From contig WRIR01000005.1 of assembly GCA_009782605.1 (NCBI GenBank), positions 1 through 64,000 of the forward strand: a stretch of 64,000 bases of DNA, given 5' to 3'. The notes below the pieces were generated by a model. The model had not been told where the DNA came from and did no database searches. It saw only the letters and a list, made by a program, of their open reading frames with translations. The translations under genes were made by a program, and so were the position numbers. This stretch comes from Eggerthellaceae bacterium. GTDB lineage: Bacteria; Actinomycetota; Coriobacteriia; Coriobacteriales; Eggerthellaceae. Shown piece by piece: positions 1-64,000 of the stretch (positions are counted from its first letter, which is position 1; every line of letters starts with the position of its first letter).

Positions 1-180
1 GAAGGCCCCAAAGGAAGGGGGCGGCAAAGCCCCCCCCTTCCCACCGCCCCCCCCGGGCCGGCCCCCCCCCCCCCCCCCCCGCCCCCCAAAAGGGGCGACA
101 AACCCCCCCCCCCCCATTCCCCCCCCAAAAAAAAACCCCCCCCCCCCATTCACTTCACATTCCATATTCTACATTCCATA
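1..180. repeat. C-rich low-complexity edge
   Basis: Long cytosine homopolymers interrupted by short A and G runs, with no gene. The composition is unlike the rest of the window. It may be a real intergenic homopolymer tract, but it sits exactly at the window edge and reads like low-quality consensus at a contig end. I see no coding or regulatory content in it. Confidence 0.6.
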
Positions 181-210
181 ATCTAATCCCCCCAACCCCA
201 ACCCCCAGAA

Positions 211-318
211 CCCAGCGCAACCCTCACACCCAGCGCAACCCTCACACCCAGAATCCAGAATCGACCGGTCACCTCCCAAGCCCCCAAGCCCCCAAGCCCC
301 CAAGCCCCCAAGCCCCCA
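211..318. repeat. Two short tandem repeats
   Basis: Positions 211-228 and 229-246 are two identical 18-bp copies (CCCAGCGCAACCCTCACA). Positions 281-312 hold four exact copies of the 8-mer CCCCCAAG, with partial copies on both sides. The whole 1-549 stretch has no convincing gene; the other clear content is the pair of parS sites. Confidence 0.75.
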
Positions 319-381
319 TCTACTCCATATGCTTCAAACAATAGAATTTGATCTCTGGATTTTATCTCCGTATGCCAGGAA

Positions 382-397
382 TGTTTCACGTGAAACA
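382..397. other. parS site 1
   Basis: Perfect 16-bp palindrome TGTTTCACGTGAAACA, the consensus ParB-binding parS site. The symmetry extends to 24 bp (378-401). It lies in non-coding DNA downstream of the CPBP protease gene. ParB bound at parS loads SMC and helps segregate origins; that role is from the family, and no ParB gene is in view. Confidence 0.95.
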
Positions 398-466
398 TTC
401 CGGCGTTCTGGCACGGCTACTTACCCTTAGAAGGGGACAACAGGGGAGTGTCTGTTATCCCAGGAA

Positions 467-482
467 TGTTTCACGTGAAACA
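467..482. other. parS site 2 in a 36-bp palindrome
   Basis: Second perfect TGTTTCACGTGAAACA, 85 bp after the first. Here the dyad extends perfectly over 457-492 (36 bp), so the DNA or its transcript could also form a strong hairpin at the end of the reverse-strand CPBP gene. It may therefore double as a transcription terminator (inference). Confidence 0.95.
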
Positions 483-549
483 TTCCTGGGATGTAACAGC
501 TCAAGTTATTCTTCCGGCACTTGTTCCTTTGCCGCTCCGGGAAACCAGC

Positions 550-1674
550 CTAATAGGCGCCTAGCAGGTCGGGCATCATGAGCAGCAACGCCCCCATGGC
601 CAAGAACAACAGCACGAAGAGCAGGAGGAAAGGGCTGGTGAAAGCGGCCTGGAACGGGCGGGCGACCTGCGAGTAGGCGGCTTGTGCAACCCCCATCTGT
701 CGTATCCGCGGGATTTCCGCACGTTTTAAGACGAGCAAGAAAACAGAGGCCGCAAGACACAGGCCCATAAACGCCCAATTTGCGATAAAGGGGTCCACTC
801 CGGTGACATCTAAGAAGGAAAGCCCCACGACGATGCTGTTGTAGAGGACATGGAGCACCATCGACCACTTGAGCGAGTACCGGAGGGCCACATACGCAAG
901 GAGTATCCCGAGGAAGAAGGCATTGAAGCCCTGGACGAGGATCACGTGGTAGAGGCCGAACAGCAGAGCCGAGGTCACGATGGCAAAATTGTAGCCGTGG
1001 CGGGCAAGCGTGTTCAAGATGGCACCGCGGAAGATGACCTCCTCCATGATGGGCCCCAAGACCATCACAGCGACAAGCCCCCATGGGTCGGAAAGAAGCA
1101 GGGAAACAGCATCATCCATTGAATCTGTGAGCGAAACCCCGGACTGGTCGAGCAGGGGGGTCAAGGCCAGGGCAATAAGCTCGGTTGCACAGGCTACTCC
1201 CAACATCAAGACGAGAACCTTGAAGATGCTCGAAGGCCGTGCTTTCTGGTTCACGGCTACCAGGTCGTGAGTGAAGAGCTTCTTGCCCCTGAGAAGAAGG
1301 ACCCAAGGCAGCGCGACGGCCATGGAGAGAATCTGCACCAACCCCATGGACCGTGCGAGGAAATCCGAGGTTAGCTGCTCGACCCCGACACCCTCCATCA
1401 AATCTTGCGCATTCGCCGGGCCATCTGCCATCATACGGGCCAGCATGTCAAGGAACTCGGGGGAAAGGATTAGGAGCATGGCGGTGACAAGGACTGCGGC
1501 GACGTTCATGGTAATGTACACAGCGAGTAACACCAGCACGACATCTCGCAGGTCGCGACGCAGCTCTTTTTGGGGCGAGGGCAAAGGAGGCGGGGGCGGA
1601 AGAGGTGCCCATGCCACGGGCACGAATGATTGCGGCACGGGTTGTTGCGGGATAGGCAGGTTTTCGGCAGCCAT
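550..1674 (-). CDS. CPBP-family intramembrane metalloprotease
   Basis: A 374-residue multi-pass membrane protein of the CPBP/Abi (CAAX-protease-like) family. The motifs are in the usual order: EEVIFRG at residues 211-217 (paired glutamates plus arginine), FGLYH at 239-243, and H275-x3-N279. These are the catalytic and metal-binding positions of glutamic intramembrane endopeptidases. A proline-rich cytoplasmic N-terminus (about residues 6-34) precedes the first helix, and a last helix forms the C-terminus. Substrates cannot be told; members process prenylated peptides, act in bacteriocin self-immunity or cleave membrane regulators. It is transcribed alone, away from the next gene, towards the parS pair. 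Confidence 0.9.
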   Translation of the reverse strand: MAAENLPIPQQPVPQSFVPVAWAPLPPPPPLPSPQKELRRDLRDVVLVLLAVYITMNVAAVLVTAMLLILSPEFLDMLARMMADGPANAQDLMEGVGVEQLTSDFLARSMGLVQILSMAVALPWVLLLRGKKLFTHDLVAVNQKARPSSIFKVLVLMLGVACATELIALALTPLLDQSGVSLTDSMDDAVSLLLSDPWGLVAVMVLGPIMEEVIFRGAILNTLARHGYNFAIVTSALLFGLYHVILVQGFNAFFLGILLAYVALRYSLKWSMVLHVLYNSIVVGLSFLDVTGVDPFIANWAFMGLCLAASVFLLVLKRAEIPRIRQMGVAQAAYSQVARPFQAAFTSPFLLLFVLLFLAMGALLLMMPDLLGAY

Positions 1675-1828
1675 GCAGGATTCCTTTTCTCAGAGAAATG
1701 TGCAGGGTGATATTGTGTCATAATATCAGGAAACAGGCAAAGAGCCCCCTGGGGCCTGCTATCCCTTTCTGAAAGACAGGGCGGCATGAAGGCACAGGAG
1801 ACGAAACCCGAGGAATGTGAGGACGATT

Positions 1829-2419
1829 ATGGCAGACCGAACGATCGAGAACAGTGCGACTGATATCCCCGCAATTCCCGAGATACTCGAAAGGGTCTTG
1901 CTCTTTGCCCTTGAGGAAGCGAAGGAAAAAATGACGCAGGGGGGAGACATCGTCCCCTTCACAGCCCTGGTGGTGAAGGAGAACCTGTTCCTTGAGACCC
2001 ATCCGGGCGATACCGCTGACGAGTGCTTCGCGGATGCGCGGCGTACCGTCGAGGGAGCCCGGGGCGCGAACGCCTACGCCTTTTGCTACGACGGCTACGT
2101 GGAGACCGACGCAGGCACCGCCGACGTGGTCATAGCCGAAGGGGGCATTCCGGGCGAGTCCGAAGGCATGGCGATCGGGTACCTCTATACCATGAAGGGC
2201 GACCTGCCGGTTTTCGAGGATGCCCCGGCCTATATCGGGGAGGCCCCCAACTTCATGGCCGACCTGAAGGAGGCAGACGACTATGAAGAGGAAGAGGTCG
2301 AGGCAAGATATCTCGAAGACGAATACGAGAAATCCGCCGTCCCTGCCGATGACGCCGGACCTGCCGCCGCGGATGCCGCCCCCGCCGGACCTGCCCCCGC
2401 CCCCGCCGAAAATGCGTGA
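1829..2419 (+). CDS. Conserved protein of unknown function
   Basis: A 196-residue acidic soluble protein I do not recognise. An ordered domain (about residues 1-145) containing GDIVPFTALVV and GYVETDAGTADVVIAEGG is followed by an acidic stretch (YEEEEVEARYLEDEYE) and an Ala/Pro low-complexity tail. No signal peptide or membrane helix is seen. I chose ATG 1829 (AGGA five bases upstream) over the in-frame GTG 1817. It is divergent from the CPBP protease. The low-complexity tail resembles that of bL9 further along, a habit of this genome rather than a functional clue. Confidence 0.7.
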   Translation: MADRTIENSATDIPAIPEILERVLLFALEEAKEKMTQGGDIVPFTALVVKENLFLETHPGDTADECFADARRTVEGARGANAYAFCYDGYVETDAGTADVVIAEGGIPGESEGMAIGYLYTMKGDLPVFEDAPAYIGEAPNFMADLKEADDYEEEEVEARYLEDEYEKSAVPADDAGPAAADAAPAGPAPAPAENA

Positions 2420-2460
2420 TATCCACATAAGACCCACGTGAGATTCACGTTGGATCGCCG

Positions 2461-2546
2461 CTAGGTTCCCGTATACTCCATGGGGACTTTCTGATGCTTT
2501 TCCGGGGGGTCCTCCTGGGCCCCCCGCTAGGTTCCCGCATAATCCA
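2461..2546. repeat. Imperfect direct repeat in intergenic region
   Basis: Positions 2461-2480 and 2527-2546 carry two 20-bp copies of CTAGGTTCCCG(T/C)ATA(C/A)TCCA, each preceded by CG and differing at two positions. They lie 66 bp apart in the 392-bp gap between the orphan gene and rpsF. Otherwise the gap holds only the rpsF promoter and a doubtful 41-codon frame at 2623. They could be binding sites for one regulator or a decayed duplication. Confidence 0.6.
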
Positions 2547-2709
2547 CGCCAGGGTTTTGCAAGGTTTCTGCCATGGATCTGTAAACTCAGGCCGCTATGA
2601 TAGTAATAAGAAAGCGATATAAATGACTGTCGCCAAGGCCGCCGGAACGACCAATGCCGTCGAGACGGCTGCCAATGCGGCAGTCAAAAGGGCAATGAAG
2701 GATAAACCC

Positions 2710-2737
2710 TTGCGTTGTGGGAAAGCTGTGATAGAAT
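2710..2737 (+). promoter_or_regulatory. Probable rpsF operon promoter
   Basis: TTGCGT (2710-2715), a 16-bp spacer and TAGAAT (2732-2737) form a good sigma-A-type promoter about 65 bp upstream of the first ribosome-binding site. It is the only convincing promoter before rpsF, so it probably drives rpsF-ssb-rpsR-rplI and perhaps dnaB. Confidence 0.55.
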
Positions 2738-2811
2738 ATTCAAGCTAATCCTGCTTCGGGTAGATGCCTTCAAAAAGCCCCGAAGCCGTTCAGTCCAGAG
2801 GAGGTGAGCCA

Positions 2812-3105
2812 ATGAAGGCTTATGAACTATTGTTTTTTGTTTCTCCGTCACTCGACGAAGATTCCCGTGCTGCAGCCATGAAACGTATCGAGAGCACCAT
2901 CGCCGAAGGCGAGGGTTCCATCGACAATACCGAGGATTGGGGAAAGCGCAAACTGGCCTACGAGATCAACGGGTTGTCCGAGGCGGACTACACCCTGATC
3001 GACTTCCATGCCGACCCCGCAAGCATAGCCGAGCTCGATCGCGTGCTGCGCATCACCGATGCAGTGGTGCGTCACATGATCATCGGACGCTATGACCGCG
3101 ATTAA
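2812..3105 (+). CDS. rpsF: 30S ribosomal protein bS6
   Basis: A 97-residue protein starting MKAYELLFFVSPS, the classic bS6 opening, and ending with a helix containing ITDAVVRHMIIGR. It binds 16S rRNA next to bS18 in the small-subunit platform. ATG 2812 is chosen over the longer frame from 2764 because AGAGGAGGTGAGCC sits just upstream and the extra residues do not belong to the family. First gene of the conserved rpsF-ssb-rpsR-rplI operon; bS6-bS18 pairs often autoregulate this operon in other bacteria, but no leader motif could be confirmed here. Confidence 0.97.
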   Translation: MKAYELLFFVSPSLDEDSRAAAMKRIESTIAEGEGSIDNTEDWGKRKLAYEINGLSEADYTLIDFHADPASIAELDRVLRITDAVVRHMIIGRYDRD

Positions 3106-3174
3106 CCCTGTGACGGGCATGTGGAAAAGCAAGGAAGCCCCGCAGGGCGTCCAGACATGAGATGAGGAAGACAA

Positions 3175-3609
3175 ATGAGCATTAACCGTGTGATTATCAG
3201 CGGGAACCTGACCCGCGATTCTGAATTGAGGTCTACTGCAAGCGGTTTGCCGGTACTTGGTTTTGGTGTGGCAGTCAACGACCGCCGCAAGAACCAGCAG
3301 ACAGGGGAATGGGAGGATTATCCGAACTTTATCGACTGCACCATGTTTGGGGCGCGGGCAGAGAGCATCTCGAGGTTTCTCGGCAAAGGCACCAAAGTCG
3401 CAATTGAAGGCAAGCTCCGTTGGAGTCAATGGGAGCGCGACGGGCAGAAGCGATCAAAGGTAGAGGTGATCGTCGACGAGATCGAGTTCATGAGCAGCCG
3501 CGGCGCAGATGGCTCGACGACCAGCTACGCCCCGGTGCCAGCCGCCGCCCCGAACGCGCCCGACATCGATGTGTCTTCTTCGGTCTACGATGAAGACATT
3601 CCGTTCTAG
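3175..3609 (+). CDS. ssb: Single-stranded DNA-binding protein
   Basis: A 144-residue SSB. The OB fold covers about residues 1-110 (opening MSINRVIISGNLTRD). A short Ala/Pro/Ser-rich linker follows, ending in the acidic tip DEDIPF that recruits RecG, RecO, PriA and similar partners. It coats single-stranded DNA in replication, recombination and repair. It lies between rpsF and rpsR as in most bacteria. Length and tail are normal; the linker is shorter than in mycobacterial SSB. Confidence 0.97.
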   Translation: MSINRVIISGNLTRDSELRSTASGLPVLGFGVAVNDRRKNQQTGEWEDYPNFIDCTMFGARAESISRFLGKGTKVAIEGKLRWSQWERDGQKRSKVEVIVDEIEFMSSRGADGSTTSYAPVPAAAPNAPDIDVSSSVYDEDIPF

Positions 3610-3627
3610 TACACGAAAGAGGTAAAA

Positions 3628-3891
3628 ATGTCCGATTATGCCAGCAAGCAGCCTCGTCGCAAGTACTGCCAATTCTGCAAAGAAGATGCCCAGTACGTCG
3701 ACTACAAAGACACTCAGATGCTGCGTAAATATGTAACCGACCGTGGTAAGATCAAGCCGCGCCGCGTGACCGGTGCCTGTGTCCAGCACCAGCGCGACAT
3801 CGCTTCTGCAGTGAAGCGCGCCCGCGAGATGGCCTTGATGCCCTATACGGTCCCCGCCGTCAGCGGCCGGGGCGATCGCCGCAGCCGCTAG
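3628..3891 (+). CDS. rpsR: 30S ribosomal protein bS18
   Basis: An 87-residue basic protein with the bS18 core: RKYCQFC near the N-terminus, then a segment reading [20 protein letters not shown]. Partner of bS6 on the platform of the 30S subunit. A CxxC pair (C15, C18) plus C51 suggests the zinc-binding (C+) version of bS18. It sits 18 bp after ssb and 17 bp before rplI, clearly co-transcribed. Confidence 0.97.
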
Positions 3892-3908
3892 GCACGAGGG
3901 AGGTATGT

Positions 3909-4541
3909 ATGAAAGTGATATTGCTACAGGAGTTGAAGGGCAGGGGTGGCGAAGGCGACGTCGTCGAGGTCGCCAAGGGCTTTGCCAACAACTACCTGTT
4001 TCCGAAAAAGATAGCGATCGAGGCGACCAAGGGAAACCTGAAGCAGCTTGAGATGCGCAAGCACAACATAGCCAGGCGCGAGACGGCCCGTTTGGACGAC
4101 GCCGGGAAGATCAAGGAGCTGATCGAGAGCACCGCCGTGAAGGTCTTTGCAAAGGTTGGCGAGGAAGGCCAGCTCTTCGGGTCGATCACCTCGCAGATGA
4201 TCGTCGAGGGGCTTCGGGAAGCCACGGGCTTCGAGCTTGACAAGAAGCGCATCGATCTCAAAGCCCCCATCAAGACCGCCGGAGAGCACGAAGTCCTCGT
4301 CTCGCTTTACCGCGACATCAAGACGACGCTCAAGCTGCTCGTGTGCGACGAGAACCAGGAGGCCGCAGATGCGGAGGCCCCGACAGAGGCCGAGGCCGCA
4401 GAGGCGCTAGAAGCCGAGGCCGCCGGAACCCCCGAGGCAGCCCCCGAGGCCCCCGAAGCCGTTCCCGGGGCCCCCGAGGCCGCAGCCGAGGCAGCCCCCG
4501 AGGCAGCCCCCGAGGCCGAAGACGCAGAAGAAGCCCTCTGA
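3909..4541 (+). CDS. rplI: 50S ribosomal protein bL9 with Ala/Glu/Pro tail
   Basis: A 210-residue bL9. The N-terminal domain (MKVILLQELKGRGGEGDVV, about 1-52) binds 23S rRNA, a long helix connects it, and the C-terminal domain ends near residue 148. The family is usually about 150 residues; here roughly 60 extra residues rich in Ala, Glu and Pro follow, built from repeats like EAAPEAPEA. Underlying DNA is a GAGGCAGCCCCC-type microsatellite, so the tail may have grown by slippage. Fourth gene of the ribosomal/ssb operon. Confidence 0.95.
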   Translation: MKVILLQELKGRGGEGDVVEVAKGFANNYLFPKKIAIEATKGNLKQLEMRKHNIARRETARLDDAGKIKELIESTAVKVFAKVGEEGQLFGSITSQMIVEGLREATGFELDKKRIDLKAPIKTAGEHEVLVSLYRDIKTTLKLLVCDENQEAADAEAPTEAEAAEALEAEAAGTPEAAPEAPEAVPGAPEAAAEAAPEAAPEAEDAEEAL

Positions 4542-4564
4542 GCGCGAGCCAACAAGAGGTGCCG

Positions 4565-5986
4565 ATGCCACAGCAGGCGGGACATAGGGACAACAAGGCC
4601 GATTCCTCAAGGGCAGGCGGCTCCTTCACCAGGAAGGACCAGTCTCTCCCTCAAAACATCGAGGCCGAGGAATCGGTCCTTGCCGCCTGCATGCTCAACC
4701 AGGATGCGGTGGTGGAGATCGCGACGAAGCTCGCCCCCGCGAACTTCTTCCGCCCCGCCCACCAGCTCATCTTCGGAAGCATCTTGGACCTCTACACCCG
4801 GCATATTCCGGTCGATCAGATATCCCTGGCCGATAACCTCAGGGCTTCGGGGCAGCTTGAGGCGGCAGGCAATAAAAGCTACCTGGTGGGCCTGGCCGAC
4901 AACACCTTCGCGCTCACCAACTGGCGCAACCATGCCGAGATAGTGAAGAGGAACTCGATTCTGCGCGACCTCGTCTACGCGTCGATCGATATCAACGCCT
5001 TGGCCTACGACGCGCCTGACAACCTGGCGGTCGTGGTAGAAGAGGCGGAAAAGATGCTGTTCCGGGTCACCGAGAAAAGGGTGTCCTCCGACTTCCAGAA
5101 GATCGACAAGCTGACCATCTCCGCCTATGAGGAGCTGAGGGAGCTTGCCGAACGGAAGAGCCACATGAACGGGGTGGCAACAGGCTTCACGGATGTCGAC
5201 AACCTCTTCCACGGGCTGCGCGGCGGCGACCTGGTCATCTTGGCGGCCCGACCCGGCGTCGGCAAGACGTCCTTCGCCCTGAACGTGGCCGTCAACGCCG
5301 CGAAAGCCAACACCACGGTCGCCTTCCTTTCTCTGGAGATGAGCTCGTCTCAACTCGTGCAGCGCGTCTTGTGCGCCGAGGCCCGGGTCGGCCTTTCCAA
5401 GGTCCGCAGCGGGAACGTCGGCAAGGACGACTGGGAGTTCATCGTCTCCGCATCGGAGACGCTCTCCAAGCTTGACCTCTACATTGACGACACCCCTTCG
5501 CTTTCCATCCTTGAGCTGCGCGCGAAGGCACGCCGCGAGCTGCGCGGCAAGGAAAGCGGGCTGATAGTCGTGGACTACCTCCAGCTCATGCAGCCCCCCC
5601 AGGGGCGGCGCGACATCAACCGCACGGTCGAGGTCGGCGAGATATCAAGGGGCCTGAAAATCCTCGCAAAGGAGATGAACATGCCGGTCCTCGCCCTCTC
5701 GCAGCTTTCCCGCCAGGTCGAGATGCGCAAAACCAAGCGCCCCATGCTCTCCGACCTGCGCGAGTCCGGCTCCATCGAGCAGGATGCCGACATCGTCATG
5801 TTCATCGACCGGAGCATGGACGAGATGGAGGCTGAAAGCGAAGGCAGGCCGGATTGGGGGACCGCCGACCTGATTGTCTCAAAGCACCGGAACGGCCCCA
5901 CGAGGGAGATAAAGCTCGCGTACCTGCCGGAATACACGCTCTTCATGAACCATATTGATGAATCTCGTGCAGGAAGCTATGCCTGA
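4565..5986 (+). CDS. dnaB: Replicative DNA helicase
   Basis: A 473-residue DnaB, the hexameric 5'-3' helicase that drives the replication fork and binds primase. The N-terminal domain (about 30-135, opening LPQNIEAEESVLAACML) precedes the RecA-like motor with Walker A ARPGVGKTS (K234) and Walker B IVVDYLQLM. No intein. The frame opens earlier, but ATG 4565 with the upstream AAGAGGTGCCG is the family-consistent start; the earlier part only shadows the bL9 tail. It follows rplI by 23 bp and probably shares its transcript. Confidence 0.97.
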   Translation: MPQQAGHRDNKADSSRAGGSFTRKDQSLPQNIEAEESVLAACMLNQDAVVEIATKLAPANFFRPAHQLIFGSILDLYTRHIPVDQISLADNLRASGQLEAAGNKSYLVGLADNTFALTNWRNHAEIVKRNSILRDLVYASIDINALAYDAPDNLAVVVEEAEKMLFRVTEKRVSSDFQKIDKLTISAYEELRELAERKSHMNGVATGFTDVDNLFHGLRGGDLVILAARPGVGKTSFALNVAVNAAKANTTVAFLSLEMSSSQLVQRVLCAEARVGLSKVRSGNVGKDDWEFIVSASETLSKLDLYIDDTPSLSILELRAKARRELRGKESGLIVVDYLQLMQPPQGRRDINRTVEVGEISRGLKILAKEMNMPVLALSQLSRQVEMRKTKRPMLSDLRESGSIEQDADIVMFIDRSMDEMEAESEGRPDWGTADLIVSKHRNGPTREIKLAYLPEYTLFMNHIDESRAGSYA

Positions 5987-6021
5987 GGCATTTCCGCCCC
6001 GCCAAGCGCTACACTGATACC

Positions 6022-7284
6022 ATGCCAAAACAGGTGACATTCATCCACGCCGCCGACCTCCACCTGGGGGCCCCGTTCAGGGGCTTGCGTGCGCTTTCCC
6101 CAACCTGGGCAAGCCGCCTGCTCTCCGCCATCCCGGAAAGCTACGACCGCGTCATCGACTCGGCGCTAAAGAACGAGGCCGACTTCGTGGTTATCGCGGG
6201 GGACATCTTTGACTCGGCCCGGGCGTCCTATGCAGACCACTTGCACTTCTTCGAGGGCTTGAAGCGGCTCGCCGCCGCCGGCATCCCCGTCTACCTGTGC
6301 ACCGGGAACCACGACCCCTTCACGTCCTGGCAGCACGACTTCTTCACCCTGCCGGAGAACACGACCATGCTCCCGGCTGACAGGCCCGGCTTTGTGGTGT
6401 TCAAAAAGGACGGCAAGCCCCATACCCTCATCGCAGGGCGCGGCTACTACAACCATTCGTGGTCGCCGGACGAGGACATCGCCGAGGGGATAACGCGCGC
6501 CGCCGCGCAGGAGGCGACGGGGGCCGATGCGCCCTTTGCCGTCGCGGTCCTGCACACGGGGCTGAACCTCGACCCGCAGAAGGCCCCGACCGACCCCGCC
6601 GCCCTGATGCGGGCAGGAATGGATTACTGGGCACTCGGGCACATCCACCTGCGCTGCACCTATCCGGAGAAGAACCCCCGCATCGCTTTTTCGGGCTGCA
6701 TCCAGGGGCGCGACATCAAGGAGACCGGCGAGCGGGGTGTCTACAAGGTCACCCTGACCGAGGGGCGGCCCAACCAGGTCGAGTTCATCCCGACGGCGAG
6801 CGTCGTGTGGGAGCGCCTGAAAGTCGACGTTTCGGAATGCAAGAGCCTCTCGGAGATGCACGAGAAGATAATCCGCGAGCTCTTCCGCGCGAACAGCACG
6901 GTGTACTGCGAGGAGATGTGCGTGCGCATCTCCCTGGTCGGGACGACCGAGCTGCACCAAACGCTTGAGATGCCGGGGGTGCTGCGGGACATGCGGAAGG
7001 GCATCAACGATGCCTTCTCGGTGTTTTACTGCGACGCCCTGCTCAACAAGACCGTGCAGCCCTTCGACAAGAAGGCGCTGTTGAAGGAGAGCCTTTTCCC
7101 GTCCGTCTTCCTCCAGGTTTCGACAGCTCTCAAAGACGATGCCGACGAGAGCCTCGCATACCTCCAAAACGAGCTCCTGAAGAAGAACCTGCAGCTCCCC
7201 CATGCCTGCGAGAAGGAGATCCCGACCCTCCTTGAAGAAGCGGAGAACCTGGTGCTCTCCTTGCTGGGCGGCGACACCCGATGA
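6022..7284 (+). CDS. SbcD/YhaO-like DNA-repair exonuclease
   Basis: A 420-residue calcineurin-like metallophosphoesterase of the SbcD/Mre11/YhaO group. All metal-site motifs are seen: D12-x-H14 in HAADLHLG, D61 in AGDIFDS, N96-H97-D98, H178, and H207-x-H209 in ALGHIHL. The C-terminal half should bind its ATPase partner. The gene ends in an ATGA overlap with the YhaN-like ATPase, so the two are translationally coupled, as for SbcD-SbcC and YhaO-YhaN. Expected role is processing DNA ends or hairpins. It starts 35 bp after dnaB. Confidence 0.9.
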   Translation: MPKQVTFIHAADLHLGAPFRGLRALSPTWASRLLSAIPESYDRVIDSALKNEADFVVIAGDIFDSARASYADHLHFFEGLKRLAAAGIPVYLCTGNHDPFTSWQHDFFTLPENTTMLPADRPGFVVFKKDGKPHTLIAGRGYYNHSWSPDEDIAEGITRAAAQEATGADAPFAVAVLHTGLNLDPQKAPTDPAALMRAGMDYWALGHIHLRCTYPEKNPRIAFSGCIQGRDIKETGERGVYKVTLTEGRPNQVEFIPTASVVWERLKVDVSECKSLSEMHEKIIRELFRANSTVYCEEMCVRISLVGTTELHQTLEMPGVLRDMRKGINDAFSVFYCDALLNKTVQPFDKKALLKESLFPSVFLQVSTALKDDADESLAYLQNELLKKNLQLPHACEKEIPTLLEEAENLVLSLLGGDTR

Positions 7285-9560
7285 GCAAGCAGCTCCTGCG
7301 ACAAGAGGCGACAGACGGTCCAGCCCCGGCCGAAAAGGCCGGGAAAGACGTCGGCAAGACTACGGAAGGCGTCGGCAAGAGGACGGGCACGCTGTTCTTG
7401 CGGCGCATCAAGGTGGTGAGCTTCGGTGCCTTCTCCAACAAGGTGATCGGGCCCTTCGCCCCGGGCATGAACGTCGTCTTCGGAAGGAACGAAGGCGGGA
7501 AGACCACATTGAACGCGCTGGTCAGCGGCATCCTTTTCGGGTGGGAGGAAGCCCGCGGCATCCGCAACACCTACAAGCCGGAAAACGCTGAGCGCTCCGG
7601 GTCCCTCTTCTTCGAGGACGAGGCCGCAGAAGAGGAGCTTGAGGTGTTCCGCGTCAAGAACACCGACGGCCTCCAGGGCTGGGCCTCGCTTGTCGACGAC
7701 ATCGACAAGGAGACCTTCCTGACGATGTTCGGCTTGACCAGCGACGAGCTGCGCAGCCTGCGCAACACGACCGACGTGACCGCGAAGCTGCTCACCGCCG
7801 GCTCGGGGACAAGCGCCTCGCCGGCCTATGCCCTGGCCGAGATACAGTCCCGCATCGCCGAGCATACCTCGAAGGCCGCGGGGCTCGACTGCTCCATCGT
7901 GCAGCTCACCCAAAGGCAGGCAGAGCTGCGCGAGGCCCTGTCCGAAGCCGCTGACGAGGCCGACCGCCTGAAGCTGCAGGACAAGGAGTTCCACGAGCTC
8001 GGCCCCGAGCGCGACAACATCCTCGTTCGCCTACAGACGCTCAACACAGAAATCGAATCCCTGTCCGCCGCCCGCGCGAGCCTCGAAGAGCTCGAACAGC
8101 AGCAGAGGAAGAACCTCAAGCAGAAAAGGAAGCTCCTCGACGAGGAAAGGGCGCTTGCGGCCCAGCACCAGGAGCGCGGCAACGACGGCGTCTCGAAGCT
8201 TGTCGGCATGAAGCCCGAGCAGGAGTACATGCTGCGCGACAGGATCGACACGCTGCTTGAAGAGAGCAGCAAGATAGAGCACAGCGTGTTCCTCGCCAAG
8301 GAGGACCATACTTCGTCAAAGGCCGCCTTCGAGGTCCTTCACGAGGCGGGCGACCTCAAAGAGGCGGAGCAAAAGGCCCGGTTCCAACGCCAGGTACAAA
8401 TGGTCTCGTCCATCATTTTGCCGGTGCTCTTCGCGGCCATCGGCGCCTTCATCCTGCTCCACGGATGGAAGATTACCTCGTTGTCCTTCACGGCGCTGGG
8501 CATCTTCGTGATACTGTTCGCGATTCTTCTGGCGGGCGCGGCATTCATCATGCTGTTCAGGCCGCCGAAGACCGAGGACGCACTGTTGCAGCGCAAGCAG
8601 GACGCGCAATGGGTCATGCTGCAGGACAGGAAGAAGCTTGAGGCCTGCGAGGCGGAACGGGGCGCACAGGAGGAAAAGGTGCGCGACTTCCTCAAGAGCA
8701 ACGGGTTGAAAGAGGCCCGCGGGTCGCTCAAGAGGGCGCGGGCGCTGCTCGACGAAGCGAAGGACAGACGCGCCCAAAGAAACCTCACCTCCCAGAAAAA
8801 GCAGGCGCTCGCATCGCAGCTGGTCAGCCTGGAAGAGGCTATCGCCGAGAACACGGCCCAAAGGGAGAGGGCCTTTGCGCAGGTTGGCGTCAAGGAAGAC
8901 ACCCCCTTGAGCGCCCTTGACCTGTGGATATCCCAGAAGACCCAGCAGCGTGCGTCGCTGGCAGAGGCCCGGGACAGCATCAACCGCCGCTATGGCGAGC
9001 TCAAGCAGGAACTGTCCCAGGCAAAGCACCTGCGGAGCTTCGACGAACTGAAGCTTGCCTACCAGCAGGTACGCACCCGGCAAAAAGAAAGCATGCAGGA
9101 TTACGCGCGCCTGCTTCTGGCCAAGCGCATGTTGGAAAACGCGATCGGCGCCTGGGAGTCCAAAAGCCAGCCGGAGGTGTACAAACAGGCGAGTAGGCTC
9201 CTTGCGCTCATGACCTCGGGGAAGTGGGTGAAGATCCGCATGTCGCCTGAGGGGAGGATACAGGTCGTCGACGACGTGAAGACGGTGCGCGAGCCGATAC
9301 ACCTGTCGCTCGCTACGTGCCAGCAGCTTTACCTGAGCCTGCGGATCGCCCTGCTCATGACGGCAGAGAACGTCGGACGGGCGCTTCCGGTCCTGGCAGA
9401 CGACATCCTGGTGAACTTCGACGTCGAGCGGAGCCGAGGGGCGGTAAAGGCCCTGTTCGAGCTGTCGACGCGGCGGCAGGTCATCCTGTTCACCTGCCAC
9501 GAGGAGATTGTAAGGCTTCTGCGGGAAAACGATTCGCAGGTAAACGTGCTCGAACTGTAA
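7281..9560 (+). CDS. YhaN-like SMC/Rad50-type ATPase
   Basis: A 759-residue ABC/SMC-type ATPase with Walker A in GRNEGGKTTL (68-77), long coiled coils (about 200-370 and 430-640), a signature-like region (CQQLYLSLRIALLM) and Walker B VLADDIL with D707-D708. The odd point is a hydrophobic hairpin of two transmembrane-like helices at about 374-425, in the middle of the coiled coil; YhaN-type proteins have it whereas true SbcC has a zinc hook there. It suggests a membrane-tethered nuclease complex with the upstream metallophosphoesterase. The N-terminal ~35 residues are a disordered extension. Confidence 0.88.
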   Translation: MSKQLLRQEATDGPAPAEKAGKDVGKTTEGVGKRTGTLFLRRIKVVSFGAFSNKVIGPFAPGMNVVFGRNEGGKTTLNALVSGILFGWEEARGIRNTYKPENAERSGSLFFEDEAAEEELEVFRVKNTDGLQGWASLVDDIDKETFLTMFGLTSDELRSLRNTTDVTAKLLTAGSGTSASPAYALAEIQSRIAEHTSKAAGLDCSIVQLTQRQAELREALSEAADEADRLKLQDKEFHELGPERDNILVRLQTLNTEIESLSAARASLEELEQQQRKNLKQKRKLLDEERALAAQHQERGNDGVSKLVGMKPEQEYMLRDRIDTLLEESSKIEHSVFLAKEDHTSSKAAFEVLHEAGDLKEAEQKARFQRQVQMVSSIILPVLFAAIGAFILLHGWKITSLSFTALGIFVILFAILLAGAAFIMLFRPPKTEDALLQRKQDAQWVMLQDRKKLEACEAERGAQEEKVRDFLKSNGLKEARGSLKRARALLDEAKDRRAQRNLTSQKKQALASQLVSLEEAIAENTAQRERAFAQVGVKEDTPLSALDLWISQKTQQRASLAEARDSINRRYGELKQELSQAKHLRSFDELKLAYQQVRTRQKESMQDYARLLLAKRMLENAIGAWESKSQPEVYKQASRLLALMTSGKWVKIRMSPEGRIQVVDDVKTVREPIHLSLATCQQLYLSLRIALLMTAENVGRALPVLADDILVNFDVERSRGAVKALFELSTRRQVILFTCHEEIVRLLRENDSQVNVLEL

Positions 9561-9624
9561 TATAATCTGGTGGCTTGCCGAAGGGAGCACCGCGAGGCAA
9601 GGGCCCAAGCGAGAAAGGAAAGCT

Positions 9625-10941
9625 ATGCCCAGTACGGTTATCGTCGGGACCCAGTGGGGCGACGAAGGCAAAGGCAAGGTCACCGACCTGATCACCCGCG
9701 ACTACGACTACGTTGTGCGCTTCCAGGGAGGCAACAATGCCGGCCACACCGTCAAGCATGGGGAACGGAAGCTGGCGCTCCACCTGATGCCTTCCGGCAT
9801 CATGGACGAGGCGGCGATACCCGTCATCGGGAACGGGGTCGTCATTGACCCGGGAGTGCTTGTGGAAGAGATGGAGATGCTTGAGCGGGAGGGCATCTCG
9901 TGCAAGAACCTGAGGATATCCTGTGACGCGCATGTCATCATGCCCTACCACAAGGACTTCGATGGCGCTGACGAGAAGCGCCTCGGGGCCAACAAGATAG
10001 GCACGACGAACCGTGGCATCGGCCCGTGCTACCAGGACAAGGCCGCCCGGAAGGGCATCAGGGTACAAGACCTCCTCGACGAGAAGATATTCCGGCTGAA
10101 GGTCGAGACGGCGCTTTCCCAGAAGAACCCGATCCTTGAGAGGATATACGGGCTCGACCCCTATACCGTCGACCAGGTATGCGACGAGTACCTGCCCTAC
10201 ACCCGCGTCCTCGGGCCCCTTGTCACAGAGAGCTCCCAGCTGCTGAACACGGCGCTCCGCGAAGGGAAGAACATCCTGTTCGAGGGGGCGCAAGGCACGC
10301 TGCTCGACATCGACCACGGGACCTACCCCTATGTCACCTCGTCGTCGTGCTGTGCCGGGGGCGCGGCGACGGGTACTGGAGTGGGGCCGACGGCGATAGA
10401 CAAGGTGCTCGGCATCCAGAAGGCCTACGTCACCCGCGTCGGCGGCGGGCCCTTCCCCACCGAGCAACGCTATGCGGAAGACGGTGGCAGCCCGGAAGAG
10501 GCCGCGGCCGGCGAGCTCCTGTGCACGGAAGGCCAGGAGTTCGGCACGACGACCGGCAGGAAGCGGCGCTGCGGGTGGTTCGACGCGGTTATCGCACGCT
10601 ATGCCGCAGAAGTCAACGGGCTGACCGACGTCGCCCTCACGAAGCTCGACGTGCTCTCGGCCTTCGACACGCTCAAGGTCTGCGTCGCCTACGAGTGCGG
10701 GGGGAAGGTCTACGACTACTTCCCCATGCAGCAAAGCGTGCTCTTCCATGCCAAGCCGCTCTACCACGAGCTTCCGGGTTGGAAGGGAACGGACATAAGC
10801 ACCTGCCGCAGCTTCGAGGACCTGCCCGAGGCCGCGCAGGCTTACGTCAGGTACATCGAGGAGGCCTCGGGGGTTCCCATCAGCATTATCGGGGTCGGCC
10901 CCGACCGGGAACAGACCATCGTCTGCGGATGGAAGAGCTGA
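9625..10941 (+). CDS. purA: Adenylosuccinate synthetase
   Basis: A 438-residue PurA that joins IMP and aspartate using GTP in the first committed step to AMP. The N-terminal [14 protein letters not shown] motif and the [10 protein letters not shown] segment are diagnostic, and length is normal (about 430). ATG 9625 follows AAAGGAAAGC. A TATAAT at 9561-9566, overlapping the stop codon of the upstream ATPase gene, may provide a separate promoter. purD lies downstream and purE nearby, making a loose purine cluster. Confidence 0.97.
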
Positions 10942-11078
10942 ATGAAGGAAGGCCTGTGTAGGAACCTGTACGGGGCTTCCAGCACCTCCCCGCTGTTGCG
11001 GGGCTGCAGTGGCAAGAAGGCCCTGGCAGCGAAGGTGCGCAGGAAGTGGCAGTGAAAGAGACGAAGGAGGAAGCTCTC

Positions 11079-12371
11079 GTGAACATTCTGGTCTTAGGAA
11101 GCGGCGGCCGTGAGCATGCGCTCGCTTGGGCGCTCGCCCGGTCGCCCCGTTGCAGCCGCCTTTTTGCCGCCCCGGGAAACGGCGGCACGGCCGGCATCGC
11201 CGAGAACGTCGCGGGCCTGGATATAGAGGATGGCGAGGCCGTTGCCGGGTTCGCCCGGGAAAACGACATCGGCCTGGTCGTCGTCGGCCCCGAGGCGCTG
11301 CTTGTCGCCGGGGTTGCCGATGCGGTGCGCTCCGCCGGCATCGCATGCTTCGGCCCCGATGCGCAGGGTGCCCAGCTTGAGGGCAGCAAGACCTACAGCA
11401 AGCAGTTCATGGAGACGAACGGCATCCCGACGGCGCGTTACGCGAGCTTCACCGAGCCTGAGCCCGCCCTTTCCTTTGCCCGGGAGCTCGGCGTGCCGGT
11501 CGTCGTCAAGGCCGACGGCCTTGCGGCGGGCAAGGGCGTCATCGTCGCCGAGACTGCCGAGGCCGCCGAGGCCGCCATCAGGGGCTGCTTCGAGGGTGCC
11601 TTCGGCGAGGCCGGAAGCACGGTGTTGGTCGAGGAGTTCCTTACCGGCCCCGAGTGCTCCCTGCTTGCCCTGGTGGCCGGGGGGCGTGCCTTCTTCATGC
11701 CGCCTGCCCAGGACCACAAGCGGGCCTTCGACGGCGACCTGGGCCCCAATACCGGTGGCATGGGGGTGTACTCGCCTGTGCCCATCGTCCGTGCGGAGGA
11801 GTTGGCGGCCATGCAAGACATCATGCGCTGTGCCGCCGCTGCAACAGCGGCCGACCCCTTCGCCAACGACTACCGTGGTGTGCTCTACGGGGGCTTCATG
11901 CTCACGCCGAAAGGGCCGTCCGTGCTTGAGTTCAACGTGCGTTTCGGCGACCCGGAGACCCAGGTCGTCCTGCCCCTGCTGCAAAGCGACTTCGTCGATG
12001 CGGCCTGTGCCATAGCCGACGGGAGGCCCGACGACGTCGAGCTTGCCTGGTCTGATGCGTGGGCTGTGTGCGTCGTCCTGGCAAGCGGGGGATACCCGGG
12101 CGCCTACGAGAAGGGCAAGGTCATCCTCGGCGTCGACGAGGCAGGGGCCCTGCCGGGGGTCACGGTGTTCCATGCAGGCACGGCCCGCAACGCCGACGAC
12201 GAGCTGGTGAGCGCCGGAGGCCGGGTGCTCAACGTGGTTGCGCTCGGGGACAGCTTCGAAGAGGCGCGTGCGCGTGCCTACGAGGCCTGTGCCTGTATCA
12301 ACTTCGAGGGGAAGCGTTATCGCGGCGACATCGGGAAACGTGCGGCTGCGGGGCGCGGTGCCTGGGAATAG
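11079..12371 (+). CDS. purD: Phosphoribosylamine-glycine ligase
   Basis: A 430-residue ATP-grasp GAR synthetase, second step of de novo purine synthesis. It opens [19 protein letters not shown] and carries the ATP-grasp segments [13 protein letters not shown] and the GPNTGGMG loop. GTG 11079 is preferred over GTG 11046, because GAAGGAGG lies eight bases upstream and the family begins at this point. The 137-bp gap from purA shows no terminator that I can see, so read-through is likely. Confidence 0.95.
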
Positions 12372-12384
12372 GCAGGGCCGCCCG

Positions 12385-13713
12385 ATGCTCTCAGAGCGCC
12401 TGCTCACACATGCCGTCAGACATGAGACTAAAGGCTATCTCAAGATAGCCCCGACGGATGAGGCCTTCGTCCCCACACCGGTTCCGGGGAAGGCCTACAT
12501 GCTGTACGCGCACGTGCCCTTCTGCGAGAAGCTGTGTCCGTATTGCTCGTTCAACCGCTTCCCGTTCTGCTCCGAGCGTGCGACCGTCTACTTCAAGAGC
12601 CTCCGCAAGGAGATGCTGATGCTCAAGGGCCTCGGCTACGACTTCGAGAGCCTCTACATCGGCGGCGGCACGCCCACCATCATGATTGATGAGCTGTGCG
12701 AGATCATCGACCTTGCGCGGGACGCATTCTCCATCAAGGAGGTCTCAAGCGAGACGAACCCGAACCACCTGGCGCCCGAGTACCTGGAAAAGCTCCATGG
12801 CCGGGTGCAGCGCCTGTCGGTCGGCGTGCAGAGCCTCGACGACGGCCTGCTCAAGCAGATGGACCGCCTCGAAAAGTACGGCAGCGGGGAAGAGATACTC
12901 GCCTACATCAAAGAGGCGAACGCCCTGTTCCCGTCGCTCAACGTGGACATGATCTTCAACTTCCCCGCCCAGACCGAGGCGATCCTGAGAAGCGACCTGG
13001 AAAAAGTCGTCGCAAGCGGCGCGAGCCAGACGACCTTCTATCCCCTGATGGCCTCCCCCTCGGTCGAGCGCTCCCTCAAAAAGACGGTCGGGAGAGTGGA
13101 CTATGCACGGGAGCGACGGTTCTACGAGATAATCTGCGAGACCCTGACGGGTGGTCTTGCCGACGGCGCCGCCATCCCCGCAGGCACAGAGCCGCTTTTC
13201 CAGCATGGGAGCGCCTGGACCTTCAACCGGCGGGCGAGGGACGCACAGGGCCTGATCGACGAATACGTGGTCGACTACGAGGAGTACCCGGCCATCGGCA
13301 GCGGCGGCATCACGTACCTGGGCGACAGCCTGTACGTGAATACTTTCTCGCCCCGGGAGTACACCGAGGCGATAGAGGCCGGGCACATGCCGCTTGTCGG
13401 GAAGGTGCGCTTCTCGGCGCACGACCGCATGCGCTACCGCTTCATGATGAGGCTGTTCGGGCTGCGCCTGGACAAAAGGCAGTTTGCCGCTGATTTCGGC
13501 TGCAGCGTCGAGCGGGGCCTGCCCTTCGAGATGGCCTTCATGAGGGCAACCGGCGCCTTTGCGACCGACAACGACGAAGAGCTCACCTTGACCCCGAAGG
13601 GCCGTTACCTGATGGTTGTCATGATGCGCCAGTTCTTTATCGGTGTGAACACCCTGCGCGACCAGGCAAGGGCTGCCCTCGGCGACGAGGAATACCAGCT
13701 TCTCTTCGGATAG
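12385..13713 (+). CDS. HemW-like radical SAM protein
   Basis: A 442-residue radical SAM enzyme of the coproporphyrinogen III oxidase/HemW-like family. The cluster motif is C47-x3-C51-x2-C54 in PFCEKLCPYCSF, followed by the glycine-rich YIGGGTPT, with a HemN-type C-terminal domain. Family members act as anaerobic coproporphyrinogen dehydrogenases, heme chaperones (HemW) or heme-ring-opening methyltransferases; sequence alone does not separate these. ATG 12385 is chosen because the frame upstream lies inside purD. It follows purD by 13 bp. Confidence 0.85.
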   Translation: MLSERLLTHAVRHETKGYLKIAPTDEAFVPTPVPGKAYMLYAHVPFCEKLCPYCSFNRFPFCSERATVYFKSLRKEMLMLKGLGYDFESLYIGGGTPTIMIDELCEIIDLARDAFSIKEVSSETNPNHLAPEYLEKLHGRVQRLSVGVQSLDDGLLKQMDRLEKYGSGEEILAYIKEANALFPSLNVDMIFNFPAQTEAILRSDLEKVVASGASQTTFYPLMASPSVERSLKKTVGRVDYARERRFYEIICETLTGGLADGAAIPAGTEPLFQHGSAWTFNRRARDAQGLIDEYVVDYEEYPAIGSGGITYLGDSLYVNTFSPREYTEAIEAGHMPLVGKVRFSAHDRMRYRFMMRLFGLRLDKRQFAADFGCSVERGLPFEMAFMRATGAFATDNDEELTLTPKGRYLMVVMMRQFFIGVNTLRDQARAALGDEEYQLLFG

Positions 13714-13719
13714 GGGCTT

Positions 13720-14523
13720 GTGGTGGCGACCCTGATGCCAGAGGCCGACTTGAGGTTCTTGGTTCCCGCGCTGGCCTGCCTCGGCATTGCCCTCGGCCTC
13801 GGTGCCGCCGCGCTTGAGCACCGTTGGCTGGGGTCTGGCGCCCGGCGATGGTCGTGGACGAGGGCCTGCGTCGTTGCTGTGTTGATGGCGGCCGTTGTGG
13901 CGCTCTTGGGCATCCGCTACGGCATCGGCGTCCAGCTGGCGGCCTACACGGCGCTTGCCGCCTTGTTGTGTGCCGTGGCGCTCGCCGACCTCGACACCAT
14001 GACCATCCCGAACCAGCTGGTCCTTGCGGGCATCGTCCTGTGGGCGGCAACGGTCTGTTTTCTTCCGGAGTCCCCGGGGCCCTTCGACAGGGGAGCCGCA
14101 TTCACGGGGGTCTTCGAGCAGGGCTTTGTTGCGGTCGCGCTCGACGGCCTGCTCGGGGCAGTCGTCGTTCCCGGATGCCTTGTGATAGCGGCAGTCCTTT
14201 ACGAGCAGGTTGCCAAAAAGCAGTCCTTCGGCGGCGGCGACATCAAGCTTCTTTTCATGGTCGGCCTCCACCTCGGCCTTGCGGGCAGCGCCTTTGGCCT
14301 CTTCTTCTCCTGCATCCTCGGCCTCGCAGTAGCAGCCCTCTGGCGCCGCTCAAGGCCCCACAGCCGCGCCCAAGCCCCCCAGGGGCTTCAAGAACCACAA
14401 GAACATCAGGAGGCCGCGCACGCCCTGCATCCTTCAGGCTCCGGCCTTGCAGCCAAGCCGTCCCAAACCTTCCCCTTCGGCCCCGCAATAGCCCTCGCCA
14501 CCATAATAACCCTGCTGATTTGA
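13720..14523 (+). CDS. Prepilin peptidase (A24 aspartic protease)
   Basis: A 267-residue polytopic membrane protein of the type IV leader peptidase family. Both catalytic aspartates are in context: LADLDTMTIPNQL and GGGDIKLL. The N-terminal methyltransferase domain of classical PilD is absent, as in short TadV/FlaK-type peptidases. It would cleave leader peptides of pilin-like proteins at the membrane, but no pilin or Tad genes are in the window. GTG start, seven bases after the radical SAM gene. The C-terminal ~60 residues are a Pro/Gln/His-rich low-complexity stretch before a last hydrophobic segment. Confidence 0.85.
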   Translation: MVATLMPEADLRFLVPALACLGIALGLGAAALEHRWLGSGARRWSWTRACVVAVLMAAVVALLGIRYGIGVQLAAYTALAALLCAVALADLDTMTIPNQLVLAGIVLWAATVCFLPESPGPFDRGAAFTGVFEQGFVAVALDGLLGAVVVPGCLVIAAVLYEQVAKKQSFGGGDIKLLFMVGLHLGLAGSAFGLFFSCILGLAVAALWRRSRPHSRAQAPQGLQEPQEHQEAAHALHPSGSGLAAKPSQTFPFGPAIALATIITLLI

Positions 14524-14545
14524 AGGAGCGGGAACAACCGGGCGG

Positions 14546-15010
14546 CTAGGCCTGCGCCATTGCCTGCTTCATCTCGACGATTTTGTTCCGGGCATATTCC
14601 GACCCTGTGCCGAGTATCTGCACCGCGAGGATGGCGGCGTTCTTCGCCCCGTTGATCGCCACGCAGGCGACCGGCACGCCCGAGGGCATCTGCACCATGG
14701 AGAGCAGGGAGTCCAGGCCGCCCAGGTCGCTCGTCTTCATCGGGACCGTGATTACCGGTAGCGGCGTATAGGCTGCGACCACCCCCCCGAGGTGTGCGGC
14801 CTTCCCCGCAGCGGCGACGATGACGCGCATGCCCCGGTCAACGGCGCCCGACGCCCATGCGTGGACCTCTGCGGGCTTGCGGTGGGCGCTTGCGACCTTC
14901 ACCTCGTAGGGGATACCGAAGTCGTCAAGCTGCTTCATGCACGGCTCCATGGCGGGCATGTCGCTTTCCGATCCCATGATGATGCCGACAAGGGGCGGGG
15001 TGTCGCTCAT
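14546..15010 (-). CDS. purE: N5-CAIR mutase (class I PurE)
   Basis: A 154-residue PurE with [10 protein letters not shown] near the N-terminus, SAHRKP, and [16 protein letters not shown]: the active-site pieces of class I PurE, which converts N5-CAIR to CAIR. Length is normal. ATG 15010 is used, with GGAG seven bases upstream, rather than the much longer frame to 15148 that runs towards the tRNA promoter. It converges on the prepilin peptidase gene. The partner purK is not in the window. Confidence 0.95.
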
Positions 15011-15068
15011 GCGAGGCTCCTTAAATTCGTAGTTGCTGTGTCGGTTGCTGTGACGATTGTACCAAGTG

Positions 15069-15097
15069 TTGACCTTGCCACGGCGCACCGCTACAAT
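15069..15097 (+). promoter_or_regulatory. tRNA-Phe promoter
   Basis: TTGACC (15069-15074), exactly 17 bp, then TACAAT (15092-15097): a near-consensus sigma-A promoter 53 bp upstream of tRNA-Phe and divergent from purE. Confidence 0.75.
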
Positions 15098-15149
15098 ATC
15101 CATCTGCGCTTCATCAGGGATGGGGACAAACTGGGGAAGCGCGCACATT

Positions 15150-15225
<76 letters not shown>

Positions 15226-15239
15226 TTGGAACCGCTGGT

Positions 15240-15260
15240 AGGCCGCCCGTCGGGCGGCCT
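15240..15260 (+). terminator. tRNA-Phe terminator hairpin
   Basis: AGGCCGCCC (15240-15248), a three-base loop and GGGCGGCCT (15252-15260) form a perfect 9-bp GC stem 14 bp after the tRNA. The run that follows (GCTTCGTT) is only weakly T-rich. Confidence 0.75.
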
Positions 15261-15383
15261 GCTTCGTTGCGGTGCAGGATAGAGGGAATACTGGGCTTAA
15301 GTGGCTTAAGGCAACAATGCCCGCAATGCCCCGGGAAGGCTTGTGCTGCAGCCCTTCCTTGTGGTACAGTAACGACCGCTATC

Positions 15384-15557
15384 ATGGATAACTTAACTGG
15401 ACAACGGGTTCCCCTCAAAGAGCGCTTCGCGGCAGCGAAGACGCGCTCGGGTTCCCACGCCCTTGAGTGCGGCCATATTCTCCCAGGGAGCGTTGCGGAG
15501 GTCTGCTGTGCCGTCCCCGCACGAAACCCAAGGCATATCTTCGATGACCGATACTGA
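15384..15557 (+). CDS. Possible 57-codon leader peptide or chance frame
   Basis: An open frame starting ATGGATAACTTAACTGG that would encode 57 residues (MDNLTGQRVPLKERF...). It lies inside the 500-bp gap before the sodium symporter. I do not recognise it, no strong ribosome-binding site precedes it, and it may be non-coding. Confidence 0.2.
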   Translation: MDNLTGQRVPLKERFAAAKTRSGSHALECGHILPGSVAEVCCAVPARNPRHIFDDRY

Positions 15558-15561
15558 TAGC

Positions 15562-15759
15562 ACATGGGCTTGCGAACCTTTTCACGGGGCGTCTGTTCTC
15601 GTGCAGGGGTCCGCAAGGCCATGTGCGCCTCTCGGGGGCTTTGGTGCGGGGTGTGTGCGCAGGGATGCGCAAACACGCACAGGGAATGCGCGGGACATGC
15701 AGCCAGAAAACCAAAACCCCCCTCCTCTGTTGACACAACCTAAAGAATAAGGAGCAGAT
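15562..15759 (+). promoter_or_regulatory. Structured leader of the sodium symporter
   Basis: The 534-bp gap between tRNA-Phe and the symporter has no clear gene, but its last 200 bp can fold. CATGGGCTTGCGA near 15563 pairs with TCCGCAAGGCCATG near 15610, enclosing a smaller CACGGG/CTCGTG hairpin. A second hairpin GTGTGTGCGC/GCGC..ACACGCAC lies near 15650-15685. No known riboswitch class was recognised. The ribosome-binding site AAGGAG stands just before ATG 15760. Confidence 0.35.
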
Positions 15760-17289
15760 ATGCTAGTCAGAATAGTCATCCTGTTGGTCTTTGCCGCCAT
15801 CGCCATCGGCGTCGGCATCTACAGCCGCCGACATGCCTCCACGGTCGACGGCTTTATCTTGGGCGGGCGCAATGTCGGCCCGTGGCTCTCGGCCTTTGCC
15901 TTCGGGACCACCTACTTCTCGGCCGTCATCTTCGTGGGATATGCCGGCCAGTTCGGGTGGAAGTACGGCGTCTCGGCAACGTGGATCGGCATCGGCAACG
16001 CCCTCATCGGCAGCTTGCTCGCGTGGTGGATACTCGGGGCACGCACACGCGAGATGACCCACCGCCTGAAGGCCGCGACCATGCCGGAGTTCTTCGGCAA
16101 GCGCTACGACAGCAAATGGATACGCATTGCCGCCGCCGCAATCATCTTCGTCTTCCTGATCCCCTACACCGCAAGCGTCTACAACGGCCTTTCGCGCCTC
16201 TTCGGAATGGCCTTCGGCGTCCCCTACGAATACTGTGTCATCGGCATGGCAATCCTCACCTGCATCTATGTGGTCTTGGGGGGCTATATGGCGGCAGTCA
16301 CGAACGACTTCATCCAGGGCATCGTCATGCTCGTCGGCATCGTGGCGGTGATTGCCGCCGTGCTGGGCAACAACGGCGGCTTTGCCGAGGCCGTCACTCA
16401 GCTTTCGCTCATTCCCGCGGAGACGACGGAAATGGCAGGGCCCTTCGTGAGCTTCTTCGGGCCCGACCTGCGAAACCTCATCGGGGTCCTGATCCTCACC
16501 AGCCTGGGGACCTGGGGGCTTCCCCAGATGGTGCAGAAGTTCTACGCCATCAAGGCCGGCCCCGCCATCAAGCAGGGCGCCATCATCTCGACGGTGTTCG
16601 CGTTCACCATCGCCGGCGGCAGCTACTTCCTCGGCGGTTTCGGGAGGCTCTATGGGGACCAGATCGAGATGACGGCCGCCGGGACGCCGATTTTCGACAG
16701 CATCATCCCGACCATGATTGCCGGCCTGCCCGACTTCCTGATCGGTATCGTGATAGTGCTCGTCCTGTCGGCTTCGATGTCCACGCTTTCCTCGCTGGTG
16801 CTGACCTCGTCGTCGACGCTTACCATCGACCTCATCAAAGACAACATCGTGAAGAACATGAAGGAGAAGAGCCAGATACTGTCCATGCGGGTGCTGCTGG
16901 TCATCTTCGTGATAATCTCGTCCGGCATCGCGCTCGTCCAGTACAACTCGTCGATCACCTTCATCGCGCAGCTGATGGGCATCTCATGGGGCGCCCTCGC
17001 CGGCTCCTTCCTGGGCCCCTTCTTCTGGGGGCTCTACAGCGGCCGCATCTCGAAGGCGGCGGTATGGACGAGCTTTGTCGTGGCCGTGGGCCTCACGGTC
17101 TCGAACCTCTTCCTCGGCTTCATCGCCTCGCCGATCAACTGCGGCGCGCTTGCCATGGTGCTTTCGCTGGTGCTGGTCCCGCTGGTGAGCCTGGTCACAC
17201 CGAGGGTTCCGTTCTCGGTCCTGCCCTCGCACCGCGACGGGGCGATAGACCGCGAGTTCAAGAAAGAGATGGAAGAAGAGAAGGTGTAA
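15760..17289 (+). CDS. Sodium:solute symporter (SSS family)
   Basis: A 509-residue, roughly 13-helix sodium-coupled symporter of the SSS/SLC5 family. The first helix (IVILLVFAAIAIGVGIYSRR) is followed by the typical GFILGGRNVGPW and AFGTTYFSAVIFVGYAGQFG segments. Helices continue to a basic/acidic cytoplasmic tail. Substrate cannot be read from the sequence; relatives carry pantothenate, proline, sugars or organic acids. It is followed by an NhaC-type antiporter, so the pair may be one transcript balancing sodium import with export. Confidence 0.9.
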   Translation: MLVRIVILLVFAAIAIGVGIYSRRHASTVDGFILGGRNVGPWLSAFAFGTTYFSAVIFVGYAGQFGWKYGVSATWIGIGNALIGSLLAWWILGARTREMTHRLKAATMPEFFGKRYDSKWIRIAAAAIIFVFLIPYTASVYNGLSRLFGMAFGVPYEYCVIGMAILTCIYVVLGGYMAAVTNDFIQGIVMLVGIVAVIAAVLGNNGGFAEAVTQLSLIPAETTEMAGPFVSFFGPDLRNLIGVLILTSLGTWGLPQMVQKFYAIKAGPAIKQGAIISTVFAFTIAGGSYFLGGFGRLYGDQIEMTAAGTPIFDSIIPTMIAGLPDFLIGIVIVLVLSASMSTLSSLVLTSSSTLTIDLIKDNIVKNMKEKSQILSMRVLLVIFVIISSGIALVQYNSSITFIAQLMGISWGALAGSFLGPFFWGLYSGRISKAAVWTSFVVAVGLTVSNLFLGFIASPINCGALAMVLSLVLVPLVSLVTPRVPFSVLPSHRDGAIDREFKKEMEEEKV

Positions 17290-17447
17290 GGCGCACCGAA
17301 TAGGGAAAAGCGCCGAAGAAAGGAAGGCGCCGCGAAACAAGGCGCACCGAACAAGGGGGCGCGCAGAAGAAGAGAAGGCGCAGGAGAAGGGCACATTGTA
17401 GAATATGGTAGTGCGCCGCACGCAGGAGGCGGCGCACACAAGGGGAT
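17290..17447 (+). repeat. Purine-rich repeat between transporter genes
   Basis: Starts right after the symporter stop codon. GGCGCACCGAA occurs at 17290-17300 and 17341-17351, within a tract of AAGGCGC/GAAGAA-like units, then TGCGCCGCACGCAGGAGGCGGCGCA makes a hairpin before the next gene. No gene is seen in the 158 bp. The tract may be a transcript spacer or slippage product. Confidence 0.55.
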
Positions 17448-19184
17448 ATGCAGGAGCACGCAGCAGGTAAAGGCACGAGAGAAGGCATAGAAGAGAAGGG
17501 ATGGCCCCCCATGGAAGGGTTCGACCTCATCAACGTCGGCATATGGTCCATCGTCCCGCCCATCCTGGCCCTTGGCTTGGCGCTCATCACCAAGGAGGTG
17601 TACTCTTCGCTGACCGTCGGCGTGTTCGTGGGCATGATCATCTACCAGTTCGCGCTCAACGGCGCCGGTCCGGCGCAGCTGGTTGAGAGCTTCACCATGG
17701 TGCCCCAGATGATGGCCGAGCAGATAGCCCGGAACGGGGCCCTGCTCCTGTTCCTTGCCCTGTTGGGGGCCCTGGTCGTGGTGATCGCCTCGGCCGGCGG
17801 CTCGAAGGCCTATGGCGAATGGGTGTCGCAGCACATCAAGAGCGCCCGCATGGCGAAGGTCTTGACGGCGGTGCTCGGCCTCATCGTCTTCGTCGACGAC
17901 TACTTCAACTGCCTGACGGTCGGTGCCGTCATGCGCCCGGTGACCGACCGCTTCAACATAAGCCGCGAGAAGCTGGCCTGGATTATCGACTCGGCCGCCG
18001 CCCCGATCTGCATCATCGCGCCTGTGTCCTCATGGGCGGTGGCGGTCGGCGGGTATCTCGGCGAGGGCGGCTTCACGACCTTTATCGCGTCCATCCCCTA
18101 CAACTTCTACGCACTGCTCACCATCGCCTTCGTCCTGTTCATGTGCCTCACGGGCTTCGATTTCGGCCCCATGAGGACGGCCGAGGCCGAGGCGCAGGTG
18201 GCGATGGCCGACAAGCAGCGCATTCCCGGCAAGGAAAGCGCGCTTGAGTCGGTCGCGACGGCCCGGATATACGACGAGTCTGACCCCGACGCCATCCCGC
18301 CCGAGGGCAATATTCCCGTTCAGGTCGCGGAAGACGCCGACCTTGAGGCTGCGGCCCACCAGATGGCCGAGGACTACAAGGGCATCAACATCTCCGACAA
18401 AGGCAGGGTGTTCGACCTGATGGTCCCGATCGTGACGCTCATCGTGTTCGCGATCGTCGGGATGATGTATGCCGGCGGCTTCTTCGGAGGGACCGAGTTT
18501 TCGGCCGCCATCGGCGAGGACCCGGTATTCGGCCTGAACATCGGCGTTTCGGTCGCGCTGCTTGTGACTGCGCTCATGTTCCTGCCCCGCAGGCTTATGA
18601 GCCTTGAGGGCTATGTGGAGGGCCTTTCAGAAGGCGTGCGGTCGATGGTCGGCGCCATCATGATCCTGATCCTCGCATGGAGCCTGGGTGGCGCGTGCCG
18701 TTACCTGCTGGGAACCGGCGAGTTCGTGAGCGGCTTTTTGAACAGCGTGGGCGTGGACATGGCCCTCCTGCCGGTGGTCCTCTCCATCGTGGCGGCCCTG
18801 ATCGCCTTTGCGATGGGCACGTCGTGGGGGACGATCGCGCTTTTGATGCCGGTCGTCGTGGGAGTCTTCGCGTCGGGAGACCCGCTGTTCGTCGTGGCGG
18901 TCGGGGCGACGCTGGGCGGCGCGGTCTACGGCGACCACGTGTCCCCCATATCGGATACGACCATCCTGTCGTCGGCGGGCGCCCAGTGCAACCACCTGCG
19001 CCATGTGGCAACGCAGCTGCCCTATGCGACGCTGGTCATGGTGATGTGCCTTGTCGGCTATATCGTATGCGCTATCGTCGGGAACCCCTGGGTCCCGCTC
19101 CTTATCTCCGCGTTCCTGATAGTTGTGGCGACGACGGTCCTCGCAAAGACGGACTTCAAGCTGCCCGGGTCGGCTAGGCGCTGA
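17448..19184 (+). CDS. NhaC-family Na+/H+ antiporter
   Basis: A 578-residue polytopic transporter of the NhaC/ion-transporter superfamily. The family core GLIVFVDDYFNCLTVGAVMRPVTD lies in the first half, and GTSWGTIALLMPVVVGV with GAVYGDHVSPISDTTI in the second. A hydrophilic loop of about 90 residues separates the two halves. Expected activity is Na+ export driven by H+ (or an amino-acid exchange variant). The start could be ATG 17448 or the in-frame ATG 17511 (MEGFDLINVG), which fits the family better. The 3' end overlaps the convergent cyclo-ligase gene by 11 bp. Confidence 0.88.
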   Translation: MQEHAAGKGTREGIEEKGWPPMEGFDLINVGIWSIVPPILALGLALITKEVYSSLTVGVFVGMIIYQFALNGAGPAQLVESFTMVPQMMAEQIARNGALLLFLALLGALVVVIASAGGSKAYGEWVSQHIKSARMAKVLTAVLGLIVFVDDYFNCLTVGAVMRPVTDRFNISREKLAWIIDSAAAPICIIAPVSSWAVAVGGYLGEGGFTTFIASIPYNFYALLTIAFVLFMCLTGFDFGPMRTAEAEAQVAMADKQRIPGKESALESVATARIYDESDPDAIPPEGNIPVQVAEDADLEAAAHQMAEDYKGINISDKGRVFDLMVPIVTLIVFAIVGMMYAGGFFGGTEFSAAIGEDPVFGLNIGVSVALLVTALMFLPRRLMSLEGYVEGLSEGVRSMVGAIMILILAWSLGGACRYLLGTGEFVSGFLNSVGVDMALLPVVLSIVAALIAFAMGTSWGTIALLMPVVVGVFASGDPLFVVAVGATLGGAVYGDHVSPISDTTILSSAGAQCNHLRHVATQLPYATLVMVMCLVGYIVCAIVGNPWVPLLISAFLIVVATTVLAKTDFKLPGSARR

Positions 19185-20067
19185 CGATGCGGGGCAGGCA
19201 AAGGTCGTGGCCCTCAAGGGGGACTTCGCCAACCTGCTGCTCCGCGAACGCGGCACCTGCGACAAAGGCGCCGGGGCGAAGCTCTCGCAGGATGCGGTCG
19301 TAGTTCCCCCCGCCATAGCCAAGGCGCCCGAGGCGTGCGTCGAAGGCGACGAGGGGCACCACCACGACGTCGAGGACGCCGGGTGCGACTGTCGGAAAGC
19401 ATTCAAGGGCAGGGTCGTCGGCTGCAAAGGAGCGCAGGGGCTTTCCCACAAAAGGAACAGCATGGGCCTCGTACTGGCAAAAAGACACCTCACGAAAGAC
19501 CATCGGTGCTGTCGCCGCCAGCACTGCCGGGAATGTTTCACGTGAAACATTCCCCGGGACTGTCCCAGGTGCCTCCCTGTTCCGTGCCCGCAGCTTCTGG
19601 GACAGGATAAGCCCTTGCCCCCCTTGTTCCCTGTCCGGAAGTTCGTATTGAAAATCGGCAGCTTGTTTCGAGAATGCCTGCTCGCCGGGGAATGTTTCAC
19701 GTGAAACATTTTTCTGCATGCAGGGAAAGCAGAGCCGTCCCCCGTGCTCATGTACTGCGCGGATGAAGCGGTCGAGCGAGACCTCGCTGCGTTTCGCGGC
19801 ATAGACGGCGACAATCTTGCCGGGAAGCGTCCCCCCTCCTACGATCCCTCCTGCGCCTTCTGAGCCAAGGCCGTCGCCAACACCGAAGGCGCGACACATC
19901 TCCAGCAACAGCTCGTCACAGATGCGGATGCTTTTCTGTTCGCGCATGAAAGCGGGAATCGCGTCACGGCGTGCCAACGCAAGGCGGCGAAGCTCCTTTT
20001 TTCGCCCCGCTTCGTTGCGCCCCGCCTCACCCTCCGGCCACGTCCCGCGTTCCGCCATGTCTTCCAT
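19174..20067 (-). CDS. 5-formyl-THF cyclo-ligase with parS-bearing insertion
   Basis: A 297-residue protein whose two ends match 5-formyltetrahydrofolate cyclo-ligase (YgfA/MTHFS), which makes 5,10-methenyl-THF with ATP. The N-terminal part has GRKKELRRLALARRDAI and VAVYAAKRSEVSLDRF; the C-terminal part has VPLVAFDARLGRLGYGGGNYD, the family signature. The family is normally about 180-200 residues. The excess is mainly an insertion of about 70 residues after LCFPCM (near residue 120) and before APMVFREVSF. Each end of the insertion reads NVSRETF, the translation of a parS palindrome. The frame is intact, so the enzyme may tolerate this loop. A Gly-rich stretch near residue 70 is also extra. 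Confidence 0.85.
   Translation of the reverse strand: MEDMAERGTWPEGEAGRNEAGRKKELRRLALARRDAIPAFMREQKSIRICDELLLEMCRAFGVGDGLGSEGAGGIVGGGTLPGKIVAVYAAKRSEVSLDRFIRAVHEHGGRLCFPCMQKNVSRETFPGEQAFSKQAADFQYELPDREQGGQGLILSQKLRARNREAPGTVPGNVSRETFPAVLAATAPMVFREVSFCQYEAHAVPFVGKPLRSFAADDPALECFPTVAPGVLDVVVVPLVAFDARLGRLGYGGGNYDRILRELRPGAFVAGAAFAEQQVGEVPLEGHDLCLPRIVSA
19534..19549. other. parS site 3 (inside coding frame)
   Basis: Perfect TGTTTCACGTGAAACA with symmetry extending over 19529-19554 (26 bp). It lies within the cyclo-ligase gene and is translated as NVSRETF. 159 bp (53 codons) from parS site 4. Confidence 0.95.
19693..19708. other. parS site 4 (inside coding frame)
   Basis: Perfect TGTTTCACGTGAAACA, symmetry 19691-19710, at the N-terminal side of the insertion in the cyclo-ligase gene and again read as NVSRETF in the protein. 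Confidence 0.95.
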
Positions 20068-20166
20068 TTCACATTCTACATTCTGTCCTAGAGGGGCCGA
20101 GTCTCCTAAGCCAGCCGCCCGAACCGGCCGTCCACCGCGACACGAACATCCAGGGCTACACCGGGT

Positions 20167-21507
20167 CTACACCACGACCCCGACGCCCATCACCTGCATG
20201 ACCAAAAGGACCACGGTCAATACGGTAACGACGACAACGGTGAGCCACAGCAGCCCCAGCGAGGCGGCCTTGGTCTTGTACTCGCGCATGATGCGGACAT
20301 CGGAAGATATGAGCGCCATGAACACGAGCAGTACCGGCAGGACGACGCCGTTCACGAACTGCGCCGTCAGCATGACGCCCAGGAGGTCGATGTTGGGGAT
20401 GAGGTCGACGGCAACCGAGAACACGATGACGAAGGTCAGGATACCCTTGAAAAGCGGCGCTTCCTTCCAGGTGAAGGACACCCCGGCCTCCCAGCCGAAG
20501 GCCTCGCAGATCACGAAGGAGGTGGTTAGCGGAAGCACGCAGGCCGCCAAGAACGATGCGGCGACAAGGCCGATCGCGAAGAGCGTCTTCGCGTACTGCC
20601 CGGCGAAAGGCTCCAGCGCCTGGGCCGCGTCGGCGGCGCTTTCGATGGCGATGCCGTGGGGGTAGAGCACGGTGGCGGTGGTAACCACGATGAACCAGGC
20701 AACGAGGCAGGCGGCGATGACCCCGGAATAGACATCGACCTTCTGCGAGAAGAGCCCCTTGACGCCCTCGCCCTTCTCTACGACGTTGCTCTGGTTGAAG
20801 AACATCATCCAGGGCGCGACGGTCGTGCCGATCATCGCGATGACCAGCGACACGAAGTTGACGTTTCCGATCACGTGCGGCACAACGGTGTTGTAGGCAG
20901 CGTCACTCCAATTCGGCTGTGCCATGAAGGCAGCAACCACATAGGTGACGAACACGAGGGAGAGCGCGAGGAATATCTTCTCGATCCGCTTGTAGCTGCC
21001 GCTCACTATGAGGAACCAGACCGCCACGGCGGCGACCGGTATCGAGACGTACTTCGACACGCCGAACATCTCCATGCCCGAGGCGATGCCGGCGAACTCC
21101 GAGAAGGTGGTCGCCACGTTGCCGATGAGCAGTGCAAGCATGGCGAAGGCCGTCAGGCGGATACCGAAGCGCTCACGGATGAGCGCCGCGAAGCCCTTGC
21201 CGGTGACGGCCCCCATGCGTGCGGCGGTCAGCTGCACGACGATCAGCAAGACGCACATGACCGGCACGACCCACAGCGTCGTGAACCCGAACTCGGCGCC
21301 GACGACAGAATAGGTCGAGATGCCGCCTGCGTCGTTGCCCGCCATGGCGGTGACGACGCCCGGCCCGAGCGCCGCAAGGAACAGCCAGAGCTTCGTCTTC
21401 TTCTTGGAAGGGGCCGGGGCAGCGGCCTCGATCCCCGCGGCACCCTCGGTGCTGGCAAGGCCTGCGGCGTTGTCCGCGCTGTCCGGCTTAGCAGATTTGA
21501 CTATCAT
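20167..21507 (-). CDS. NRAMP-related Mg2+ transporter (NRMT type)
   Basis: A 446-residue, 11-helix SLC11/NRAMP-fold transporter. The helix-1 metal motif is D59-A-G-G instead of the classical D-P-G-N, so the Asp is kept and the Asn is Gly. In helix 6 the usual M-P-H-N is A231-P-W-M, so the methionine that selects transition metals is Ala. As I recall, this is the pattern described for NRMT magnesium transporters, whose studied member comes from Eggerthella lenta. It lies 17 bp after an MgtE-like regulatory gene, supporting Mg2+ as substrate. A 35-residue Ala-rich cytoplasmic N-terminus precedes helix 1. CAGGAG stands upstream of ATG 21507. Confidence 0.85.
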   Translation of the reverse strand: MIVKSAKPDSADNAAGLASTEGAAGIEAAAPAPSKKKTKLWLFLAALGPGVVTAMAGNDAGGISTYSVVGAEFGFTTLWVVPVMCVLLIVVQLTAARMGAVTGKGFAALIRERFGIRLTAFAMLALLIGNVATTFSEFAGIASGMEMFGVSKYVSIPVAAVAVWFLIVSGSYKRIEKIFLALSLVFVTYVVAAFMAQPNWSDAAYNTVVPHVIGNVNFVSLVIAMIGTTVAPWMMFFNQSNVVEKGEGVKGLFSQKVDVYSGVIAACLVAWFIVVTTATVLYPHGIAIESAADAAQALEPFAGQYAKTLFAIGLVAASFLAACVLPLTTSFVICEAFGWEAGVSFTWKEAPLFKGILTFVIVFSVAVDLIPNIDLLGVMLTAQFVNGVVLPVLLVFMALISSDVRIMREYKTKAASLGLLWLTVVVVTVLTVVLLVMQVMGVGVVV

Positions 21508-21524
21508 GGCTCAACTCCTGCCCT

Positions 21525-22877
21525 TTAGTTCCCGGGATACCCTATCGCCTGGAACAGGATCATCGTGTAGATGAAGAGGAAGACGAGCGCCGCCCCGACA
21601 ATGCCGACGGTCATGAGCACGCGCTTCTTGAGCTTCTCTTCGTTCGCATCCTCTTCTATGACGTCATACGCGTCGTCAACCGTGACGATGCCGAGCAGCT
21701 TGCCGGACTCGTCAACGACGGGCATGGCGGGCAAGTCGTACTTGAAGATGTCGGCTGCAACCTCCTCTTCCGTTTTCGTGGGAAGGGCGGTGATCAGCTC
21801 GGAGTACATGATGTCCTTGAGGGGCGTCGCCGCATCGACGAGCACCAGGGTACGCAGCGAAGCCACGCCGACGAGCTTGCCGTATGCGTCGAGCACGTAG
21901 ACGTAGTGGACGGTCGGGAAGTCCTCGTCGAGCTCCCGCAGGGCCTCTATCGTCTCCGCAACGGTCCGGGTCTCCTCGACCGCGACATACTGCGTGGTCA
22001 TCATGCCGCCAGCCGTCCCCTCCTTGTACCCGAGAAGGCCGCGGATTGCCGCCGCGTCCTCCATGCCCATCAGGTGCAGCAGGGTCTCTGCCTTTTCGTA
22101 GGAAAGGTCGCGCACGATGTCGGCGGCGTCGTCGGGATCCATCTTCCCCAGCAGGGTGGAGGCACGCGCCTCGTCGAGGTCCTCGATGAAGTCGGCCTGG
22201 TACTCGTCTTCCATCTCAGAGATGGCGTCGGTCGCCCGCGCCTCGTCCAGGTGCGCGAAGACGCTCGCCCGCTGTTGAGGGTCGAGCTGTTCGAGGATGT
22301 CGGCGACGTCTGCGGGATGCATCTCGTTCAGGCGCTTATGGGTGACGGAAAGCTGCACCTCGGAAAGGTCCCGGTCGAGCAGATCCATATAGTTCCAGGC
22401 GATGATCTGCTCGTCTATCTTCTTCCCGAAGGCCCGTGCCAGGGCGAGGACGGCACGCTCAAGGTGCTGTGAAAGCCCCCGCATAATGCCGCGCATGCCG
22501 ACTTCGGCGCCGAGCAGGCGCAGCTGCTTCCCGGAAACGGAGAGCTTGAGGTCGTTCACGCGCACGACCTTCATCCCCTGCGTATCGACGATCTGACGGT
22601 TCAGCAGGTCGCGCGCGAGCAGAACTTCGTCAGGTTGCAGATAGCTGAAACGGATGTGGTGGCCCTCGACCCCGAGGTCGATGCCATCCTCGTCAAAGCT
22701 CTCGACGTATTTGCGCCACGAGACCATGAAGGGCTTCTTGCCCGGCCCCTGGAAGGCGAGGCTCGTGATGCGGGGGAACATCTCGCCTGTTGAGATGGCG
22801 AGGTCTGAGACCTTGCCGATTTTTGCCCCCGTCGAGTCCACGACGGGCTCCCCAAGCATTTGTGAAAGATAGAGCAT
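21525..22877 (-). CDS. MgtE-like PRC/CBS regulatory protein with one helix
   Basis: A 450-residue protein with two PRC-barrel-like segments (about 3-75 and 85-135), an MgtE intracellular N domain (about 190-290, with repeated EMEDEYQADFIEDLD-type helices and DPDDAADIVRDL), and a CBS pair (about 295-415). It ends in a single transmembrane helix (about 426-446). The five-helix MgtE channel is missing, so it cannot transport by itself. In MgtE these cytosolic domains sense Mg2+; I infer it gates or anchors the NRMT transporter encoded next. ATG 22877 is preferred to ATG 22883, since AAGGG is well spaced only for the former. Confidence 0.85.
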   Translation of the reverse strand: MLYLSQMLGEPVVDSTGAKIGKVSDLAISTGEMFPRITSLAFQGPGKKPFMVSWRKYVESFDEDGIDLGVEGHHIRFSYLQPDEVLLARDLLNRQIVDTQGMKVVRVNDLKLSVSGKQLRLLGAEVGMRGIMRGLSQHLERAVLALARAFGKKIDEQIIAWNYMDLLDRDLSEVQLSVTHKRLNEMHPADVADILEQLDPQQRASVFAHLDEARATDAISEMEDEYQADFIEDLDEARASTLLGKMDPDDAADIVRDLSYEKAETLLHLMGMEDAAAIRGLLGYKEGTAGGMMTTQYVAVEETRTVAETIEALRELDEDFPTVHYVYVLDAYGKLVGVASLRTLVLVDAATPLKDIMYSELITALPTKTEEEVAADIFKYDLPAMPVVDESGKLLGIVTVDDAYDVIEEDANEEKLKKRVLMTVGIVGAALVFLFIYTMILFQAIGYPGN

Positions 22878-22883
22878 AGGCAT

Positions 22884-23110
22884 CCCTTACCGTTTCCGAT
22901 CGGCACACACGCCGCTAAGGCCGCCTCACAACCCCACTGTGTCAAGGGGCGCAGCCTTGTTTGTTGCAAGCAACTATGCCGATACCGATACTGTGTCGCA
23001 GCCATCCTTCGGCTGCCGACAAGGGGAAGCCGAAGGACTAATTACTGTGAGGTTTCGGTTTTCGAACCTTCAAGTATCGTCCTTTCCTTCAAACAACAAA
23101 ACGCCGCACG
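22884..23110 (-). promoter_or_regulatory. Structured leader before the Mg2+ genes
   Basis: The 436-bp gap (22878-23313) holds no gene. Its reverse-strand half nearest the MgtE-like gene can form several stems: CCTTCGGCT../AGCCGAAGG around 23010-23036, CCCCTTGACACAGTGGGG near 22931-22948, and a possible long-range CCTTGT/ACAAGG contact. GGCTGCG and GACACAGT each occur twice. The M-box consensus was looked for and not found. A TTGTTT-like -35 lies near 23095. It could be an Mg2+-responsive leader of another type or simply GC-rich spacer. Confidence 0.3.
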
Positions 23111-23206
23111 CCAAGGCGCCGCCACACCGGGCACGCCAAAACTGCAGGCACACGCCTGTTCACAAGCCCATAGAGATAGTAGGCGATTTTCCAAGCAGCG
23201 TCAACC

Positions 23207-23238
23207 TTTACGGGGTCATTTTACGGGCTCTTTACGGG
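23207..23238. repeat. Three TTTACGGG repeats
   Basis: TTTACGGG occurs at 23207-23214, 23220-23227 and 23231-23238, spaced 13 and 11 bp, just beyond a terminator hairpin. They may be binding sites or a small expansion; nothing decides between them. Confidence 0.6.
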
Positions 23239-23291
23239 CCTCTCCGACCCTTATCCAGGCTCCGGGCATGGATAAGGGTCGGGTATGGAGA
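23239..23291 (-). terminator. Terminator of the flavodoxin/ferredoxin gene
   Basis: A perfect 14-bp stem (CCGACCCTTATCCA at 23244-23257 with TGGATAAGGGTCGG at 23269-23282), extended by CTCT/AGAG outside a small bulge. It lies about 30 bp after the reverse-strand gene. No T-run follows. Confidence 0.65.
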
Positions 23292-23313
23292 GCCCGAGGG
23301 ACGCGGAGGGCGG

Positions 23314-24099
23314 CTAAACGACCAGCAGGGCTTCCTGCCTTGCCGTGAAGTTGCCCTCAAGCATTCCGATGACCGGGCTCAGAGCGGCCGTGTTTATCGT
23401 CCGGGCACCAGCCGAGCATGCCTTCACGCAGGCATGGCAGACGATACAGCACTCATCGGTTATGCTCGGGTCATCCGGGATGGCATCCACCGGGCACACG
23501 TCGGCGCACTCCAGGCAGTTTGTGCATGCGTCCTTGTCGACCAGGGGCCGCCAGTCGGCATGGGGGTATTCTATGTAGGGCTTGTTACCCGGAACCTCGA
23601 CCATGGCGGCAGAGCCAGAGCCCAGCTTCTCGGCAATCTGGCCGCCGAGCTTGCGGGCCTCTTCGATGTCGGCGGCATCGGGCCGACCCGGCGCAACCGT
23701 GCTCGTGAAGCTGTGCTCGCAGGGGAAGGTGACCAGGCCTATTATCCGGAAGCCCTGCCCGACCAGCACATCGGCGGCCTCAAGGAGGGAATCATCGACC
23801 GCCCTGTTGCCATAGGTGGCGACGATGACGGCAGGGGTGTCCCCACCTTGCAGGTGTTTCATCTCTTGCAGGAATACCCCGGGAACACGTCCGGCGTAGA
23901 CCGGAAAACCGACGACGAGCACGTCTTCGGCACCCAGGGCACCGAGGCCTTCCGCCCAGCCCTTCCGTGCACAGGACAGGGTAAGGTCGAAGTCAGAGGC
24001 TATGCCGGCTTTGCCAGCAACCCCCTCGCTCACCGCCTGGACAACCTTTTTCGTTGATTGCGTTGGACTGAAATAACAAACCGATACCTTCTCTGTCAT
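23314..24099 (-). CDS. EFR1-type flavodoxin/ferredoxin protein
   Basis: A 261-residue protein with a flavodoxin-like domain (residues 1-165: YFSPTQSTKK phosphate loop, VVGFPVYAGRVP) fused to two [4Fe-4S] ferredoxin motifs: C192, C195, C198, C202 and C218, C221, C224, C228. This arrangement is the EFR1 family of cytoplasmic electron carriers. The partner is unknown; no redox enzyme is adjacent. ATG 24099 with upstream GGAAGGAG is used instead of the longer frame. Confidence 0.88.
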   Translation of the reverse strand: MTEKVSVCYFSPTQSTKKVVQAVSEGVAGKAGIASDFDLTLSCARKGWAEGLGALGAEDVLVVGFPVYAGRVPGVFLQEMKHLQGGDTPAVIVATYGNRAVDDSLLEAADVLVGQGFRIIGLVTFPCEHSFTSTVAPGRPDAADIEEARKLGGQIAEKLGSGSAAMVEVPGNKPYIEYPHADWRPLVDKDACTNCLECADVCPVDAIPDDPSITDECCIVCHACVKACSAGARTINTAALSPVIGMLEGNFTARQEALLVV

Positions 24100-24159
24100 G
24101 GGACCCGTCTCCTTCCACCTGATTCTCCCTATGCTTGTCCGTGCCAAACGAGCACGGCC

Positions 24160-24402
24160 CTATCCAGCCAGCTCCCGCCTTCCCCGTACCTCCCGGTACC
24201 GAAAGACAGCGGAAAGACGGTGCCTCGCCGGTGTCACGCTAGGGTAGCACGCGACAGGCAGGCGGTCAACAATCCGGCCCAGGCGTTTCGCCTCGCGGAC
24301 CCCTTGCAGCAGGGGCTGCACTTCCGGGTCCTGGTCCTCGATGTAGGCATCAACAGCAGGCGCCTCATCGGCCAAGGGGCAGCAGGGTACCCCGTCCGTC
24401 AT
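24160..24402 (-). pseudogene. DUF1801 (YdhG-like) remnant
   Basis: An 80-codon frame whose start overlaps the DUF1538 stop codon as ATGA. Its middle (VDAYIEDQDPEVQPLLQGVR) matches the N-terminal helix of DUF1801/YdhG proteins, which are about 120 residues. The rest, after REAKR, does not look like the family. I read it as a truncated copy, possibly still translated by coupling. Confidence 0.55.
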
Positions 24403-25868
24403 CGGCCTCCTTTGCGGGCGTAGTACAGGCCCATCACCTGTATGGCGATCAACGGGGTCATTGCCACCATGGCTATGAGCCCAAAGGCGTCGGTGGCGAT
24501 GTTTCCCCCCAGGGAATGCGACGCCCCTATGGCCAGGGGCAGCAGAAAGGCAGAAGTCAGGGGCCCCGAGGCAACACCCCCCGAGTCAAAGGCGATAGAG
24601 GTGAAGATTTTCGGCGTGACAAAGGAAAGGCCGACCGAAAGGACGTAACCGGGTAGCAAAACCCATTCTATCGGCAGGCCCGTAAGCACGCGCAGCATGG
24701 ATATGCCGATGGCAAGGGCAACCCCGAAAGAGAGGGACAGCTTCATGGCCCTTTGGGAAATGCCGCCGCCGGTGATATCCTCGACCTGCTTGTTGAGCAC
24801 CGATATAGCCGGCTCGGCCCGTATGACGAAGTACCCGAAAACCATGCCGACGACGACAAGCAGCCCTTTGTAATCCGACTCTGCCAGGCAATGCCCCAAG
24901 AGGTTGCCAACAGGAAAGAAGCCCAGCTGCGCCCCCGTAAGGAAGAGAACCAGGCCGGCATAGGTCGAGAGTATGCCGAAAAGGATTCGAACCACCGTTC
25001 CCGCCGGCGGCCTTATCGCAAGAAGGGAGAACGCGAGGAATACGACGACGACAGGGGCAAGCGACAGGAGCATCTCTCGCATATACCGCAGCAGGGCGCC
25101 CGAGTAGGCAGCCCCCAATGCCGCAGAGTCCGCAGTGGTCGCCGTGTAGACGACATAGTCGGCAGCGCCGCTTTCTGGCGTGTATATCAGGCCGAGCGCC
25201 ATAACGGTGAGGATAGGGCCGATGGAACAGATGGCGATCAGGCCGAAGTTGTCGTCCTCGGTACAACTGCCCTTCTGGGCACAGGCGATGCCAACCCCGA
25301 GCGCCATGATGAAGGGCACGGTCATGGAGCCGGTGGTAGCGCCGCCGGAGTCGAAGGCTATAGGCAAGAAGTTCTCCGGCACAAAGAGCGCGACAATGAA
25401 AATCAAGGAATAGAAGGCCAAGAGTATGTACTTGAAGCTCAGATGAAGGACCTCGCGCAAAAAGCCTATCGCCAAAAAGACCCCCACGCCCACCGCAACC
25501 GAGACTATCAGTATCAAGCTTGGGATGCCTGCCGCCAACTCCGCAAACACGAGAAGCCCGGGCTCGGTAATGGTGATGATAAAGCCCAAGACAAGCCCCA
25601 TCGAAACAAGGAGCCACGTCTTTTTCCTACCTGCGATAAAAGAGCCTAAAATACCCCCCATGGGCTTCATGGCAACGTCGGCCCCCAAGGTGAACAGCGT
25701 CATCCCCACCAGCAAAAAGACCGTGCCGACGGCGAAGCTGACCATCACGTCGAACGGCGTGGGAACGAACACGAGCATAAGGACGAAGACGAGAACGGCG
25801 ACCGAGAGCACCGAGCGAAGCGCCTCCAGGAATTTTTCCCTCACCGCCATATTGGTTTCAAAGCTCAA
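24399..25868 (-). CDS. DUF1538 membrane protein, duplicated halves
   Basis: A 489-residue polytopic protein of the DUF1538 family, function unknown. It is built of two related halves. Each has a TEP/AEP-containing helix (ITITEPGLLV near 101; a segment with RAEP in the second half) and a hallmark DSGG motif: FLPIAFDSGGATTGS with D173 and FTSIAFDSGGVASGP with D428. About 14 helices are expected. The paired Asp-Ser-Gly-Gly re-entrant look suggests a transporter (inference). TTG 25868 with AGGAGG four bases upstream, or ATG 25850, could be the start. Confidence 0.85.
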   Translation of the reverse strand: MSFETNMAVREKFLEALRSVLSVAVLVFVLMLVFVPTPFDVMVSFAVGTVFLLVGMTLFTLGADVAMKPMGGILGSFIAGRKKTWLLVSMGLVLGFIITITEPGLLVFAELAAGIPSLILIVSVAVGVGVFLAIGFLREVLHLSFKYILLAFYSLIFIVALFVPENFLPIAFDSGGATTGSMTVPFIMALGVGIACAQKGSCTEDDNFGLIAICSIGPILTVMALGLIYTPESGAADYVVYTATTADSAALGAAYSGALLRYMREMLLSLAPVVVVFLAFSLLAIRPPAGTVVRILFGILSTYAGLVLFLTGAQLGFFPVGNLLGHCLAESDYKGLLVVVGMVFGYFVIRAEPAISVLNKQVEDITGGGISQRAMKLSLSFGVALAIGISMLRVLTGLPIEWVLLPGYVLSVGLSFVTPKIFTSIAFDSGGVASGPLTSAFLLPLAIGASHSLGGNIATDAFGLIAMVAMTPLIAIQVMGLYYARKGGR

Positions 25869-25957
25869 ACAACCTCCTCATAACAACCCGTGTCAAACCC
25901 GCTTTGAGCAAAACGCCAAGGCGACGGGCGCACCCACCAAAGGCCACGCATCACAAG

Positions 25958-25988
25958 AGCGGGAGCCTCCCCTAAAGGAGACTCCCGC
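25958..25988. repeat. IS605-like terminal hairpin relic
   Basis: Within the 354-bp gap before the PIN-like gene, GCGGGAGCCTCCCCTAAAGG is followed by an arm that pairs over about 11 bp with one mismatch (CGGGAGCCTCC/GGAGACTCCCG). Read in reverse it continues from a GACTTCAGGGCGGGAG-like sequence, which resembles the end hairpins of IS200/IS605 elements. No transposase or TnpB is present. The gap otherwise holds a tandem TGGAATCCGCA pair at about 26146-26167. Confidence 0.35.
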
Positions 25989-26222
25989 CCTGAAGTCCTA
26001 GCTTGAAACAGCTTCTTGCTGCCAACCGAGTTCATGCAAACTTATTCAACTGGGAACTATATTGCACATTCCCGCCCAAGAAGTCAACAAGAAACTGCAC
26101 ATACGCCCTCCATACGAGGGGAACTAGGTAGATGAATGCTAAAATATGGAATCCGCATGGAATCCGCATTTATCGAGAATAATTGTAAGGACACCCTGGC
26201 AATGACGAAGAAAGGCTAAAAA

Positions 26223-27020
26223 TTGGCTATTTACCTGGTGGACTACGAGAACCGCAGCGGCAAGAGCACCGCTAACGGCCTTAACGGCATCGAGAGGCTG
26301 ACCAACAACGACAGCGTAACCGTTTTTCTGGGGAAGAGCAACGTGGTCCCGGCAGAGATCCTGGACAGGTGCGTCAACAGGAGCAAAGCCCGGGTGACCT
26401 TCCACAAGTGCCGCAAGAGCGCCAGGAACTACCTGGACTTCCAGCTGGTCACCCACCTCGGCTTTCTGGCGGCCACCCGTGAAGAGCGGGAATACCATAT
26501 CGTCTCGGACGACAAGGGCTACTATGCTGCCGTAGACTACTGGCTGGCCGAGCACCCCGACTACACCATCATCCGCCAGCCCTTTATCCTGGCGCCAGAA
26601 CCGGAGCCCCCGGCCAAAAAGCCCAAGGCCAGCAAGCCCAAGGGCAAGAAGGCCAAGAAAGGCGAGGGCACGGCAGGGCCAGACACCCGCGCCGAAGCCG
26701 CAGCGCCTGCGGAGGACATGCAGTCGACCGGAGGCGCCAACGGGTTGCCGGAGCCCGACCCCCTGCCGGTGCCGACGCCTCCCGACCAAAAGATCAACAA
26801 GCTCGACCCGCCCGAGTCGATCCGCAAGGTGGCCCGCACCATCTACAAGCAAGAAGGCATAAAGCTCGGCTATATCTCCCAGCTCTACGACGAGATGCGG
26901 GCCTCTGCCCACGCCAAGAGCTTCTCCAGCCGCATAGCCAGCCTCTACGAGCCCGATCGCCTCGCCCGCCTCCGTCCCGACCTGCTCGCACTCTTCGACC
27001 GCTACGCCAGCATGCGCTGA
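26223..27020 (+). CDS. PIN/NYN-like nuclease-domain protein
   Basis: A 265-residue protein whose first ~120 residues look like a PIN/NYN RNase fold. The opening IYLVDYENRSG carries D7, LDFQL carries D72, and IVSDDKGY carries D96-D97, matching the usual acidic metal-binding positions. A Lys/Pro/Ala-rich linker (about 125-200) leads to a small helical C-terminal module (KVARTIYKQEGIKLGYISQL...). TTG 26223 is the apparent start, with AAAGG upstream. It stands alone; related proteins occur as orphan genes and near defence loci, but nothing here shows a phage-defence role. RNA cleavage is inferred. Confidence 0.65.
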   Translation: MAIYLVDYENRSGKSTANGLNGIERLTNNDSVTVFLGKSNVVPAEILDRCVNRSKARVTFHKCRKSARNYLDFQLVTHLGFLAATREEREYHIVSDDKGYYAAVDYWLAEHPDYTIIRQPFILAPEPEPPAKKPKASKPKGKKAKKGEGTAGPDTRAEAAAPAEDMQSTGGANGLPEPDPLPVPTPPDQKINKLDPPESIRKVARTIYKQEGIKLGYISQLYDEMRASAHAKSFSSRIASLYEPDRLARLRPDLLALFDRYASMR

Positions 27021-27086
27021 GAGGCAAGGCACCGACAGTCAGGACGGGCCTAGAGGGGACGGTTCTCTGGTTTTTCCAGGAAGGAG

Positions 27087-27422
27087 TCAGGGTGTCATGA
27101 ATAGTATCTTATCGCTGCTTCTGAGTATCTCGGCGGCTTCATCGGCGTCGAGGACCTGGATGCAGTTCGCTTGACAGTGCTGCACGCAGGAGGGGAGCTT
27201 ACCTGCGGCAAGACGGTCGGCACAGAGATTGCATTGGTCGGTAAGCACCGGGAAATAGCGGTACTGCCATTTCTTCGGCGCGTACTCCCAGGGACCTACC
27301 TCGTTGAGCTTGATCCCGTACTGCCCCGCCGGGAGGTCGTTCTTGACCTGACATGCCAGCTCGCAGGAATGACAGCCCGTGCACCAGCGATAGTTGACCA
27401 AAAGTCCCTTTTGCATGATCAT
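27087..27422 (-). CDS. Small ferredoxin subunit of molybdoenzyme
   Basis: A 111-residue iron-sulfur protein with two clusters of cysteines: CTGCHSCELAC near the N-terminus and CNLC...CVQHCQANC in the second half. It is about half the size of DmsB/PhsB subunits, having kept only two [4Fe-4S] sites. It should shuttle electrons to or from the molybdoenzyme encoded just upstream; ATGA overlap couples their translation. No membrane anchor subunit follows, so electrons probably come from a soluble donor. Confidence 0.88.
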   Translation of the reverse strand: MIMQKGLLVNYRWCTGCHSCELACQVKNDLPAGQYGIKLNEVGPWEYAPKKWQYRYFPVLTDQCNLCADRLAAGKLPSCVQHCQANCIQVLDADEAAEILRSSDKILFMTP

Positions 27423-29743
27423 TCACCTTCCTTGCAAGGGTAGATCCTGCAGAGCAGGCACTTCCAGTTGGCTCCGACCCCCGTCTTGCCGCTGCTCCAG
27501 GACACCAGGTTGTTGATGTTGAGCTCGTTGACATCGTAGAGGTCCTCGGGGTCGGCCTCCGGGTGCCACCAGCCGTGGTCCGTGCTCACGACGCGCGGGT
27601 CGACGACGGGCGTGACCTCGGCGACGCGCTTTGCCCTCGCAACTCGTCCGGTGAGGCCAACCGGGCCTTCAACCCAGACCCACTGGCCGTCGCGCACGCC
27701 CAGCTCCTCCGCGCTTTGCGGATGTATCTGCACCGTGGGCTCAGGATGCACAGCACGCAGCCTCCCATCTTGACGGTTCTCCGAATGAAAGGTGTTGTGT
27801 CTCCGCGCACCGGTGGTGAGCACGAGCGGGTACTTCTGCGCCAGCTCCGGCTGTGAATAGGGCGTCATCGTGGGCTCGATATAGCGCGGCAAGGGATCGC
27901 AGCCGAGAAACTCCAAACCCAGGGAATAGAGTTCGAGGCGTCCGGAAGGAGTCTGAAAACCAGCTTGCCCATCTTCGCGCATCCTGCCCGTCTTGTACTT
28001 CTCATACTCAAAGGGCAGATATTCTGGAGCGTTCTCGCGCACCTGCTCAAAGTCCATGCCGGTGCCTTCGAGGATGTGAGAGAACATATCCTCAACGGTC
28101 TCCCAGGGCCATGCTTCGGAGTTGAATCGGCGCCCCAGCTTAAGATTGATCTCCATGTCTGAGAGGCATTCCCCCAGGGGCGGCACGGCTGCGTTGATGG
28201 TCTCCCCGCGTTGGGTGCCATCGCCACAGCGGATGCCGTTGCGCTCGGGAAAGGTGGTCACGGGCAGGAACATATCGCCAAAGGCCATGGCCGAAGGCGT
28301 CATGAACAGGTCGACGATGACGTTGAAATCAAGCTTGCCAAAGGCTTCCAGGGTGCGCTCGTTATCGACGCCTCCGCAGGCTATCTGGTTGGCCGTCTGG
28401 ATCCAGGAGGCCTTAATCGGGTAGTCCTCGGGCTGGGCTATCATGTGGTCGATGAGCTTGTTCATGGAGGCTACCTGCAAACCCACCTTGTAGAAAAGGA
28501 GTTCATCGGTGCCGATACGCTTGTCCTCGGCATCGAACGAGAGCAGCTCCCGGCCCCAGCCAGTAATGTACTTCAAAAGCTCGGGTCCTACGACCATCGA
28601 CCCCGGCTTCTCGATGTTGCCTGTGAGCACGAAGAGGGACAGCACGGCGCGCGAGCCGTCCACGCAATCCTCCCGCTGGTCGAGCGCCACGCCCCACTGC
28701 AACAAGGCCGGCGAGCTCTGGGCGATGAGCCGCGCTGCCTGCCTTATCTCATCAGCAGGAACCCAAGTCACTTCGCTCGTCTTCTCCGGCGTCCATTCGC
28801 TGACTATCTCCGCGAATTCCTCAAGGCCGTGAACCCACAGATTGACGAATTCCCTGTCGTAGAGCTCTTCCTCGATCATGACGTTCGCCATGCCGAGTGC
28901 CAAGGCCCCGTCGGAGCCGGGACGCACCTGAAGCCAGAGGTCGGCCTGGGCTGCAAGCCAAGTGAGTCGCGGGTCAACGACGAGCAGCTTGCTGCCGCGC
29001 TGCAGTACGTCGGTGACCCAATGCCCGTAGGCGCCGTCTGAGTTGGCGACGATGGGGTTGTTGCCCCAGACGACCGTCAGGGCCGGCGCTCTCCATGCAG
29101 GGTTGTCATAGCGGTCGATGAACTGCTGCGAGTAATCACCCACCATGAACACGCCGGCAAGCATGGTGCTCGCAAAGATGCGCGGGCCGAAACAGGCCAC
29201 ATTGGTGAGGCTGAAGGCGTAGTTGGGCGACCCGAACGACCAGGCCAGCCGCGAAATGTAAGCCGCGATATCGCGACCCGTTCCCTGCACGAACACGACG
29301 CTTTCGGCTCCGTAGCTCTCCTTGTACTCGTTGAAGCGCTGTTCGATGGTGTCGAGGGCCTCGTCCCAGCTGATACGCTCCCAGCGGTTTTTGCCGCGGT
29401 GTTCAGGCAGACGTTTCATTGGAAAGGCGATGCGCCGCTCATGGTTGACTATCTCATTGACGGCCAGGCATCGCGGGCAGAGCCTGCCCTGGTTGAAGGG
29501 GTTTTCAGGGTCTCCTTCGACCCGCACGACCTTGTCGTCTTTGGAGTAGATGAGGATGCCACAGCCAAGATGGCAGCCCGGAGCGCTCCAGGCGCTGCCG
29601 CGCGTTACGGTGTGCCCGCCCTCCTCGTAGCGCCAGGGCACCTCGTGTTTAAAATATGCCAGGCCTTTCTGGTTGTGCTCGATCCTGGTGGGCGCTGTCA
29701 TCTCTCTGGCTTGCAGTGAGGCTTCTACGTTGCTCCTGCTCAT
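27419..29743 (-). CDS. Molybdopterin oxidoreductase, DMSO-reductase family
   Basis: A 774-residue catalytic subunit binding Mo-bis-PGD. The N-terminal iron-sulfur region has C57-HLG-C61 and GRLCPRC (C89, C92). The molybdopterin domain and the C-terminal dinucleotide-binding domain (TTGARRHNTFHSENRQ) follow. The NVACFG segment probably holds the Mo-ligand cysteine. There is no twin-arginine signal, so the enzyme looks cytoplasmic. The substrate is unknown. Sequence flavour (VEGDPENPFNQGRLCPRCLA) recalls the acetylene hydratase/transhydroxylase/catechol dehydroxylase side of the superfamily, common in gut Eggerthellaceae; this is inference. ATG 29743 with AGGGAGAG upstream is used. Confidence 0.88.
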   Translation of the reverse strand: MSRSNVEASLQAREMTAPTRIEHNQKGLAYFKHEVPWRYEEGGHTVTRGSAWSAPGCHLGCGILIYSKDDKVVRVEGDPENPFNQGRLCPRCLAVNEIVNHERRIAFPMKRLPEHRGKNRWERISWDEALDTIEQRFNEYKESYGAESVVFVQGTGRDIAAYISRLAWSFGSPNYAFSLTNVACFGPRIFASTMLAGVFMVGDYSQQFIDRYDNPAWRAPALTVVWGNNPIVANSDGAYGHWVTDVLQRGSKLLVVDPRLTWLAAQADLWLQVRPGSDGALALGMANVMIEEELYDREFVNLWVHGLEEFAEIVSEWTPEKTSEVTWVPADEIRQAARLIAQSSPALLQWGVALDQREDCVDGSRAVLSLFVLTGNIEKPGSMVVGPELLKYITGWGRELLSFDAEDKRIGTDELLFYKVGLQVASMNKLIDHMIAQPEDYPIKASWIQTANQIACGGVDNERTLEAFGKLDFNVIVDLFMTPSAMAFGDMFLPVTTFPERNGIRCGDGTQRGETINAAVPPLGECLSDMEINLKLGRRFNSEAWPWETVEDMFSHILEGTGMDFEQVRENAPEYLPFEYEKYKTGRMREDGQAGFQTPSGRLELYSLGLEFLGCDPLPRYIEPTMTPYSQPELAQKYPLVLTTGARRHNTFHSENRQDGRLRAVHPEPTVQIHPQSAEELGVRDGQWVWVEGPVGLTGRVARAKRVAEVTPVVDPRVVSTDHGWWHPEADPEDLYDVNELNINNLVSWSSGKTGVGANWKCLLCRIYPCKEGE

Positions 29744-29812
29744 GTTCAACTCTCCCTTCAACTCCTTGTTGATGCCCTGTTTTGGCCAGCAGGGTTTTTC
29801 GTAACCCCGCTC

Positions 29813-30115
29813 TTAAGCCAGGAGTTCTGGCGATTTGATATAGGTTGTTCCAAGGCGGGACTTTGCACGCGCGTCTACCTTGCCATCGCTTATCTTCCCC
29901 TCCGCCTCGGCCACCTGGGTGCCGAGCATGGTCGTAATGGTCAGCCCGGCCGAGAAATTCCCCTCGCCGTCGATCTTGCCGTTGGTGAACGGTGCCGTTG
30001 ACCCCAGCACGGTGAAGGTGCCGTCGAAGGTGCCGTCACCATGACGGTCGATGGTTATCTGACAGTCCTTCTTGCCCATGGGGAGCTTGATGATCGCATC
30101 GTATTCTTCAGCCAT
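29813..30115 (-). CDS. Small beta-rich protein of molybdoenzyme operon
   Basis: A 100-residue soluble protein with alternating pattern suggesting an all-beta fold (GDGTFDGTFTVLGS, NGKIDGEGNFSAGLTITT, EAEGKISDGKVD). I do not recognise a named family. It is the first gene of the reverse-strand operon, 69 bp before the catalytic subunit and divergent from the TetR gene. It may be a chaperone, substrate-binding or electron-transfer accessory; none of these is shown. Confidence 0.7.
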   Translation of the reverse strand: MAEEYDAIIKLPMGKKDCQITIDRHGDGTFDGTFTVLGSTAPFTNGKIDGEGNFSAGLTITTMLGTQVAEAEGKISDGKVDARAKSRLGTTYIKSPELLA

Positions 30116-30227
30116 GTCCTCTCCTTTGTCCTTTTTGATACTTATCGAACATTTGACCCGTTAATGCTATTATTACAACCGGTTTGTGATTTGAGAAGGG
30201 AACAGTAAGGCGAAGGTGTGAGATAAG

Positions 30228-30250
30228 GGACACATACCCCGATATGTCCA
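30228..30250. promoter_or_regulatory. Candidate TetR operator
   Basis: The 155-bp divergent region between the small beta-rich gene and tetR contains GGACACATA..TATGTCC (30228-30250), an interrupted inverted repeat, and near-palindromic ACAACCGGTTTGT at about 30176. Either may be the binding site of the adjacent TetR. No clear promoter boxes could be fixed. Confidence 0.35.
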
Positions 30251-30270
30251 CCTCGGGAAAGGACCGAATT

Positions 30271-30915
30271 ATGGACATCAGAGTCAGTCGCACGATGAGG
30301 ATGCTGCTGGATACCTTCGAGGAACTCGCTTCCGAGAAAGGCATGGAGGACATCACCGTCACCGAGCTCTGTGAGCGGTCTACGGTGAGACGGAACACCT
30401 TTTACCGGCATTTCAATGACAAATACGCGTTCATAGCGTTCTACCTGCAATCGCTCGCCGAACGGTTCATGGTCAAGGCCGAGCCAGGATACGACCTTGA
30501 GGAACTCTCCGATTATGCGAGGTACATGCACCGAGCCCTCATCGAATTCATCGAGTCGCACCAGGCAAGTATCCGCTACGCCTTTGGACAGTCGGTGTCG
30601 GTTGGCACAATCGGTATGATTATCAGGCATATCAGCGAGGGGATCACCGCACGCATCAAGCGCGAGTCGGGACAAGATGAGGCGATCCCGGACGAGCAAG
30701 CGGAGCTGTTGGGCTATTACTACTCGGCCGGGATGCTCCACACGCTCCGCTGGTGGTATTTCGAAGCAACGCCGTTTGCGCCCGACAAGCTCGAATGCCT
30801 CTGCACTGACTTTCTCATGTGCTGCTATGCAAGGCTCGTCAGCATCGAGCGCGAAGGTCGTCATATAGCAACCTCGTGGTCGAAGTTGACGCGCTCAAGC
30901 TCGATGGGCTCGTAA
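30271..30915 (+). CDS. TetR-family regulator
   Basis: A 214-residue regulator with an N-terminal TetR helix-turn-helix (ITVTELCERSTVRRNTFYRHFNDK) and an all-helical ligand domain. It is divergent from the molybdoenzyme operon, so it most likely controls it in response to a small molecule. ATG 30271 with GGAAAGGA upstream is used instead of ATG 30244, which lacks a ribosome-binding site and would sit in the candidate operator. The last ~20 residues are Ser-rich, unlike the rest, and may reflect a shifted end next to the degenerate region that follows. Confidence 0.88.
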   Translation: MDIRVSRTMRMLLDTFEELASEKGMEDITVTELCERSTVRRNTFYRHFNDKYAFIAFYLQSLAERFMVKAEPGYDLEELSDYARYMHRALIEFIESHQASIRYAFGQSVSVGTIGMIIRHISEGITARIKRESGQDEAIPDEQAELLGYYYSAGMLHTLRWWYFEATPFAPDKLECLCTDFLMCCYARLVSIEREGRHIATSWSKLTRSSSMGS

Positions 30916-31102
30916 TCAGCACAAGCCTTGAGCCCTGTAAAAACCGCTGCCAAGCCCTGGCGTTCTTGCTCATGGCTGTCTCTTCGTCCCATATGGCTAC
31001 ATGGACTTTCGCTCTTGGTATGGTGGCCCTGTACTTTTCGGGGATCAGAATCGTATTGTTCTCAACGATTGTCTCAAACTGTATTGCGCCCATTGCGATC
31101 AT
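30839..31102 (-). pseudogene. Antitoxin-like fragment
   Basis: An 87-codon frame whose first ~40 residues (AIQFETIVENNTILIPEKYR) look like the N-terminus of short AbrB/DUF2281-like antitoxins. The family pattern is lost after about residue 45, and the 3' end overlaps tetR on the other strand. No toxin is nearby. The interval 30916-31279 holds nothing else that I can recognise. Confidence 0.45.
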
Positions 31103-31279
31103 CTTCCTTGCGCTTACTTCCGGGCAACACCGGATTGTTTTCCTATCTCATTCCACCTGCTTTTACACAACCCTGTCTCCCAGTATCAGCATGCGGCCTA
31201 TCATCCTGGAAGCTCCCCAACAACACCTCGTGGATTCTGTCCTTCATTCAAATAAGGAAACGTAGTCGAACCCGTAAGA

Positions 31280-31789
31280 CTATCCTTGATGCACATCCAA
31301 ACCTGGTAGGGTGTCGAGGCTAATTATTTCAGCGCCTTGGCTTTCGTAGTAAAGGAGCATTTCGTTAAGTTTCCTTTTGTCATAGCTCGTAATGCAATCT
31401 GACAAAACCTGAACTCGATACCCCTCCTTAAGCAAGTTGTAGCAAGTTGATTTAACACAAGCGACAGCATCTGCTCCCACTAAGTAGAACTCACTTATTT
31501 CATTTTCGGTAATAAAGCCGACGAATTCCTCGCAGGTGTATGCGCTTTGCTTGTGTTTCGTAAAAACATTTTTCGACACCATCTTCAAATCAGCGACCAA
31601 TTCAGACCCATACGTATTGGGCTTGAATTTTTTCATGGTGTCGGACAAAAATTCATGCCGTATATAAATAACGGGGATGCCATTACGAGCTGCCCAGTCT
31701 ATGGCCTTATTTATGTTGTCGATGATGTCTTTATAATTTTTGGTAATGTCGTTTTGGATATCTATTACTACCAAAGCATTTTTCAGCAT
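31280..31789 (-). CDS. Isochorismatase-family cysteine hydrolase
   Basis: A 169-residue cysteine hydrolase. The catalytic triad is visible: D10 in VVIDIQND, K78 in FTKHKQSA, and C111 in GADAVACVKST. Family substrates include nicotinamide, isochorismate and N-carbamoyl compounds, and cannot be chosen here. It lacks the Asp/His metal set expected of nicotinamidases. ATG 31789 has AAGGAAA upstream. AT-richer and with different codon use from the neighbouring core genes, it belongs to the accessory segment. Confidence 0.85.
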   Translation of the reverse strand: MLKNALVVIDIQNDITKNYKDIIDNINKAIDWAARNGIPVIYIRHEFLSDTMKKFKPNTYGSELVADLKMVSKNVFTKHKQSAYTCEEFVGFITENEISEFYLVGADAVACVKSTCYNLLKEGYRVQVLSDCITSYDKRKLNEMLLYYESQGAEIISLDTLPGLDVHQG

Positions 31790-31898
31790 GGGGTTTCCTT
31801 CCAATAAAACGGCAGGGAGGTTTTCTCGCGAAACGCCTTCCTGCCGATAACGGGCGCGTCATATGCCCCCAGTGTCTTTTACGAAAACGCTCTGCGCC

Positions 31899-32360
31899 TT
31901 ACTTAATTGAGAACACGACCTGTGTCAACAGTTCACTTTCAGGCGTATCTGTTGGATCGCTGATGTAGTAATCATAATAAATACCTGTCAATTCAACAGC
32001 GTGCTCCTTTGCGTATTCCAGAAGAGCCGCATATGCCGCGTCAAGTGTTTTGTACGGGCCTTGGTATGTTGCCGAGATTGCCCGACCTCCGTAGGTTTGA
32101 CTCATATAGATATCGTCCTTTTCCGCGACCGCCTCATTAATCGGTATCCCCAATTCCATATCAAACTGAGAAAAATCTTCACTCGCATTCATATAGCAGC
32201 AGTAGGGCGCCCCAGTGATCTGCTTTTCCTGCTCCGTCACATACGCCATCAGCTTCATGTAGCCGACTTCTAGCGCCGCGGCAACTTCGTCCATGCCTAT
32301 TGATTCCACCTTCGTTGCCACAGTGATTCGGGATTGGTGGTTGGTCGTTTCAATTTTCAC
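31899..32360 (-). CDS. GyrI-like effector-binding protein
   Basis: A 153-residue protein of the GyrI/AraC effector-binding domain family, with no DNA-binding part. These bind hydrophobic small molecules or, in GyrI, DNA gyrase. GTG 32360 with a strong AAGGAGG eight bases upstream fits much better than the longer frame. It follows the WYL regulator gene on the same strand by 109 bp, and the pair may form a ligand-responsive unit. Confidence 0.8.
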   Translation of the reverse strand: MKIETTNHQSRITVATKVESIGMDEVAAALEVGYMKLMAYVTEQEKQITGAPYCCYMNASEDFSQFDMELGIPINEAVAEKDDIYMSQTYGGRAISATYQGPYKTLDAAYAALLEYAKEHAVELTGIYYDYYISDPTDTPESELLTQVVFSIK

Positions 32361-32469
32361 CTTAAGAGCCTCCTTAGGTTTGTCGAGTGCAAAACTTTGC
32401 CTCAATTAACGGTAGGGGCTTATTATGGCAAGGCAGAGTGACAACTATATGTCATATTCAAAAAACAAA

Positions 32470-33369
32470 TCAATACTTGTCTATGATTTCTTGTGCGCGA
32501 GCCTTGATTGTTTGGCGAACATGCTCGGGTTCAAGCACCTCTGCATAGCCTCCCAGCGAAAGAATATATCCGTATACCCATTCGTCTTCAGGGATTGTGA
32601 CCTGCACAGCGTAGGTTCCGTCATCGTTTTTTGTAATGTATTCTTCATCGAACGTGTCATAGAGCCTGCCCAATATCTTTTCGGCGCAGCACAGCCTCAA
32701 CCCAATGAAGGGGATTGATGAGGTTTCCCACCCTACGTATTTTTCAGGAGGGCGATTCTCGAAGTGTTGGTCTGTGGGGCTCACCTCTTTTATCCTTGAG
32801 AGACGAAACATGCGGTGTGAATTTCTTTTCAGGCAATACGCTATCAAATACCAGGTATTGGCATTGAAAATCAGTTTTATCGGTTCGGCAAGGCGGGTGC
32901 TTTTTTCGCCGCGGGCATTGATGTAGTCGAAACTTATCACCCGGTTGCTTATAATCGCATCCCTGATTTTACTGAACCTATCCTGCTCATTGGCCTTGCT
33001 GCCCCATTCATCAAAACCGACCTCGATCCAGTCGTGCGCCTTATTGTTTTTGAAAACGGAACCGAGTTTGTCAAGAATTGCGTCAGCTTCAGGATAGCTT
33101 GTTGCGCCCATCGCCTTGACTGCCAGGAGCAGGCTTTCACTCTCACTTTTAGAAAGCAGCGCTTTGTTCAGCGTATAGTCCTCTAGAAGGGATATGCCCC
33201 CGCCACTTCCCTTGTTTGTGTAGATGGGGATGCCCGCTGTTGATAGGGCCTCAATATCACGGTAAACAGTGCGCGTCGAGACCTCAAAGCGTTCAGCAAG
33301 TTCTTTTGCGGTGATTGTTTTTCGGTTAAGGAGTATTGTGACCATTTCAAGCAGTCGGTTAATCTTCAA
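32470..33369 (-). CDS. WYL-domain regulator (YafY/DeoR-like)
   Basis: A 299-residue transcription factor. The N-terminal winged helix (MKINRLLEMVTILLNRK, then TAKELAERFEVSTRTVYRDIE) is followed by a WYL ligand-sensing domain (TWYLIAYCLKR) and a C-terminal extension. TTG 33369, with GGGAG upstream, matches the family start exactly. Probably controls itself and the GyrI-like and hydrolase genes downstream. Part of the AT-richer segment. Confidence 0.88.
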   Translation of the reverse strand: MKINRLLEMVTILLNRKTITAKELAERFEVSTRTVYRDIEALSTAGIPIYTNKGSGGGISLLEDYTLNKALLSKSESESLLLAVKAMGATSYPEADAILDKLGSVFKNNKAHDWIEVGFDEWGSKANEQDRFSKIRDAIISNRVISFDYINARGEKSTRLAEPIKLIFNANTWYLIAYCLKRNSHRMFRLSRIKEVSPTDQHFENRPPEKYVGWETSSIPFIGLRLCCAEKILGRLYDTFDEEYITKNDDGTYAVQVTIPEDEWVYGYILSLGGYAEVLEPEHVRQTIKARAQEIIDKY

Positions 33370-33525
33370 GACAATCGCTCCCTTTGCTTTTGTAGCGAGG
33401 CGTTTTTGAAACACCCATACGCCCGAATTTCTGTACGCTCGACTATTCTTGCCCAGGCTACGATTATTACTGACAACGAATCCTTTCTCAATGGTTTTGC
33501 GGCAAGGGAGCGGAGGAAGGCGGAA

Positions 33526-33651
33526 ATGGGTTGTGAAACCTATATTGCTCTGCTGCGTGGTATGAATGCCGACGGAAACAACAAAACTGACAGGAAGCTT
33601 TTCTTGATAGCACCAGAGCTGATTGGGGCGAAGGGTGATGCTGGCTTTTGA
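33526..33651 (+). pseudogene. DUF1697 N-terminal fragment
   Basis: A 41-codon frame opening MGCETYIALLRGMNADGNNK, which matches the start of DUF1697 proteins (usually about 175 residues). The match stops after about 22 residues and the frame ends soon after. GGAGGAAGG precedes ATG 33526. Remnant of a lost gene; the following ~200 bp show nothing recognisable. Confidence 0.6.
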
Positions 33652-33850
33652 AGAGGTCGTTCTTGCCGTCGGTGGGGCTTATTCTGTAAAGACAAGCACA
33701 ACGTCCCTTACGTGTGCTCTTTCCCTAAGCCTCCATTTCGTGCAAATATCTTAATCCGATACTTCCCTTTTCGTGCGAAATCAATGATTTAACACTTTCC
33801 ATTTCGCAATACAATTAGAATTGAGAGGCAAAAAAGAGAGGAAGAGCATC

Positions 33851-34090
33851 GTGTTCGAGCGCAAGGCTTACAAAAAGCTCCTTGCATGGAAGGCTGGCAA
33901 CGGCGAATCCGCCTTATTGATCGAAGGTGCCAGAAGAACCGGGAAAAGCACCTTGGCAGAAACGTTTGCGGCTCAAGAGTATGAAAGCAGCCTAATAATT
34001 AACTTCGAAACTGTCGAACGCGAGGTCAAAGATATATTTGAGCAATATCGCAACGACGTCGAGGAATTTTTTAAATACCTTCTTGCATTG
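33851..34090 (+). pseudogene. Truncated AAA ATPase (DUF4143-type)
   Basis: GTG 33851 opens MFERKAYKKLLAWK then LLIEGARRTGKSTLAETFAA, the Walker A region of archaeal-type AAA ATPases with DUF4143, normally about 400 residues. The similarity stops around residue 77 (about 34080), where the frame runs into the ribosome-binding region of the next gene. A deletion removed the remaining ~80% of the gene. Confidence 0.7.
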
Positions 34091-34130
34091 TCTCTCTTTT
34101 GTCTCATAAGGAATCGTAGGAGGCTAGCAT

Positions 34131-34766
34131 ATGAAAGCAACTATTTTCGGTGCAGCGGGAAGAACGGGACAAGAGCTTGTCAAACAGGCGCTTGATCGAG
34201 GATTCGACGTTGTTGCCTACGCTCGCGATGCCCAAAAGATTGCTATTGAAAATCCTCGTTTGACAAAAACCTCGGGTGGGCTGGATAACCGAGAACTATT
34301 AGGAACAGCAATAAAGGGCAGCAATTGCGTCTTGAGCGCACTGGGACCCATAGGCAAGCCAAGCGATGAAGAACTCAGCGATGGAATAGCAAATATTTTA
34401 TCCGTGATGGATGAATGTGGAATTACAAGATTCATAGTGTTATCCACAACAAGCTACCAAGATCCTCAGGACGAGGATGGTTTTCGCTTCAAGCTAAGAA
34501 GAGATATGATACGGCGAGGCAGGCCAACGAGTTACGAGCAGATCATCAGCTACAGTCAATTAATCCGCGATTCTAATAGCGATTGGACGCTCGTTAGGAT
34601 AGCGTCGATATTAACCAACAAGCCACTGTCAAAAATTGTTCATGCCGGATATCTGGGAAAAGATCGTTTTAGCTCAAAGCTGTCACGCGCTAATTTAGCT
34701 TGGTTCATGCTTGAGCAGATCAACAGCACGGAGCATTTGAGAAAAGCACCCGCACTGAGCGACTGA
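34131..34766 (+). CDS. NAD(P)-binding NmrA-like reductase
   Basis: A 211-residue atypical short-chain dehydrogenase with the Rossmann motif IFGAAGRTG near the N-terminus and the family VLSALGP segment. Members reduce flavins or quinones or sense NADPH. AGGAGG stands upstream of ATG 34131. Likely complete. It lies directly after the truncated ATPase and before tRNA-Leu, at the end of the AT-richer segment. Confidence 0.85.
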   Translation: MKATIFGAAGRTGQELVKQALDRGFDVVAYARDAQKIAIENPRLTKTSGGLDNRELLGTAIKGSNCVLSALGPIGKPSDEELSDGIANILSVMDECGITRFIVLSTTSYQDPQDEDGFRFKLRRDMIRRGRPTSYEQIISYSQLIRDSNSDWTLVRIASILTNKPLSKIVHAGYLGKDRFSSKLSRANLAWFMLEQINSTEHLRKAPALSD

Positions 34767-34872
34767 TGTCCGCCTTTCTGTTTTTGTGGTTTTTCATCCG
34801 GCTTTCTCTTGCCCCACAAAGTGTCTGATAGTCCGCCAAGACTTGCCTCAAGTACTTTAACAACCATCGTAG

Positions 34873-34959
34873 TGGTGCGGGTGAAGGGACTTGAACCCCC
34901 ACGAGCTTGCGCTCACATGGACCTGAACCATGCGCGTCTGCCAATTCCGCCACACCCGC
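34873..34959 (-). tRNA. tRNA-Leu (CAG)
   Basis: An 87-nt type II cloverleaf on the reverse strand. GCGGGTG acceptor, CATGG/CCATG anticodon stem with loop TTCAGGT, a long variable arm, GGTTCAAGTCC T arm, and encoded CCA (34873-34875). It marks the boundary between the AT-richer accessory segment and core genes. Confidence 0.96.
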
Positions 34960-35129
34960 ACGTCTGAAGCGGAGCCCCCGGAGCCTCATCAAGGCCTCCC
35001 GAGAGCGCCTGGAAATACTACACCAGATGCCCCGCAATAGCAAGGCGGCGCGCACACCTGCACAAAATAGGCTATCATAATCGAATCGGAGTCTTTGAAG
35101 CCTGAAACCTCGAACCCGGAGGGCGCACC

Positions 35130-36998
35130 ATGCAAGACCATCTGATTCTCAACAGGTTCCGCCTCATCGCCGAAGCCGGATCGGGCGGTTTTTCGACAGT
35201 CCAACTCGCATGGGACCCCCGTATGCAGCGGCGGGTCGCCATCAAGTGCTTCCCCCTGGGCGAGGACGACCGTACCCAGATGGACGCAGCAACCTTCGGT
35301 TATCCGGGAGGCTATCCCGGAGAAGGCTACCAAGAGAGCCAGAGCTACCTGCCCCACTCCCTTGAGGGCATCCCTGGGCTCAGGGAGGCGCGCACCGACG
35401 CCCTCTTCACCGACAGCGCCATCGTCGAGGCCTACGACTTCGTCGTGCAGGGTTCGACGGCCTACCTCATCATGGAATACGTCGACGGGCTTACGCTTGC
35501 CGAGCTGCTGCAGGCCTACGACGGCGAGCTCTCGCTCGACGTGGTCGCCACCATATTCTCGTCCGTCGCGCAAGCCCTCAAGGTCGCACACGAGAACCGG
35601 GTGCTCCACCTGGACATAAAGCCCAGCAACGTGCTCATCAGCCGCCAGGGTCAAGTGAAGGTGGCCGACTTCGGGCTCGCCACACTCGCAGGCTCCACGG
35701 GGTTCGGAGCGGCAAGCGGCGGCACCATCGGCTACATGCCCCCCGAGCAGATGCGTCAGGAAAGCCTCGATGTCCGCTGCGACGAATGGGCGCTTGCGAG
35801 CATCACCTACGAGATGCTTACCGGCAAGAACCCCTTTATTGTGCGTGACTTCTCTCAGGCGGAGGCCGCCATCGTCAATGCGGAATTGGTGCTCCCCTCG
35901 CTCTGTATCGACGGCCTTTCTGCCGAGGCAGACGACGTGCTCTTCTATGCCCTCGACCCCGACCGGAAGGCCCGGTACAGCAGCGTCGCCGACTTCGCCG
36001 AAGAGATGGGCCGCTTCCTGGGCGACCAGGTAGAGGGCAAACACGAGCTTGCCCTGCTCGTCGAACAGGCCTGTGAAGACTTCGGAGACGGTTTCCCCGA
36101 GGATGCCGAAAGACATCCGGTGTACCTTGACTTCTTCGACCGCATGAGCAGACGCAGCAAAGGCATCGCCTCGCGCGTGTGGGGCGCCTTGAACACCGCC
36201 GCCCTCGGTTTCGTCGCCTTGAGCAGCATGCCCCAGATAGACGGGTGGGCAAGCCCGCTTTTCTGGGGGATACTCGCACTCCTGGTCGTCACGGCAGCAA
36301 TCAAGCCGCACCTCGGCGCGATCCTCGGGCTCCTGGCGCTGGTGGTCGCCCTCTTCGCCAACAACGCCCCCCTCCTGGGCCTCGTGCTGCTGTCGCTCTC
36401 GCTTCTGTGGTGGCTTTTCATCGGGCGGATGGGGGACAGCCAGGCAAACTCTGCCACCGCGCCCGCCCTCTTTGGCGGGGCCGGCTTTAACCAGATGAGC
36501 CCTTTGCTCGTCGGCTTCCTGCTGAACACCAAGGACGCGGTCGCGAACATCGTGTTCGCACTGGTGTTGAGCATGGTCCTTGCAGGCTTCGGCTCGGGCA
36601 GCCTTCTGGGGTGGAACACCGTCGGGTTCTGGGATTTCGCCGGCACGGGTATTCAGGACAGGGTTTGGGATCTGCTCGTGCAGCCGTCAACCTGGTGTGT
36701 TATCGCAAGCTGGTTCCTGGCTGCCGCTGCAGTTCGCCTGCTCTGCCTCAGGCGGACCCGCTTTCTCGCGGCCGTCGGCATACTCTTGGGTACTGCGGTG
36801 CTGGTGGGCGGCTTGTGTCAGGGTGCCTGGCTCGACAGCGGCTATGCCTCGTGGATGCCGGACTCGCTGGCCCTCGGCCTCACCATCGGCGCGGGCGCCA
36901 TCATGACGGTGACTTGCGTCCTTGGCGTACCGCCCCGCGAGAACGAGGCCCAAGAAGAAGGGCCGCAAACCCCCTTGAGCCAATCCGGGGAAATCTAG
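35130..36998 (+). CDS. Ser/Thr protein kinase with polytopic membrane half
   Basis: A 622-residue protein. The kinase domain (about 8-290) has the glycine loop AGSGGFSTV, VAIK with K39, catalytic H160-L-D162-IKPSN and D180-FG. The HRD arginine is Leu, so it is a non-RD kinase that should not need activation-loop phosphorylation. A ~45-residue Tyr/Gly/Gln-rich insertion lies between the VAIK strand and helix C. The C-terminal half (about 350-600) has roughly eight transmembrane helices rather than the single helix plus PASTA domains of PknB. Target and signal are unknown. It stands alone after tRNA-Leu. Confidence 0.85.
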   Translation: MQDHLILNRFRLIAEAGSGGFSTVQLAWDPRMQRRVAIKCFPLGEDDRTQMDAATFGYPGGYPGEGYQESQSYLPHSLEGIPGLREARTDALFTDSAIVEAYDFVVQGSTAYLIMEYVDGLTLAELLQAYDGELSLDVVATIFSSVAQALKVAHENRVLHLDIKPSNVLISRQGQVKVADFGLATLAGSTGFGAASGGTIGYMPPEQMRQESLDVRCDEWALASITYEMLTGKNPFIVRDFSQAEAAIVNAELVLPSLCIDGLSAEADDVLFYALDPDRKARYSSVADFAEEMGRFLGDQVEGKHELALLVEQACEDFGDGFPEDAERHPVYLDFFDRMSRRSKGIASRVWGALNTAALGFVALSSMPQIDGWASPLFWGILALLVVTAAIKPHLGAILGLLALVVALFANNAPLLGLVLLSLSLLWWLFIGRMGDSQANSATAPALFGGAGFNQMSPLLVGFLLNTKDAVANIVFALVLSMVLAGFGSGSLLGWNTVGFWDFAGTGIQDRVWDLLVQPSTWCVIASWFLAAAAVRLLCLRRTRFLAAVGILLGTAVLVGGLCQGAWLDSGYASWMPDSLALGLTIGAGAIMTVTCVLGVPPRENEAQEEGPQTPLSQSGEI

Positions 36999-37079
36999 CT
37001 GCGCATTGACTAGCTGTGTGTCGAAACCCAGCTGCACAAACGCGAGCGCAAACGTCAGTCAAAGTGCCAGCGCGAAGGC

Positions 37080-37949
37080 CTAGCCGAGCAGGGTGGCGAT
37101 CTTCCCCAACAGCGGCTCGAAGCTCACGCCGCGGTCCTTGAAGTCGGGCTGCTGGGCCGACACGAGCATTGCCTCGTACACGAAGTCCCCGGCGAACACC
37201 ACGGCATCGGCAAGGCTTCGGCCGGCCATGACCGCTGCCAGCAGGCAGGAGCAGTACAGGTCGCCCGTGCCGTGCAGCATATAGGGGAGGTATCCGTTCG
37301 AGGCCTCGAAGAAGCCGCAGTCCTGCCCGGCCGCAAAATTGCGGATGACGCCGTCGTCACGCTGGACGCCCTTCAAGACAACCTGCCTCGCACCCTTGGC
37401 GAGCAGGGCCTCGACGATCCCCCGCGCCGCCTCGTCGCTGATGTCCGACCCTGCCCATTCGGTGCCCAAGATGATGGCCGCCTCCGTAAGGTTCGGGGTC
37501 AGGATGTCGGCTCCGCAGGCCAGTCCGGCCATCGCGTCGCAAAGCTCTGGTGTGTAGGTCGGGTACACCTTGCCGTGGTCCGCCATCACGGGATCGACCA
37601 CGCGCAGGGCCTTCGGGTAGGTCGCATAGACCTCCTTGATGCGGTCGACCTGCTCGGGCGCGCCGAGGAAGCCGGAGTACACCGCGTCGATGTCGACCGC
37701 GATAGCCTTCCATGCGTCCAGGTAGTCCGCAAGGATGTCGGTCGTGTCGTGCATATACCAGCCGGGAAAGGCGGTGTGGGAAGAGAACAGGCCGGTCGGC
37801 ACCGGGCAGACGTCGCACCCGGCGGCAGAGAGGACGGGGATCGCCACCCCGAGCGAGCACTTCCCGTACCCGCACAAGTCGTGGATTGCGGCGATACGGG
37901 GGATGTAGGCGCCTTCGCGCCGGTACAAGAACAGGTTGTGGGGATCCAT
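37080..37949 (-). CDS. Pyridoxamine/pyridoxal kinase
   Basis: A 289-residue ribokinase-fold kinase of the PdxY/PdxK type, phosphorylating pyridoxal or pyridoxamine in the B6 salvage pathway. Hallmarks are GYGKCSLGVAIPVLSAAG near the N-terminus, VDPVMADHGK, and HGTGDLYCS, whose Asp is the catalytic base. Length is typical. ATG 37949 (MDPHNLFLYRR) is chosen; upstream the frame is Ser/Thr-rich and lies over the neighbouring gene. Confidence 0.9.
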   Translation of the reverse strand: MDPHNLFLYRREGAYIPRIAAIHDLCGYGKCSLGVAIPVLSAAGCDVCPVPTGLFSSHTAFPGWYMHDTTDILADYLDAWKAIAVDIDAVYSGFLGAPEQVDRIKEVYATYPKALRVVDPVMADHGKVYPTYTPELCDAMAGLACGADILTPNLTEAAIILGTEWAGSDISDEAARGIVEALLAKGARQVVLKGVQRDDGVIRNFAAGQDCGFFEASNGYLPYMLHGTGDLYCSCLLAAVMAGRSLADAVVFAGDFVYEAMLVSAQQPDFKDRGVSFEPLLGKIATLLG

Positions 37950-37953
37950 AGGC

Positions 37954-38247
37954 TTAGGTGTCCTTTTCGTCACCGCTGCCGACCCCGCCGTCGGCAGCGA
38001 CCCCGCCGTCACCATCGTCGCCGTGTGCGGAATCGTCGTCACCAGCGTCGCCGCCAACACCGTCGCCAGCGTCGTCGTCGAAGAAGGACCAGTCGTCCTC
38101 GCTCGGCTGGTGGTTCTTGTAGCGCTTGCGTGTGCGCCGTTCCATGATGACACACGCCACGAGGCTTGCGACCAGCCCGATCCCGACGAGGCAGCCGATG
38201 CCGGCATAGGTCTCGAACAGGAAGTGATATACAGCCATGAAATCCAT
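37954..38247 (-). CDS. Small membrane protein with acidic tail
   Basis: A 97-residue protein with one transmembrane segment (GIGCLVGIGLVASLVACVIM), a basic stretch (ERRTRKRYKNH) just inside, and a very acidic Asp/Gly-rich C-terminus. ATG 38247 with AGAAAGG upstream. Five bases before the pyridoxamine kinase start, so co-transcribed. Function unknown. Confidence 0.65.
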   Translation of the reverse strand: MDFMAVYHFLFETYAGIGCLVGIGLVASLVACVIMERRTRKRYKNHQPSEDDWSFFDDDAGDGVGGDAGDDDSAHGDDGDGGVAADGGVGSGDEKDT

Positions 38248-38403
38248 GATTGCCTTTCTTGTAATGCTGTCAAAATACTGCCGATACTCGCAATTCAAGG
38301 CAGCCGGACACGCAGGGCCCGCCGCAGCCGCCATGACGCCACCAAAAGCCGTCCCGGCGCGTCCCTTAGAGTATACTACGAGCGAACAAGACTGCAAACC
38401 TGA

Positions 38404-39747
<1,344 letters not shown>

Positions 39748-39766
39748 GGCACGGTGCGCACCCCCC

Positions 39767-40711
39767 ATGGTTGAGAAGCAGAAGAAGCCCACAAAACGGC
39801 CCACCAAGCGGGCGGGCGGCCCCGTGCCCCCGAAGCGGCCGGCTGCGTCCTCGGTCGCACCTGTGACGGGCGGTTTCGAGGGGGTGGCGGACGAACAGCC
39901 CCTGCAGGGCATCCCCGAGCTCCCGCATGACACCCCACAGTTCCTGCGGAACCTCGAACAGCTTCCACAAAACGCCCCGCAACTGCCGCAAGACGCCGCC
40001 CCGCCCCCGGAGCGCGGCCCGGCGCAGCCGATGCGAAGCGTCGCAACCAGCGCAGGCAGGGCCTATGAGAACCGCTCGCGGGAACGCTACGGCGGCGGAG
40101 GGCAGTCGGAAAAGCCGCGCCGCGGCCTGCGTATCCCCCAGCTCGCCTTCCTGACGCTCCTCCTTGCCCTCCTTGCCCTGGCGGGCCTCTTCGTCTGGGA
40201 CCGGTGGTTCCACTACGACGACGAGCAGGACTTCGTGGGCGTCTGGACGTTGGTCAACCCCGGCATCGAGACGACCACGGTGGTGCTCATCGACGACGAG
40301 ACCATCGAGCTTGCCCCGGACGTTCACTATGCCTACCAGCTCGACACCTGGAAGAAGTCCATCACCTACACCTTTGGCGACCTGAAGGGCTCCGGCATCT
40401 ACCGCTTCTCAGCCGACCGCAACACCCTGGTCATCATCGAGGGGGGTGCCAGCAGCTGGGTGCACGACGTCAAGGTGGCGCTCGACCTTGCACAGCCTGG
40501 CGACGGGGAGGACCCCGAGAAGACGACCTCCCTTGCGCGGTCCATCTCGTCGACCGGCCCGACTGCGGAAGGGGGGCTCTCGCTGGGGGTCGACACCCTG
40601 CCGGATGCTGCTGGGGACGACGGCGCCGATGACAATGGCGATGGTGCTGACGATGCCGAAGGTGGCGCCGACGAAGGCGCAGGCGGCGAAGCTGCCGATG
40701 GAACCGAGTAG
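39767..40711 (+). CDS. Membrane-anchored protein, unknown function
   Basis: A 314-residue protein. The N-terminal ~130 residues are basic and Pro/Gln-rich, followed by one transmembrane helix (LAFLTLLLALLALAGLFVW). An external beta-rich domain comes next (QDFVGVWTLVNPG..., about 155-245), then a very acidic Asp/Gly/Ala tail. It starts 19 bp after serS and overlaps the next gene by 14 bp. I do not recognise the external domain; its GxW opening recalls lipocalin-like barrels only loosely. Confidence 0.65.
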   Translation: MVEKQKKPTKRPTKRAGGPVPPKRPAASSVAPVTGGFEGVADEQPLQGIPELPHDTPQFLRNLEQLPQNAPQLPQDAAPPPERGPAQPMRSVATSAGRAYENRSRERYGGGGQSEKPRRGLRIPQLAFLTLLLALLALAGLFVWDRWFHYDDEQDFVGVWTLVNPGIETTTVVLIDDETIELAPDVHYAYQLDTWKKSITYTFGDLKGSGIYRFSADRNTLVIIEGGASSWVHDVKVALDLAQPGDGEDPEKTTSLARSISSTGPTAEGGLSLGVDTLPDAAGDDGADDNGDGADDAEGGADEGAGGEAADGTE

Positions 40712-41177
40712 CGACACGCCCCGCCAGGCCCCGGCCTCTCCCGCCGTCCCCGCCACGCCCGGCCCGCCCCGGGCCGTCGCCCCTGCCGCCATCAGTATCG
40801 AATGCATCGTCGTGAAGGCCGACCGCATCGTCTGCACGCTTGCCTGCAACCCACGCCTCTCCCACACCACGCCCGCGCTCGCCGCAAGGCTTACCGCCCA
40901 GTTCCCCGACCTGCCGCGCCACACCTGCAAGAGCGCAGAGGGCACGACCTTTGCGGCCGTGATGGGGCACACGTCGCTCCCTCATCTTTTCGAGCACCTG
41001 GTCATCGACCTGCAGGTGCAGGCAGGCAGCGACGAGGCCCGGACCTTCATTGGAACAAGCGAATGGATAGACGCGGCAATCGGAAAAGCCCGCGTGGAGG
41101 TGAGCTTCACCGACGATTTGAGCGCTTTACGGGCTTTTCGCGACGCGACACAGATTCTCAACGACATCTTGTTATAA
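40698..41177 (+). CDS. Cyanophycin-synthetase-like N-terminal domain protein
   Basis: A 159-residue protein. After a ~30-residue Pro/Ala-rich start, the segment SLPHLFEHLVIDLQVQA with FIGTSEWID and KARVEVSFTDD resembles the N-terminal domain found in cyanophycin synthetases, without the ATP-grasp or Mur-ligase parts. It overlaps the preceding gene by 14 bp, so translation is probably coupled. Function unknown. It sits two genes upstream of ddl, an ATP-grasp ligase, but no direct link is shown. Confidence 0.5.
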   Translation: MEPSSDTPRQAPASPAVPATPGPPRAVAPAAISIECIVVKADRIVCTLACNPRLSHTTPALAARLTAQFPDLPRHTCKSAEGTTFAAVMGHTSLPHLFEHLVIDLQVQAGSDEARTFIGTSEWIDAAIGKARVEVSFTDDLSALRAFRDATQILNDILL

Positions 41178-41243
41178 TGAAAGGTCTATATCAACCGCGA
41201 GGAAATAGCAGCCAAATAGCAACCGCGAGGAATAGAGCACGAG

Positions 41244-42512
41244 ATGTCATCAGCACACATAACATTCGACTTCACGGGCGATAAAGTCGCCGACCGCGTG
41301 GCAAAGATGCGGTCCTCTGCGGTGCGCGACCTGTTCTCAGCAGCAACCAGCTCGGACGTCATCTCCCTCTCGGGGGGGATGCCCGACGTCTCGCTTTTGC
41401 CGCAAGAGGCCATCCAGAAGGCGGTGGAGGCAGCCTGCGGCGACAGGCGGGCGCTCGCCCTCCAGTACACCTCGACCGACGGGCTGTCCGGCATGCGGGA
41501 AGTGGTGTGCGACCTCGTCCGCGACCTCGGCATCCGCTGCCGCCCGGACGATGTCATCCTCACCACGGGCGCCCAGGAGGCCCTCGACCTCGTTGCGAAG
41601 GTCTTCATCAACCCCGGCGACACCATCATAGCCGAAGGGCCCACCTACCTCGGCGCCCTGCAGGCCTTCTCTGCCTACGAGCCCGATATCCGCTGTGTCC
41701 CCTTGGACGACGAGGGCCTGCGCATGGACCTGCTTGAAGAAGAATTGAAGCGCCTCGGCAAGGGTGCGGTGAAGTTCCTCTACACCATCCCCAACTTCCA
41801 CAACCCCGCAGGCGTCACCATGATAGCCGAGCGTCGGGCGCGCCTGGTGGAGCTCGCCGAGGAATACGACTTCCTGATAGTGGAGGACGACCCCTACGGC
41901 CGCCTCCGCTTCGAGGGCGACTACATCATGCCGCTCAAGGCCCTCTCCGACAAGGTCATCTATCTCGGTACTGTCTCGAAGGTCTTCGCGCCGGGCCTGC
42001 GCACCGGGTGGATCATCGCGCCGAAATGCGTGCTTGCCCGCATCAACCTGGTGAAGCAGGGGACCGACCTGTGCGGCAGCGCCTTCAACATGGTCGTCGT
42101 CGAGCATTACTTCCGCGACACCCCCTGGCAAGAGACGCTTCAGAGCTTCATCGAGACCTATCGGGAGCGCCGCGATGCCATGCTTGAGGCGCTCGACGAG
42201 TTCTTCCCGCCCGAGGCCAGGTGGACGCACCCCGAGGGCGGCCTGTTCGTGTGGGTCACCCTGCCCGAGTACGCCGATGCCGGCTCTATCCTCTCGGTGG
42301 CGCTTGAGAACGGCGTCACTTACACGCCGGGCGACTCCTTCTACCCGAACGGGGCCATGGGGAAGAACTGCATGCGCCTCGCCTTCTGCTTTGCGAGTCC
42401 CGACAAGATACGCGAGGCCATCCGCCGCCTCGGTTCCGTCGTCAATGAACGCCTCGGCCTGTACCGGGCCTTCCTGGAGGCGGGCGCCATCCGCGGGCCG
42501 AAGCCCGTCTAA
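41244..42512 (+). CDS. PLP-dependent aminotransferase, class I
   Basis: A 422-residue aminotransferase of the 2-aminoadipate/MocR-like class I fold, without a DNA-binding domain. The opening ISLSGGMPD, the NPAG segment in IPNFHNPAGVTM, EDDPYGRLRF and the PLP-lysine segment GTVSKVFAPGLRTGW are clear. Substrate specificity cannot be assigned; relatives act on 2-aminoadipate, valine or aromatic amino acids. The repeat CAACCGCGAGGAA occurs twice (from 41194 and 41220) just before the start and supplies the ribosome-binding region. Confidence 0.9.
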   Translation: MSSAHITFDFTGDKVADRVAKMRSSAVRDLFSAATSSDVISLSGGMPDVSLLPQEAIQKAVEAACGDRRALALQYTSTDGLSGMREVVCDLVRDLGIRCRPDDVILTTGAQEALDLVAKVFINPGDTIIAEGPTYLGALQAFSAYEPDIRCVPLDDEGLRMDLLEEELKRLGKGAVKFLYTIPNFHNPAGVTMIAERRARLVELAEEYDFLIVEDDPYGRLRFEGDYIMPLKALSDKVIYLGTVSKVFAPGLRTGWIIAPKCVLARINLVKQGTDLCGSAFNMVVVEHYFRDTPWQETLQSFIETYRERRDAMLEALDEFFPPEARWTHPEGGLFVWVTLPEYADAGSILSVALENGVTYTPGDSFYPNGAMGKNCMRLAFCFASPDKIREAIRRLGSVVNERLGLYRAFLEAGAIRGPKPV

Positions 42513-42660
42513 GGCCCGGCGCCGTCCTTCAAGGAGCTCGGGCAATGCGGAAAATGAGCGCGGACACAGCGCAGAAAAGGAACACCAGGGAATACCAAGG
42601 AACAGTGGGGAACACCAAGGAGCAACGGCCTGCGAAGGCCCGCGAAGGGAATGAAGGCAG

Positions 42661-43647
42661 ATGAAAGTAGCAGTATTGATGGGCGGCAGCTCCTTCGAGC
42701 GGGGGTTCAGCCTTGCCAGCGGCAAGCAGGTATGCGGCGCCTTGGAGGCGGCGGGCCATACGGTCGTGCCCCTCGACACCACCAAGGAGCTCGTCCCGGC
42801 GCTGCGCAGCGAGCGGCCCGACGTGTGCTACAGCGCCCTGCACGGCAAGCACGGCGAAGACGGCACCATCCAAAGCCTGCTTGAGCTCTTGGGAATCCCC
42901 TTCGTGGGGTCGTCGGCGGCCGTCTGCCGCAAGACCTGGAACAAGGCGCTGCTCCCCTCGGTCGTCACCGCATACCGCGCGGCGACCGGAGGCGCACCTG
43001 CCGCCGCATGGCCCCAGGGCATCTGCATCGCCCGCGACGCCTTCAAGGACATGGGTGCCGCAACCGCCCTCGACCTCATCGCGGAGCGTATCGGGGGTGG
43101 CTTCCCCTTCGCCGTGAAACCCGCCTGCGGCGGCTCTGCCATGGGCGTGCACAAGGTGTCCCAGCACGAGGACCTGGGGGAGGCGATCCTCGACGCGCTC
43201 AGCTATGACGCCGAAGTGATTATCGAACAGTGGATCGACGGCACGGAGATAGCCGTCTCCGTCCTCGGCGAGGGAAAGGATGCCCAGGTGCTCCCGCCGG
43301 TGGAGATCGTGCCTGCCCAGGGGCTCTACACGACCGAGGCCCGCATGTCGGTGAACGCGGTCGAGCTCTTCTGCCCGGTACGGGCCGCGTCACTCTCTGC
43401 CGACGAAGCCGCCGCCCAGGCGGCCCGGGACGCGGTCGAGTCTGCCGCGCTCGAGGTCTACCGCGCCTATGGCGTGCACGGCCTGGGGCGTGTCGACCTT
43501 ATCTGGGACGGCACCCAGGCACGCGTCCTCGAAGTCGATGTCTCTCCCGGCATGACGGAGTTGTCGCTCTTCCCTGCTGCCTGCACGGCCTCGGGCCTGA
43601 CGCTTTCTGCAGTGCTCGACCGCCTTGTAGGCGCATACGCCTCATAG
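42661..43647 (+). CDS. ddl: D-alanine-D-alanine ligase
   Basis: A 328-residue ATP-grasp ligase making D-Ala-D-Ala for peptidoglycan. Motifs: VLMGGSSFERGFSLASG, SALHGKHGEDG, and the C-terminal Mg2+ site. Two departures from consensus: EREVSL is ERGFSL, and the usual E-x-N of the metal site reads E-V-D (LEVDVSPGMTELSL), with Asp for Asn. Asp can still bind Mg2+, so activity is likely. Just upstream (about 42578-42635) short GGAACACCAAGG-like repeats fill the gap. A 16-bp palindrome at 43671-43686 follows the gene. Confidence 0.9.
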   Translation: MKVAVLMGGSSFERGFSLASGKQVCGALEAAGHTVVPLDTTKELVPALRSERPDVCYSALHGKHGEDGTIQSLLELLGIPFVGSSAAVCRKTWNKALLPSVVTAYRAATGGAPAAAWPQGICIARDAFKDMGAATALDLIAERIGGGFPFAVKPACGGSAMGVHKVSQHEDLGEAILDALSYDAEVIIEQWIDGTEIAVSVLGEGKDAQVLPPVEIVPAQGLYTTEARMSVNAVELFCPVRAASLSADEAAAQAARDAVESAALEVYRAYGVHGLGRVDLIWDGTQARVLEVDVSPGMTELSLFPAACTASGLTLSAVLDRLVGAYAS

Positions 43648-43850
43648 CACGCTGCCGCTGCACTCCGGCTTCGCCCCATGGGGCGAGCTGTGCCCCTGCT
43701 CCTGCCCCCGCCGCGCAGGGGCGGGCTGCGTCCCACTCGTCCCTGTCCCACCCGTGCCTGCCCCTGTCCCGCCCGCATGACGACTCGGCAACCTTTTCAT
43801 GGATACGTGTGGATACGAAAATTTCTCGCTGCCCACATGCGGGGATACCT

Positions 43851-43856
43851 TATAAT
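43851..43856 (+). promoter_or_regulatory. Probable -10 box of ytxH operon
   Basis: TATAAT 65 bp before the YtxH start, the best promoter-like hexamer in the 273-bp gap after ddl. A matching -35 is poor (TCGCTG, 19 bp upstream). The rest of the gap is C-rich and holds no gene. Confidence 0.4.
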
Positions 43857-43920
43857 GGGGGAAATGAACAAGATACGAGCTGCTACAGACAGGCGCTGGT
43901 ATTTCCTAAAGGAGGTCGTT

Positions 43921-44403
43921 ATGGGTAAAGGAGTAGGTGCTTTTATCGTTGGTGGGCTCATAGGCGCGGCAGTCGCGCTTCTCTATGCCCCGCGCCCGGG
44001 CGAGGAAACCCGTGCGATGGTTTCCGACAAGCTGAACGACAGCTGGGGCCAGGCCCAGGACTTCGGCGTGCAGGCGTCTGCAAGCGTCCAACAGATATAC
44101 CGCGATGCGGCGACGAAGGGCCAGGAGGTCTACGACACCGTAACCACCAGGGGCCATGAGGTTGCCCAAACGGTCGCCACGAAGGGCCAGGAGATATACG
44201 AGAGTGCCTCGACGAAGGTGCAGGAGGCCGCGAGCAGCGTAAAGCCGGTCTTCGCGGAGAAGAACGACGAGCTGCGCGAGAAGATTGAGGCCGCCCGTGC
44301 GCGCATCGCCTCCCAGGTTGCAAAGAACGCCGCCGACACGGATCACGGCATCATCGAGACAGTCGCGGAAGCGTTAGATGAGGACATCGACGCAGTCGAG
44401 TGA
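43921..44403 (+). CDS. YtxH-domain protein
   Basis: A 160-residue protein. An N-terminal glycine-rich membrane helix (GVGAFIVGGLIGAAVALLYAP followed by RPGEETR) is the YtxH signature. A long helical domain with repeated Thr-Lys-Gly-Gln-Glu units (ATKGQEVYDTV, ATKGQEIYESA) follows, suggesting a coiled, apolipoprotein-like or LEA-like helix. AAAGGAGG stands upstream of ATG 43921. YtxH proteins are stress-linked and poorly understood. Overlaps the next gene by 4 bp. Confidence 0.85.
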   Translation: MGKGVGAFIVGGLIGAAVALLYAPRPGEETRAMVSDKLNDSWGQAQDFGVQASASVQQIYRDAATKGQEVYDTVTTRGHEVAQTVATKGQEIYESASTKVQEAASSVKPVFAEKNDELREKIEAARARIASQVAKNAADTDHGIIETVAEALDEDIDAVE

Positions 44404-45266
44404 AAAACCTTGTCACCACAAACGAGCTGGCGGGTAGCCGTGTCATTGGCGGAAAGAGGGGAACGCGGCGCATCGGCAAAACGCGCTATTTCGTGTTCCA
44501 TCCGACCGAGAAGCGGGTCCTCGGCTTCATAGTGAAGCGCCCCGACCTCCTGTGGATGTTCCGCAGGAAGGACTGGTTCGTCTCAATTGAAGGATATGAC
44601 CTCATAGACGGGCGCATCTGTGTCCGAAACTCTTCCGATGCAACCGGCTATGGCGCCTATCAAGCGCTTGGTGTCGACCCCGACGAATGCGTCTTGTGGA
44701 TCGGGCTGCCCATCATGACCAAAGACGGGGAAAGTCTCGGGTTCGTGGGTAACGTGGTCTTCAACCAGGTGACCGGCACCGTGTACAGCGTCGAATCGGA
44801 CTCCGGCGCAGCCGCAAACACCCTTTTGGGCAGGCGTGAGATTCCCGCAGAGATGGTCAAGGGCTTCCACCGGGGCATGGGCACCGCGCTCTCCCTCGTC
44901 GGCGAAGGAGGTTCCGAAGGCAGCGAGGTCGCCTTGGGCGCCCTCCTTGTCTCTGACAGGGCAAAGGCCCTTGAGGTCGAAGGCGGCCTTGCGGAAAAGG
45001 CCGGCAAGGGTGCCGCGGTCATCGCCGACAAGGCCGGCAGAAGCGCCGCAGTCATCGCCGACAGGGCCGGGAAAGGTGCTGCATCCATCGCCGACAAGGC
45101 GGGGAAGGCCTCCGTCCAGGTCTCAAGGGCGGCGAGCTCGACCGCAAAGACAGCAGAGAAGGCAGTCAACAAAGGCGCCTATGCAACCGGGAAGCAACTA
45201 GGAAAGGCACAGGGCATGTTCACCGCTTTCAAAGAAGAGTACGACAAGGCACGGCATGACGATTGA
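44400..45266 (+). CDS. PRC-barrel protein with AGKGAA repeats
   Basis: A 288-residue protein. Two PRC-barrel-like domains (about 8-80 and 95-165) precede a helical region of near-repeats: AEKAGKGAAVIADKAGRSAA then VIADRAGKGAASIADKAGK. GTG 44400 overlaps the ytxH stop codon (GTGA) and the 3' end overlaps the TVP38 gene by 11 bp, so the three are one coupled operon. PRC barrels bind RNA, photosynthetic centres or partner proteins; the role here is unknown. The YtxH and repeat helices could interact (inference). Confidence 0.75.
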   Translation: MKNLVTTNELAGSRVIGGKRGTRRIGKTRYFVFHPTEKRVLGFIVKRPDLLWMFRRKDWFVSIEGYDLIDGRICVRNSSDATGYGAYQALGVDPDECVLWIGLPIMTKDGESLGFVGNVVFNQVTGTVYSVESDSGAAANTLLGRREIPAEMVKGFHRGMGTALSLVGEGGSEGSEVALGALLVSDRAKALEVEGGLAEKAGKGAAVIADKAGRSAAVIADRAGKGAASIADKAGKASVQVSRAASSTAKTAEKAVNKGAYATGKQLGKAQGMFTAFKEEYDKARHDD

Positions 45267-46077
45267 CGACAACACGAGGGCCGAGGGCGGCAGCGGCCCG
45301 CAAGACAGGGAGGCGGCCTCAGCAGGGCAGGACGTGGCGGCGACGGGCCTGGCAACGCAGGGGGAGATGGCCATGGTACCCCTGAGAGAGAGGGTCAAGA
45401 CCGCCGATGCCTTCAAGTTCGCCGGCCTCGTGGGCCTTCTTGTCCTCGTAGGCGTGATACTGTTTTTCCTGCGGCCTTATTTTTCCAACCTGTTCGAGCC
45501 CGGCGGCTTCAGCAGGGTGCTCGCCGACGTGCGCGAGGCCGGACCGGCAGGCGTGCTTGTGCTGTTCGGGCTGCAGGTCGTGACGCATATCGTCGTCTTC
45601 GTCCCTGGAGAGGCCACCCAGTTTGCCGCAGGGATGCTCTACGGGCCGTGGCTCGGCGCACTCATTATCCTGGTCTGCTGCATCATTTCGAGCGCGTTCA
45701 TCTTCTCGCTTGTCCGCAAGCTCGGTGCCCCCTTCGTCCAAAGCATCGTCCCTGTGAAACACCTTGCACGCTTCCGCGAGTTTGAAAAGACCAATAAGCT
45801 GAGTATCGTGGTGTTCGTCCTGTTCTTGATTCCCGGGCTCCCGAAGGACACCTTCACCTACCTGGTGCCCCTGACAGACATGCGGATGCGGGACTTCCTC
45901 CTGCTCTCGAACACGGGGCGCATTCCCGGCATCGTCGTCTCCACCTATGCGGCGAGCGGCATCATGGAGGGCCGCATATGGGAGAGCGTCGCCATCTTCG
46001 TCGTTGCAGCCGCGCTTGCCGTTGTCGGCCTTTTCCACCGGGACAAGATCATGGACTTCCTGGGAAAGGGACGGTAG
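45256..46077 (+). CDS. TVP38/TMEM64 (DedA-like) membrane protein
   Basis: A 273-residue protein with a cytoplasmic ~45-residue start, several transmembrane helices and the SNARE-associated/DedA core, including FVPGEATQFAAGMLYGPWLGA and LFLIPGLPKDTFTYLVPLTDM with the conserved glycine-proline loop. Family members are thought to move undecaprenyl-phosphate or other lipids across membranes. Last gene of the YtxH/PRC operon, which hints at an envelope role for the whole set. Confidence 0.85.
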   Translation: MTIDDNTRAEGGSGPQDREAASAGQDVAATGLATQGEMAMVPLRERVKTADAFKFAGLVGLLVLVGVILFFLRPYFSNLFEPGGFSRVLADVREAGPAGVLVLFGLQVVTHIVVFVPGEATQFAAGMLYGPWLGALIILVCCIISSAFIFSLVRKLGAPFVQSIVPVKHLARFREFEKTNKLSIVVFVLFLIPGLPKDTFTYLVPLTDMRMRDFLLLSNTGRIPGIVVSTYAASGIMEGRIWESVAIFVVAAALAVVGLFHRDKIMDFLGKGR

Positions 46078-46183
46078 CGTTTCGAATTGTTTACGAAACT
46101 GTGACGGATGCAGGCCGCCCCGCCCCGAACTTCCGCTGAGTCATTATTATGGAACCACAACCTGATATTGAAAGAGGTATGAC

Positions 46184-46945
46184 ATGGTCACCAAGAAAGA
46201 CGGCAAGGAACAAGAGGCGGTAGCCGCCGAGACTACCGAAGAGGTCGCCAAGGAGGCCGCCGCTGTGGCTGAGGCTCCCGCCGCCGCCGAGGCTCCCACC
46301 CCCGCAGTTGAGGCAGTTGCTGCTCCTGCGGCCGAAGCGTCCGCGACCGCCTCCGGGGACGCAGCGCCTCCGGCTGCCGAGGCCGCAATGCCAGTCGCAG
46401 CCGAGCCTGCCCCGTACTGGACGCCCTATACCCCGCAGCCCGAGCCTGCCCCCGACTATTCCCAATATGCCCAAGGCCAGCCGCAACAGGGCGGCTACTA
46501 CACCATAAACACGCCCCAGCAGCCTTATTACGCGCCGGACGCCTATGCGGCGAACGCGCAACAGCAGCCCCAGCAGTCCTATTACGACTACAGCGCCGCA
46601 GCAGCAGGCGCAGCGCCCCAGCAGCCCTACCAGCAGAATGCCCAGATTCCGCCACAGCAGCCTTACTACTACCCGCAGGCCCAACCGGTTGCCTCCAAGG
46701 ACCGGATAGCCGCAGGATTGCTCGGCATCTTCCTGGGATGGGCCGGCGTCCACAAGTTCTACCTGGGATACAACGCCCAAGGCTTCATCATGCTTGCGGT
46801 CTCCATCGTCGGGGGCATCTTCACTATCGGGCTTGCATGGGGCGTCATAGCGCTTATCGGGCTTATTGAGGGCATCATGTACCTGACCAAGTCACAAGGG
46901 GAATTCGAGCACACCTATGTCCTCAACAAGCGTGAGTGGTTCTAG
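46184..46945 (+). CDS. TM2-domain protein with Pro/Gln/Tyr-rich N-terminus
   Basis: A 253-residue protein. The N-terminal ~165 residues are low complexity: first Ala/Glu/Pro, then Gln/Pro/Tyr repeats such as PYQQNAQIPPQQPYYY. The C-terminal TM2 domain has two helices (IAAGLLGIFLGWAGVHKFYLG and a second after FIMLAVSIVGG). TM2 proteins are small and of unknown function. The tyrosine-rich segment may be disordered or surface-exposed. It stands alone between the TVP38 and aldolase genes. Confidence 0.85.
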   Translation: MVTKKDGKEQEAVAAETTEEVAKEAAAVAEAPAAAEAPTPAVEAVAAPAAEASATASGDAAPPAAEAAMPVAAEPAPYWTPYTPQPEPAPDYSQYAQGQPQQGGYYTINTPQQPYYAPDAYAANAQQQPQQSYYDYSAAAAGAAPQQPYQQNAQIPPQQPYYYPQAQPVASKDRIAAGLLGIFLGWAGVHKFYLGYNAQGFIMLAVSIVGGIFTIGLAWGVIALIGLIEGIMYLTKSQGEFEHTYVLNKREWF

Positions 46946-47111
46946 GGCATAAAGCCGCATCAGGCGGGAGCCACGAGGGGGCCACGAGGGGGCCGCGGAC
47001 AGCGGCCCATTCCCGGGTTTTGTATGAAATGCCTCGGGGCATCCTGCTTTTCCAGTAGAATACGGGCAGAGCCTCATGCTTTGCGCATGAACCCCTACGA
47101 AGGAGGAAGTT

Positions 47112-48047
47112 ATGCCCAAAATCACTCGTAAGCAGGTAAAAGTTCCGGTTGACGTGATGCCGGAATCACGGGAGCTCTACATCGACAACTACCTGAAGGC
47201 CACTCAGGGCACCGGCAGGCTGATGCTGTTTGCCTGCGACCAGAAGATCGAGCACATGAACGACGACTTTTATGGCGAGGGGATAGACATCGCCGATGCC
47301 GAGCCCGAGCACCTGTTCAAAATCGCAGACCAGGGCGTTTGCGGCGTTCTTGCAGGCCAGCGCGGCCTTATCGCCCACTATGCGGCCGATTACCCCGAGG
47401 TCAACTATCTCGTCAAGATGAACTCCAAGACGAACCTCGTCTCAACGAAGCAGGACGACCCCTACTCGCCGCAGCTCTATGACGTCGATGCCGTGCTCGC
47501 CATGCGCGAGGCCGGGGTGAACATCGTCGGCCTCGGCTACACCATCTACCTCGGCTCGGAATACGAAGCGACTATGATGGCCGAGGCGGGCGAGCTGATC
47601 GCCCAAGCCCACGCGAACGGGCTCCTTGTGGTGCTGTGGATATATCCCCGGGGCAAGGCGGTCGCAGCTGAAAAGGACCCGGCGCTCATCGCGGGTGCTG
47701 CCGGCGTGGCCCTGTGCCTCGGTGCGGACTTCGTGAAGGTCAACCCTCCGAAGCCCGCCGAAGGCTCTCCTGCCGAAGCGTTGAAGGTCGCCTCGCTCGC
47801 GTCCGGACGCTGCGGGCTTGTCTGTGCCGGGGGCTCTACGGTCGATGCCCAGAGCTTCTTGAGTCAGCTTTACGACCAGATACATATCGGCGGCGCCTGC
47901 GGCAACGCGACGGGCCGCAACATCCACCAGCGTTCTTTGGACGAGGCCGTGCGCCTGACGAAGGCCATCTCGGCCATCACCCTGGCTGACGCGTCGGTTG
48001 AAGAAGCGCTTAAGGTATTCAACGGGAAGAAGGATTTCAGCCTGTAA
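47112..48047 (+). CDS. Class I fructose-bisphosphate aldolase-like protein
   Basis: A 311-residue TIM-barrel aldolase of the DeoC/FbaB (archaeal-type class I) family. Diagnostic segments are ACDQKIEHMNDDF, WIYPRGKAV and DFVKVNPPKP, whose lysine should form the Schiff base. It would cleave fructose-1,6-bisphosphate to DHAP and GAP, or a related sugar phosphate. AAGGAGGAAG precedes ATG 47112; a TAGAAT -10-like box lies near 47055. It ends 22 bp before a convergent tRNA-Leu. Confidence 0.88.
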   Translation: MPKITRKQVKVPVDVMPESRELYIDNYLKATQGTGRLMLFACDQKIEHMNDDFYGEGIDIADAEPEHLFKIADQGVCGVLAGQRGLIAHYAADYPEVNYLVKMNSKTNLVSTKQDDPYSPQLYDVDAVLAMREAGVNIVGLGYTIYLGSEYEATMMAEAGELIAQAHANGLLVVLWIYPRGKAVAAEKDPALIAGAAGVALCLGADFVKVNPPKPAEGSPAEALKVASLASGRCGLVCAGGSTVDAQSFLSQLYDQIHIGGACGNATGRNIHQRSLDEAVRLTKAISAITLADASVEEALKVFNGKKDFSL

Positions 48048-48069
48048 TCTGGAGCTTGTAGCCCGAGGA

Positions 48070-48153
48070 TGGTGCCCGAGGCGAGAGTCGAACTCGCACG
48101 TCTTTCGACAACGGTTTTTGAGACCGCCACGTCTGCCATTCCGTCACTCGGGC
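48070..48153 (-). tRNA. tRNA-Leu (CAA)
   Basis: An 84-nt type II tRNA on the reverse strand. GCCCGAG/CTCGGGC acceptor, anticodon loop CTCAAAA, long variable arm, T arm GAGTTCGACTC, encoded CCA (48070-48072). Confidence 0.95.
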
Positions 48154-48227
48154 ACAGCTTGTGATTATAGCGGAAGCGTTGTTGCCCGCCAATGCGCCCG
48201 CCAGGAAAACATATTGCAGGTGCCGGG

Positions 48228-48257
48228 TTGCAGCCGCCGGGGTAGTTCCGCTATACT
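48228..48257 (+). promoter_or_regulatory. tRNA-Thr promoter
   Basis: TTGCAG (48228-48233), 18-bp spacer, TATACT (48252-48257), 31 bp before tRNA-Thr. Confidence 0.65.
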
Positions 48258-48288
48258 TCAAGTCCGCGCTTCGCAAGGGGCGCCAGAC

Positions 48289-48364
48289 GCCAACGTGGCT
48301 CAGCTGGTAGAGCAACGCACTCGTAATGCGTAGGTCAGCGGTTCGAATCCGCTCGTTGGCTCCA
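48289..48364 (+). tRNA. tRNA-Thr (CGT)
   Basis: A 76-nt cloverleaf: GCCAACG acceptor, D arm GCTCAGCTGGTAGAGC, anticodon stem CGCAC/TGCG with anticodon CGT, T arm GGTTCGAATCC, discriminator T, encoded CCA. Confidence 0.97.
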
Positions 48365-48370
48365 CAAACA

Positions 48371-48402
48371 AACAGGCCAGCCGCACCAGCGGCTGGCCTG
48401 TT
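48371..48402 (+). terminator. tRNA-Thr terminator hairpin
   Basis: AACAGGCCAGCC (48371-48382), an 8-base loop, GGCTGGCCTGTT (48391-48402): a perfect 12-bp stem right after the tRNA. Only a weak T-run follows. Confidence 0.75.
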
Positions 48403-48440
48403 AACTTGCCCACTCCCAGGTCCACATCAGTCAGCGAGGG

Positions 48441-48534
48441 TTCCTGCGGTGCCCGAGATTGCCCCGCTGTGCGGCTGAGCGTACTTCGGTACGCGAAGGC
48501 AAGCACAAAGGGGCAAGATCGAGTACCGCAGGAA
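48441..48534. ncRNA. Long structured intergenic element
   Basis: A 94-bp nested inverted repeat. Outer stem TTCCTGCGGT (48441-48450)/ACCGCAGGAA (48525-48534); then TTGCCCC (48459-48465)/GGGGCAA (48510-48516); then TGTGC/GCACA; then a hairpin GCGTAC-TTCG-GTACGC (48479-48494) closed by a UUCG tetraloop. This looks like a real RNA fold, either a small RNA or a mobile palindromic element. Nothing of known type matches. Confidence 0.45.
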
Positions 48535-48550
48535 GCCGCAGCGTCGGCCC

Positions 48551-48577
48551 GTTACGCTGATTGTAAATCAGCGTAAC
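48551..48577 (-). terminator. Terminator hairpin
   Basis: GTTACGCTGATT (48551-48562), loop GTA, AATCAGCGTAAC (48566-48577): a perfect 12-bp stem 13 bp beyond the end of the reverse-strand gene. Little T-run on either side. Confidence 0.7.
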
Positions 48578-48589
48578 CCAATTACCCAA

Positions 48590-49261
48590 TTACCTCGTCT
48601 TGCCGCTCTTGCGCGCCTGCATCCTGATGAGGTGGGCCTTGAGCTCCTTGAAGGCGCTGCGGGGGTCGATCTCGTCGAGGGTTTCTATCAAAAGGGCGGT
48701 TGATGCGTCGTCGAGGCTTTCTTTCCGGTTCGCGATGAAGCTCACACGGCTCTGGACAATGAAGGCGACGATCTCGTCTTGGCTCGCCCGCTCGGCTATC
48801 ATGTCGCCGACCACCTTGCTCTTTGCGGCGAACTGGATGAAGTCCTTGTTCATAAGCGTGTAGTTCAGCTTGCCGCGCTCGTCGCTGTAGCGGTCGATGA
48901 TCGCCTTGTACTCGGGCGAGAGCGTCATGTCGGTCTGCTCGGGCGGGGCCCCTTCCACCACGTCGATCTCTTCGTTGACGATGACCGGCGCCACCTTGAT
49001 CGAGCCGCGGGCGGAATAGGGCAGGCTGTTCGTGAGCTCGAAGGCCTCGTCGAAGGCCTCGATGGGGAACAGGCTCTCGTCGACGCGCCCGTAGGGAACC
49101 ATCTCCCCCGTGCGCCGGTCGATCGTGCATACCGCGTCGTAGTCCCCGTCGCCGCGCAGTATCTTGATGCCGGCCCCTCCGGCAGAAAGCTTCTGCTTGT
49201 AGGCGATCGCCGGTATCGTCGTCAGCTCGACGGCCTTCGTCCGGATGATGTTTGGAACAGC
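48590..49261 (-). CDS. Conserved protein of unknown function
   Basis: A 223-residue soluble protein opening MAVPNIIRTKAVELTTIPAI and ending in a basic helix (HLIRMQARKSGKTR). I do not recognise a domain. It has mixed alpha/beta composition, no signal peptide and no membrane segment. GGAGGG upstream supports ATG 49261 rather than the longer frame. Gene stands alone between a hairpin terminator and the patatin gene. Confidence 0.65.
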   Translation of the reverse strand, partial: AVPNIIRTKAVELTTIPAIAYKQKLSAGGAGIKILRGDGDYDAVCTIDRRTGEMVPYGRVDESLFPIEAFDEAFELTNSLPYSARGSIKVAPVIVNEEIDVVEGAPPEQTDMTLSPEYKAIIDRYSDERGKLNYTLMNKDFIQFAAKSKVVGDMIAERASQDEIVAFIVQSRVSFIANRKESLDDASTALLIETLDEIDPRSAFKELKAHLIRMQARKSGKTR

Positions 49262-49359
49262 CATAATCTCAACCCTCCTGTTTCCCAGGAAAAGAATTCC
49301 CCTGTCATTTGCTTGCTTTCCACTCATTATAGCGGTGAAAGACCCGCGTCACAAGTTCG

Positions 49360-50250
49360 TCACAAGCCAAGGAAGTCGACCCATTTCCCGACTTCGCTGC
49401 GGGCCTGGCGGCAGCCGATCTCAAAGTTGTTCTTGAGCTTCACCATGTTGACCTCCCGCCTGATGGCGCTTTGGTCATGCGCATAGAACACGCACGCCGC
49501 ACCGGCCCTCTCAAGCTCGGCAAGCCTGTCGAGCTGCTCGTTGTAACGCTGCGCCCAGGTGCTCACAGCTTCGCGCATCTGCGGCCGACGCCAAAAGAAG
49601 GCCTCGAAAAGCCTTCGGTGCCCTACTCGCTTGCGAAAGCCCTTGTGCTGGGTGCAGACCACGAAGAACTTCGAGAACCCGTCCTTTTGCGCACGGGGCA
49701 GCATGATTCCGCCGCCCTCGCCAGGCCCCCCGTCGTAATAGGCGCCGTCCGTGTCGCCCACAAGCCTCATGGGCGGCATGACTATCGGGTAGCTGAGTGT
49801 CGCTTGAACCCGCTCCATGAGCTTTTCCTCGGTCGTGAAGTCCCTCTGCGTCCAGTAGACCGTCTTGCCGGTGTTGCGGTCGATTCCCTCGAAAGTCAGC
49901 TGTGCCGGGTTTGCCTGGAAGGACTCGAAGTCGAAGGGGGCCTTGCTCTCGGCCGGGCCGTAGTGCTGGATCGACGGCGAGGCGAGGATGTTGTTCTCCA
50001 GGAGGAAGAGCTGGCTTTTCCGGAAAGGCAGATCGTCGGCGTGCTCGGTGAAGGTCAGGCGGGAACGCTCCGCATCACGTGACAGGTAGTTGATCGCGTT
50101 GCTGGCCCCCGCAGAAAGCCCGTACACGGCATCGAAGTATATCCCGTTCTCAAGCAAGACGTTTACAAGCGCCGAAGAATAGGAGTTCCGCAATCCGCCC
50201 CCCTCGAAGATAAGGGCGACATCCTTCACATTGTTGCTCAACGGTTCCAT
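49360..50250 (-). CDS. Patatin-like phospholipase (RssA/YjjU type)
   Basis: A 296-residue patatin. The oxyanion glycine-rich loop FEGGGLR is at 15-21, the nucleophile elbow is G44-L-S46-A-G48, and the dyad aspartate is in D173-G-G. It should be a cytoplasmic serine acyl hydrolase acting on phospholipids or lysophospholipids. The longer frame to 50391 is not used, because ATG 50250 (MEPLSNNVKDVALIFEGG) is the family start. It is divergent from fhaA; the 260-bp gap holds AT-rich promoter sequence. Confidence 0.9.
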   Translation of the reverse strand: MEPLSNNVKDVALIFEGGGLRNSYSSALVNVLLENGIYFDAVYGLSAGASNAINYLSRDAERSRLTFTEHADDLPFRKSQLFLLENNILASPSIQHYGPAESKAPFDFESFQANPAQLTFEGIDRNTGKTVYWTQRDFTTEEKLMERVQATLSYPIVMPPMRLVGDTDGAYYDGGPGEGGGIMLPRAQKDGFSKFFVVCTQHKGFRKRVGHRRLFEAFFWRRPQMREAVSTWAQRYNEQLDRLAELERAGAACVFYAHDQSAIRREVNMVKLKNNFEIGCRQARSEVGKWVDFLGL

Positions 50251-50510
50251 AAGTTTTCCGCACGGCCTCTCTTCTGCAACGCCTTGACGAAGAAACACAC
50301 AAAAGTGCCTCCCTCCCTTTTCGTCGGGAAGCGCCTTTTTATCAGGGTAGTTATAAACGTATCCTGAATTATATACTTCTCTCGGGCACAATGGGTCCCC
50401 ACATCATAAAAGGAAAATGGCGATTGCGTAAAATATACCAAATCAGCCAACCTTTATGGCAAGATAGAACATTGAATGATTGCCGGTAACAAAGCATTAA
50501 AGGAGTGGGC

Positions 50511-51386
50511 ATGGGCATCTTCTCAAAATTTGAAGGGCATGTAGAAGATACCTTCGAGGGTGCGGCCAACAAGATATTCGATTCCCCGATCTCTCCCGTC
50601 CAGATAGCGAAGAAAGCAGAACGGCAGATGCGCCGCGAGAAGGTCGTCGGCGCCGGGAAGCAGTACGCCCCCACACTCTATACCATACTGGTGAACACCG
50701 AGGACGACCGGCGGCTTTTCGGCTATTACCCCACCCTCGCAGGCGAGACGGAGACCTACCTTTCCGCGAAGTCAGCTTCCGAGGGGCTGGTCATGGACGG
50801 GCACCCGCTTGTCCGCTTCATTACCGACCATGACCTGAAAAGCGGCAAGTTCGAGGTAATTGCCGAACTGGTCGCGTCCCCCATTATCGAGCAGCTCCGC
50901 AACGAGGAAATGGAGCGCTACGGCATCGGGAACGAGTCCTTTGCCCGCGACACGTCGCTTTCCGACGAAGACTTCGATCCGGGCGACAGCGCCGTTGCCC
51001 CTTCTGCCGCCCCGCAGGCCTCCCCGTCTTCCCCGGCTCCGAACGCCGGGGGCTTTGCGCCGGGCCCCGCCGCCGCCAACCCCGCCGCCTCCGCGACAAG
51101 GACATACCTGCTCAACGCCGCCACCAACCGGGTCCACGACCTGGTGGAGTCACGGATAGTCCTCGGGCGCGAAGCGGGCAACAGCATCGTCGTCGACGAC
51201 ATCAACGCAAGCCGGTCGCATGCGGAGATCCGCTTCGACCCGCAGGGCCTGTGGGTCATATCCGACCTCGGGTCGACAAACGGCACCCTGCTCAACGGCC
51301 AGGACGTGAAGACCCAGGTGCTCAACGATGGCGACTACATCACCATCGGCATGACTAACTTCGTGTTTGTCCAGGTATTGTCGTGA
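50511..51386 (+). CDS. fhaA: FhaA-like DUF3662/FHA protein
   Basis: A 291-residue protein. The DUF3662 domain (about 1-125, MGIFSKFEGHVEDTFEGAAN) is joined by an Ala/Pro/Ser linker to an FHA domain (about 205-290, RIVLGREAGNSIVVDDINASRSHAEI). FHA domains read phosphothreonines made by PknB-type kinases. In mycobacteria FhaA binds the lipid-II flippase MviN and controls wall synthesis. AAAGGAG is spaced for ATG 50511. First gene of the five-gene wall/kinase operon. Confidence 0.9.
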   Translation: MGIFSKFEGHVEDTFEGAANKIFDSPISPVQIAKKAERQMRREKVVGAGKQYAPTLYTILVNTEDDRRLFGYYPTLAGETETYLSAKSASEGLVMDGHPLVRFITDHDLKSGKFEVIAELVASPIIEQLRNEEMERYGIGNESFARDTSLSDEDFDPGDSAVAPSAAPQASPSSPAPNAGGFAPGPAAANPAASATRTYLLNAATNRVHDLVESRIVLGREAGNSIVVDDINASRSHAEIRFDPQGLWVISDLGSTNGTLLNGQDVKTQVLNDGDYITIGMTNFVFVQVLS

Positions 51387-51796
51387 TTGACGTCGTCCTC
51401 CTGGTGGGGCGGCTCCTGTTCGTTGCCCTCCTATACCTGTTCTTGTTCGCCATCATGCGGACCGGCATCGGGCTCGTCCGTGGCCAGCGGAAGAAGGAGA
51501 AGGCCTGGACGCTCGTGGTCGAGCACGGCCCCAAGGAACTGAGGGGCGTCCAGATCGCCGTCCATGGCCCGGTCATCGTCGGGCGGAACTCGGGGGCCGA
51601 CATCGTCATCGGCGCCAACTATGTCTCCGGGAGACATGCACGCTTCTCGCTCATGGGGCAGAACCTCTTCATCGAAGATCTCGGCTCGACCAACGGGACC
51701 GCCGTGAACGGCTTTTTGATCGACGACCCGGCAGCGCTCAGGAACAACGATGTCGTCAACGTCGGCGACGTCGCCATCCGCGTGAGGTACGTCTGA
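51383..51796 (+). CDS. fhaB: FhaB-like FHA protein
   Basis: A 137-residue protein with an N-terminal membrane helix (VVLLVGRLLFVALLYLFLFAI) and a C-terminal FHA domain (VIVGRNSGADIVIGANYVSG, then STNGTAVNG). FhaB (FipA) in mycobacteria works at the septum with FtsZ/FtsQ. GTG 51383 overlaps fhaA by 4 bp and its stop overlaps the pstP start by 1 bp. Confidence 0.9.
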   Translation: MIDVVLLVGRLLFVALLYLFLFAIMRTGIGLVRGQRKKEKAWTLVVEHGPKELRGVQIAVHGPVIVGRNSGADIVIGANYVSGRHARFSLMGQNLFIEDLGSTNGTAVNGFLIDDPAALRNNDVVNVGDVAIRVRYV

Positions 51797-52983
51797 TGGC
51801 AGCCGGGCCGACCTACAGGACCGACAGGATCGTTCCCGAGAAGAGGCGGGCCGCTGCAAGCTTCGGGAGCCGCACCGACATCGGCTGCCTGCGCAAGGAC
51901 AACGAGGACAGCCTGGTTGTCGCAGACCCCCTCTTTGCGGTTGCCGACGGGATGGGCGGCCACGACTCCGGCGAGGTGGCGTCCGAGATAGCCATACGCA
52001 CCCTGCTTGAGTTCGCCCCCGACTATGCGGACGGGGAAGTCCTGGGCACAGCGGTCGTCGAGGCGAACCGCGCCGTCTTGCAGGCCGTGGCCGACGGCAC
52101 GGGCAAGCCGGGCATGGGGACGACCATGACCGCCGCCGTCCTCGAAGGCGAGCGTCTTGTGATAGCCCACGTCGGGGACTCCCGCGCCTACCTGTTCTAC
52201 CAGGGCAAGCTCCAGCAGATAACCCGCGACCACAGCCTGATGGCCGACATGATCGAGGCCGGGCAGCTGACGGTGGAAGAGGCGCGGGTCCACCCAAGCC
52301 GCTCCATCATCACCCGGGCGCTGGGGAGCGACCCGAACGTGCTCCCCGACATCTATGAGATAAACGTGGAAACGGGGGACCGCCTCCTGATATGCACCGA
52401 CGGCCTGTCGGGGATGCTCACCGACGACCTCATAGAAAAAGAGCTGCTCCAGGAGCCCGACCCCCAGCTCTGCGCCAACAACCTGGTGAACGCGGCCCTG
52501 GCTGCGGGCGGCCACGACAACGTGACGGTCGTCGTGGCGGAGGTGTCCGGGCTCTCCGAGCCCCGCCAGGAGAAGTCCGTCCGCAGGGCGAAGGTCTCGG
52601 CGGCATTCATCGTCCTGGCCTTCTTCATGGTGCTTGCCGTGGCGATAGGCGGCTTTTACTACTATACCCAAAACTCCTTCTACCTCGCGGAGAACAACGG
52701 GAGGGTCGCCGTCTACCGGGGCCTGCCCGGGTCGCTTTTCGGCATCAGGATATCGGACCTCGAGTCCATGACCGATATCAAGGTGGAAAGCCTCCAGCCC
52801 GGTGTCGCGAACCGCCTGCAGGAAGGCATCCGCGTTGACGACCTGGACCGCGCACAGGAGCTGATAGCCGAGTACCGGGACAGCACCCGCAGTGCCGCCA
52901 CGCCCGAAAGGGACCCCTCGGGCGGCGGGGGCAGCGACGCCCAAGGCAGTGCCGCCTCGGGCGGCAGCCGGTCAGGCGGCTGA
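51796..52983 (+). CDS. pstP: PP2C Ser/Thr phosphatase PstP-like
   Basis: A 395-residue PP2C phosphatase. Metal-site motifs: RKDNEDS (D38), VADGMGG (D51) and, later, CTDGLSG and HDNVTVVV. A transmembrane helix (about 270-292) and a short external Ser/Gly tail follow, as in mycobacterial PstP. It reverses phosphorylation by the PknB-type kinase two genes on. Co-transcribed with fhaB and the SEDS-PBP gene. Confidence 0.93.
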   Translation: MAAGPTYRTDRIVPEKRRAAASFGSRTDIGCLRKDNEDSLVVADPLFAVADGMGGHDSGEVASEIAIRTLLEFAPDYADGEVLGTAVVEANRAVLQAVADGTGKPGMGTTMTAAVLEGERLVIAHVGDSRAYLFYQGKLQQITRDHSLMADMIEAGQLTVEEARVHPSRSIITRALGSDPNVLPDIYEINVETGDRLLICTDGLSGMLTDDLIEKELLQEPDPQLCANNLVNAALAAGGHDNVTVVVAEVSGLSEPRQEKSVRRAKVSAAFIVLAFFMVLAVAIGGFYYYTQNSFYLAENNGRVAVYRGLPGSLFGIRISDLESMTDIKVESLQPGVANRLQEGIRVDDLDRAQELIAEYRDSTRSAATPERDPSGGGGSDAQGSAASGGSRSGG

Positions 52984-52989
52984 TCCGGC

Positions 52990-55755
52990 ATGACCCGGCG
53001 CAACCTCGAACTCATCCTCCTGTGCATCGCCGCGCCCATCGTCGTCCTCATGTTCGCGATGATCGCCATCAACCTTGAGCAAGAGCTCAACACGACCACG
53101 CTCGGGGTGCCCCTCGGCATCTTCGCCAGCTTCGTTGTCGCACATTTCGCCGCACGGAAATTCTCCCCGGGAGCCGATCCGGCCTTGCTGCCCATAGCCT
53201 TTGTGCTTTCGGGCATCGGCATAGCCTTCGTTACCCGATTGAGCCCCCTTCTTGCAGTCAACCAGGTCATGTGGCTCTTTCTCGGCGTTATCTGTATGGT
53301 TTTGGTCATTGCGTCCATTAAGAACCTCGACAAGGTTGCCCAATACAAGTATACCCTCATGCTCGCCGGTTTGGTCCTGCTGCTCTCTCCCCTCATTCCC
53401 GGCCTCGGCCAAGAGATCTACGGCAGCCGTATCTGGTGGTCAATCGGTTCTTTCTCGTTCCAGCCCGGCGAGATCGCAAAGATACTCATCGTGCTCTTCC
53501 TTGCGGGCTACCTTGCGGCGAACCGTGAGATGCTCTCGATATTCACCGCGAAGATAGGCCCCCTCCACCTGCCCGACATCCGCACCCTGCTCCCCTTGCT
53601 GGTAATGTGGGTCATTGCATTGCTGATCATCGTCTTCGAGAAGGATTTGGGAAGCGCCCTTGTGTTCTTCTGTATCTTCCTTGTCATGCTTTATTCGGCG
53701 ACGGGGAAGAAATTCTATCTTGTGGTCGGCCTGGGGCTGGCTGCTCTTGGCGGTATTGCTGTTTGGATGCTTTTCAGCCACGTGCAGGTCCGTGTCGATA
53801 TCTGGCTCGACCCTTTTGCGGATCCCGCCGACAAGGGCTACCAGATCGTGCAGTCCCTCTTCTCAATGGCGGACGGCGGGCTTTTTGGGGTCGGGATCGG
53901 CAGGGGGCTTGCTGAAAGCATCCCGGTGGTTGAGAGCGACTTCATCTTTGTGGCTATCGCTGAAGAAGTCGGCCTGCTCGGCGCGGCGGGAGTCTTGTTG
54001 CTCTACCTGTGCCTTACCATCCGCGGGCTTGTGACGGCAGCCCGTGCAAAAAGCGATGTCAGCTCTTTTGTCGCGGTCGGCTTGACAGCAACTATCGTTT
54101 TGCAGGCATTCATCATTGTCGGTGGTGTCACCCGGCTTATTCCGCTCACGGGCCTCACGCTTCCTTTCATAAGCCAGGGAGGCTCGTCCCTGCTTGCGAG
54201 TTTTATCGCTCTCGGCTTCCTCATGAAATGCGGCGACGAGGCGACGGGCGTTGGCGAGGAAATGAAGACAAGCAACATATCCCGTGCCGAGGACGGTGTC
54301 TTGGGGCGCATCTCGCTCGGGAGGCGCCTGACGAACAACATGGTCATCTTCTCGGTTCTGTTCGCCCTCCTTGTCGCCAACCTGACCTGGATCATGGTTA
54401 TCAAGGCCGACGGCGAGGACGGCTATCGCAACATGCCTGGCAACAACCACACTATGGCCCGGGAGGCGAAGACGGAGCGGGGCACCATCACCACCTACGA
54501 CGGGGTCGCCCTTGCGCAAAGCATCCGACAAGACGACGGCTACTACCAGCGGGTCTACCCTGCGGGAACCCTGGCAAGCCATGTCGTCGGCTATTATTCC
54601 GAGCAGTACGGGACGAGCGGGATCGAGGCGCGCTACAACGAGGCCCTGCGCGGGCAGCAGAACTTCGCAAGCTGGCTCGACGTGCTGAACTCTGCGGCCG
54701 GGATCAACCAGCCCGGCAACGACCTGCGCCTGACCATCAACTCGAAGATACAGCTGGCTGCCCAGGACGCGCTTGCCGATTCCACCGGTGCCTGTGTGGT
54801 CATCGACCCGCAGACCGGGGCCGTGCTCGCCTTGGCATCCTCGCCCACCTATGACGCGAGCGAGGCCGTCGGCATCCTCGCCTCCGAGAACACCGAGTCG
54901 AGCGTGCTGCTCAACCGGGCGACCCAGTCGCTGTACGCCCCGGGGTCCACGTTCAAGATGGTCACGCTCGCCACGGCCCTCGAACACGGCATCACCTCCG
55001 AGAACACCGTCTACCCCTCGCCGGGCGAAATGACCATAGGGAATGCCCCTATCATCAACTTCGAGAAGACCTCGTTCGGGGACATCACCTTGAGCCAGGC
55101 TACCGAAGTGTCCTCAAATACCGTATTCGGGCAGGTTGGGGTCGAGATAGGCCCGAGCCTGCTCGTCTCGTCCGCCGAGAAGTACGGGTTCAACAACGAG
55201 GTGCCCTTCGACCTTCCCCTCGCAATGTCCCTCATGCCCGCTGCAGGCGAGATGACGGAATGGGAGACTGCCTGGTCGGCTGTGGGGCAGCCTGTGGGCG
55301 AACATGCGAGTCCGGCCGGTCCGCAGGCAACCGTGCTCCAGATGGCCCTTGTGGGCTGCGCGATTGCGAACGGCGGGGTCATCCAGGCCCCCTACCTTGT
55401 CGACAGCATCTCCAACGCGCAGGGCGCGCGGGGCTTCCAGGCCTCCCCCTCAAAGCTCGGTCAGGCCATGAGCGGGGTCACGGCGAACCGCACCCGCCTC
55501 GTGCTTGAGGGTGTCGTCAACCAAGGAACCGGCACCGCAGCCGGGGTCTACGGGGTGCAGGTCGCTGGCAAGACCGGCACCGCCGAGACGGGGAAGGAGC
55601 ACGACGACAGCTGGTTCGTCGGCTTCGCGCCGTCAAGCGACCCTTCCGTCGTCGTTGCGATTATCATCGAGCAAGGCGCCGGGACCAACCCGGATGCGGC
55701 GGCAAAAGCGCAAAATGTGTTGAAAACCGCTTTAGAAGTACAAGGTCTTTTATAA
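52990..55755 (+). CDS. RodA/FtsW-class B PBP fusion
   Basis: A 921-residue fusion in one uninterrupted frame. Residues 1 to ~415 are a SEDS glycosyltransferase with about ten helices, including the characteristic DPFADPADKGYQ loop and GLFGVGIGRG. A short linker (about 416-445) leads to a second signal-anchor helix (about 452-470) and a class B penicillin-binding protein. Its active site is S653-T-F-K, S708-S-N and K861-T-G. In other Actinobacteria these are two adjacent genes, rodA and pbpA; here the order is kept but the genes are joined, placing glycan polymerase and crosslinker in one chain. Neither half shows missing residues. Confidence 0.95.
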   Translation: MTRRNLELILLCIAAPIVVLMFAMIAINLEQELNTTTLGVPLGIFASFVVAHFAARKFSPGADPALLPIAFVLSGIGIAFVTRLSPLLAVNQVMWLFLGVICMVLVIASIKNLDKVAQYKYTLMLAGLVLLLSPLIPGLGQEIYGSRIWWSIGSFSFQPGEIAKILIVLFLAGYLAANREMLSIFTAKIGPLHLPDIRTLLPLLVMWVIALLIIVFEKDLGSALVFFCIFLVMLYSATGKKFYLVVGLGLAALGGIAVWMLFSHVQVRVDIWLDPFADPADKGYQIVQSLFSMADGGLFGVGIGRGLAESIPVVESDFIFVAIAEEVGLLGAAGVLLLYLCLTIRGLVTAARAKSDVSSFVAVGLTATIVLQAFIIVGGVTRLIPLTGLTLPFISQGGSSLLASFIALGFLMKCGDEATGVGEEMKTSNISRAEDGVLGRISLGRRLTNNMVIFSVLFALLVANLTWIMVIKADGEDGYRNMPGNNHTMAREAKTERGTITTYDGVALAQSIRQDDGYYQRVYPAGTLASHVVGYYSEQYGTSGIEARYNEALRGQQNFASWLDVLNSAAGINQPGNDLRLTINSKIQLAAQDALADSTGACVVIDPQTGAVLALASSPTYDASEAVGILASENTESSVLLNRATQSLYAPGSTFKMVTLATALEHGITSENTVYPSPGEMTIGNAPIINFEKTSFGDITLSQATEVSSNTVFGQVGVEIGPSLLVSSAEKYGFNNEVPFDLPLAMSLMPAAGEMTEWETAWSAVGQPVGEHASPAGPQATVLQMALVGCAIANGGVIQAPYLVDSISNAQGARGFQASPSKLGQAMSGVTANRTRLVLEGVVNQGTGTAAGVYGVQVAGKTGTAETGKEHDDSWFVGFAPSSDPSVVVAIIIEQGAGTNPDAAAKAQNVLKTALEVQGLL

Positions 55756-55827
55756 ATGAGGTATCCTATGCTATGTGGACTTCTTCTGCACAAGATGCCA
55801 TGACATGTGACCAAAAGGAGCAAAAAC

Positions 55828-57813
55828 GTGACGGGTAACATGATAGGTAAAGTATTCAACAACCGCTATAAGCTGACCGATCGCATCGGCATCGGCGGCA
55901 TGGCAGAGGTCTATCACGCCTATGACGAGGTATTGGGGCGTGTCGTTGCTGTCAAGATAATGCTTCCCCAGTATGCTGCCGACTCGAACTTCACCCAGCG
56001 CTTCAAGCAGGAGGCGGCTGCGGCTGCGAACCTACAAAGCCCCTATGTCGTGAACGTGTACGACTGGGGCCAGGACGAGGGCGTGTACTACATCGTCATG
56101 GAATACGTGCGGGGCAGCGACCTGAAGACCGCAATCAACGAGCGGGGGAGCATCAACCAGCGCAAGGTCGCCGAGATCGGCGCGCAGGTCTGCCAAGCCC
56201 TGACCTCGGCGCACAACCTCGACATCATCCACCGCGACATCAAGCCCCAAAACATCATGGTCCAGCCCGACGGCAACGTGAAGGTCATGGACTTCGGCAT
56301 CGCCCGCGCGAAGAACTCGCTCATGACGCAGACCCCCTCTGTCCTGGGGACGGCCCATTACATCTCCCCCGAGCAGGCGCAAGGGAAGGAGCTCACCCCG
56401 GCAAGCGACATATATTCCCTGGGAATCGTCTTGTACGAGGCGGCAACAGGGGCCCTGCCCTTCGACGGGCCCGACGCGGTGAGCGTAGCCATGCAGCAGG
56501 TGAACGACTTCCCGCCGCCGCCGCACGAGTACAACCCCTCCATCGACCCGGATTTCGAGGACATCATCATGATGGCCCTCGCCAAAAACCCCGTGGACCG
56601 CTTCGCCACGGCAAACGACATGCGTATCGCCCTGAGCGACTTTTTGGCGGGGCGTCCCGTGCACCTCGACTCCGACTTCTCGCGCGCTGAGACGTCGGTG
56701 CTCGGTGGCATGGCAGGAATCGGCGCGGCAAAGGCAGGCGGCATGGCGGGCTCCCTGCCCGACGGCACGGCGGTTATGCCCCCGATGGTGCCGGCGCCGC
56801 AGAACATGTCAGGTAGCGGCTACCGCTCGCGGGACATGGGCAGGCAGGACCGGCCGGAAGGCGTCAACAAGAAGACGGTCGGCACCGTCCTCGCCATCAT
56901 TGCGGCGCTCCTAGCCATCGGCGGCGCGGTGTTCTTCTTCGTGAACCAGGAGCCCAAGACCGGCGAGCCTGTCCCCAACGTGGGTGGCCTCACCATCGAG
57001 GAAGCCACGCTCAAGCTCGTCAACGCCGGTTTCGAGGTTGGAACCGTAGAAGAAGATTTCGATATCGACGTGGAAGCGGGGCGGGTTGCCGCCCAGGACC
57101 CCAAGGCGGGAGACCGGGTCGAAAGCGGGACAAAGGTCAACCTGGTCATATCGAAGGGGCCGAAGCAGGTGGTCGTCCCCGACCTCACCGACAAGACGGC
57201 CGACGAGGCAAAGGAGATCCTCGAAGAGCTCGGCCTGAAGTACACCGCAGGCACCGCCGAGCACTCGGAGAAGATACCGGTCAACCAGATAATCCGACAA
57301 GAGCCCGAGGCAGGGCAGACCGTAGACGAAGGCACCACGGTCACCTACTACCTTTCGCTGGGCATCGGGAACACCGACGTGCCCTACGTGATCGGCCTGT
57401 CGCAAGACGGGGCGATCGGCAAGCTGGAGGACGAGGGCTTTCGGGTCGGGGAGGTGACCTACCAATACGACGACAACGTGGTCGAAGGCCTCGTGATCTC
57501 GCAGAACCCCCGGGCGGGCATGCGTGCCGAGATGGGGTCTACCGTCGACATCGTCGTCAGCCAAGGGGTCGACCCCGAGAAGCGGAGGACTTCGGTTCCC
57601 GACGTCTCGGGCAAGACCGAGAACGAGGCGCGGGCGGCGATCGCCACCGCCGAGCTGGCCATCCAGATCGAGAGCGTCTATGACACCAACGTGGCAAAAG
57701 GGAAGGTTATCAGCCAGTACCCCGGGCCGGGCGAGCGGCTTGACAAGGGCTCGACGGTCAACGTCGTCGTAAGCAACGGCCCAGAGCCAGCCTCTCCGCC
57801 GCCCAGCGACTAG
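55828..57813 (+). CDS. pknB: PknB-like Ser/Thr kinase with four PASTA domains
   Basis: A 661-residue receptor kinase. Kinase domain 13-280: G21-I-G-G-M loop, K43 in VAVK, H135-R-D137-IKPQN, D155-FG. A juxtamembrane stretch and one transmembrane helix (352-373) follow, then four PASTA repeats to the end (each opening like VPDLTDKTADEAKEIL), which sense muropeptides or lipid II. It phosphorylates wall and division proteins read by the FHA proteins. GTG 55828 has AAAGGAG seven bases upstream; GTG 55807 does not. No pknA gene lies between it and the fusion. Confidence 0.95.
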   Translation: MTGNMIGKVFNNRYKLTDRIGIGGMAEVYHAYDEVLGRVVAVKIMLPQYAADSNFTQRFKQEAAAAANLQSPYVVNVYDWGQDEGVYYIVMEYVRGSDLKTAINERGSINQRKVAEIGAQVCQALTSAHNLDIIHRDIKPQNIMVQPDGNVKVMDFGIARAKNSLMTQTPSVLGTAHYISPEQAQGKELTPASDIYSLGIVLYEAATGALPFDGPDAVSVAMQQVNDFPPPPHEYNPSIDPDFEDIIMMALAKNPVDRFATANDMRIALSDFLAGRPVHLDSDFSRAETSVLGGMAGIGAAKAGGMAGSLPDGTAVMPPMVPAPQNMSGSGYRSRDMGRQDRPEGVNKKTVGTVLAIIAALLAIGGAVFFFVNQEPKTGEPVPNVGGLTIEEATLKLVNAGFEVGTVEEDFDIDVEAGRVAAQDPKAGDRVESGTKVNLVISKGPKQVVVPDLTDKTADEAKEILEELGLKYTAGTAEHSEKIPVNQIIRQEPEAGQTVDEGTTVTYYLSLGIGNTDVPYVIGLSQDGAIGKLEDEGFRVGEVTYQYDDNVVEGLVISQNPRAGMRAEMGSTVDIVVSQGVDPEKRRTSVPDVSGKTENEARAAIATAELAIQIESVYDTNVAKGKVISQYPGPGERLDKGSTVNVVVSNGPEPASPPPSD

Positions 57814-57977
57814 GACAGGGTCGGCGGGCAGCGCCGCAGGTAATGGATCGGCGCAAGGGCGCGAGCCGGACGGCGAGCCGGGCAGTGAGCGGCAACAGGC
57901 CGGATGGTGAGTTGAGTTGAGTTGCGCCGGATAAGGGGTGCCACAAAAGCCCCCGATGCGGTATAATCCTCTTTCCT

Positions 57978-58053
57978 GCCCCCGTAGCTCAGGGGATAGA
58001 GCAATGGTTTCCTAAACCATGTGCCGGACGTTCGAATCGTCTCGGGGGCACCA
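57978..58053 (+). tRNA. tRNA-Arg (CCT)
   Basis: A 76-nt cloverleaf: GCCCCCG/CGGGGGC acceptor, ATGGT/ACCAT anticodon stem with loop TTCCTAA, T arm CGTTCGAATCG, discriminator A, encoded CCA. A TATAAT at 57962-57967 just upstream is a likely -10 box. Confidence 0.96.
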
Positions 58054-58162
58054 GGGAGTTTCAGGCCATCGCCTCGTGCGGTGGCCTTTTCGTTGCCCGG
58101 GCCTGCCTGCTGGCCCTGCTGGCCCGGATGCCGCATTCTCAGGGTTTTGGCAGAGTCGGCGC

Positions 58163-59575
58163 CTATTCGCTCAAGTCGATCAGCTCTTGGCGGCTGTGCA
58201 CGCCGGCCTTCGTGTAGATGCGGCGGAAATGCGTTTCCACGGTGCTCTTCGAGATAAAGAGCTCTTGCGAGATGCGCTCGCTGGTCCTCCCTTTCAGGAT
58301 GAAGGGAAGGACCTCCGCCTCGCGTGCAGACAGTCCGTACTGCTCGATGAGCGAGCTACAGCGGTCCTCGAAGCTGTCGGTGCTCGTGACGATCTCGGAA
58401 AGGTTGCCGAAGTCGCGCTCCGTGAACAAGAACAGGTAGGAGAGCAGGACGAGCGCCCCCGCAAGCACCATTACGAAATACGGCGTGACCTGGTCGGGCT
58501 GTGTCGAGTTGATGATGTTGGCAAGGAAGATGCCGATGAACTCGCCGCCGAACAAAGCGGCGAAACCCCTTGAGAAGGACGCGGTGGTGCTCGTGTCGGT
58601 GATGCTTGCCAACACCAAGAACAGCGAAATCAGGACCGCACTCAGCCCCAGATATCCCGCCAGCACGATGGCCTCCCCGGAAACGACCGAGTCGGCGAAG
58701 AAGGGTGCCGGAACCAAGAGGAAACCGAGCATCATGACGAAGATCGCAAGCCTGTAGGACTTGTTGAGGGAGGCCCCCTTCCCGAAGCCGTCCGAGAGAA
58801 GCAGCGACAAGGTTCCCACGGCAAAGGCGGCCAGGAGCAGCAGCGCGATCCTGTAGGCAGGCATCGCCGCCATGCCGGGGTCGGTGTTGAAGGTCTCCAT
58901 GAACCCCGCTGCCATGCCGAACAGGGCCGTCCCCGCGATGATCTTCGCAGACAGGAGTGCCGCCTCCTGGGTCGGGCCGTCGCTTGCGGCAGCGGGCTTG
59001 ACAGGGGCGCCGTCTCGGCGCGGGGCAGCCATGAGGGTGGCAGCGCTCACGAAGGGCAGGACGCGGAAAGCCAGGTCGGTATGGGAAAGCGGCACGAACG
59101 AGACGGCCAGCCCGAACAAGGCGGCAAAGAGCGAGGCAAGAAAGACTTCCGGCACCGACACCTTGGTGGGGGCCTCGCCGAAAGAACGGCCCCAGGCGGC
59201 GAGCAGCAGCGCGGAGGAAGAGCCCACCAAGAAGCACTCCGCAAGCAGCCAGACAAGCGCCCCTCCGCCCGTCCCCGCGCCTGTGGAGTAGGGAACAAGC
59301 GAGCCGACGGCGAGCATCAGGGCATAAAGCAGCAACATGGGGCGGGCGAACATGCCGCGCTTCGCATCCTCCGAGACCAGGCGCAGCCCGACAAAGGCCG
59401 CCACCATGAAAAAGAGTGCCCCGACCAGTTCGACACGCTCAAAGGAAGCAGGCCCGAAGTCGTAGGCGCGGTTGTAGCCCATATAGAAAAGGAAGAAGAC
59501 AAAGCCCTGGTTACAGGCGAATCCAACGACCCGCCGCGGGGACGACTTGTCTATCGGGGAAGTCCCTTGCTCCAA
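58163..59575 (-). CDS. LuxR regulator with multi-helix membrane sensor
   Basis: A 470-residue protein. About 12 hydrophobic helices (residues 15-375) look like an MFS-type fold, then a linker and a C-terminal LuxR helix-turn-helix (LSAREAEVLPFILKGRTSER and ISKSTVETHFRRIY). This architecture is greatly expanded in Eggerthella relatives and usually sits beside reductase or transporter genes; here its neighbours are tRNA-Arg and tatA. TTG 59575, preceded by GGGAGGAAGGG, is the best start. The longer frame to ATG 59632 would begin inside the tatA terminator hairpin. Confidence 0.88.
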   Translation of the reverse strand: MEQGTSPIDKSSPRRVVGFACNQGFVFFLFYMGYNRAYDFGPASFERVELVGALFFMVAAFVGLRLVSEDAKRGMFARPMLLLYALMLAVGSLVPYSTGAGTGGGALVWLLAECFLVGSSSALLLAAWGRSFGEAPTKVSVPEVFLASLFAALFGLAVSFVPLSHTDLAFRVLPFVSAATLMAAPRRDGAPVKPAAASDGPTQEAALLSAKIIAGTALFGMAAGFMETFNTDPGMAAMPAYRIALLLLAAFAVGTLSLLLSDGFGKGASLNKSYRLAIFVMMLGFLLVPAPFFADSVVSGEAIVLAGYLGLSAVLISLFLVLASITDTSTTASFSRGFAALFGGEFIGIFLANIINSTQPDQVTPYFVMVLAGALVLLSYLFLFTERDFGNLSEIVTSTDSFEDRCSSLIEQYGLSAREAEVLPFILKGRTSERISQELFISKSTVETHFRRIYTKAGVHSRQELIDLSE

Positions 59576-59613
59576 ACCCTTCCTCCCTCTTTGAAACCAC
59601 GGGTATGCCTCTA

Positions 59614-59649
59614 CAAAAAAATGATGCCACATAATCTTTGTGGCATCAT
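59614..59649 (-). terminator. tatA rho-independent terminator
   Basis: ATGATGCCACA (59621-59631), loop, TGTGGCATCAT (59639-59649): a perfect 11-bp stem, followed in the reverse direction by a T-run at 59620-59614. It lies 28 bp after the tatA stop. Confidence 0.9.
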
Positions 59650-59677
59650 GGTGGCAGGACCCAAAAACAAAGAGAAA

Positions 59678-59974
59678 CTATTCGGCAGAGACCTTCTTCT
59701 TCGGGGCCGCCTTGCGCGACGTAGCCTTTTTCGCGGTCTCGCCCTCGAAGGCCTTTGTTACCCTGCGGGACGCCTGCCCTTCCTCGTCGTCCTCGACGAT
59801 CTCTTCGATTGCCTCGTCTTTGGCGCCCTTGCCCTCGCCGAGCTCGTCGCGCAGGTTCTTGACGGTGGAGCCGATAGCCGACCCCAGCTTCGGAAGGTTC
59901 TTCGGCCCGAAGATGAGCAGGGCCACGGCCAGGATGATAAGAAGCTCGGGAAGTCCCATACCAAGGATTTTCAT
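59678..59974 (-). CDS. tatA: Twin-arginine translocase subunit TatA
   Basis: A 98-residue TatA/TatE: short N-terminus, membrane helix (LPELLIILAVALLIFGP, about 8-24, with the invariant FGP hinge), amphipathic helix with PKLGSAIGSTVKNLRDEL, and a charged Lys/Ala tail. It forms the pore for folded, twin-arginine-tagged proteins, often molybdoenzymes. GGAGG upstream supports ATG 59974. tatC is not in the window. Confidence 0.93.
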   Translation of the reverse strand: MKILGMGLPELLIILAVALLIFGPKNLPKLGSAIGSTVKNLRDELGEGKGAKDEAIEEIVEDDEEGQASRRVTKAFEGETAKKATSRKAAPKKKVSAE

Positions 59975-60231
59975 TACGTTTTCCTCCAAACGCTTTCTTT
60001 TGACGCACCGCTGCATGCGAAGCCGCCGAAAGCCGCCGACGTGCCGAGGGGCTTTGACGCGCTCGTCGCATACCGCTACCGATAGTGTGCCGTAGTATGC
60101 CGCCCGGGCGGTGTTTTGCCTATCGTGCAAAATAATGAATCGCCGGATTTGCAGGGGGTTTTCTGTAGTGAAAACTACCGAAATGACCCCGCTTTCACAA
60201 AACCAGCCTATAAGCGCTGGTCACAAACGAA

Positions 60232-60247
60232 TGTTTCACGTGAAACA
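60232..60247. other. parS site 5
   Basis: Perfect TGTTTCACGTGAAACA with almost no further symmetry, in the 423-bp gap between tatA and tRNA-Ser. That gap otherwise contains only the tRNA promoter. It lies 40 kb from sites 3-4. Confidence 0.95.
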
Positions 60248-60308
60248 TCGACAAGCCGGTCCAGGCCCGATCCGAGCATCCCTTTTCTCTTCTTTGTCGG
60301 CTAATATA

Positions 60309-60337
60309 TTGCAAGTTCAAGGGCGTCAAGGTATCAT
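60309..60337 (+). promoter_or_regulatory. tRNA-Ser(GCT) promoter
   Basis: TTGCAA (60309-60314), exactly 17 bp, TATCAT (60332-60337), about 60 bp before the tRNA. Confidence 0.65.
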
Positions 60338-60397
60338 TGCAAGTCGTATCGCGCATTGCCCTGCACGACTGGTGAGGCGCGTGCCGCATCCAGAAAC

Positions 60398-60488
60398 GGA
60401 GAGCTGACCGAGAGGCCGAAGGTGCTCGCCTGCTAAGCGAGTATACGCCACAAGCGTATCTGGGGTTCGAATCCCCAGCTCTCCGCCA
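60398..60488 (+). tRNA. tRNA-Ser (GCT)
   Basis: A 91-nt type II tRNA: GGAGAGC/GCTCTCC acceptor, CTCGC/GCGAG stem with anticodon GCT, long variable arm, T arm GGGTTCGAATCCC, discriminator G, encoded CCA. Confidence 0.96.
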
Positions 60489-60531
60489 CCAAGAACCATA
60501 CATTGCCAAGAGAGCCCCGAGGGCCGACACC

Positions 60532-60566
60532 GCCCCATCGCCGCCAGGGGATTCGAACCCGTGAGA
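60532..60566 (-). pseudogene. tRNA 3'-end fragment
   Basis: Read in reverse, CACGGGTTCGAATCCCCTGG plus GCGGCGA forms a T arm (one mismatch) and the 3' half of an acceptor stem, with no CCA and no 5' half. It looks like a truncated tRNA or an attachment-site remnant next to the tandem repeat. Confidence 0.45.
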
Positions 60567-60570
60567 GTAA

Positions 60571-60708
60571 ACAGCACATACGTGCTGTTTAGTGATTTGT
60601 CGAGCTTGCGAGACAAATGGCTTCTGGCTGTTGTTGATGACAGCACATACGTGCTGTTTAGTGATTTGTCGAGCTTGCGAGACAAATGGCTTCTGGCTGT
60701 TGCTGATG
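60571..60708. repeat. 69-bp tandem duplication
   Basis: Copies at 60571-60639 and 60640-60708 differ at one base (TTGTTGATG versus TTGCTGATG). Each contains ACAGCACATACGTGCTGT, a perfect palindrome, and TTTGTCGAGCTTGCGAGACAAA, an inverted repeat. Only two copies and no spacers, so not CRISPR. No gene in 60489-60925. Confidence 0.9.
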
Positions 60709-60821
60709 ACAACAGGAACGACAAAACCGGGAAGTAGGATTTAAGTCGTGTCAATTCCGCAATCGGCATAAACCGCTCGCTTTGCTCGCTATTTATACGA
60801 TTGCTTCGTTGACACTCCTTG

Positions 60822-60852
60822 TTACGCACTTAACAAAAGGTTAAGTGCGTAA
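60822..60852. repeat. Perfect 13-bp inverted repeat
   Basis: TTACGCACTTAAC (60822-60834), loop AAAAG, GTTAAGTGCGTAA (60840-60852). Could be a terminator or one end of a decayed element; it sits with the tandem repeat between two tRNA-Ser genes. Confidence 0.7.
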
Positions 60853-60891
60853 TGAACCGGGGTAGTAAAATCTCCAAAGCCCACAATTATT

Positions 60892-60920
60892 AAAAAAGCC
60901 GCCTTGTAGGCGACTTTGTT
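60892..60920 (-). terminator. tRNA-Ser(TGA) terminator
   Basis: In the reverse direction AAAGTCGCC-TACAA-GGCGGCTTT followed by Ts, a 9-bp stem with one mismatch and a T-run, directly after tRNA-Ser. Confidence 0.85.
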
Positions 60921-60925
60921 AACAA

Positions 60926-61013
60926 TGGCGGAGGAAGTAGGATTTGAACCCACGGTACCTTGCGGTACAACAGTTTTCAAGACTGCCGCCTTCGACCACT
61001 CGGCCATTCCTCC
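60926..61013 (-). tRNA. tRNA-Ser (TGA)
   Basis: An 88-nt type II tRNA on the reverse strand: GGAGGAA/TTCCTCC acceptor, CAGT/ACTG region with anticodon TGA, long variable arm, T arm GGGTTCAAATCC, discriminator G, encoded CCA (60926-60928). Confidence 0.95.
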
Positions 61014-61104
61014 GCATGCTTGGATGTGCCCGGCATTCCCTGCTGCATTTGTCAACGGCAACACCGTTTGCGTGGTGAAGGCCGAGCGTCGCATAAGGAT
61101 AGCA

Positions 61105-61110
61105 TATAAT
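61105..61110 (+). promoter_or_regulatory. -10 box of tadA
   Basis: TATAAT only seven bases before the GTG start of tadA. With the usual start-site distance the mRNA would begin at or within a base or two of the start codon, making it leaderless. No clear -35 is seen. Confidence 0.55.
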
Positions 61111-61117
61111 AGGCGCT

Positions 61118-61576
61118 GTGACCGATGAAGAATACATGCAATTAGCGCTTGCGCAGGCACGGAAGGCCGCGTCCCTCGACGAGGTGCCCATCGGCGCTGT
61201 CGTGGTATGCGGCGACACGGTGCTCTCCGAAGCCTGCAACCTGCGGGAGTCCACGAACGACCCCGCAGGGCATGCGGAATTCCTCGCCCTCAGAGAAGCG
61301 GCCGAGAGGCTTGGCGCCTGGCGGCTCTCCGGCTGCACCGTGTACGTCACGCTTGAGCCCTGCGTCATGTGCGCCGGCCTGATGCACCAGGCCCGGGTCG
61401 AGAGGTGCGTCTACGGCGCACCCGACCCGAAGGCTGGCGCGCTCGGGACGCTCTACTCCATCCACGCCGACGAGCGCTTGAACCATGTCTTCAAAGTGAG
61501 CGCCGGCGTCTGCCAAGAAGAGTGCTCGTCCCTTCTCAGCGGGTTTTTTGCCGACAAACGAAAGAAGAAGCCATGA
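61118..61576 (+). CDS. tadA: tRNA-specific adenosine deaminase
   Basis: A 152-residue zinc deaminase that turns A34 of tRNA-Arg(ACG) into inosine. Zinc-site motifs: H52-A-E54 and P-C82-V-M-C85. The length and opening ([30 protein letters not shown]) match the family, supporting GTG 61118 despite the lack of an upstream ribosome-binding site. Overlaps ispE by ATGA. Confidence 0.95.
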
Positions 61577-62547
61577 TGAACGAACCCGAGCGCATACCCG
61601 AGCGCATGGTGGTCGCCGACCCCCTTGCGCCCTTCGAGCGGCAAGGCATGCTCAAGCTGGTGGCGCCTGCCAAGGTGAACCTGTTCTTAGGGATCGGCGG
61701 GCTGCGCGAGGACGGGTACCATGAGGCGGACACGGTCATGCACGCCCTGACCCTGCATGACGTCTTACACATGGACTACTATCCTGAAAGCACGGGAGGC
61801 CTCAAGGTCGAGCTTTCCTGCCATGCGCGCGAGGGCCTTGCCTCCCTGGAGATCGAGCCGGAGGACAACACGGCCGTGAAGGCCGTTCGCGCGTTCGCGC
61901 ACAAGCTGCAACGGGATTGCGACGAGACCTTCCACATCCGCATCGAGAAGCACATCCCTTTCGAGGCGGGCCTCGGCGGGGGGTCGTCGAACGCCGCGGC
62001 AGCGCTGGTAGGCGCCGCAAATTTCTGGGGTGTGGAGGCTTTCGCCCCCGAGATGCTTGCCGTGGCTGCCGAGATAGGGAGCGACGTGAGCTTCTTCCTC
62101 TATGGCGGCTGCGCCCAGATGGCCGGCACTGGCGAAGCGTTCAAACGGCGGCTTGAGCCCATGAAAAAGCCGGTCGTCCTGGTCAAGCCCAAAGGGGGAG
62201 TGTCGACGGCTACTGCCTACCGGCTCTTCGACGAAGCCCCGCCCCCGGTTCCGGGCGACCTCGCGAAGCAGGCGACGATGGCGCTTCGCGCGCGAGATGT
62301 GCCCCTCTTCAACAATCTCGCGCCTATCGCCGAAGTCCTTCTGCCCGAGCTGACCGCGATCCGCCTGTGGCTAGAGGGCCAGACAGGAACAGAGGGCGTC
62401 CTGCTGTGCGGAAGTGGCTCGGCGACCATGGCCCTCTGCGAGAGCTTCGAGGCCGCCTGTAGGATTTCCGGCGCGGCGAAATCGCAGGGCTGGTGGGCTC
62501 GCACTACCACGCTGGGCAGCCACGGCATCCTGTCGAGCACGCCCTAG
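61573..62547 (+). CDS. ispE: 4-diphosphocytidyl-2-C-methyl-D-erythritol kinase
   Basis: A 324-residue GHMP kinase of the non-mevalonate isoprenoid pathway. PAKVNLFLGIGG with REDGYHEADTVMHAL opens the family region, and the ATP loop is PFEAGLGGGSSNAAAAL. About 25 residues precede the usual start, so a later start (MLKLVAPAKVN) is possible, but ATG 61573 overlaps the tadA stop and fits coupling. The last ~20 residues look family-foreign but harmless. Confidence 0.93.
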   Translation: MMNEPERIPERMVVADPLAPFERQGMLKLVAPAKVNLFLGIGGLREDGYHEADTVMHALTLHDVLHMDYYPESTGGLKVELSCHAREGLASLEIEPEDNTAVKAVRAFAHKLQRDCDETFHIRIEKHIPFEAGLGGGSSNAAAALVGAANFWGVEAFAPEMLAVAAEIGSDVSFFLYGGCAQMAGTGEAFKRRLEPMKKPVVLVKPKGGVSTATAYRLFDEAPPPVPGDLAKQATMALRARDVPLFNNLAPIAEVLLPELTAIRLWLEGQTGTEGVLLCGSGSATMALCESFEAACRISGAAKSQGWWARTTTLGSHGILSSTP

Positions 62548-62568
62548 CCGAAGGCCGTCTTCGGCTAG
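62544..62568. terminator. Terminator between ispE and ABC permease
   Basis: CTAGCCGAAG (62544-62553), five-base loop, CTTCGGCTAG (62559-62568): perfect 10-bp stem that includes the ispE stop codon. Likely serves both convergent genes; T-runs are weak. Confidence 0.75.
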
Positions 62569-62671
62569 GTGGGTTTGAGGCTTTGGCGGCACTTCCGAGT
62601 GCCCCCTGCGAAGGGCGTCTGACCTCTTCCGGCCGAACGGCCCCCGACACGCTCCCGCCTCTGTGCGTGCC

Positions 62672-64000
62672 CTAGTCCGTCCGAAGCGCCTCCACGGGAT
62701 CCTTGTTGGCAGCGATGCGTGCAGGGAAGGTCCCGGCAATCAAGGTGAGCAGCACGCTGCCGACAACCAAGACGGCGGCATGCAGGGGGTTGAGCGTCGC
62801 GATGCTGCCGATGCCCGAGGTCGAGAGGCTAAGGACCAACCCGTTGATTGGCAGACAAAGCAGGTAGGCAAGGGCGACGCCGAGAATCCCCGCAGCAAGC
62901 CCGATGATCATGGCCTCTGTGGTAAATACCCGCGATATGTCCTTCTTGCGGGCGCCCACGCTGCGCAGGATGCCGATCTCCTTAGTCCGCTCGATGACTG
63001 ACACATAGGTGATGATGCCTATCATGATGGTGGACACCACAAGCGAGATGGCGGCGAATCCGACCAGCACCAACGAGACGGTGTTGAGCAGGGTCGCGGT
63101 TGCATTGGATACGGTCTCGGCCATGTCGGAATAAAGAACCTGCTCGGATTCCGGACGGCCTTTGTTGTAGTCGTCAAGATAGGCCTTGATGTTGTCCTTC
63201 GCGTCGAAGTCGACAGGGTAGATGTTGATGCCGGTGGGTGTCGCGTCGCCCCCTATCGATTGCAATCGGCTCTTTTTGGCTTCCTCGTCGGCGAGGGGAG
63301 CACCGGTCAAGACGTCCTTGTCGCCTTCCTTTTGGGCTTGGGCGACCTTCGAGTTTTGAGAGGTCTCCAAGACATAGTCGGTCAAGGCGCTGGTGTAGAC
63401 AAGCCCTTCGGAAAAGAAGGAGCTCGCCGCGTCCTCCTTAATGCGCAGGACCCCGACTATCGTGAGGCGGACGCCGCCTTCGCCCTCATAAAGCCCCTGG
63501 TATTCCGTCGGGCGTGCTGCGGCGAAGCGGTCCCCGTCCTGGATGTAGAAGTCGTCGTTGTCGATCACCTTGAGCAGGTCAAGGCCGATGAAGTCGTCGA
63601 TATGGTAGCTTTCCTCATCGAGGCCCAGCTGCGACAAGAGGCCCGTGTCGATGCGGTTGTACTCGTCTACCACCAGGGCTATCTCGCCCCTTTCGTTCGG
63701 GAGCCGGCTGTCTTCGCCGACCAGGTCATAAAGCGACAGGACAAAGTCGGTGTCGTCCGGCATCTCCTGCCAAAAAGAGCTGCTGGCCATCATGCGGGCC
63801 ATGCCGCCTTCTCCTTCGGCCCTCGCCTCGAACTTGACGACCGAGTCGGGGGTCTTTGCCAGCAGGTTCATCTCCACGCCGTACTGGTAGGAGATGGTGT
63901 TGATCTCTTCCGCAAGCTCGTCGTGGGCACGGGCGATATAGGCGAGATAGTCGTCGGTGATGACGTTGGTATGCTCTTGGCGCTCCTCGCGGGAGTCGTA
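62672..64000 (-). CDS. ABC transporter permease (MacB/FtsX), 5' end cut
   Basis: The visible 442 residues are the C-terminal part of an ABC permease. An extracellular MacB-type periplasmic domain is followed by an FtsX domain with three helices (VSLVLVGFAAISLVVSTIM; EAMIIGLAAGILGVALAYLL; AVLVVGSVLLTLIAGTFPAR) and the family ending RIAANKDPVEALRTD. The frame stays open to the window edge, so the start lies beyond 64000. Probably an export or lipoprotein-type transporter with an ATPase encoded outside the window. Confidence 0.88.
   Translation of the reverse strand, partial: YDSREERQEHTNVITDDYLAYIARAHDELAEEINTISYQYGVEMNLLAKTPDSVVKFEARAEGEGGMARMMASSSFWQEMPDDTDFVLSLYDLVGEDSRLPNERGEIALVVDEYNRIDTGLLSQLGLDEESYHIDDFIGLDLLKVIDNDDFYIQDGDRFAAARPTEYQGLYEGEGGVRLTIVGVLRIKEDAASSFFSEGLVYTSALTDYVLETSQNSKVAQAQKEGDKDVLTGAPLADEEAKKSRLQSIGGDATPTGINIYPVDFDAKDNIKAYLDDYNKGRPESEQVLYSDMAETVSNATATLLNTVSLVLVGFAAISLVVSTIMIGIITYVSVIERTKEIGILRSVGARKKDISRVFTTEAMIIGLAAGILGVALAYLLCLPINGLVLSLSTSGIGSIATLNPLHAAVLVVGSVLLTLIAGTFPARIAANKDPVEALRTD

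Follow-up and report, generated by a model that had tools for sequence, protein, structure and literature searches.

Numerous parS sites in Eggerthellaceae genomes and their in-frame occurrence in a variable loop of a cyclo-ligase

In the current analysis two perfect parS palindromes have been identified within the gene of a 5-formyltetrahydrofolate cyclo-ligase encoded in the window, the stretch of 64,000 nucleotides of an Eggerthellaceae genome (assembly GCA_009782605.1, contig WRIR01000005.1) that was analysed. They are probably parS sites of an enlarged centromere zone near the replication origin, retained by selection on the DNA in a loop of the protein that tolerates them. The real discovery behind the cyclo-ligase finding looks to be the occurrence, across the family, of genomes with more than 100 parS sites. 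On balance, and with some reserve, we favour a diffuse and hyper-amplified centromere in several genera of Eggerthellaceae, including E. lenta, comprised of more than 100 full ParB-loading sites that are densest at the origin, extend over much of the chromosome and are partly placed in frame, as a VSRET cassette, in disordered linkers. Segregation would thus shape the linkers of proteins, and the cyclo-ligase loop would be one of the hosts.

parS sites of the window and of its genome

The sequence TGTTTCACGTGAAACA is said to have been given as the parS consensus by Livny and colleagues in 2007. The window has five perfect copies of this palindrome (Table 1), as against 0.14 sites expected even when up to three mismatches are allowed. 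As had been stated in the original prediction, both sites within the cyclo-ligase gene are perfect and are read as NVSRETF, which is borne out by the sequence. A site had been placed at each end of the excess segment of the protein; the peptides do lie near both ends (approximately residues 3-9 and 56-62 of the loop) but not exactly at them. The two sites are related by a direct repeat of 35 nucleotides (86%) as well as by a perfect inverted repeat of 26 nucleotides.

Table 1. Positions of the genes, parS sites and repeats of the window that are referred to in the text
Feature	Position	Strand	Remarks
Perfect parS, intergenic	382..397	.	Paired with the site at 467
Perfect parS	467..482	.	Centre of a 32-bp perfect palindrome, CCCAGGAA-parS-TTCCTGGG (459-490)
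Na+/H+ antiporter (NhaC-like)	17448..19184	+	11-bp overlap with the cyclo-ligase gene, 3' end to 3' end
5-formyltetrahydrofolate cyclo-ligase (MTHFS family) CDS	19174..20067	-	297 aa; intact LGYGGGNYD motif
Hypervariable, disordered loop, residues 118-188 (71 aa)	19504..19716	-	Between two beta strands; from alignment, AF2 model and low coding signal
Left arm of 26-bp perfect inverted repeat	19532..19557	.	AATGTTTCACGTGAAACATTCCCCGG; parS and common flank
Perfect parS, TGTTTCACGTGAAACA	19534-19549	.	C-terminal end of loop; read NVSRETF
Spacer between both loop parS, 143 bp	19550..19692	.	No second copy in three genomes of the genus
Right arm of 26-bp perfect inverted repeat	19685..19710	.	Counterpart of the arm at 19532..19557
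Perfect parS, TGTTTCACGTGAAACA	19693-19708	.	N-terminal end of loop; read NVSRETF
NRAMP transporter	20167..21507	-	Syntenic neighbour, as in E. lenta
MgtE-N/CBS/PRC-barrel protein	21525..22883	-	Syntenic neighbour, as in E. lenta
Perfect parS, single, intergenic	60232..60247	.	150 bp before tRNA-Ser 60398-60488

In the genome from which the window is derived, of 1.95 Mb and with a completeness of 83%, 13 parS sites are perfect and another has a single mismatch; a reversed-pattern control gave no matches in it. Most of the 13 have a neighbour at less than 200 bp, with spacings of 66, 85, 103, 159, 168 and 190. The original prediction also regarded a segment framed by two sites as unusual. This does not hold, since most sites of the genome are paired in this way and pairs also occur in a RecF tail and in linker 1 of IorA, which are described below. 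The bases flanking the sites are specific to the lineage, being GGAA-parS-TTCC in the genus of the window and CGAACGAA-parS-TTCGTTCG in E. lenta. In E. lenta the flank tends to be longer (GAACGAA-parS-TTCGTTC) at sites outside the parB cluster, in contrast to those near parB. Another contig of the genome of the window, C11, has a parS centred in a 38-bp perfect palindrome (35622-35659). A second tRNA-Ser (60926-61013) is encoded on the other strand near the last parS site of the window.

Position in the chromosome and the ParA and ParB proteins

The position of the window relative to the origin has been taken from synteny because its own assembly is fragmented. The region from 1.8 to 22.9 kb of the window is syntenic with 30-104 kb of the E. 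lenta genome, with the order NhaC, cyclo-ligase, NRAMP and MgtE. This part of the E. lenta genome is close to the origin end, in which parS sites are dense, and parB (3625.8 kb) follows shortly beyond the junction of the two record ends. The window would accordingly be placed in the origin region, next to parAB across the end of the circle. In E. lenta the gap that directly follows the 3' end of the cyclo-ligase gene has a pair of parS sites (99112/99184). There is no intergenic gap at this place in the window because the 3' ends of the antiporter and cyclo-ligase genes overlap.

Contig C11, which is syntenic with the origin end of E. lenta, encodes a canonical ParB with ParB_N (PF02195) and HTH_ParB (PF17762) domains and a ParA-family ATPase whose gene is directly upstream. 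Six parS sites are found upstream of parA/parB, at 1.5-3.5 kb from parB. Further ParB-like proteins are encoded in the genome besides the ParB next to parA, which scores 224 bits on the Noc model TIGR04285, below the cut-off of 315.

Gaps between orthologous genes share parS sites between genera. For the genomes G022 and G055 (E. lenta), 17 such gaps have been observed as against 10.3 expected (P 0.0009), and for G022 and G065 8 as against 4.5 (P 0.003). The small comparison of the genome of the window with E. lenta gave 2 as against 0.95, which is not significant (P 0.22).

The cyclo-ligase and its variable loop

The protein encoded in the window matches PF01812, a Pfam model of 186 positions, with 63.3 bits (cut-off 27; E 3.7e-17), and its LGYGGGNYD motif is invariant or nearly so among the aligned relatives. 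An AF2 model generated with 34 sequences has a confident MTHFS core (pLDDT >90) and a loop predicted to be disordered, with a pLDDT of 43-58 at residues ~120-188, which joins strand 111-118 to strand 189-194 at their tip. The Foldseek matches of the model include MTHFS of human, M. pneumoniae and B. anthracis, and the MTHFS fold has been recognised with a probability of 1.00 for 3hy6, 1sbq and 2jcb. The fold and the LGYGGGNYD motif are common to the known MTHFS structures (PDB 3hy3, 1sbq, 2jcb, 1ydm); unlike them, the window protein has a 71-residue disordered loop with two parS at the tip of the beta-hairpin. The enzyme is indeed oversized, as originally predicted, and the excess comprises this segment and, as smaller parts, ~20 additional residues at the N-terminus and another variable linker. 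No relative has been found among phage records.

A match to PF01812 is absent from both congeners (G001 and G002) and from G013, another family genome that is 98% complete; the cyclo-ligase may be dispensable or replaced in these three, since the match is missing there. As both congeners are without the gene, the pair of sites in the window has no within-genus comparison.

The lengths of the segment between FPCM and MVFREV were taken from an alignment of 53 distinct relatives of the family; a count by regular expression over named relatives gave artefacts at a few loci (132 and 200). With 71 residues the segment of the window protein is the longest, and those of the relatives range from 3 to 69 residues and are mostly of about 10. 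Six relatives belonging to several genera have 40-69 residues at exactly the same place without parS. They include three members of the genus g7, of which two are Candidatus Aveggerthella, an uncultured Gordonibacter sp. (G042), E. lenta and Berryella. parS has not been found in the cyclo-ligase gene of any of the 53 relatives or of 73 partly overlapping named relatives, and its occurrence in this gene is thus seen only in the species of the window. When the DNA of the loop was searched in three genomes of the genus, only parS and ~5-10 flanking bases recurred; neither a donor copy of the spacer nor the internal copies of a MITE-like element were found elsewhere in them. The proposed insertion due to parS is not supported by these observations, namely the long loops without parS that the alignment reveals at the same place in six relatives and a spacer without a donor in the genus.

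The coding signal of the loop is -0.084 log-odds per codon, which is below all but 0.09% of gene windows, with a GC3 of 0.54. The parS-free loop of the E. lenta cyclo-ligase has a signal of -0.053 as against 0.135 for the remainder of the gene. The low signal was considered as a mark of captured non-coding DNA and dropped; it is taken to be a property of such loops because the parS-free loop of E. lenta behaves alike. With its predicted disorder, the loop is best explained as a segment that tolerates almost any in-frame sequence and may hence be host to sites acting at the level of DNA.

parS sites within other genes of the family

The parS sites in six sampled genomes of Eggerthellaceae (~960 kb) have been classified with a home-made three-periodic Markov gene caller, the regions being mostly origin-proximal and picked for holding parS. 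In these, 142 sites are intergenic and 21 genic, although ~84% of the sampled sequence is coding. Eighteen of the 21 genic sites are read as VSRET on the strand of the gene itself and are situated in linkers, tails or insertions. The other three read FHVK, two of them in doubtful ORFs; the E. lenta in-gene sites in the FHVK frame at 5491 and 46999 were set aside as their ORFs are doubtful.

The host proteins, assigned with NCBIfam and Pfam, are unrelated. Indolepyruvate ferredoxin oxidoreductase alpha (IorA) has up to three or four sites, and HypF has three, of which two are insertions within the overall domain match. Other hosts include the N-terminus of HypD, the exonuclease-helicase linker of DinG, the tail of an ABC ATPase, the linker of a PorC-PorD fusion and the N-terminal linker of ParB, and the C-terminal tail of RecF has two sites. 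Segments with two parS are present in the RecF tail of G031, at a distance of 174 bp, and in linker 1 of the IorA of G065 (locus L202), at 54 bp. Three hypervariable spots of IorA have parS in differing combinations in orthologues from several genera (G055, G069, G064, G065, G067 and G062). The same spots are without parS in most other orthologues, and decayed remnants that deviate from parS by one to three mismatches are also found. The IorA of G076 (L198) continues without interruption of the frame for ~380 residues after its last cluster motif, and this C-terminal tail is possibly a fusion or of low complexity. As judged by such sequence comparisons, parS is often gained and lost in the family, and the IorA orthologues show this turnover directly.

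Twenty VSRET peptides have been observed in the ~960 kb sample, as against 0.01-0.08 expected per genome sample from amino-acid frequencies. Eighteen of them are encoded by a perfect parS and two by a parS with one mismatch. The codons that spell parS (GTT, TCA, CGT and ACA) are rare ones, and in genomes with the peptide their use has a chance of 3e-7 to 9e-5 per site. Selection is therefore likely to act on the DNA and not on the peptide, because every sampled VSRET is coded by parS. Selection on parS DNA inside coding sequences, with the protein merely tolerating it, is well supported by these sequence data and is not confined to the cyclo-ligase. The original suggestion of selection for ParB loading in an enzyme gene thus stands as regards selection on a DNA site, for which the rare codons and the other genes speak; the assumed insertion, whether produced by parS or for its sake, is not supported.

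Number and distribution of parS in the Eggerthellaceae

The number of perfect parS sites per Eggerthellaceae genome ranges from 0 to 148; counts of perfect 16-mers understate genomes with variant parS. E. lenta has 130 and the other genomes of g22 have 109-148, and more than 100 are also encountered in the genera g6, g24, g25 and g38. The genomes with more than 100 include G054, G055, G057, G060, G061, G022, G065, G090 and G091. Many genera of the family have 2-8 and the genus of the window has 12-23. In a sample of 396 genomes, the 380 that belong to other Actinomycetota have at most 21.

In E. lenta 63 of the 130 sites, about half, are situated in the interval from -80 to +200 kb around the record ends, and ~21 are found between 0.8 and 2.8 Mb. 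G022 has a cluster around its own parB together with sites spread along the chromosome. In both genomes, including regions remote from the origin, pairs of sites recur with fixed spacings of 34-36 bp or of 48 bp, for example G055:C1:640497/640532 and G022:C1:100651/100685. One such pair is flanked by a marR-like gene on one side and by the gene of an acyl carrier protein on the other.

The chromosomal ParABS centromere, with the parS consensus TGTTTCACGTGAAACA (Jalal and Le 2020, PMC7333895), and the sites of the family share the same 16-bp palindrome, the adjoining parA/parB, the highest density at the origin and a ParB with ParB_N and HTH_ParB domains. The family differs in number, with as many as 148 perfect sites, and in their placement, which for some is remote from the origin and for some is in frame in linkers. 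Reviews give 1 to ~20-23 parS per genome, clustered at the origin (PMC10197239, PMC7333895). Streptomyces coelicolor and Listeria, with 20-23 sites (PMC7333895), and Myxococcus xanthus, with 22 (PMC3899335), have many parS around oriC like the family, but 5-7 fold fewer than the parS-rich Eggerthellaceae. In Pseudomonas aeruginosa the zone competent for parS function covers ~650 kb around oriC (PMC5098823); the bias towards the origin is in common, but the E. lenta sites at 0.8-2.8 Mb are far outside such a zone. The ParB of P. aeruginosa also binds half-parS sites of 7 bp at hundreds of chromosomal places without spreading (PMC7022226), whereas the sites of the family are full, perfect 16-bp palindromes. 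In the portions covered of the open-licence literature, no report has been found on parS in Eggerthella or Coriobacteria, on in-gene parS or on very high parS numbers, and the articles searched gave no description of VSRET in linkers.

Proposed origin of the loop sites and alternative explanations

We suggest that parS sites of the family settle mostly in intergenic gaps and that others may settle in frame within proteins, as the hydrophilic [N/D]VSRET of a disordered linker or tail. The gap that holds the E. lenta pair is absent from the window, and its pair would sit in the cyclo-ligase loop instead; loss of the gap by compaction may have moved the sites there. ParB would load at the loop sites as a CTP clamp and spread, which would help ParA and SMC to act on the origin region, and the cyclo-ligase would keep working with a floppy loop. 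The sites and their perfection, the variability of the loop, the in-linker pattern, the synteny and the canonical ParA and ParB form the basis in sequence for this suggestion.

The repeats shared by the two loop sites could also point to a true insertion, in which a segment bounded by parS was captured or locally duplicated, and the intergenic-like base statistics of the loop agree with such an origin. We nevertheless find it quite unlikely, as long loops of relatives are without parS, the parS-free loop of E. lenta is equally low in coding signal, the spacer is without a donor in the genus and the common flank is the one usual for parS of the lineage. A short repeat of ~26-35 bp containing parS, selfish or mechanically multiplied like REP or MITE elements, would account for the numbers without selection for ParB loading. 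It is unlikely, although the similarity of copies extends past the 16-bp core into lineage-specific flanks and pair spacings recur in E. lenta and G022: the flanks degrade fast with distance while the core stays perfect, one-mismatch copies are rare in the genome of the window, E. lenta sites are concentrated around parB/oriC, and orthologous gaps keep parS between genera.

The palindrome might equally be read by another DNA-binding protein, such as a Noc-like protein or a regulator, or act as a bidirectional RNA hairpin or terminator. The 32-38-bp perfect palindromes around some sites, the further ParB-like proteins and the match of ParB to the Noc model, if below its cut-off, are in line with this. 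The identity with the consensus parS of the literature (PMC10197239) and the clustering next to parA/parB, however, make another reader very unlikely, and the in-gene copies and the positions in tandem and divergent gaps are ill-suited to terminators. That NVSRETF is itself useful to the protein is hardly credible. The peptide is present twice in the loop and again in a number of unrelated proteins, but all sampled VSRET are encoded by the rare codons of parS, single-base decays occur, the hosts are unrelated and flanking residues vary freely; VSRET in other codons was not seen in the orthologues.

Implications

Among the open questions of the ParABS field are the reasons for which bacteria differ in their number of parS sites and for which these are clustered near the origin (PMC7333895). 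E. lenta, a cultured gut bacterium with 130 perfect sites, and its close relatives with 2-14 form a natural contrast, which is suited to measuring ParB spreading, SMC loading and chromosome folding. VSRET may serve as a peptide mark by which in-gene parS could be found from protein databases. The in-frame parS sites in linkers of the Eggerthellaceae would represent a clean case of a constraint at the level of DNA dictating the sequence of proteins.
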